A stretch of 32,110 bases of DNA from Solirubrobacteraceae bacterium (GCA_019683665.1 JADGIB010000003.1:1-32110); one strand, 5' to 3'. Positions 1 through 32,110 are shown, counted from the stretch's first letter. The notes: generated by a model not told the origin, from the letters alone. Numbers and translations: made by a program.

Positions 1-548
1 CACGACAGCGTCCAGCGCGGCCGCGGCTGCGCGCGGACCTTCAGCGCCGCGAGCGTCGCCGCGGCCAGGACGGTCCCGGCCGCCGTCTCGGGCGACACGC
101 GGGTCGCCGCCGCGACGACCGGCGGCGAGAGCCCGGCGACGAGCGCGGCCCGGGTCGCCCACGGCTCCGGCACGACGCGCCGCGCGATCGCGGCGGCGAA
201 CACGAACCCGAGCGCGGTGATCGCCGCCAGCCACAGCGCGACGAGCGTCGGCCCGCCGAGCGCGTAGGCGGGGGCGACGAGGAGCGGGAACCCGATCCCC
301 TGCGGCTCCAGGAGGCGCCCGTCGACGAGCCCGGCGGTGGGCCGCAGCGGCGGGCCGCCGAACGCCCGCCACGCGCCGTCGGCGTACTCGTCGCGCAGGT
401 CGACGTCCCCGTCGGAGACGATCGACTCCGCCGTCAGCAGCACGTGGGCCTCGCGCGCGGACCAGCGCTCGCCCGGCGACGCGTCGATCCCCAGGGCGGC
501 CGTGTAGACGGCGAGCAGCAGCAGCCACAGTCCGAGCGCGCGGCGCAC
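1..548 (-). CDS. Hydrophobic membrane protein, partial (3' end outside the window)
   Basis: Not in the ORF track because it is open to the window edge. Minus-strand GTG at 548..546 gives VRRALGLWLLLLAVYTAALGIDASPGERWSAREAHVLLTAESIVSDGDVDLRDEY... with multiple hydrophobic segments and no stop to position 1. A TAGCCT -10-like box lies 7 nt upstream. Confidence 0.65.
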   Translation of the reverse strand, partial: MRRALGLWLLLLAVYTAALGIDASPGERWSAREAHVLLTAESIVSDGDVDLRDEYADGAWRAFGGPPLRPTAGLVDGRLLEPQGIGFPLLVAPAYALGGPTLVALWLAAITALGFVFAAAIARRVVPEPWATRAALVAGLSPPVVAAATRVSPETAAGTVLAAATLAALKVRAQPRPRWTLS

Positions 549-593
549 CGCGCGCAGGCTAGATGCCCGCCCGGCGGGCCGGGCGGGCGCGCC

Positions 594-1061
594 TCAGGAC
601 GCGGCCGCGGGCGCGCCGCCGTCGAGCAGCCGCTCGGCCTCGTCGGCGACGTCGACGTCGACCATGACGTCGTAGTGGTCGGCGGTCATCCGGCTCGCCG
701 AGCGGAAGTCGCGCTGGCCGCCGGAGGCGGCCTGGAAGATCGCGCCCAGCAGGGCGCCGAAGATCGCGCCGAACAGCAGGCCGTAGAGGATGATCCAGCC
801 GGCGGCGACCTCGTTGGCCGAGATCGCCCACAGGAAGAGGCCGAACAGGCCGCCGATCGCCGCGCCGCTGCCGGCGCCGCGAGCGGCGGCCGAGCCGACC
901 GTCTCGCGCCCGAGCACCTGCTCCTCGAAGCGCAGGCCGCGGCCGACGATCGCCACCCGCTCGACCGGGAACCCCTGGTCGGAGAGGAGGTCGACGGCGC
1001 GCTGGGCGTCGCGGTACTCGTCGTAGGTGCCCACCGACCGGCGGGCGGACTCGGCTGCCAT
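594..1061 (-). CDS. General stress protein 17M-like domain protein
   Basis: MAAESARRSVGTYDEYRDAQRAVDLLSDQGFPVERVAIVGRGLRFEEQV...; glycine-rich TM hairpin GSGAAIGGLFGLFLW...LFGAIFGALLGA and a C-terminal HYDVMVDVDVADEAERLL segment, as in this family. Confidence 0.75.
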   Translation of the reverse strand: MAAESARRSVGTYDEYRDAQRAVDLLSDQGFPVERVAIVGRGLRFEEQVLGRETVGSAAARGAGSGAAIGGLFGLFLWAISANEVAAGWIILYGLLFGAIFGALLGAIFQAASGGQRDFRSASRMTADHYDVMVDVDVADEAERLLDGGAPAAAS

Positions 1062-1071
1062 GGACGGCAAC

Positions 1072-2523
1072 CTACTCGCCGGCGACGGCCCGCGCCAGGT
1101 CGACGAGCAGGCGCACCCCCCAGCCGCTCGCGCCCTTGGCCGCGTACGGGCGGCCGAGATCCCAGGCGGTGCCGGCGATGTCGACGTGCGCCCACGGGAC
1201 GTCGCCCGTGAAGCGGCGCAGGAACTCGGCGGCGGTGATCGAGCCGGCCAGGCCCCGCTCGCCCGCGTTGACGAGGTCGGCGATCGGGCTCTCGATGAGC
1301 TCGCCGTACTCGGGGTCGAGCGGCATCCGCCACACGAGCTCGCCGGTCGCCGCCGCCGCGCGCTCGACGGCGGCCGCCCAGGCGTCGTCGTCGGCGAACA
1401 GGCCGGCGCGATGGTGGCCGAGCGCCGACAGGATCGCGCCGGTGAGCGTCGCCAGGTCGACGAGCCGGCGGGCGCCGAGCTCGCGCGCGTGGGCGAGGCA
1501 GTCGGCCAGCACGAGGCGGCCCTCGGCGTCGGTGTTGACGATCTCGATCGTCGTGCCGGTCCTGGCCCGCACGACGTCGCCGGGGCGCATCGCCCGGCCG
1601 CTGGGCATGTTCTCGGTCGCGCCGACGACGGCGACGACCCGCACCGGCAGGCCGAGCGCGGCGATCGCGCCGACCGCCTCGAGCACGGCGGCCCCGCCGG
1701 CCATGTCGAACTTCATCGTCGCCATCGACGCCGCGGGCTTGATCGACAGGCCGCCGCTGTCGAACGTCACCGCCTTGCCGACGAGCCCGAGGTCGTAGCC
1801 GTCCCCGTCCGCCGGCTCGTGGCGCAGCGTGATCAGGGCCGGCTCGGCGTCGCTGCCCTGGGTGACCGCCGCGAACGCGCCCATGCCGGCGGCGGCGATC
1901 CCGTCCCGCCCGAGCACCGCGACCGAGAGCGCCGCGTGCTCGGCGGCGAGCTCGCGGGCGCGCTCGGCCAGCGTCTGCGGGGTGAGGTCGTTCGGCGGGG
2001 TGGCGGCGAGGTCGCGGGCGCGGTTCTGCGCCTCGGCGACGAGCACGGCGCGCTCGACCGGGGCGCTGACGTCGTGGTGGTCGGAGACGATCAGCTCCTC
2101 GACGCGGGCCGGCGTCTCGTCCTCGGGCGGGGCGGCGCGGTAGCGGTCGAAGCGGTGCGCGGCCAGGAGCGTGCCCTCGACGAAGCCGCCGACCTGCGCC
2201 TCGTCGAGGCGGTGGGGCAGCTCCCAGCACAGCGTGCGGGTGCCGAGCTCGCCGAGGCGGCCGACGACGGTCGCCGCGGCGGCCCGGGCGCGCTCGGCGT
2301 CGAAGTCGTCGCGCGCGCCCAGCCCGACGACCAGCCAGCGCCTGCCGGCCGCGTGCGTGAGCGCCAGGTGCTTGAGCGTCCGCCGGGCCTCGCCCGAGTC
2401 CAGGAGGGCCTGCAGGGGAGCTCCGTCGAGGTCGTGCGCGACGTCCTCGCCCTCGAAGACGCCGATCGCGACGGTGTCGGCCGCGGTGTCGACCGGGGCC
2501 TGCGTGGTGGTGGTGACGCGCAT
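1072..2523 (-). CDS. pepA: Leucyl aminopeptidase (M17 family)
   Basis: Start MRVTTTTQAPVDTAADTVAIGVFEG at 2523. Motifs GLVGKAVTFDSGGLSIKPAASMATMKFDMAGGAAVLEA and NTDAEGRLVLADCLAHA are the M17 metal-binding signatures. The longer track ORF start (3330) runs antisense into the thiolase gene and is not used. Confidence 0.93.
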   Translation of the reverse strand: MRVTTTTQAPVDTAADTVAIGVFEGEDVAHDLDGAPLQALLDSGEARRTLKHLALTHAAGRRWLVVGLGARDDFDAERARAAAATVVGRLGELGTRTLCWELPHRLDEAQVGGFVEGTLLAAHRFDRYRAAPPEDETPARVEELIVSDHHDVSAPVERAVLVAEAQNRARDLAATPPNDLTPQTLAERARELAAEHAALSVAVLGRDGIAAAGMGAFAAVTQGSDAEPALITLRHEPADGDGYDLGLVGKAVTFDSGGLSIKPAASMATMKFDMAGGAAVLEAVGAIAALGLPVRVVAVVGATENMPSGRAMRPGDVVRARTGTTIEIVNTDAEGRLVLADCLAHARELGARRLVDLATLTGAILSALGHHRAGLFADDDAWAAAVERAAAATGELVWRMPLDPEYGELIESPIADLVNAGERGLAGSITAAEFLRRFTGDVPWAHVDIAGTAWDLGRPYAAKGASGWGVRLLVDLARAVAGE

Positions 2524-2581
2524 CGCTCGGCCGAGTCTAGGATTCGCGAGCTTCGCTATTTCGCAAGGAGAGGTCGTTCCG

Positions 2582-3757
2582 ATGCCCAAGACCGTCGTCC
2601 TCAGCGCCGCGCGAACGCCGATCGGCAAGCTGGGGGGCGCGCTGTCGTCGCTGCCCGCCACCGCCCTCGGCGGCCACGCGATCGCCGCGGCGCTCGACCG
2701 GGCCGGGGTGGCGCCCGAGCAGGTCGACCACGTGATCATGGGCCAGGTGCTCCAGGCGGGGGTGGGCCAGATCCCGTCGCGCCAGGCCCAGATCGAGGCC
2801 GGGATCCCGAAGGAGGTCTCGTCGGAGACGATCAACAAGGTCTGCGCGTCCGGCCTGCGGGCGACCGTCCTCCTCGACCAGGCGATCCGCGCCGGCGACG
2901 TCGAGGTCGGCGTCGGCGGCGGCATGGAGTCGATGTCGCAGGCGCCGTACCTGCTGCCGGGCGCCCGCTTCGGCTTCCGCATGGGCGACGTGAAGGCGCT
3001 CGACGCGATGGTCCACGACGGGCTGACGAACCCGTTCACCGGCAAGCAGATGTTCGTCGAGGCGACCGAGGTCGGCGACGAGCTGGAGCTGACGCGGCCC
3101 GACCTCGACCGCTGGGCGCTGCGCTCCCACGAGCGCGCGATCGCGGCGATCGACGAGGGCCGCCTGGCCGACGAGATCGTCCCGGTGAGGGTGAAGGGCC
3201 GCAAGGGCGAGACGGTCGTCGAGGTCGACGAGGCCCCGCGCCGCGACACCTCGCTGGAGGCGCTGGCCAGGCTGCCGGGCCTCGCGTCGAAGGACGGCAC
3301 GCACACGGCCGGCAACTCGCCGGGCGTCAACGACGGCGCCGGCGCGCTCGTGCTCGCCTCGGAGGCGTGGGCGAAGGCGAACGGGAAGGAGCCGCTGGCC
3401 GAGATCGTCGCCCACGCGCAGACGGCCGACGACTTCCCCTACCTTGCCCGCACCCCGGCCAGCGCCGCCGAGAAGGCGCTCGCCCGGGCGGGGCTGACGG
3501 CGCAGGACATCGACGTCTGGGAGATCAACGAGGCGTTCGCCTCGGTGACGCTGAACTCGATCCGGGTCCTCGGCATCGACGAGGACCGCGTCAACGTCAA
3601 CGGCGGCGCGGTCGCGCTCGGCCACCCGATCGGCGCCTCCGGCGCGCGGATCATCGGCTCGATGATCCTCGAGCTGCGCCGCCGCGGCGGCGGGCTCGGG
3701 TGCGCGGCGATCTGCTCGGGCGGCGGCCAGGGCGACGCCATCATCGTGCGGGTGTGA
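2582..3757 (+). CDS. Acetyl-CoA C-acetyltransferase (thiolase)
   Basis: MPKTVVLSAARTPIGKLGGALSSL; active-site INKVCASGLRA; NGGAVALGHPIGASGARI; CSGGGQGDAIIV. SD AAGGAG upstream. Confidence 0.95.
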   Translation: MPKTVVLSAARTPIGKLGGALSSLPATALGGHAIAAALDRAGVAPEQVDHVIMGQVLQAGVGQIPSRQAQIEAGIPKEVSSETINKVCASGLRATVLLDQAIRAGDVEVGVGGGMESMSQAPYLLPGARFGFRMGDVKALDAMVHDGLTNPFTGKQMFVEATEVGDELELTRPDLDRWALRSHERAIAAIDEGRLADEIVPVRVKGRKGETVVEVDEAPRRDTSLEALARLPGLASKDGTHTAGNSPGVNDGAGALVLASEAWAKANGKEPLAEIVAHAQTADDFPYLARTPASAAEKALARAGLTAQDIDVWEINEAFASVTLNSIRVLGIDEDRVNVNGGAVALGHPIGASGARIIGSMILELRRRGGGLGCAAICSGGGQGDAIIVRV

Positions 3758-4533
3758 GCGGCGCCGCCTTCTTCGACCTCGACCGGACGCTCATGGCCGG
3801 CTCGTCCGGCCTGCACTGGGCCCGCGCGGCCGCGCGCGCGGGCCTGATCCCCCGCCGCCGGCTGTACCTCGACGCGTGGGCGAACCTCCAGTTCCGCCTG
3901 CAGGGCTCGACCGACGAGACGACCCAGCGGGTCCAGGAGCGCGTCAGCGCGATCATCGCCGGCCACCGGACCGTCGAGTTCGCGCGGATGGCGCCGACCG
4001 TCCTCGCCGGGGTCCTGCCGCGGCTCTACCCGCGGATGCTCCACGTCGCCTGGGAGCACCAGGACGCCGGGCGGCGCGTCTACATCTGCACGGCGACGAC
4101 CCAGGAGACGGCGGAGCTGCTCGCGACCGTCCTCGGCTTCGACGGCGGGATCGGCACCCAGCTCGAGGTCGACGACGACGGCGTCCTCACCGGCCGGCTC
4201 GTCGGCCCGTTCAACTACGGCGAGGGCAAGCCGGTGCGGATGCGCGAGCTCGCCGCGCGGGAGGGCATCGACCTCGCCGCCTCGTGGGCCTACAGCGACT
4301 CGGCCTCCGACCTGCCGATGCTGCGCGCCGTCGGCCACCCGGTCGTCGTCAACCCGGACGCCGAGCTCGCGCGCGTCGCCGCCGAGGAGGGCTGGGAGGT
4401 CCTGCGCTTCGAGACGCTCGGGCGGCGGCTGAAGATCGCGGCGGCGGTCGGCGCGGCGGCGGCGGTCGGGGCGGCGGCCCGCCGGGCGGCGCGGCGCCGG
4501 GCGCCCAGGAGGCGCGGAGCACGGGGGGAGTGA
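3754..4533 (+). CDS. HAD-superfamily subfamily IB hydrolase
   Basis: GTG start overlaps the thiolase stop by 4 nt. FFDLDRTLMAGSSG (DxDxT), YICTATTQETAELLATVLGFDGGIGTQLEV, YSDSASDLPMLRAVGHPVVVNPD. Confidence 0.88.
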   Translation: MSGAAFFDLDRTLMAGSSGLHWARAAARAGLIPRRRLYLDAWANLQFRLQGSTDETTQRVQERVSAIIAGHRTVEFARMAPTVLAGVLPRLYPRMLHVAWEHQDAGRRVYICTATTQETAELLATVLGFDGGIGTQLEVDDDGVLTGRLVGPFNYGEGKPVRMRELAAREGIDLAASWAYSDSASDLPMLRAVGHPVVVNPDAELARVAAEEGWEVLRFETLGRRLKIAAAVGAAAAVGAAARRAARRRAPRRRGARGE

Positions 4534-4537
4534 GGGG

Positions 4538-5650
4538 ATGAGCGTGACGGAGCTGACCGACGAGCAGCGCGAGATCCGCGACCTCGCCCGCCGCTTCGCC
4601 GAGGAGGAGATCGCCCCGCACGCGGCGACGTGGGACCGGGAGCGCACGTTCCCGCTCGACGTGTTCGGCCGCCTCGGCGAGCTGGGGCTCATGGGGGTGT
4701 GCGTCCCGGTCGAGTACGGCGGCGCCGGGGCCGACCACCTGTCGTACGCGCTCGTCCTCGAGGAGCTGTCGCGCGCCGACGCCGGCGTCGGCGTCACCGT
4801 CGCCGTCCACACCGGCGCGGGCACGCTCCCGGTGCTCGCGCACGGCACCGAGGAGCAGCGCCGGCGGATCGTCCCGCCGCTGGCCCAGGGCCACGAGCTG
4901 GCCGCGTTCGCGCTGACCGAGCCCGACGCGGGCTCGGACGCCGCCGCGATGCGCACCCGCTACGACGAGGCGACCGGCACGGTCACCGGGACGAAGCAGT
5001 GGATCACGAACGGCTCCTACGCCCGCCACGTCACCGTGTTCGCCCGCGACGGCGAGCGCGTGTCGGCCTTCGCGACGCGAACGTTCGAGGCGGTCCGCGA
5101 GGAGGAGAAGCTCGGCCTGCACTCGTCCTCGACGGCCGACCTGCGCTTCGAGGCCAGCCCGGCCGAGCGGCTCGGCCCGCCCGGGGCCGGGATGCGGATC
5201 GCGCTGTCGACCCTCGACGGCGGGCGCATCGGGATCGCCGCCCAGGCGGTCGGGATCGCCCAGGCGGCGCTCGACCTCGCCGCCGGCTACGCGAAGCAGC
5301 GCAACGCGTTCGGCCGCCCGATCGGCGCCTTCCAGGCGATCAGCCACAAGCTCGCCGAGATGCAGACCGAGATCGAGGCGGCGCGGGCGCTCGTGTGGCG
5401 GGCCGCGCGCCTGAAGGACGCCGGGCGCCCGCACACGGTCGAGGGCGCCCAGGCGAAGCTGTTCGCCTCCCGCGTCGCCCGCCACTGGACGGGCGAGGCG
5501 ATCCAGGTCCTCGGCGGCTACGGCTACACGCGCGAGTTCCCGGCCGAGCGCTACTACCGCGACGCGAAGGTCACGGAGATCTACGAGGGCACCTCGGAGA
5601 TCCAGCGGCTCGTCATCGCGCGCGGCCTGCTGGGCGAGATCGCCGGATGA
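4538..5650 (+). CDS. Acyl-CoA dehydrogenase
   Basis: MSVTELTDEQREIRDLARRFAEEEIAPHAATWDRE; FALTEPDAGSDA; QWITNGSYA; KQRNAFGRPIGAFQAI; VTEIYEGTSEIQRLVIARGLL. Confidence 0.95.
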   Translation: MSVTELTDEQREIRDLARRFAEEEIAPHAATWDRERTFPLDVFGRLGELGLMGVCVPVEYGGAGADHLSYALVLEELSRADAGVGVTVAVHTGAGTLPVLAHGTEEQRRRIVPPLAQGHELAAFALTEPDAGSDAAAMRTRYDEATGTVTGTKQWITNGSYARHVTVFARDGERVSAFATRTFEAVREEEKLGLHSSSTADLRFEASPAERLGPPGAGMRIALSTLDGGRIGIAAQAVGIAQAALDLAAGYAKQRNAFGRPIGAFQAISHKLAEMQTEIEAARALVWRAARLKDAGRPHTVEGAQAKLFASRVARHWTGEAIQVLGGYGYTREFPAERYYRDAKVTEIYEGTSEIQRLVIARGLLGEIAG

Positions 5651-6360
5651 GGTCGCGCGTCCTGGCCGACGGGACGCGCCGGACGCTGCTCGTCGACGGG
5701 CTGGAGGCGTCGGTCGTCGACCTCGCCGACCCGATGGCGGTCGAGATCCCGTACGTGCGCCGGATGGCCGAGGTCCTCGAGGCGTGCCGGCCGGCCGACG
5801 TCCTCCACCTCGGCGGGGGCGGCTGCACGCTGCCGCGGCGGCTGGCGGCGTCGCTCGGGCCGGGCGCGGTGCGGTCGCTCGTGCTCGAGGTCGACCCGGA
5901 CGTCGTCGCGGTCGCCCGCGCCGAGCTCGGGGTCGACGAGGTGCCGGGCCTGACCGTCCGGGTCGCCGACGCCCGGCGCGGGGTCGCGGGGCTGCGGCCG
6001 CGCTCGTTCGACGCGGTCGCCTCCGACGTGTTCGTCGGCCCGCACGTGCCCGACCACGTCTGCACGGTCGAGGCGCTGACCGACGTGCGCCGCGTCCTGC
6101 GGCCCGGCGGCGTCTACGTCGCCAACCTCATCGACGAGGCGCCGCTGCGCCGCGCCCGCCGCCAGCTGGCGACGATCGCCGCCGTGTTCGGGACGCCGAC
6201 GCTCATCGCCGACCGGGCGGTCCTGCGCGGACGGCGGGCCGGGAACCTCGTCGTCGCCGCGGGCCGCACGCTGCCCGCGCGGGTGGGGGCGGGCGCCGAC
6301 GTCCTCGCCGGGGAGGCGGCCGAGATGTGGTGCGAAGGCGCCAAGCTCCTACGGGACTGA
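5647..6360 (+). CDS. Spermidine-synthase-like SAM-dependent methyltransferase-fold protein
   Basis: ATGA overlap with the upstream stop. VLHLGGGGCTLPRRLA (SAM-binding loop), LEVDPDVVAVARAELGV, VRVADARRGV, VASDVFVGPHVPDHVCTVEAL. Confidence 0.75.
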   Translation: MRSRVLADGTRRTLLVDGLEASVVDLADPMAVEIPYVRRMAEVLEACRPADVLHLGGGGCTLPRRLAASLGPGAVRSLVLEVDPDVVAVARAELGVDEVPGLTVRVADARRGVAGLRPRSFDAVASDVFVGPHVPDHVCTVEALTDVRRVLRPGGVYVANLIDEAPLRRARRQLATIAAVFGTPTLIADRAVLRGRRAGNLVVAAGRTLPARVGAGADVLAGEAAEMWCEGAKLLRD

Positions 6361-6388
6361 GCGCCGCGGCCGACTTCGGTTAGGAAGG

Positions 6389-6401
6389 GCCCCGTCGGGG
6401 C
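6389..6401 (+). terminator. Short GC hairpin downstream of the methyltransferase-like gene
   Basis: GCCCC-GTC-GGGGC, 28 nt after the stop; no clear U tract. Confidence 0.3.
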
Positions 6402-6592
6402 AGAACGTGCAGTGGCCGTCGACGACGTGCACGCGTCCGCTGCACGCCGAATTCGGCATGCGAGCTGGGATCTGGTACCATTTTGCGGCACTCAGAACGA
6501 GTTGCGGCGCCTTCGTGCGCTCTGGCCCAGTGGTCGCCTCGTTCTCGAATGTCGAGCTTAGCGCCTCAAGTGCGCAACTTCACGCCCGCGGG

Positions 6593-6625
6593 CTCGTTGC
6601 GAAATCAACGAGCGAGGCGTAGAAT
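6593..6625 (+). promoter_or_regulatory. Sigma70-type promoter with overlapping palindrome, upstream of the sigma factor gene
   Basis: TTGCGA (6597-6602) - 17 bp - TAGAAT (6620-6625). Perfect inverted repeat CTCGTTG-CGAAAT-CAACGAG (6593-6612) covers the -35. Confidence 0.65.
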
Positions 6626-6671
6626 ACATACCTCGGGACTAGGATTTTGAACCAGAAGGAAGTGATAACGC

Positions 6672-7529
6672 GTGGCAGTTGATCGCCTGAGTGAGCGGGC
6701 GCTCGACGAGCTGGAGCCGACCGACCTGCTTCTCGAGCAGGCGAGCGTGTACCCCCTCCTGACCAAGGAGGAGGAGATCGTGCTCGCCAAGCGGGTCGAG
6801 CAGGGCGATCTCGAGGCGAAGGGCCGGATGATCAACTCGAACATCCGCCTCGTCGTCTCCATCGCGCGGCGCTACCAGGGTCAGGGCATGCCGTTCGCCG
6901 ACATCGTGCAGGAGGGCATGTTCGGCCTCATCCGCGCCGTCGAGAAGTTCGACCACCGCAAGGGCTTCAAGTTCTCGACGTACGCGACGTGGTGGATCCG
7001 CCAGGCGATCCAGCGCGGTCTGGACAACCGGGCGCGCACGATCCGCCTGCCCGCCCACATCGCCCAGCGCGCCCGCAAGGTCGGCCGCGTCGAGCGCGAG
7101 CTGACCGTGCGCCTGGAGCACGACCCGACCGACGCCGAGATCGCCGAGGAGGCCGGCCTCGACGTCGAGGAGGTCGCCCGCATCCGCGCGCTCGACTACG
7201 AGCCGCCGAGCCTCGACCGCCGCGTCGGCGACGACGCGGACTCGGCGACCCTGGGCGAGCTGCGGCCCGCCGAGGGCCCGGCGCCGGACGAGGCGGTGCA
7301 GGAGATGGACATCCGCGCTCGGCTCGAGCGCGCGGTGAAGCTCCTCCCGGAGGCCGAGCAGAAGGTCATCGCCGCGCGCTTCGGCGCCGGCGGCGAGATC
7401 CTCGCCCCCGGCGAGCGCATCGAGCGCAAGCTCGGCGTCACCGCCAAGGAGGCGCGCGAGCTCGAGGCCCGGGCGCTGGCCCGCCTGGCCGAGATGAGCG
7501 AGCTGCAGGACCTGCGCGAGGCCGCGTAG
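6672..7529 (+). CDS. RpoD/SigA-like sigma-70 family RNA polymerase sigma factor
   Basis: GTG start with upstream SD-like GAAGGAAGTGA. Regions 2.1-2.4: [77 protein letters not shown]; region 3; divergent region 4.2. Confidence 0.93.
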
Positions 7530-7560
7530 GACGCCCGCTCCGCCGGACGAGACGTTCGCG

Positions 7561-7590
7561 AAGGGCGCCCCTCGGGGCGCCCTTCCTCGT
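7561..7590 (+). terminator. Rho-independent-type terminator after the sigma factor
   Basis: AAGGGCGCCC-CTCG-GGGCGCCCTT perfect 10-bp stem followed by CCTCGTT. Confidence 0.75.
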
Positions 7591-7687
7591 TCCCGGGCAC
7601 CGGCGCCCGGGCCCGGCCGGGGTGGGATAATCGGCGCCGCCCGCCCGGGCTTCCCCGACGCCCGTCGACCCGAGGAGAGAGACCCCG

Positions 7688-8008
7688 ATGAAGCGCCTCG
7701 CCGTCCTGGCGGCCGCCGCCGTCGCCAGCGCCGCCCTCGCCGTCCCGGCCCTCGCCGCGACGAAGACGATCACCGTCGGCGACGACGTCTTCCGGCCCAA
7801 GGCGGTCACCGTGAAGAAGGGGACGACCGTGCGCTGGGTGTGGCGCGGCACGTCGCCGCACAACGTCGCCGTCGCCAGCGGGCCGCAGCGGTTCCGCTCC
7901 CAGGTGCAGGCCTCGGGGACCTACAGCAGGCGCCTGACGCGGGCCGGCCGCTACCGCATCGTCTGCACGATCCACCCGGGGATGGAGCAGACCATCACCG
8001 TCCGGTAG
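7688..8008 (+). CDS. Secreted plastocyanin/azurin-family copper-binding protein (cupredoxin)
   Basis: Signal peptide [29 protein letters not shown] and CTIHPGM copper-ligand motifs. Confidence 0.9.
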
Positions 8009-8028
8009 CACCTATCGTTGCGCGCGAT

Positions 8029-8439
8029 ATGAGCGCTCCGACCATGCAGCGGAAGATCCGCGTCGTCGTCGCCAAGCCCGGCCTGGACGGCCATGACCGG
8101 GGGGCGAAGATCATCGCCCGGGCGCTGCGCGACGCGGGGATGGAGGTCATCTACACGGGCCTGCACCAGACGCCCGAGCAGATCGTCGAGACGGTGATCC
8201 AGGAGGACGCCGACGCGGTCGGGCTGTCGATCCTGTCGGGGGCCCACATGACGCTCGTGCCGCGCGTGGTCGAGCTGCTGCGCGAGCAGGGGGTCGACGA
8301 CGTCGTCGTGACGGTCGGGGGGACGATCCCGTCCGACGACGTGCCGGCGCTCAAGGAGCTGGGGGTGGCCGAGGTGTTCGGGCCGGGCTCGCCGACGCAG
8401 GAGATCGTCGAGTTCATCCGCGGCGCCGTGCGCGCCTGA
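8029..8439 (+). CDS. Stand-alone cobalamin B12-binding domain protein (methylmalonyl-CoA mutase C-terminal-like)
   Basis: [43 protein letters not shown]...[16 protein letters not shown]...[28 protein letters not shown]; DxHxxG motif. Confidence 0.93.
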
Positions 8440-8446
8440 CCGCGGC

Positions 8447-8470
8447 GGGGCGCGCGACGACGCGCGTCCC
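8447..8470 (+). terminator. Terminator-like hairpin after the B12-binding gene
   Basis: GGGGCGCGCG-ACGA-CGCGCGTCCC, 10-bp stem with one G.U pair, followed by GTTGATT. Confidence 0.55.
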
Positions 8471-8504
8471 GTTGATTGACGCCTCAGTCAACGAACGGGA
8501 TACC
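8470..8504 (+). promoter_or_regulatory. etf operon promoter with overlapping TetR-type operator-like palindrome
   Basis: CGTTGATTGA-CGCC-TCAGTCAACG (8470-8493; 9/10 matched arm positions). TTGACG (8476-8481) - 17 bp - GATACC (8499-8504). Confidence 0.6.
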
Positions 8505-8539
8505 ATCCCGAGCATCCGTTCGCCTGAGGAGGCCTGAAA

Positions 8540-9331
8540 GTGAAGATCTGTGTCCTGGTGAAGGAGGTGCCCGACGCCGCGGTCACGAAGCGCATCGACC
8601 CGGCGACGGGGCGTCTCGACCGCAGCGGCGAGAAGAACCTCAACCCCTACGACACGCATGCGATCGAGGCCGCGATGCAGCTCAAGGAGGGAGGGCAGCT
8701 CCAGGTCGACGAGATCGTCGCGATCACGATGGGCCCCGAGTCGGCCGTCCGCGCGCTGCACAAGGCAGTGTCGCTCGGCGCCGACCGCTCGGTCCACCTG
8801 ACCGACGAGGCGCTCGCCGGCTCCGACGTCGCCGCCACCGGCTACGCGCTCGCCCAGACGCTCAAGCGCGAGAACCCGGACCTGGTCCTGCTCGGGCAGC
8901 AGTCCGACGACGGCGAGTGCTACACGATCGGCGCGGTCGTCGCCGACCACCTGCAGGCCCCCTCGCTCACCCAGGTCATCAGCATCGAGGTCGACGGCGA
9001 CGTCCTGCGCTGCGAGCGCCAGGCCGAGTACGGCTACGACACCGTCGAGGTCGAGCTGCCGGCCGTCATCTCCGTCGGCGACGCGATCAACGAGCCGCGC
9101 TACCCGTCGCTGAAGGCGATCATGGGCGCCAAGAAGAAGCCGCTGGAGACGCTCTCCGCCGCGGACGCGGGGATCGACCTCTCCCGCGTCGGCGCTGCCG
9201 GCTCGCAGGTCGAGTGCGGCAGCTTCAAGGCCCCGCCGGCCAAGGCCGCGGGCACGATCATCGAGGACGAGGACACCAACGAGACGGTCGAGAAGATCGT
9301 CGCCTGGCTGGACGAGAGGAAGCTGATCTGA
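8540..9331 (+). CDS. etfB: Electron transfer flavoprotein subunit beta
   Basis: GTG start; MKICVLVKEVPDAAVTKRIDPATGRLDRSGEKNLNPYDTHAIEAAMQLKE; LLGQQSDDGECYTIGAVVADHL; GDAINEPRYPSLKAIMGAKKKPL. Confidence 0.96.
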   Translation: MKICVLVKEVPDAAVTKRIDPATGRLDRSGEKNLNPYDTHAIEAAMQLKEGGQLQVDEIVAITMGPESAVRALHKAVSLGADRSVHLTDEALAGSDVAATGYALAQTLKRENPDLVLLGQQSDDGECYTIGAVVADHLQAPSLTQVISIEVDGDVLRCERQAEYGYDTVEVELPAVISVGDAINEPRYPSLKAIMGAKKKPLETLSAADAGIDLSRVGAAGSQVECGSFKAPPAKAAGTIIEDEDTNETVEKIVAWLDERKLI

Positions 9332-9332
9332 G

Positions 9333-10310
9333 ATGGCGGGGATCCTGGTCTACGCGCTCCACTACGAGGGCGCCTTCAACAAGAACTCGCTCGGCGCCGT
9401 CGCCGAGGCCGCCAGGCTCGCCGGCCAGCTCGGCACCGAGGCGCACGCGATCGTCGTCGGCGAGGGCGTGCCCGAGGACCTGGCCGCCCAGCTCGGCGGC
9501 TACGGCGCCGCGAAGGTCTTCACGGTCGAGGCGCCCGAGGGCCTGGCCCAGCCGGTCGTCGACGCGATGGCGAAGGTCATGACCGACCACGGCCACGACT
9601 ACGCCCTGTTCGGCGGCGGCCTCCTCGGCTTCGAGATCGGCGCCGGCCTCGCCGCCCGCCTCGGGGCCGGCGTGACGATGGAGGTCACGAACGTCAGGGT
9701 CGAGGACGGCCGGCTCGTCGCCGAGCGCCCGATCCTCGGCGACTCGGCGATCTCCGAGTCCCGCTACAAGGGCAGGGGCATCATCATCGGCCGCCTCAAC
9801 GCGTTCGAGGTGCCCGCCTCGACGGGCGCGACCGCGCCCGTCGAGTCCGTCGCCGTCGAGCTGTCGCCGTGGTCGACGAAGGCCCGCCTCGTCAAGCGCG
9901 GCGAGCAGCGCGGCGCCGACGTCGACATCGAGAGCGCCGACGTCCTCGTCGCCGGCGGGCGCGGCCTCGGCAAGGCCGAGGGCTTCGAGATGCTGCAGGA
10001 GCTGGCCGACGCGTTCGGCGGCAACAGCGCCGTCGCCGCCACCCGCGCGGTCGTCGACGCCGGCTGGTACCCGTACGCCGCCCAGATCGGCCAGACCGGC
10101 AAGACGGTCGCGCCGAAGCTGTACCTGGCCGCCGGCATCTCCGGCGCCATCCAGCACAAGGTCGGCATGCAGGCCTCGGAGAACATCGTGGCCATCAACA
10201 AGGACGCGAACGCCCCGATCTTCGAGTTCGCCGACCTCGGGATCGTCGGCGACCTCAACAAGATCGTCCCCAAGCTCATCGAGGCCGTGAAGGCCAGGAA
10301 GGGGGGCTGA
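9333..10310 (+). CDS. etfA: Electron transfer flavoprotein subunit alpha
   Basis: C-terminal FAD domain: VAGGRGLGKAEGFEMLQELADAFGGNSAVAATRAVVDAGWYPYAAQIGQTGKTVAPKLYLAAGISGAIQHKVGMQASENIVAINKDANAPIFEFADLGIVGDL. Confidence 0.97.
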   Translation: MAGILVYALHYEGAFNKNSLGAVAEAARLAGQLGTEAHAIVVGEGVPEDLAAQLGGYGAAKVFTVEAPEGLAQPVVDAMAKVMTDHGHDYALFGGGLLGFEIGAGLAARLGAGVTMEVTNVRVEDGRLVAERPILGDSAISESRYKGRGIIIGRLNAFEVPASTGATAPVESVAVELSPWSTKARLVKRGEQRGADVDIESADVLVAGGRGLGKAEGFEMLQELADAFGGNSAVAATRAVVDAGWYPYAAQIGQTGKTVAPKLYLAAGISGAIQHKVGMQASENIVAINKDANAPIFEFADLGIVGDLNKIVPKLIEAVKARKGG

Positions 10311-10315
10311 TCGCC

Positions 10316-12052
10316 GTGGCCGGTCGCAACGGTGCCGTCGCGCCGGGGGCCTACCCGCCCCCGGTCGACTCGCCCGACGAGTTCATCAAGCGCGAGCTCG
10401 ACCCCGAGGACGAGCGGATCGAGGTGGGCGTGGCGATCGTCGGCGGCGGCACCGCCGGCCTGGCCACGGCCAACCGCCTCCTCCAGCTCCTGGCCGACGA
10501 CCCGGAGCTGCTGGAGAGCCTGGGCGAGGTGCCGGTGGCGGTCATCGAGAAGGCGAAGACCTGCGGCGGGCACACGCTGTCGGGGGCGGTCGTCCGCCCC
10601 GGGCCGCTGCAGGAGCTCTACCCCGACCTGACCCGCGAGCAGTGGCGCCAGGAGGGGTGGGCCTTCGGCGAGGTCCGCAAGGAGGCGGTCTACCTCACCC
10701 CGAACGCGAAGCGGGCGGTGCGGATCCCGACCCCGCCGCCGTTCAGGAACCACGGCAACGAGATCATCTCGGTCTCGGCGCTCGCGCGGTTCCAGCAGCG
10801 GCTGGCGGAGGAGGGCGGCGCCTACGTCCTCACCGAGACGGCGGCCGACAGGCTGCTCGTCACCGACGGGGTCGTGCGCGGCGTCCGCACCGGCGACAAG
10901 GGCCGCGGCAGGGACGGCGAGCCGCTGGGCAACTTCGAGCCCGGCACCGACCTCACCGCCAAGGTCACCGTCCTCGCCGAGGGCTGCTGGGGCCACCTGA
11001 CCGGCGCCGCGATCCGCGAGTTCGACCTCGCCGAGGGCCGCGAGCCGCAGGTGTGGGAGCTCGGCGTCAAGGAGGTCTGGAAGGTCCCCAGGCCGCTGGA
11101 CCGGGTCATCCACACGATGGGCCCGTGGCCGCTGTCGCTGTCGTCGAAGGCCGGCCAGGTCGGCGGCACGTGGATCTACCCGATGAAGGACGCCAGGACC
11201 GGCGACGACCTCGTCTCGATCGGATTCGTCGTCGAGCTCGACTACAAGGACGCCACGACGTCGGCCCACGACCTCCTGCAGACGTTCAAGACCCACCCGC
11301 TCGTGCGCGGGATCCTCGAGGGCGGCGAGCGGATCGCCTGGGGCGCGAAGGCGCTCCCCGGCGGCGGCTACTGGTCGATGCCGAAGCTGTCGATGCCGGG
11401 CGCGCTGCTCGTCGGCGACGCGGCCGGCATGGTCGACACGCTCGCGCTCAAGGGGGTCCACCACTGCGTGAGATCGGGGATGCTCGCCGCCGAGGCGATC
11501 TACCAGGCGCTGAAGGCCGGCTCGACCGACCTGTCCGCCTACGAGGACGCCGTCGAGGAGTCGAGCATCGGCAAGGAGCTGTGGCAGGTCCGCAACGGCC
11601 GCCAGCCGCTGCAGAAGGGCCTGATCCGCGGCGGCCCGATCTCCGGGCTGGCCCAGATCACGAAGGGCAAGCTGCCGCCCGGCCGGCTCGAGTGGCACCG
11701 CAACGACAGCGTCCCGATGCACATCGGCGACACGAAGGACCGCTACGTCAAGCCGGACGGGAAGTACACGTTCGACAAGCTCTCGAGCGTCTTCATCACC
11801 GGCAACGCGACCCGCGATGACGCCCCGAACCACATCCGCGTGCGCAGGAACGTGCCGCGGGAGGTGGCCGAGACGTGGGTGTGGATGTGCCCGGCCGGGG
11901 TCTACGAGATCCCCGAGGACGCGCCGGAGCACGGCAACGTGGACGTGATCGTCAACTACACGAACTGCGTGCAGTGCGGGGCGATCACGGCCAAGGGCGG
12001 CCGGCTCACGCCGCCCGAGGGCGGCGACGGCCCGCTCTACCAGATCACGTGA
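10316..12052 (+). CDS. Electron transfer flavoprotein-quinone oxidoreductase (FixC/ETF-QO family)
   Basis: GTG start 6 nt after etfA. VAIVGGGTAGLATANRLLQLL dinucleotide-binding motif; VIEKAKTCGGHTLSGAVV; GDAAGMVDTLALKGVHHCVRSGMLAAEAI; C-terminal ferredoxin-like CPAGVYE...NCVQCGAITAKG...PEGGDGPLYQIT. Confidence 0.95.
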   Translation: MAGRNGAVAPGAYPPPVDSPDEFIKRELDPEDERIEVGVAIVGGGTAGLATANRLLQLLADDPELLESLGEVPVAVIEKAKTCGGHTLSGAVVRPGPLQELYPDLTREQWRQEGWAFGEVRKEAVYLTPNAKRAVRIPTPPPFRNHGNEIISVSALARFQQRLAEEGGAYVLTETAADRLLVTDGVVRGVRTGDKGRGRDGEPLGNFEPGTDLTAKVTVLAEGCWGHLTGAAIREFDLAEGREPQVWELGVKEVWKVPRPLDRVIHTMGPWPLSLSSKAGQVGGTWIYPMKDARTGDDLVSIGFVVELDYKDATTSAHDLLQTFKTHPLVRGILEGGERIAWGAKALPGGGYWSMPKLSMPGALLVGDAAGMVDTLALKGVHHCVRSGMLAAEAIYQALKAGSTDLSAYEDAVEESSIGKELWQVRNGRQPLQKGLIRGGPISGLAQITKGKLPPGRLEWHRNDSVPMHIGDTKDRYVKPDGKYTFDKLSSVFITGNATRDDAPNHIRVRRNVPREVAETWVWMCPAGVYEIPEDAPEHGNVDVIVNYTNCVQCGAITAKGGRLTPPEGGDGPLYQIT

Positions 12053-12074
12053 CGTCGCGCACACTGCGCGGGGC

Positions 12075-12110
12075 CGAGGGCCGGAAAGGACGCAACCTTT
12101 CCGGCCCTCG
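12075..12110 (+). terminator. Long perfect hairpin terminator after ETF-QO
   Basis: CGAGGGCCGGAAAGG-ACGCAA-CCTTTCCGGCCCTCG, 15-bp perfect stem with a 6-nt loop. Confidence 0.7.
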
Positions 12111-12128
12111 CCTGTTGAGGGATCAGCG

Positions 12129-12875
12129 ATGCGCCGTTCCCCCCGACTCCTCCTGGCCACCGCCACCGCCCTCGCCGCCGCCGCCGCGCCCGCTCCGGCG
12201 CTGGCCGCCGACGCCCGCGTGTCGGTCGACGAGTGCGGCGTCGTCACCGCCAAGCGCCTGACCGGGGTGACGTTCAGCGGCGAGATGGGCTACGTCGACG
12301 GCGCCGCGTCGATGGCGATGCGCTTCGAGCTGCTCAGCCGCCCGGCCGGCGACAGCGCCTTCCAGCGGGTGCCCGGCACCGACGACTCGGTCCGCCGCCG
12401 CGCGGTGCGCCTCTACCGCTACGGGCCGCGGACGTTCGTCCTGCCGGACCTCAACTCGGCCGCCGAGTACCGGGCCCAGATCACGTTCCGCTGGTACGAC
12501 CGCTCGGGCCGCGTCCTGCGCAGCGAGCGGCGCCGCAGCGACGTCTGCCGCCTGGCCCCGCTGGCCGACCTCTCGCCCGAGGCGCTGGCGACGACCGTCG
12601 GCCCCCAGCCCGGGCTGATGACGTACGCGGTCGCCGTCCGCAACCACGGGCGGGCCGACGCCGGCGCGTTCGACGTCGCGCTGCGGATCGGCGGCGAGCG
12701 GCGCCCGCCGGTGACCGTGACCGGGCTGGCGGCCGGCGAGACCCGCTCGGTGTCCTTCGTGGCGCCGCGCTGCGCGCCCGGCGAGGTCCTGCGCTTCGAG
12801 GTCGACCCGGACGGCCGCGTCGGCGAGGCCGACGAGGACGACAACGTCCTCAGTGTCGCCTGCCCGGCGGCCTGA
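12129..12875 (+). CDS. Secreted protein with C-terminal CARDB-like domain
   Basis: Signal peptide MRRSPRLLLATATALAAAAAPAPALAAD; VAVRNHGRADAGAFDVALRIGGERRPPVTVTGLAAGETRSVSFVAP...FEVDPDGRVGEADEDDNVLSV (CARDB signature). Confidence 0.8.
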   Translation: MRRSPRLLLATATALAAAAAPAPALAADARVSVDECGVVTAKRLTGVTFSGEMGYVDGAASMAMRFELLSRPAGDSAFQRVPGTDDSVRRRAVRLYRYGPRTFVLPDLNSAAEYRAQITFRWYDRSGRVLRSERRRSDVCRLAPLADLSPEALATTVGPQPGLMTYAVAVRNHGRADAGAFDVALRIGGERRPPVTVTGLAAGETRSVSFVAPRCAPGEVLRFEVDPDGRVGEADEDDNVLSVACPAA

Positions 12876-12878
12876 CGC

Positions 12879-13871
12879 TCAGCGCCGCGCCTTCGCGGCG
12901 TAGAGGCGCTGGTCGGCGCACACCATGAGCCGTTCGGCCTCGCGCCCGTCGTCGGGGGACGTCGCGACGCCGAACGAGGCCGGGGAGCGCTCGCCGAGCG
13001 CCTGCGACAGGCGCGCGGCGACCTGCTCGGCGCGGGCCGCCGGCGTCTCCGGCAGGACGACGGCGAACTCGTCGCCGCCGAGGCGCCCGAGCGCGTCGCT
13101 GGGGCGGATGCCGGCGGCCAGGCACTCGACCGTCCAGCGCAGCCGCGCGTCGCCGGCGGCGTGGCCCTCGCGGTCGTTGACGGCCTTGAAGCGGTCGAGG
13201 TCGAGGACGACGAGGCTGACCGGCCGGCCGCTGCGCTGCGCGCGCGCGAGCTCGGCGTGGAGGCGCTCCTCGAGCCCGCGGCGGTTCAGGCAGCCGGTCA
13301 GCGGGTCCGCGCGCGACAGCCGCGCGAGCGCGTCGCGCTGGCGGTGCTGGGCCCACGAGAGCGCGGCGCAGACGCCCGACGACGTCGTCAGCGCGCTCGC
13401 GAACGCGAACGTCGCCGCGCCGTCGGCGCCGTCGACGATCGACGCGACGACGTACGTCGCCACCGCCCCGACGCTGCAGACGGCCATGAGGCCGGGCGGG
13501 AAGGCGAGGGTGGCGAACAGCAGCGGCACGAAGTAGAGCGTCGCCAGCGCCGACCCGGTCGTGCCGCCGTCGAGGGCGACGAGCACGGTGACGACGGTCA
13601 GCGCGAGCGCCGTCCAGGCGAGGGCCAGGACCGAGCGGCGCAGGCGGGTGGTGACGACGTCGATCGGGATCGCCAGCAGCGCCAGCGACGCGACGGCGCC
13701 GCCGAGGACGACGGCGACGAGCGCCGCCCGGTGCGGTCGCTCCCACGTCCACGAGGCGTAGATCGTCACGTAGAGGGCGACCGCCAGCGTGACGCCGCTG
13801 CCGATCAGCCGCGAGTGGCGCCGGAAGCGGTCGTCGATCGGATCGGGGGACGGAGGCCGGGTACCCGCCAT
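12879..13871 (-). CDS. Membrane-anchored GGDEF diguanylate cyclase
   Basis: Several N-terminal TM helices; [57 protein letters not shown], with an RxxD I-site 5 residues before GGDEF. Confidence 0.93.
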
Positions 13872-13939
13872 GTCAGGCCAGTATCGGCGCCGGGCGCCCC
13901 GATCTGCAGCCTCGTGGCACCGCTACACTGAATGCCACG

Positions 13940-14164
13940 ATGAAGACCGGAATCCACCCCGAGTACGTGGTGTCTCACGTCCGCTGCACGTGCGGCAACG
14001 AGTTCACGACGCGCTCGACGAAGCCCGAGATTCACGTCGAGATCTGCTCGAACTGCCACCCGTTCTACACGGGCCGGCAGAAGCTCGTCGACACCGGCGG
14101 CCGGGTGGAGCGGTTCAACCGGCGTGTCGCGCGCAGCCGCGCGGCGCAGGCCGGCAGCAACTAG
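13940..14164 (+). CDS. rpmE: 50S ribosomal protein L31 (zinc-binding form)
   Basis: [62 protein letters not shown]. Confidence 0.97.
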
Positions 14165-14352
14165 CCGCGCCGCAGGGTCTCGAACGTGGAGGCACGGGCG
14201 CCCGCCCGCCGGGCGGCCCCGTCGGTGTGCGCTGCGGCTCCCGCGGCGCACGTCGGCCTGCCCGCGCGCCGGCCGTCCCCGGCGCGGCCCGCGCCGGCGC
14301 CGCCGCCGGGCCTGACCGCGCCCTGACCGGCGCGCTCGTACCATCAGATCGC

Positions 14353-15405
14353 GTGATCGAGTCGCTCGTCGAGCAGATCGAGGCCCGCTTCGCCGAGCTG
14401 GAGCGCCAGGTCTCCGACCCCGAGGTCATCGCCGACCGCCGGCGCTACGCGGAGGTCGGGCGCGAGTACCGGCGCCTGCAGCCGGCGGCCGAGCTCGCGG
14501 CCGAGTGGCGGCGCGCCGTCGACGACGCCGCGGGCGCGCGCGAGCTGCTCGACGAGGGCGGCGACGACCCCGAGCTGCGCGAGCTGCTGTCGAGCGCCGA
14601 GTCGCGCATCGGCGAGCTCGAGGAGGAGATCCGCCTCGCGATGGTCGAGCGCGACCCCAACGACGACAAGAACGTCATCGTCGAGGTCCGCGCCGGCGCC
14701 GGCGGGGAGGAGGCCGGCCTGTGGGCCGGCGACGTCACCCGGATGCTCCAGCGCTACGCGGAGCGGCGCGGGTTCAAGGTCGAGACGCTCGAGGCCCGCG
14801 ACGGCGAGTACACGTTCGAGATCAAGGGCGACGGCGCCTACTCGGTCTTCAAGTTCGAGGGCGGCACCCACCGCGTCCAGCGCGTCCCGGTCACCGAGTC
14901 GCAGGGGCGCATCCACACCTCGACGGCGACGGTCGCCGTCCTGCCCGAGGCCGAGGAGGTCGACGTCCAGATCGACCCCAACGACCTCCAGATCGACGTC
15001 TACCGCTCCAGCGGGCCGGGCGGCCAGTCGGTGAACACGACCGACTCGGCGGTCCGCATCACCCACAGGCCGACCGGGATCGTCGTCTCGATGCAGGACG
15101 AGAAGAGCCAGCTCCAGAACCGCGAGAAGGCGATGCGCGTCCTGCGCGCCCGCCTCTACGAGCAGGCGCTCGCCGAGCAGCAGGCCGAGCTGTCGGCCGA
15201 CCGCCGCGCCCAGGTCGGCACCGGCGAGCGCGCCGAGAAGATCCGCACGTACAACTACGGCGAGCGCCGCGTCACCGACCACCGCATCAAGCTCACCCAG
15301 CACAACCTCGAGCAGGTGCTCGAGGGCGAGCTCGACGACTTCACCGCCGCGCTGCAGGCCGACGAGAAGCGGCGCGCGCTCGAGACCCAGGCCGCCTCGG
15401 GTTGA
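14353..15405 (+). CDS. prfA: Peptide chain release factor 1
   Basis: GTG start VIESLVEQIEARFAELERQVSDPEV; VEVRAGAGGEEAGLWAGDVTRML; HRVQRVPVTESQGRIHTSTATVAVLPEAEE; SSGPGGQSVNTTDSAVRITH (GGQ). Confidence 0.97.
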   Translation: MIESLVEQIEARFAELERQVSDPEVIADRRRYAEVGREYRRLQPAAELAAEWRRAVDDAAGARELLDEGGDDPELRELLSSAESRIGELEEEIRLAMVERDPNDDKNVIVEVRAGAGGEEAGLWAGDVTRMLQRYAERRGFKVETLEARDGEYTFEIKGDGAYSVFKFEGGTHRVQRVPVTESQGRIHTSTATVAVLPEAEEVDVQIDPNDLQIDVYRSSGPGGQSVNTTDSAVRITHRPTGIVVSMQDEKSQLQNREKAMRVLRARLYEQALAEQQAELSADRRAQVGTGERAEKIRTYNYGERRVTDHRIKLTQHNLEQVLEGELDDFTAALQADEKRRALETQAASG

Positions 15406-16214
15406 CCGCCGTCCGGGACGCGATCGACTCCGCCCGGGTCGCCCTGACCGCGGCCGGGGTCGACACGCCCCGCCTCGACGCCGAGCTGCTGCTCGCCGAG
15501 GCGCTCGGCGTCGACCGCACGCGCCTCTACCTCGACCGCGACCTCGCCGTCCGCGGCCCCGCCGTCCGCCGCTTCCAGGAGCTCGTCCGCCGCCGCGCGG
15601 TCGAGCGCGAGCCGGTCGCCTACCTCCTCGGCCGCAAGGGCTTCCGCCGCCTCGAGCTCGCCGTCGACCGGCGCGTCCTCGTCCCGCGGCCCGAGACCGA
15701 GCTGCTCGTCGAGCTCGCCGTCGCCGAGCTGCCCCGGGGCGCCCGCGTCGTCGACGTCGGCACCGGCAGCGGGGCCGTCGCGCTCGCCCTCGCCGACGAG
15801 CGCCCCGACCTCGAGGTCGCCGGCTCCGACGTGTCGGCCGACGCGCTCGAGGTCGCCCGCGCCAACGGGGAGCGGCTCGGCGCCCGCGTGCGCTGGCTGC
15901 GCGCCGACGGCCTGCCCGAGGGCGACTGGGACGCGGTCGTCGCCAACCTCCCGTACGTCGAGGCGGGCGCCGCGCTCGCGCCCGAGATCGCCCGCCACGA
16001 GCCGCCCGGGGCGCTCTTCGGCGGCGAGGACGGCCTCGACGTCATCCGCGCGGTCGTCGACCAGGCCGCCGCCGCCCGGGTCGGCTGGATCGCGCTCGAG
16101 CACGGCGCCGGGCAGGGCGCCGCCGTGCGGATGCTGCTGGCGCTGGCGGGCTGGGCCTCGGTGCGGACCGAGCGCGACCTCGCCGGCCACGAGCGGGTGA
16201 CCGTGGGATGCTGA
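15402..16214 (+). CDS. prmC: Release factor glutamine methyltransferase
   Basis: TTG start overlaps the prfA stop. RVLVPRPETELLVELAV; VVDVGTGSGAVALALADERPDLEVAGSDVSADAL; VVANLPYVEAG; EPPGALFGGEDGLDVIR. Confidence 0.93.
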   Translation: MTAVRDAIDSARVALTAAGVDTPRLDAELLLAEALGVDRTRLYLDRDLAVRGPAVRRFQELVRRRAVEREPVAYLLGRKGFRRLELAVDRRVLVPRPETELLVELAVAELPRGARVVDVGTGSGAVALALADERPDLEVAGSDVSADALEVARANGERLGARVRWLRADGLPEGDWDAVVANLPYVEAGAALAPEIARHEPPGALFGGEDGLDVIRAVVDQAAAARVGWIALEHGAGQGAAVRMLLALAGWASVRTERDLAGHERVTVGC

Positions 16215-16828
16215 CCGCCGACGACGCCGCCACCTTCGAGCGCTGCATGGCCGCCGGCGGGATCGCCCTGTTCCCGACCGACACCGTCTACGGCCTGGCC
16301 TGCGACGCCGACACCGCGGCGGCCGTCGAGCGCCTCTACGCGCTCAAGGGCCGCCCGCCCGGCAAGCCGTCGGCGGTCATGCTCTTCTCGGTCGACGCCG
16401 CCCTCGGCGTGCTCGAGGAGCTGCCCGAGCGGGCGCGCGCCGCGATCGAGGCGCTGCTGCCCGGCGGGGTCACGCTCCTGCTGCCCAACCCGCGCCGCCG
16501 CTACCCGCTGGCCTGCGGGGACGAGCCCGACACGCTCGGGCTGCGCGTCCCCGCGCTGCCGCCGGCGGCCGCCGCCCTGCAGGCCGTCCGCTGGCCGATC
16601 CTGCAGACGAGCGCGAACCTCGCCGGCGAGCCGGAGGCGCGGCGCGTCGCCGACGTCGACGAGGCCGTGCGCGCCCGCGTCGACCTCGTCCTCGACGGCG
16701 GCGAGCTGCCGGGCACGCCGTCGACCGTCGTCGACCTGCGCGCGTTCGCCGCCGGCGGCGAGTGGTCGATCGTCCGCCTCGGGATGGAGCCCGAGGCCGC
16801 GATCGCCGGGGCGCTTGCGGGCCTGTAG
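16208..16828 (+). CDS. L-threonylcarbamoyladenylate synthase (Sua5/YciO/YrdC family)
   Basis: GGIALFPTDTVYGLACDADTAAAVERLYALKGRPPGKPSAVMLFS; LPGGVTLLLPNP; LGLRVPALP; LQTSANLAGEPEA; PSTVVDL. Confidence 0.94.
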   Translation: MLTADDAATFERCMAAGGIALFPTDTVYGLACDADTAAAVERLYALKGRPPGKPSAVMLFSVDAALGVLEELPERARAAIEALLPGGVTLLLPNPRRRYPLACGDEPDTLGLRVPALPPAAAALQAVRWPILQTSANLAGEPEARRVADVDEAVRARVDLVLDGGELPGTPSTVVDLRAFAAGGEWSIVRLGMEPEAAIAGALAGL

Positions 16829-16868
16829 CGGGCGCGGTGCCCGGGGACCCCGCTGATACCGTGGGCGC

Positions 16869-18161
16869 GTGAGCCCCGATCTGCCCGCCGACTTCTTCAC
16901 CCGGCCTCTCGCGGACGTCGATCCGGAGATCGCCGACGTCCTCGCCAAGGAGCTCCAGCGCCAGCAGTCGACGCTGGAGATGATCGCCTCGGAGAACTTC
17001 GTCCCCCAGGCCGTCCTCGAGTGCCAGGGGAGCGTCCTGACGAACAAGTACGCCGAGGGCTACCCGGGGCGGCGCTACTACGGCGGGTGCGAGTTCGTCG
17101 ACGTCGCCGAGCAGCTCGCGATCGACCGCGCGAAGGCGCTCTTCGGGGCCGAGCACGCGAACGTCCAGCCGCACGCCGGCGCCCAGGCCAACACGGCCGT
17201 CTACCACGCGCTGCTGGAGCCGGGGGACACGATCCTCGGCCTCTCGCTCGCCCACGGCGGCCACCTCACGCACGGCATGCGCATCAACGTGTCGGGCCGG
17301 CTGTACGACATCGCCGCCTACGAGACCGACCGCGAGACCGGGCGCATCGACATGGACGCGGTCGCCGCGCTCGCCCGCGAGCGGCGGCCGAAGATGATCG
17401 TCGCCGGCTGGTCGGCCTACCCGCGGCACCTCGACTTCGCCCGCTTCCGCGAGATCGCCGACGAGGTCGGCGCCTACCTGTTCGTCGACATGGCGCACTT
17501 CGCCGGCCTCGTCGCCGCCGGCCTGCACCCGAACCCGGTGCCGTACGCCGACGTCGTCGGGACGACGATCCACAAGACGCTCGGCGGGCCCCGCTCGGGC
17601 ATGATCCTCTGCCGCGAGGAGCACGCGAAGAAGATCGACTCGGCCGTCTTCCCCGGCCAGCAGGGCGGCCCGCTCCAGCACGTCATCGCCGCGAAGGCCG
17701 TCGCGCTGAGGATCGCCGCCTCCGACGCGTTCAAGGAGCGCCAGCAGCGCACGCTCGACGGCGCCCAGGCCGTCGCCGAGGCGCTCCTGGGCGCCGGCCA
17801 CGGCGTCAACGTCCTCACCGGCGGCACCGACGTCCACCTCGTGCTCGTCGACCTGCGGGAGTCGGAGCTCGACGGCCGGCAGGCCGAGGACCGCCTCCAC
17901 GACATCGGCATCACCGTGAACCGCAACGCGGTGCCGTTCGACCCGCGCCCGCCGATGATCACGAGCGGCCTGCGCATCGGCACCCCGGCGCTGGCCACCC
18001 GCGGCCTGCAGCACGACGACTTCGTCGAGATCGGCGACGTCCTCGCCACCGCGCTGACGCCGGCGTTCGCGGACCGCCGCGACGAGCTGGCCGAGCGGGT
18101 GCGCGCCATCGCCGAGCGCTACCCGCTCTACGAGCAGCTGAGCAGCCCCGCCGCCGTCTGA
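16869..18161 (+). CDS. glyA: Serine hydroxymethyltransferase
   Basis: GTG start; [97 protein letters not shown]. Confidence 0.97.
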
Positions 18162-18169
18162 GCCCCCGC

Positions 18170-18195
18170 GGCGCGGCGGGACGCTCCGCCGCGCC
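18170..18195 (+). terminator. Hairpin terminator-like structure after glyA
   Basis: GGCGCGGCGG-GACGCT-CCGCCGCGCC perfect 10-bp stem; no U tract. Confidence 0.5.
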
Positions 18196-18214
18196 TGCGA
18201 TGCTGCGAGCCGAC

Positions 18215-19378
18215 ATGGATGCCCTCGACGCCGTGCTCGGGTTCGTCGCGGCCGGCGCCGCGGCGGCCGCGCTCACGCCCCTGACGGCGCGCTTCGCGCG
18301 GGCCGTCGGCGCGGTCGACCGCCCGCGCGAGCGGGGCCTGGCCGAGCGCCCGACCCCGCTGCTCGGCGGGCTGGCGATCCTCGCCGGCGTCCTCTTCGGC
18401 TGCGCGCTGTTCCTGCGCTGGGACCAGCAGCTGCGGGGCATCCTCGCCGGCGCCGCCCTCATCACGCTCGTCGGGGCGATCGACGACCGCTTCGACCTCC
18501 CGCCGCTCGTCAAGCTCGTCGGCCAGGTCGTCGCGGCGATCATCCCGGTCGCCTCGGGCGTGACCGTGGAGAACGTGACCCTCCCGTTCATCGGCCCGCT
18601 CGACTTCGGCGGGCTCGGCGCCCCGCTCACCGTCCTCGGCCTCGTCGCCGTCATGAACGTCGTGAACTTCTCCGACGGCATCGACGGCCTCGCCGCCGGG
18701 GTGTGCGCGATCGCCGGCGTGACGTTCGCGATCATCGCCTTCGACCTGCACCGCGACGCGGCCGGCGTGCTCGCGGCGATCGTCGGCGGCGCCGCGCTCG
18801 GCTTCCTGTTCTGGAACTTCCACCCGGCGTCGGTCTTCATGGGCGACGCGGGCGCGCTCCTGCTCGGGCTGCTGCTCGGCTGCGTCGCCGTCCAGGGGTC
18901 GCTGAAGACGAACGCGATCCTCGCGCTGATCTTCCCGCTGCTCGTGCTGACCGTCCCGTTCCTGGACACGACGTTCGTCGTGCTCAAGCGGATGAAGTAC
19001 CGCCGGCCGGTCTACTCGGCCGACCGCTGGCACCTGCACCACCGGCTCGCGAACATCGGCTTCAGCCAGCGCCGCGCCGTCCTCTACCTCTACGCGTGGA
19101 CGCTCATCCAGGCCGGCCTCGCGCTCGCGCTGCGGTTCGTGCCCTACTCGGAGAACGACGGCACGTTCCGGCTCGGCTGGTCGCTCGTCATGATCGCCCT
19201 CGGGCTGGTCGCGCTGGCCGCCTCGGTCTACCTCGTCTACGTCCTCGAGATCCTCAAGTTCCGCCGCCTCCTGCGCCGCCGGCGTCCGGAGGCGACCGAC
19301 GAGGAGGTGGCCCGGCACCTGGAGACCGGGGAGTTCGACGCGCTCGACGACCCCGGCCCGGGCCGGCCGGGGTCCTGA
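18215..19378 (+). CDS. Polyprenyl-phosphate GlcNAc-1-phosphate transferase (MraY/WecA/TagO family)
   Basis: Polytopic; ERPTPLLGGLAILAG; GAIDDRFDLPPLVKLVGQ; NVVNFSDGIDGLAAGVCAIA; SVFMGDAGALLLG; SADRWHLHHRLANIGFSQRRAV. An in-frame ATG also exists at 18200. Confidence 0.93.
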   Translation: MDALDAVLGFVAAGAAAAALTPLTARFARAVGAVDRPRERGLAERPTPLLGGLAILAGVLFGCALFLRWDQQLRGILAGAALITLVGAIDDRFDLPPLVKLVGQVVAAIIPVASGVTVENVTLPFIGPLDFGGLGAPLTVLGLVAVMNVVNFSDGIDGLAAGVCAIAGVTFAIIAFDLHRDAAGVLAAIVGGAALGFLFWNFHPASVFMGDAGALLLGLLLGCVAVQGSLKTNAILALIFPLLVLTVPFLDTTFVVLKRMKYRRPVYSADRWHLHHRLANIGFSQRRAVLYLYAWTLIQAGLALALRFVPYSENDGTFRLGWSLVMIALGLVALAASVYLVYVLEILKFRRLLRRRRPEATDEEVARHLETGEFDALDDPGPGRPGS

Positions 19379-19477
19379 GGGCCGCGGGCGGCCCGCGCGT
19401 CACGTTCGCGGCGCCCCGTCCGTCTTCCGGGTGGCGGCCGACGGCCGTCCTGCGCCCACCGACCCCGGAGACCGACC

Positions 19478-19711
19478 GTGCTCACCACCCTGCTCGACCA
19501 CGAGGCGATCCGCCATCGGTCCGCGGCCCCGCCGTCGCCGGGCCGCGCGCACCTGCGGGACCTGCGCACCGGCGACCCGCCGTCGCCGCCGCCCGGCCCG
19601 CCGCGGCGCGCCGTCGCGCTCCTGCTGGCGCTCGCCGCGCACCGGCTCGACCGCGAGACCGCGCACCGGACGATCGTCGAGGCCTGGCGCCGGCGTGGGG
19701 GCGGGGCCTAG
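19478..19711 (+). CDS. Small hypothetical protein (77 aa)
   Basis: GTG-initiated ORF MLTTLLDHEAIRHRSAAPPSPGRAHLRDLRTGDPPSPPPGPPRRAVALLLALAAHRLDRETAHRTIVEAWRRRGGGA filling the gap between two genes; no recognised family. Confidence 0.35.
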   Translation: MLTTLLDHEAIRHRSAAPPSPGRAHLRDLRTGDPPSPPPGPPRRAVALLLALAAHRLDRETAHRTIVEAWRRRGGGA

Positions 19712-19722
19712 GCTTCGCCCCC

Positions 19723-20091
19723 ATGCACGTCGCGCACATCGACGACGCCGAGTCGTTCGTGACCAAGGACGGGTCCTCGATCCGGGAGGTCGCGGGCGCG
19801 GTGTCGCTGCCGTCGGTCAACCAGTCGCTCGCCGAGGCCACCGTCCCGCCCGGCGGCGCCACCGATGAGCACTACCACCGGGTCACCGAGGAGCTCTACT
19901 ACTTCGTCGCCGGCCGCGGGCGCATCCGCATCGAGGGGGAGGAGCAGGAGGTCCGCCCGGGCCACTGCGTCCTGATCCCGCCCGGGCAGCGGCACAAGCT
20001 GTTCAACGACGGCGACGAGCCGCTCGTCCTGCTGTGCTGCTGCGCGCCGATGTACTCCCACGAGGACACGGTCATCACCGAGGGCGCCTGA
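19723..20091 (+). CDS. Cupin-domain protein
   Basis: ATVPPGGATDEHYHRVTEELYYFVAGRGRIRIEGEEQEVRPGHCVLIPPGQRHKLFNDGDEPLVLLCCCAPMYSHEDT: both cupin motifs. Confidence 0.9.
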   Translation: MHVAHIDDAESFVTKDGSSIREVAGAVSLPSVNQSLAEATVPPGGATDEHYHRVTEELYYFVAGRGRIRIEGEEQEVRPGHCVLIPPGQRHKLFNDGDEPLVLLCCCAPMYSHEDTVITEGA

Positions 20092-20178
20092 GGACGCGGC
20101 GGCCGTCCGAGGCGTAAGCTTCCCGCGAGCCCTCGCCGGGCGGCGGCCGACGCGAGACGCCGGCGGACTAGGAATACC

Positions 20179-20242
20179 TGTCACAAACTTGTTACAAAGT
20201 CCGCGATAGGCGCTATATTGCGTGCCGCTCGCGCCGGCGAGC
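20179..20242 (+). promoter_or_regulatory. Candidate atp operon promoter and 5' leader hairpin
   Basis: Low-GC patch; direct repeats TGTCACAAA-CT-TGTTACAAA (20179-20198); -10 TATATT (20214-20219) with -35 candidates TTGTTA (19-bp spacer) or TTACAA (16-bp spacer); hairpin GCTCGC-GCCG-GCGAGC (20227-20242). Confidence 0.6.
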
Positions 20243-20298
20243 CTCAGGGTCGCGCCGGGTACGGCATGCTCACGCCCGGCGAGCACACCCCAAGTCCC

Positions 20299-20559
20299 AT
20301 GCCAGACCCCACCGACGACTCCCACCAGGCCTGCCCGGACTGCGGCCATGCCATCCAGACCGGAGAAGCCCTCTGCGCGCGCTGCCAGCGCCGGGGGGAT
20401 GCTCGTTGCGACGACGCTCCTGTGCGCTGGGATCGGAGCGGGCATCGGCGCGCTGATCGGTGCGACGCTCCCGCTCGCCGTCGCCGGGCTGCTCGTTGGG
20501 TTCCCGGTGGGCATCGCCGTCGTCCGTGTCCGCTATCGCGACCTCTGAGCCGCCCGTGA
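20299..20559 (+). CDS. Zinc-ribbon N-terminal part of a likely frame-split protein
   Basis: MPDPTDDSHQACPDCGHAIQTGEALCARCQRRG: CxxC...CxxC ribbon, frame 1. After the GGGGGG tract (20393-20398) the frame becomes Arg-rich and protein-unlike. Confidence 0.5.
   Translation: MPDPTDDSHQACPDCGHAIQTGEALCARCQRRGDARCDDAPVRWDRSGHRRADRCDAPARRRRAARWVPGGHRRRPCPLSRPLSRP
20399..20548 (+). CDS. AtpZ/AtpI-like glycine-rich two-TM segment (frame 2)
   Basis: ATG directly after the G6 tract: MLVATTLLCAGIGAGIGALIGATLPLAVAGLLVGFPVGIAVVRVRYRDL, at the expected position upstream of atpB. Confidence 0.5.
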   Translation: MLVATTLLCAGIGAGIGALIGATLPLAVAGLLVGFPVGIAVVRVRYRDL

Positions 20560-20936
20560 CCGCCCTCCTCTCGGCGCTCGGCCGCCGGCTCGACGTGCTG
20601 GCCCTCGTCGTCGCGCTGCCCGTCTTCATCGCCGCCGGCTTCCCGCTGCTCGGCTGGGCGGGCACGACGGTCGCCTGGATCGGCCAGCTCGCGCTGCAGG
20701 CGACGCTCGACCGCCGCGCGCAGACCGCGGAGGACACCCGCCAGCTCTTCGGCTACATCGCCGGGTCGCTGATCGGCCGCTCGTGGATGCTGGCGCTCGT
20801 CATCTTCGCCGTCGGCATCATCGACCGGCCCGCCGGGCTGGCCGCGGCCGTCCTCGCGCTCGTCGTCTTCACGATCTACCTGGTCACCTCACTCATCTCG
20901 CGCCCTACGACGCACACCACGGAGCCAACCGCCTGA
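20556..20936 (+). CDS. Small polytopic membrane protein, ATP synthase I-subunit-like
   Basis: GTG start VTALLSALGRRLDVLALVVALPVFIAAGFPLLGW...; TM segments, immediately upstream of atpB. The family call rests largely on position. Confidence 0.55.
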   Translation: MTALLSALGRRLDVLALVVALPVFIAAGFPLLGWAGTTVAWIGQLALQATLDRRAQTAEDTRQLFGYIAGSLIGRSWMLALVIFAVGIIDRPAGLAAAVLALVVFTIYLVTSLISRPTTHTTEPTA

Positions 20937-20938
20937 CC

Positions 20939-22133
<1,195 letters not shown>

Positions 22134-22137
22134 ACCG

Positions 22138-22701
22138 ATGGAGACGCTCGCACTCATCCTGCCGTTCGCGGCCGAGGAGGGTGGCGGCAACCCGCTCGTC
22201 GAGGTCTCCCCGGGCCTGATGATCTGGACGCTGCTGGCCTTCGCCGCGGCGATGATCATCCTGGCCAAGTTCGCGTTCCCGCGCATCAGCAAGATCCTCG
22301 AGGATCGCCAGCGGATGATCGAGGACGCGATCGACGCGTCCGAGCGCACCAAGGCCGAGGCCGAGGAGCTCCTCGCCGAGTACCGCGAGCGCCTCAAGGA
22401 GGCGCGCGTGCAGGCTGAGGAGATCATCGCCCGCGCTCGCAAGGCGGCCGAGGTCAACGAGCGCGAGTCGCTCGAGGCCGCCCGCCGGCAGCGCGAGGAG
22501 CTGATGGCGCAGACGCGTCGCGACATCGAGGCCGAGAAGCGCCGCGCGATCCAGGAGATCCGCGCGGAGGTCGCCGACCTCACCGTGCTCGCCACCGAGA
22601 AGGTCACCCGCAAGGTGCTCACGCCCGACGACCAGCGCCGCCTGGTCGACGAGGCGCTGGCCGAGCTGGACTTCTCGAGCCTCACCCGAGAGGGCGCGTA
22701 A
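22138..22701 (+). CDS. atpF: F0F1 ATP synthase subunit b
   Basis: NPLVEVSPGLMIWTLLAFAAAMIILAKFAFPRISKILEDRQRMIEDAIDASERTKAEAEELLAEYRERL. Confidence 0.94.
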   Translation: METLALILPFAAEEGGGNPLVEVSPGLMIWTLLAFAAAMIILAKFAFPRISKILEDRQRMIEDAIDASERTKAEAEELLAEYRERLKEARVQAEEIIARARKAAEVNERESLEAARRQREELMAQTRRDIEAEKRRAIQEIRAEVADLTVLATEKVTRKVLTPDDQRRLVDEALAELDFSSLTREGA

Positions 22702-23232
22702 GTGGAGGAGATCGCCGCCGTCTACGCGCGTGCGCTGTTCGAGGTCGCCAAGGAGCGAGGCGACCTCGACGACGTGCGCGAGCAGATCGGGCAGTTCGCC
22801 GACGCGCTCGACGCCGAGCGCGCGCTGCAGACGTTCTTCTTCTCCCCGCACTTCTCCACCGAGGAGAAGAAGGACGGTCTGCACAAGGCCATCGACGGCG
22901 CCAGCGACGCCGTCATGAACTTCCTCGAGCTGCTCGTCGAGAAGCACCGGATGCCGGTCATCTTCCGGATCCGGCGCGAGCTCGACGCCCTCTGGCGCGA
23001 GGAGAACCAGATGCTGCCCGTGCAGCTCACGAGCGCGATCCCGCTCGACGAGCAGACGGTCAGCTCGCTCGGACGTACCATCGGTGAGCGGACCGGTCGG
23101 AAGGTCGACGTGACCGCCACCGTCAACCCGGACATCCTTGGCGGCATCGTCCTGCGGGTCGGCAACTCGATCCTCGACGCGTCGATCCGCAACCGCCTCG
23201 AGTCACTCAGAAAGCAAGTCGCCAGGAGCTGA
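22702..23232 (+). CDS. atpH: F0F1 ATP synthase subunit delta
   Basis: GTG start; [35 protein letters not shown]...[50 protein letters not shown]. Confidence 0.94.
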
Positions 23233-23239
23233 CACCCCA

Positions 23240-24840
23240 GTGCAGATCAAGCCCGACGAGATCACCTCCATCCTCAAGAGCCGCATCGAGGGCCTCGACG
23301 CCAGCCAGGCCGAGCTCACCGAGGTCGGCACGGTCCTCTCGGTCGCGGACGGCATCGCGCGCGTGCACGGTCTCGAGAACTGCATGAGCTTCGAGATGCT
23401 CGAGTTCCCGCACGACGTCACCGGCCTGGCGCTGAACCTCGAGTCCGACAACGTCGGCGTCGTGCTGTTCGGTCCCTGGGACAAGATCGTCGAGGGCGAC
23501 ATGGTCAAGCGCACGGGGCGTCTGCTCGAGATCCCGGTCGGCGAGGCCCTCCTCGGCCGCATCGTCGACCCGCTCGGCAACCCGCTCGACGGCAAGGGCG
23601 CCATCGAGACCACCGAGACGCGGCCGGCCGAGTTCAAGGCGCCGGGCGTCGTCCAGCGCAAGTCGGTCCACGAGCCGCTCCAGACGGGCCTGAAGGCGAT
23701 CGACTCGATGATCCCGATCGGCCGCGGCCAGCGCGAGCTCATCATCGGCGACCGCCAGACCGGCAAGACGGCGATCGCGATCGACACGATCATCAACAAC
23801 AAGGACACGGGCGTCGTCTCCGTGTACGTCGCCATCGGCCAGCGCATGGCGACCGTCGTCCAGATCGCCGAGACGCTCGCCGAGCACGGCGCCCTGGAGA
23901 ACACGATCATCGTCGCCGCCGGCGCCGACGAGGCCGCGCCGATCAAGTTCATGGCGCCGTACGCGGGCTGCGCGATGGCCGAGTACTTCCTCTACAAGGG
24001 CGGCCACGCGCTCGCCGTCTACGACGACCTCACCAAGCACGCCTACGCCTACCGGCAGATGTCGCTGCTGCTGCGCCGCCCGCCGGGGCGCGAGGCCTAC
24101 CCGGGCGACGTCTTCTACCTGCACAGCCGCCTGCTCGAGCGCGCGGTCAAGCTCAACGACGAGCTCGGCGCCGGCTCGCTGACGGCGCTGCCGATCATCG
24201 AGACGCAGGCAGGCGACGTGTCGGCCTACATCCCGACGAACGTCATCTCGATCACCGACGGCCAGATCTTCCTGGAGCCGAAGCTCTTCTACTCGGGCGT
24301 GCGCCCGGCCATCAACGTCGGCATCTCGGTGTCGCGCGTGGGCGGCAACGCGCAGATCGGCCCGATGAAGAAGGTCGCCGGCCGCCTGAAGATCGACCTG
24401 TCGCAGTACCGCGACCTCGAGGCCTTCGCCCAGTTCGGCTCCGACCTGGACGCCGCGACGCAGAAGACGCTGGCCCGCGGCGACCGCCTCGTCGCGACGC
24501 TGAACCAGTCGGAGCGGTCGCCGCTGCCGGTCGAGGACCAGATCGTCCAGATCTACGCCGCCACGAACGGCTACCTGGACCGCATCCTCGTCGAGCGCGT
24601 CCCCGAGTTCCTCGAGGCGCTCACCGCGCGGGTGCGGGCCGAGAACGCCGACCTGCTGGCCAAGATCGCCGGGGGCGACTGGTCGGACGAGACGCAGGCC
24701 GCGCTCGAGAAGGCCGTCGCCGAGTTCGCCGACGACTTCGGCTACGACCTCGACGAGGACGGCCAGCCGGTCGAGGCGGGCGACTCGGAGCGCGTCCAGA
24801 AGGCCGGCGAGGAGCGCGAGCCGGAGGCCGCGGTCGCCTG

Positions 24841-24841
<1 letters not shown>
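23240..24841 (+). CDS. atpA: F0F1 ATP synthase subunit alpha
   Basis: GTG start [46 protein letters not shown] (Walker A); [37 protein letters not shown]. Confidence 0.98.
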
Positions 24842-27208
<2,367 letters not shown>

Positions 27209-27211
27209 CCG

Positions 27212-27622
27212 GTGGCCAGGTCCAAGTTCCAGGTCGAGGTCCTCACCCCCGAGGGCGAGGTCTTCAACGACGAGGTCGAGATGCTCTCGACGCGGACGGT
27301 CGCGGGCTCGATCGGCGTGCTCGCGCATCACCAGCCGCTGCTGGCGATGCTCGACCCGACCGAGCTGCGCCTGTACCGCTCCGAGTCGGAGGTCGTCCGC
27401 TTCGCGCAGGGCGAGGGCTACCTGCAGGTGGCCGACAACCGCGCTCTCGTGCTCGTCGAGGAGGCGCACGCCCCCGAGGAGCTCGACGTCGCGGACCTCG
27501 AGCAGCGGCTGTCTCAGGCCGAGGAGACGCTCAAGGGCGCCGAGAAGGACTCCGAGGCGCAGCGCGTCGCGCAGCGCGACAAGCGCCGCTGGGAGGCGTT
27601 CCTGCGCATCGCGCGCGGCTGA
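27212..27622 (+). CDS. atpC: F0F1 ATP synthase subunit epsilon
   Basis: GTG start; KFQVEVLTPEGEVFNDEVEMLSTRTVAGSIGVLAHHQPLLAMLDPTELRLYRSESEVVRFAQGEGYLQVADNRALVLVEEAH. Confidence 0.95.
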   Translation: MARSKFQVEVLTPEGEVFNDEVEMLSTRTVAGSIGVLAHHQPLLAMLDPTELRLYRSESEVVRFAQGEGYLQVADNRALVLVEEAHAPEELDVADLEQRLSQAEETLKGAEKDSEAQRVAQRDKRRWEAFLRIARG

Positions 27623-27649
27623 GCGCCGACCGCCGCCCATCAGGCTGAT

Positions 27650-27678
27650 CCGAGGCCCCGCCCCGTGCGGGGCCTCGG
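27650..27678 (+). terminator. atp operon terminator hairpin
   Basis: CCGAGGCCCCGC-CCCGT-GCGGGGCCTCGG perfect 12-bp stem, 28 nt after the atpC stop. Confidence 0.75.
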
Positions 27679-27875
27679 CCGTTGTCGGGGGCGGTGTCCC
27701 GCGACGGCCCGAGCCCGCCCCGGACGGGCCGCAGCGGCGGCTGCCGGAGCGCCGGCGGCCGCAGCGGCCGCGACTGTGCGCGCTCGGCAAAGCGCTGGGC
27801 GCGTGCAGGCCAGCGCGGCGGACGGGGCGACCGTACGATCGCGCCCGTTCGCACGGAACCGAGACAGGAGGGGAG

Positions 27876-28964
27876 ATGTACCGAGCGGAGGTCGTCGGGT
27901 CGATGCTGCGGCCCTCGTACCTGATCGAGGCGCGCAACGCGCTCGAGGCGGGGACGCTGAGCGCGGCCGAGTTCAAGCGCATCGAGGACCGCGCCGTCGA
28001 CCAGGTGATCGCCGTGCAGGAGGCCTCCGGGGTCGAGGTCGTCACCGACGGCGAGATGCGCCGGTTCATGTTCATGGGCCCGATCACCGAGACGGTCGAG
28101 GGCATCGAGGTGGTCGAGCACGGCAACCCGATGCCGTGGGCCAACCCGGAGGGCGAGCTCGACTGGGTGCTGGAGACCGCGGTCACCGGCCCGCTGCGCA
28201 AGAAGCGCTCGCTCGTCGCCGAGGAGTACAGCTACGCCCGCGCGCGGGCGCGCACGCCGCTGAAGGTCACCGTCCCCAGCCCGCTCATGCTCTTCGGGCT
28301 GTGGAACCCGCGCTACACGACGGCCGTCTACCAGGACGCGTTCGAGATGTTCGCCGCCGGCGCCGAGATCGGGCGCTCGGAGATCGAGGAGCTCGTCGCG
28401 CTCGGCTGCGAGTACATCCAGGTCGACGCGCCGGAGCTGGCGACGCTCGTCGACCCGCGCGTGCGCGAGTGGGCCGAGGAGCGCGGGATGCCGCCCGAGC
28501 GGATGCTCACCGAGGGCATCGACATCATCAACTCGATGGTCGACGGGATCACCGGCGTGCGCTTGGCGATCCACCTGTGCCGCGGCAACAACGCCGGCAT
28601 GTGGATGGCCAGCGGCGGCTACGACATGATCGCCGAGGCCCTGTTCAAGCGCGCCCACGCGTTCGACGCCTACCTGCTCGAGTACGACGACGAGCGCTCC
28701 GGCAGCTTCGACCCGATCGCGCAGGCGCCCGACGCCAGCCAGGTCGTCCTCGGCCTCGTCTCGACGAAGCGCCCCGAGGACGAGTCGCGCGAGGCGATCG
28801 CCGGCCGCATCGACGACGCCGCCCGCCGCTTCCCGCGCGAGCAGCTCGGCGTCTCCACCCAGTGCGGGTTCGCCTCGGTCGTCTTCGGCAACCCGATCAC
28901 GCAGGAGGACCAGGAGCGCAAGCTGCGGCTCGTCGCCGAGGTGGCCGAGACCGTCTGGGGCTGA
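27876..28964 (+). CDS. MetE C-terminal-like (cobalamin-independent methionine synthase II family) zinc protein
   Basis: SD GGAGGGGAG; MYRAEVVGSMLRPSYLIEAR; VVTDGEMRRFMFMGP; AIHLCRGNNAGMWMASGGYDMIAEALF; STQCGFASVVFGNPIT: putative HxC...E...C zinc ligands of the MetE fold. Confidence 0.85.
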   Translation: MYRAEVVGSMLRPSYLIEARNALEAGTLSAAEFKRIEDRAVDQVIAVQEASGVEVVTDGEMRRFMFMGPITETVEGIEVVEHGNPMPWANPEGELDWVLETAVTGPLRKKRSLVAEEYSYARARARTPLKVTVPSPLMLFGLWNPRYTTAVYQDAFEMFAAGAEIGRSEIEELVALGCEYIQVDAPELATLVDPRVREWAEERGMPPERMLTEGIDIINSMVDGITGVRLAIHLCRGNNAGMWMASGGYDMIAEALFKRAHAFDAYLLEYDDERSGSFDPIAQAPDASQVVLGLVSTKRPEDESREAIAGRIDDAARRFPREQLGVSTQCGFASVVFGNPITQEDQERKLRLVAEVAETVWG

Positions 28965-29000
28965 CGCCGGCGGGCCAACTGTTCGCTCTCGGCACAGGAG

Positions 29001-29039
29001 GTGTGCGCGCGCGTGCTAGCTGCGCACGTGCGTGCGCGC
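29001..29039 (+). other. Strong RNA hairpin in the intercistronic leader
   Basis: GTGTGCGCGCGCGTGC-TAGCTGC-GCACGTGCGTGCGCGC: 16 consecutive pairs when G.U is allowed (4 wobbles), 7-nt loop. Confidence 0.6.
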
Positions 29040-29073
29040 CTACCATCGGCGGGAAGCAAGGAGGAGAGCACGC

Positions 29074-30909
29074 ATGGCATCGACGACGCCCGCCACCGGG
29101 TCCTTCCCGAGCCCGTACGAGGTGGAGACCCTGCCCGGCTGCGAGGGCTGGGAGGAGATGTACCCGTACTACGGCCGCTTCCTGGAGTCGCGCCGGGAGG
29201 CCGACGAGGGCCGGTTCTGGTTCTGGAACTCGATGCACTTCCCCGAGCCGATGCCGGCCTTCGACGTCATCTGCATCGACTCGCCCTACCAGGGCATCGG
29301 CTCGTGGCAGAACCGCGTGTTCGCGGTGCCGCCGGCGATGGGCATCGACTGGCGCGTCGTCAACGGCTACATCTACATCACCGGCAACCCGGTCCTCGAC
29401 CCGGAGAAGGTGGCCGAGCGCGCCGAGGTCTTCCAGAAGCGCGCCGGCTACTACTACGAGAACTGGGACGAGCTCTACGGCACGTGGCGCTCGAACATGG
29501 AGCAGCTCATCAAGGAGCTGTCGGAGCTCGAGGTCCCGGACCTGCCCGAGTACGAGCCGGACGAGGTCGTCCGCGGCGAGCAGAACACGAGCTTCTACCG
29601 CGTGCAGGACGCCTACAGCCGCACGCTGCGGATGGGCGACCTCATGTGGCAGCACCACTTCGAGCTGCTGCTGCTCGGCTACGGCGCCTACCAGACGCTC
29701 GCCGAGTTCTGCAAGGCGAACCTGCCCGACATCCCCGACCAGCACATCGCGCAGATGGTCGCGGGCATCGACGTCATCCTCTTCCGCCCCGACCAGGAGC
29801 TGCGGCGCCTGGCCCGGCTGGCGATCGAGAAGGGCGTCGACGGCGCCTTCCGCCAGGGCCGCACGCCGGAGGAGATCGACGCCGAGCTGGCCCAGTCCGA
29901 GGCGGGCCGGGAGTGGCTGGAGGAGCTCGAGAAGGTCAAGGAGCCGTGGTTCCACATGGCCACCGGCGACGGCCTCTACCACTTCTACCGCTCGTGGCTG
30001 GACGAGCCGGCGATCCCGTACGCGTCGCTCATCGGCCACGTCGCCGCGCTCCGGGCCGGCCAGGAGATCGAGCGCCCGACCGAGCAGATCCGCGAGGAGC
30101 GCGACCGGCTCGCCGACGGCTACCGCGAGCTGCTGGACGAGTCGCAGCGCAGGACGTTCGACGACCTGCTGAACCTGTCGCGCCGGGTGTTCCCGTACGT
30201 CGAGGAGCACAAGTTCTTCTGCGACTACTGGTTCCTCACGAGCTGGTGGAACAAGATCCGCGAGTTCGGCGCGCTCCTGGCCCGTCACGGGTTCCTCGAG
30301 GACGGCGAGGACGTCTTCCACCTGACCCGCCACGAGGTCGCCTCCGCGCTCGACGAGCTGACGCTCACCTGGGCCACCGGCGGCCAGCCCGCGGGCCCGA
30401 GCCACTGGCCGCCGATCGTCGCGCGGCGCAAGGAGATCCTCGAGCGCTTCAAGCAGTGGAACCCGCCGCCGGCGCTCGGCACCCCGCCCGAGAAGGTCAT
30501 GGACCCGACGCTGATCATGCTCTGGGGCATCACCGACGAGCGGATCCGCGACTGGGCCAGCCAGGTCGAGGGCGGCTCGACGCTGAGCGGGGCGCCCGCC
30601 TCGCCGGGCACGGTCGAGGGCGTCGCCCGGGTCGTGCGCTCGGTCGACCAGATCGGCGACGTGCGCGAGGGCGAGATCCTCGTCTGCGGCGCGACGTCCC
30701 CGGCCTGGGCGCCGATCTTCTCGAAGATCTCGGCGACCGTCACCGACGTCGGCGGCGTCATGTCGCACGCGGCGATCGTCTGCCGCGAGTACGGCCTGCC
30801 GGCCGTCGTCGGCACCGGCCGCGCGACCGCGACGATCAAGACCGGCCAGCGCGTGCGCGTCGACGGCACGAACGGCGTCGTCACGATCCTCGAGGACGCC
30901 GATGGCTGA
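29074..30909 (+). CDS. PEP-utilising-enzyme mobile (swivelling phosphohistidine) domain protein with a large N-terminal acceptor domain; phenylphosphate-synthase-alpha/rifampin-phosphotransferase-like
   Basis: SD AAGGAGGAG; C-terminal SGAPASPGTVEGVARVV...EGEILVCGATSPAWAPIFSKISATVTDVGGVMSHAAIVCREYGLPAVVGTGRATATIKTGQRVRVDGTNGVVTIL with phospho-His at codon 30766-30768. No PEP/pyruvate barrel follows. Confidence 0.9.
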   Translation: MASTTPATGSFPSPYEVETLPGCEGWEEMYPYYGRFLESRREADEGRFWFWNSMHFPEPMPAFDVICIDSPYQGIGSWQNRVFAVPPAMGIDWRVVNGYIYITGNPVLDPEKVAERAEVFQKRAGYYYENWDELYGTWRSNMEQLIKELSELEVPDLPEYEPDEVVRGEQNTSFYRVQDAYSRTLRMGDLMWQHHFELLLLGYGAYQTLAEFCKANLPDIPDQHIAQMVAGIDVILFRPDQELRRLARLAIEKGVDGAFRQGRTPEEIDAELAQSEAGREWLEELEKVKEPWFHMATGDGLYHFYRSWLDEPAIPYASLIGHVAALRAGQEIERPTEQIREERDRLADGYRELLDESQRRTFDDLLNLSRRVFPYVEEHKFFCDYWFLTSWWNKIREFGALLARHGFLEDGEDVFHLTRHEVASALDELTLTWATGGQPAGPSHWPPIVARRKEILERFKQWNPPPALGTPPEKVMDPTLIMLWGITDERIRDWASQVEGGSTLSGAPASPGTVEGVARVVRSVDQIGDVREGEILVCGATSPAWAPIFSKISATVTDVGGVMSHAAIVCREYGLPAVVGTGRATATIKTGQRVRVDGTNGVVTILEDADG

Positions 30910-31984
30910 GGCGCCGCTGACCCAGACGCTCGACGCGCTGCGCAGCGCCGACGAGCCGGCGTTCGGCGGCAAGAGCGCGAGCCTCGGTCAGATGCTGTCG
31001 GGCGGGATCCCGGTCCCGCCCGGCTTCGCCCTCTCGACCGCGGCGTTCCACGCGTTCGTGCGCGAGTCGGGCCTGCAGCGGACGATCGACGACGCGCTCT
31101 CGCACATGACCGTCGGCGACGTCGACTCGGTGTCGGCGGCGTCGCGCACGATCAGCGAGGCGATGCGCTTCGCGCCGGTCCCGGCCGCGGTCGAGGAGGA
31201 GATCGCCGCCCGCTACGCGGAGGTCGCGAAGGCGGCCGGGCAGGAGGAGCCGCCGGTCGCCGTCCGCTCCAGCGCGGTGGGGGAGGACAGCTCCGAGGCG
31301 ACGTTCGCCGGCCAGCAGGAGACGTACCTGTGGGTCCGCGGCGTCGAGCACGTCTGCGACGCGGTCCGCGACTGCTGGGTGAGCCTCTTCAGCCCGCCCG
31401 CGATCAGCTACCGGGCGCGGCTGGCGTCGGCGCCCGAGCCGGCGATGGGCGTCACCGTCCAGCTCATGGTCGACGCCGCCGTGTCGGGCGTCATGTTCAC
31501 CTGCAACCCGGTCAGCGGCGACCGCTCGATGATCGCCCTGAACGCGTCCTGGGGGCTGGGGCTCGCCGTCGTCGGCGGCGAGGTGACCCCCGACGACCTG
31601 CTCGTCAGCAAGGTCACGGGCGAGGTCGTGCGCGAGCAGGTCCACAGCAAAGAGGTCGAGTACGTGCCCGACCCGCAGGGGCGCGGCGCGGTGCGCGTCG
31701 ACGTGCCCGCGGAGCGGCGCGACGTGCGCTGCCTCGACGACGCGGCGATCGCCGCGCTCGTCGACGTCGCCCGCCGGGTCGAGCGCTTCTTCGGCAGCGC
31801 CCAGGACATCGAGTGGGCGATCGCGCGCGGCGCGCAGCCGCCGGAGGGCGTCTACATCGTCCAGTCGCGGCCGGTGACGACGGCGCCGCCCGCCGAGAAG
31901 CCGCCGGCGCCCGCCGGCGGGGACGCCCTGTCGATGGTCATGGCCACGTTCGGCGTGAAGCCGGCGGGCGGCGGACAGCGCTGA
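30902..31984 (+). CDS. PEP synthase/PPDK N-terminal ATP-grasp domain protein
   Basis: 8-nt overlap with the upstream gene; FGGKSASLGQMLSGGIPVPPGFALSTAAF; VAVRSSAVGEDSSEATFAGQQETYLWV; VQLMVDAAVSGVMFTCNPVSGDRSMIALNASWGLGLAVVGGEVTPDDLLV; VYIVQSRPVT. Confidence 0.95.
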   Translation: MAEAPLTQTLDALRSADEPAFGGKSASLGQMLSGGIPVPPGFALSTAAFHAFVRESGLQRTIDDALSHMTVGDVDSVSAASRTISEAMRFAPVPAAVEEEIAARYAEVAKAAGQEEPPVAVRSSAVGEDSSEATFAGQQETYLWVRGVEHVCDAVRDCWVSLFSPPAISYRARLASAPEPAMGVTVQLMVDAAVSGVMFTCNPVSGDRSMIALNASWGLGLAVVGGEVTPDDLLVSKVTGEVVREQVHSKEVEYVPDPQGRGAVRVDVPAERRDVRCLDDAAIAALVDVARRVERFFGSAQDIEWAIARGAQPPEGVYIVQSRPVTTAPPAEKPPAPAGGDALSMVMATFGVKPAGGGQR

Positions 31985-31989
31985 GGTCG

Positions 31990-32110
31990 ATGGCGCTCAC
32001 CGACGAGGACGTCCGCGAGATCCTGCGGATCATCGACGAGTCGCAGGTCGACGAGCTGCGCCTCGAGCGCGACGGGCTGTCGCTGCACGTCGCCCGCGTC
32101 GGGGTGACGC
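31990..32110 (+). CDS. Biotin carboxyl carrier protein (AccB)-like N-terminus, partial
   Basis: MALTDEDVREILRIIDESQVDELRLERDGLSLHVARVGVT resembles the AccB N-terminal pattern (LIxLVEESxIxELEIxEGxxSVRIxR); truncated by the window end. Confidence 0.6.
   Translation, partial: MALTDEDVREILRIIDESQVDELRLERDGLSLHVARVGVT

What the first reader, a model, noticed from the sequence alone, without database searches (positions are those of the whole stretch)
29074..32110. Split ATP-dependent dikinase (phenylphosphate-synthase/RPH-like) followed by a BCCP-like gene: candidate undescribed activation-carboxylation module
Seen: a 611-aa protein with an N-terminal aromatic-rich domain (e.g. FWFWNSMHFPEPMPAFD, EHKFFCDYWFLTSWWNK) ends in a phospho-His swivelling domain (GGVMSHAAIV). 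The next ORF overlaps it by 8 nt and is a separate 360-aa ATP-grasp protein. Five nt later an AccB-like N-terminus starts. Established: phenylphosphate synthase of Thauera aromatica has a ~70 kDa His protein and a ~40 kDa ATP-binding protein that together phosphorylate phenol before carboxylation, and rifampin phosphotransferase fuses ATP-grasp, acceptor and His domains. Neither has a PEP/pyruvate barrel, and none is seen here. Inference: the pair phosphorylates a small hydroxylated, possibly aromatic, compound using ATP to AMP + Pi. The BCCP-like neighbour, in place of the CBS gamma subunit of the Thauera enzyme, hints at coupling to a biotin-dependent carboxylase or an acyl-carrier-like partner. 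The acceptor is unknown.
Basis: partly seen in the sequence, partly recalled or inferred. Interest (0 to 1): 0.75.

Follow-up and report, generated by a model that had tools for sequence, protein, structure and literature searches.

The report
Hydroxyacetophenone (Hpe) pathway kinase genes
The window ends in the first genes of a known bacterial pathway that uses ATP to phosphorylate a lignin-type aromatic ketone and then adds CO2 to it with a biotin enzyme; here it sits in an uncultivated actinobacterial lineage, so it is a new member of a recently described pathway rather than a new kind of system.

Summary
In detail: a 611-aa phospho-His protein (29074-30909), a 360-aa ATP-grasp protein (30902-31984) and, 5 nt on, the first 40 codons of a BCCP. 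The contig stops at 32110. The rest of the system is in the same genome on other contigs: BCCP 3' end-carboxyltransferase-HAD phosphatase on C180, and BCCP 3' end-biotin carboxylase on C123. In relatives these genes form one operon (H-I-BCCP-BC-CT-HAD). This is the hydroxyphenylethanone (Hpe/Acv) pathway, described in 2022: HpeHI phosphorylates 4-hydroxyacetophenone/acetovanillone, HpeCBA carboxylates the phospho-ketone, HpeD removes the phosphate. The ATP-grasp protein's best PDB match is HpeI itself (9GOJ, 46% identity); the His protein folds like rifampin phosphotransferase. Trees reject grouping it with the CreH or PpsA types. The genome has PobA and PcaGH but no VanA_C match, so 4-hydroxyacetophenone is the likeliest substrate (inferred). 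New are the host range (Solirubrobacterales, Rubrobacter, Thermomicrobium) and a side observation: in 21 of 60 homologous clusters a UPF0261 (Tm-1-like) gene stands in place of HpeHI, never both.

The parts
29074..30909 (+). HpeH/AcvA-like subunit (611 aa): acceptor-binding region (residues ~10-500) and C-terminal swivel domain with catalytic His565 (motif GGVMSHAAIV)
   Evidence: PF00391 and PRK08296.1-5 matches; AlphaFold model pLDDT 86.5 whose best PDB fold matches over ~600 columns are rifampin phosphotransferase; 65-78% orthologues beside carboxylase genes
30902..31984 (+). HpeI/AcvB-like ATP-grasp subunit (360 aa), overlaps the preceding gene by 8 nt
   Evidence: PF01326 E 9e-99; best PDB match 9GOJ = HpeI of Rhodococcus rhodochrous GD02, E 7e-79, 46% identity over 317 aa
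31990..32110 (+). N-terminal 40 codons of a biotin carboxyl carrier protein (HpeC-like), cut by the contig end
   Evidence: 65% identical to the BCCP N-terminus of the G076 operon; BCCP 3' ends with the biotin motif EVMKMMN lie at the edges of C180 and C123 of the same genome

Best explanation
The window carries the first genes of an Hpe/Acv-type pathway. Shown by sequence: the two dikinase subunits, the start of a BCCP, and, on other contigs of the same genome, a pyruvate-carboxylase-type carboxyltransferase, a biotin carboxylase and a NagD-like HAD phosphatase. Inferred from the characterised homologues: the ATP-grasp subunit binds ATP, His565 of the swivel domain takes up the beta-phosphoryl group (ATP to AMP + Pi) and passes it to the phenolic OH of a 4-hydroxyphenyl methyl ketone. 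The biotin carboxylase then carboxylates biotin on the BCCP, the CT transfers CO2 to the ketone's methyl group, the HAD enzyme removes the phosphate, and a CoA ligase plus an amidohydrolase-type hydrolase release a hydroxybenzoate and acetyl-CoA. Likeliest substrate: 4-hydroxyacetophenone, feeding PobA and the protocatechuate branch of the beta-ketoadipate pathway.
For: P0003's best solved relative is HpeI, 9GOJ. Syntenic operon H-I-BCCP-BC-CT-HAD in G076, G003 and many Solirubrobacterales/Rubrobacter genomes, followed by an HpeE-like ligase in several. A Rhodococcus plasmid cluster whose HpeI is 97.6% identical to 9GOJ has the same order H-I-BCCP-BC-CT-D-E-F. The same genome holds CT+HAD (C180, 71% and 54% to the G076 genes), BC (C123, 72%), HpeE-like (C410, 62%), HpeF-like (C321, 62%), and PobA with PcaGH (C230), and has no VanA_C match. 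AU tests reject grouping of the Solirubrobacteral H proteins with the Cre type (p 8e-5) or Pps type (p 0.0016), but not a clade of all carboxylase-linked H proteins including the Rhodococcus HpeH (p 0.09; 0.54 with paralogue L031). The CT keeps the Asp, Lys and HxH positions of oxaloacetate decarboxylase/pyruvate carboxylase, but the Arg of their LLRG segment is Thr in all eight sequences, as expected if the substrate is not pyruvate (the role of that Arg is from memory). Enzymology of HpeHI, HpeCBA and HpeD: PMC9618137, PMC12167813.
Against: Physical linkage of the window to C180 or C123 is not shown. Those two contigs each carry their own BCCP 3' end, so the carboxylase genes may be split between two loci. 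The characterised type of Rhodococcus HpeH is only 49% identical and its exact place in the tree is unsure. The substrate is inferred from genome content only; the MAG is 96% complete and other O-demethylases were not searched.
Confidence: 0.82

Rival explanations
1. Same chemistry (phenol phosphorylation, then biotin-dependent carboxylation of a ketone side chain) but on a substrate other than 4-hydroxyacetophenone/acetovanillone, for instance a syringyl, longer-chain or differently substituted phenolic ketone.
For: Window H is 49% and I 46% identical to the characterised Rhodococcus type; Solirubrobacterales form their own clade in both H and CT trees; homologous pathways differ in substrate preference (PMC13101465).
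Against: PobA and PcaGH in the same genome fit a 4-hydroxybenzoate product; the same accessory ligase and hydrolase families are present.
Confidence: 0.13
2. Phenylphosphate synthase (PpsABC) of anaerobic phenol carboxylation.
For: Homologous split H and ATP-grasp subunits in the same order; H is 46% identical to the Azoarcus sp. KH32C protein that lies beside ppcBDAG.
Against: No CBS-domain gamma gene and no ppc/UbiD genes next to it; the third gene is a BCCP. Grouping with the Pps-type protein rejected, p 0.0016.
Confidence: 0.03
3. A stand-alone phenol or antibiotic kinase (CreHI-like or RPH-like) whose BCCP neighbour is incidental.
For: RPH is the closest solved fold of the H subunit; a Cre-type H protein occurs in a relative (L037).
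Against: Conserved operon with BCCP, BC, CT and HAD in many genomes; Cre-type grouping rejected, p 8e-5; Cre clusters have P450, SDR and ferredoxin neighbours and the order I-H.
Confidence: 0.02

Closest known systems
Hpe pathway, hpeHICBADEF of Rhodococcus rhodochrous GD02 (PMC9618137, PMC12167813); near-identical HpeI in the Rhodococcus sp. JS3073 plasmid cluster (L141)
   Same: Same set of genes: split dikinase, BCCP, biotin carboxylase, PC-type carboxyltransferase, NagD-type phosphatase; ligase and hydrolase homologues also present in the genome; same order in relatives of the window.
   Different: 46-49% identity; catalytic His preceded by Ser (GGVMSHA) where GD02 HpeH has Cys580-His581; in this genome the BC and the CT+HAD genes lie on two contigs, each with its own BCCP 3' end; no VanA_C match.
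acvABCDEF of Sphingobium sp. SYK-6 (as cited in PMC9618137)
   Same: Six-gene equivalent for acetovanillone/acetosyringone, homologous and syntenous to hpeHICBAD according to that paper.
   Different: Sequence not available here for direct comparison; SYK-6 lacks HpeE/F and uses VceA/VceB instead (PMC9618137).
Phenylphosphate synthase PpsABC (Thauera type; here Azoarcus sp. KH32C, L160)
   Same: Two-component dikinase, H-I order, homologous subunits.
   Different: Has a CBS gamma gene and UbiD-type phenylphosphate carboxylase instead of a biotin carboxylase; tree grouping rejected.
CreHI (4-cresol kinase; here the Cre-type clusters L161, L162)
   Same: Homologous split dikinase with Ser-His motif.
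   Different: Order I-H, P450/SDR/ferredoxin neighbours, no carboxylase; tree grouping rejected.
Rifampin phosphotransferase (RPH, 5FBT/5FBU)
   Same: Closest solved fold of the H subunit (TM up to 0.62 over the query), same three-part logic.
   Different: Single fused chain; ~20% identity; antibiotic acceptor.

Membership tests
Hpe/Acv pathway | Adjacent HpeH (acceptor + swivel) and HpeI (ATP-grasp) genes without a PEP/pyruvate barrel | tested here: met
   HpeI 9GOJ is the best PDB match; fold of H matches RPH
Hpe/Acv pathway | Catalytic swivel His in T/SxxGGxxxH | tested here: met
   TDVGGVMSH, His565, invariant in 27 aligned sequences
Hpe/Acv pathway | BCCP gene directly after HpeI | tested here: met
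   Only its first 40 codons are in the window; complete in syntenic relatives, with the Biotin_lipoyl domain
Hpe/Acv pathway | Biotin carboxylase and PC-type carboxyltransferase in the same genome | tested here: met
   BC on C123, CT on C180
Hpe/Acv pathway | Carboxylase genes in the same operon as the kinase | tested here: inconclusive
   Met in relatives; in this genome the contig ends inside the BCCP gene and no contig-end overlap was found
Hpe/Acv pathway | NagD-type HAD phosphatase (HpeD) next to the CT | tested here: met
   C180:1737-2543, PF13344 + PF13242
Hpe/Acv pathway | Phosphorylation of hydroxyphenylethanones and carboxylation of the phosphorylated form only | not testable with these tools
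   Needs enzymology
Phenylphosphate synthase PpsABC | Third, CBS-domain gamma gene and ppc (UbiD-type) carboxylase genes adjacent | tested here: not met
   BCCP instead; contrast Azoarcus L160; UbiD not searched genome-wide
Phenylphosphate synthase PpsABC | H subunit groups with PpsA | tested here: not met
   AU p 0.0016 against, one Pps-type reference only
CreHI | H groups with CreH and lies by a P450 | tested here: not met
   AU p 8e-5; no P450 adjacent
PEP synthase / PPDK | PEP/pyruvate-binding barrel | tested here: not met
   No such Pfam match in either subunit; the compact PPDK fold matches cover only ~120 columns

The most novel reading that the evidence does not exclude
The Solirubrobacteral enzyme set acts on a phenolic ketone outside the known 4-hydroxyacetophenone/acetovanillone/acetosyringone range, with a carboxylase assembled from two loci (kinase-BCCP-CT-phosphatase in one, BCCP-biotin carboxylase in the other).
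Probability: 0.15. Interest if true: 0.45.

Novelty: new member of a known kind. Interest (0 to 1): 0.35.

Why it matters
It widens a pathway reported in 2022 from few bacteria to a broad set, including uncultivated Solirubrobacterales, Rubrobacter and Thermomicrobium, and suggests that these lineages degrade lignin-type aromatic ketones. It also gives thermophilic and deep-branching sources of an enzyme set of interest for lignin conversion. The family survey uncovered a possible replacement of the kinase by an uncharacterised protein family (UPF0261), which can be tested directly.

Tried and rejected
Extending the contig: not possible, the window is the whole of C340. Joining the window to C180 or C123 by end overlap: no overlap; the C123 edge carries a Nextera-adapter-like stretch, read by eye. 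MetE-like gene 27876-28964 as part of the module: rejected as not conserved beside the kinase (only two other loci, L073 and L077, have one within reach). PEP synthase, PpsABC and CreHI memberships rejected as tabled. A literature check of the pyruvate-binding Arg found nothing useful.

Full report
What is there. The window is a complete 32,110-bp contig (C340) of a 3.56-Mb, 435-contig genome assembly. At its 3' end lie, on the + strand, a 611-aa ORF (29074-30909), a 360-aa ORF overlapping it by 8 nt (30902-31984), and an ORF starting 5 nt later (31990) that runs off the contig after 40 codons. The first has a single Pfam domain, the PEP-utilising mobile (phospho-His) domain at 531-601; the second is a PPDK_N ATP-grasp domain over nearly its whole length; no PEP/pyruvate barrel is present. 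NCBIfam places the first in a subfamily called only 'hypothetical protein' (PRK08296.1-5, 906 bits against a cut-off of 578).

What it is. The ATP-grasp protein's best match among solved structures is 9GOJ (E 7e-79, 46% identity), which is HpeI, the ATP-grasp subunit of the hydroxyphenylethanone dikinase of Rhodococcus rhodochrous GD02 (PMC12167813). The other subunit, modelled from an alignment of 27 sequences (pLDDT 86.5, pTM 0.87), matches rifampin phosphotransferase over about 600 columns (E 5e-19 to 5e-16, TM up to 0.62), whereas the compact PPDK matches cover only about 120 columns. This is what was reported for HpeH. In GD02 the two proteins phosphorylate 4-hydroxyacetophenone and acetovanillone; the biotin-dependent carboxylase HpeCBA carboxylates only the phosphorylated ketones; HpeD, a NagD-type HAD phosphatase, then removes the phosphate (PMC9618137).

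The rest of the system. In relatives the three genes are followed by biotin carboxylase, a pyruvate-carboxylase-type carboxyltransferase (CT) and a HAD phosphatase: complete in G076 (L026) and G003 (L027), and in many named Solirubrobacterales MAGs and Rubrobacter taiwanensis, often with an acetoacetyl-CoA-synthetase-like gene next. The Rhodococcus sp. JS3073 plasmid cluster, whose HpeI is 97.6% identical to 9GOJ, has the same order, H-I-BCCP-BC-CT-D-E-F. In the window's own genome the CT (71% to G076) and HAD gene are on contig C180 behind a BCCP 3' end, and the biotin carboxylase (72%) is on C123 behind another BCCP 3' end. The two BCCP 3' ends differ, so the genome has two BCCP genes. The nearest starred tree neighbours of the window's H protein, L085 and L068, also have no biotin carboxylase between the kinase genes and the CT, so the layout H-I-BCCP-CT-HAD (window joined to C180) is my best guess; it is not proven.

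Placement. On a tree of 51 H proteins the window sits in a clade of carboxylase-linked proteins. Forcing the Solirubrobacteral group together with Cre-type proteins (P450-linked, L161/L162) or with a Pps-type protein (beside ppcBDAG, L160) is rejected (p 8e-5 and 0.0016). A clade of all carboxylase-linked H proteins including the Rhodococcus HpeH is not rejected (p 0.09, or 0.54 when the paralogue L031 is included). Some groups were chosen after seeing the tree, and the Rhodococcus and Pps rows are long branches. The CT family keeps the Asp, Lys and HxH positions of oxaloacetate decarboxylase and pyruvate carboxylase, but the Arg of their LLRG segment is Thr in all eight sequences. From memory that Arg contacts pyruvate, so its loss fits a different substrate; the literature search for this found nothing.

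Substrate. The genome has homologues of the Hpe ligase (C410, 62% to the ligase of the G044 operon) and of the CouO/HpeF-type amidohydrolase (C321, 62% to the Rhizobium gene), a PobA above its curated cut-off and PcaGH in one protocatechuate cluster on C230, and no VanA_C match. The HpeE homologue lies away from the cluster and could be an ordinary acetoacetyl-CoA synthetase. Together this points to 4-hydroxyacetophenone via 4-hydroxybenzoate rather than acetovanillone via vanillate. This is inference from gene content in a 96%-complete MAG.

Novelty. The module is known. [quoted passage not shown] its main text does not mention Solirubrobacter (its supplement was not seen). The survey here kept 80 CT relatives out of 371 confirmed, spanning Solirubrobacterales, Rubrobacter, Thermomicrobium/Sphaerobacter, Streptomyces, Burkholderiales, Rhodobacterales and sphingomonads. 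So this is a new member and a wider distribution, not a new kind.

Side finding. In 60 CT loci with enough sequence on both sides, 30 have the HpeHI-type H gene on the same strand, 21 have instead a UPF0261 (Tm-1-like) gene, none has both, and 9 have neither on that strand, of which 5 have an H gene on the other strand. On the CT tree the labels change 9 times. Seven independent pairs differ in H; UPF0261 goes the opposite way in 4-5 of them and the same way in none (sign test p 0.06-0.13, too few to be decisive). The UPF0261 clusters include two plasmid clusters in strains I recall as bisphenol A degraders (P. putida YC-AE1, S. yanoikuyae YC-JY1). Non-homologous replacement of the kinase is a plausible reading; no paper in the held library links UPF0261 to this.

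Noticed in passing
L143:5874-7121, L142:4945-6150, L080-L084, L086-L087, L091-L092, L094-L096, L098, L101-L102, L106, L108, L115-L116, L118, L121, L127, L129-L130, L133: A UPF0261 (Tm-1-like ATP-binding) gene stands in HpeCBA-D-type clusters that lack HpeHI; 21 UPF0261 only, 30 HpeH only, 0 both among 60 loci. Possible unrelated replacement of the phenol kinase.
   Followed up: partly
L144:1020-12768 (Rhodococcus oxybenzonivorans pRB98), L051 and L052: A third cluster layout: a fused dikinase, a ~500-aa protein without any Pfam match, an AMP ligase and a distant CT (35-40% identity); L144 adds BCCP, BC, a thiolase and a phosphatase, while L051 has hydantoinase-like genes. The L051/L052 CTs lack the Lys of the CT motif (LYLKD becomes LFYD). 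Function unknown.
   Followed up: no
27876-28964: MetE C-terminal-like (PF01717, PRK06520-like) 362-aa gene directly upstream of the kinase genes, same strand; a similar gene lies near the cluster only in L073 and L077. Role unknown.
   Followed up: partly
L040:1-272 and L058:2938-3298: Two different BCCP 3' ends in one genome, one followed by the CT and one by the biotin carboxylase, at contig edges; the L058 edge carries a Nextera-adapter-like stretch.
   Followed up: partly
L141:7275-10359: In the JS3073 cluster, near-identical to GD02 in HpeI, biotin carboxylase precedes the carboxyltransferase, whereas Table 1 of PMC9618137 lists the carboxyltransferase gene (hpeB) before the biotin carboxylase gene (hpeA) by locus number.
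   Followed up: no
L068:6163-10275 and L073:5124-10111: Shortened clusters: H directly followed by CT and HAD (L068), and H-I-CT-HAD without BCCP or BC between (L073).
   Followed up: no
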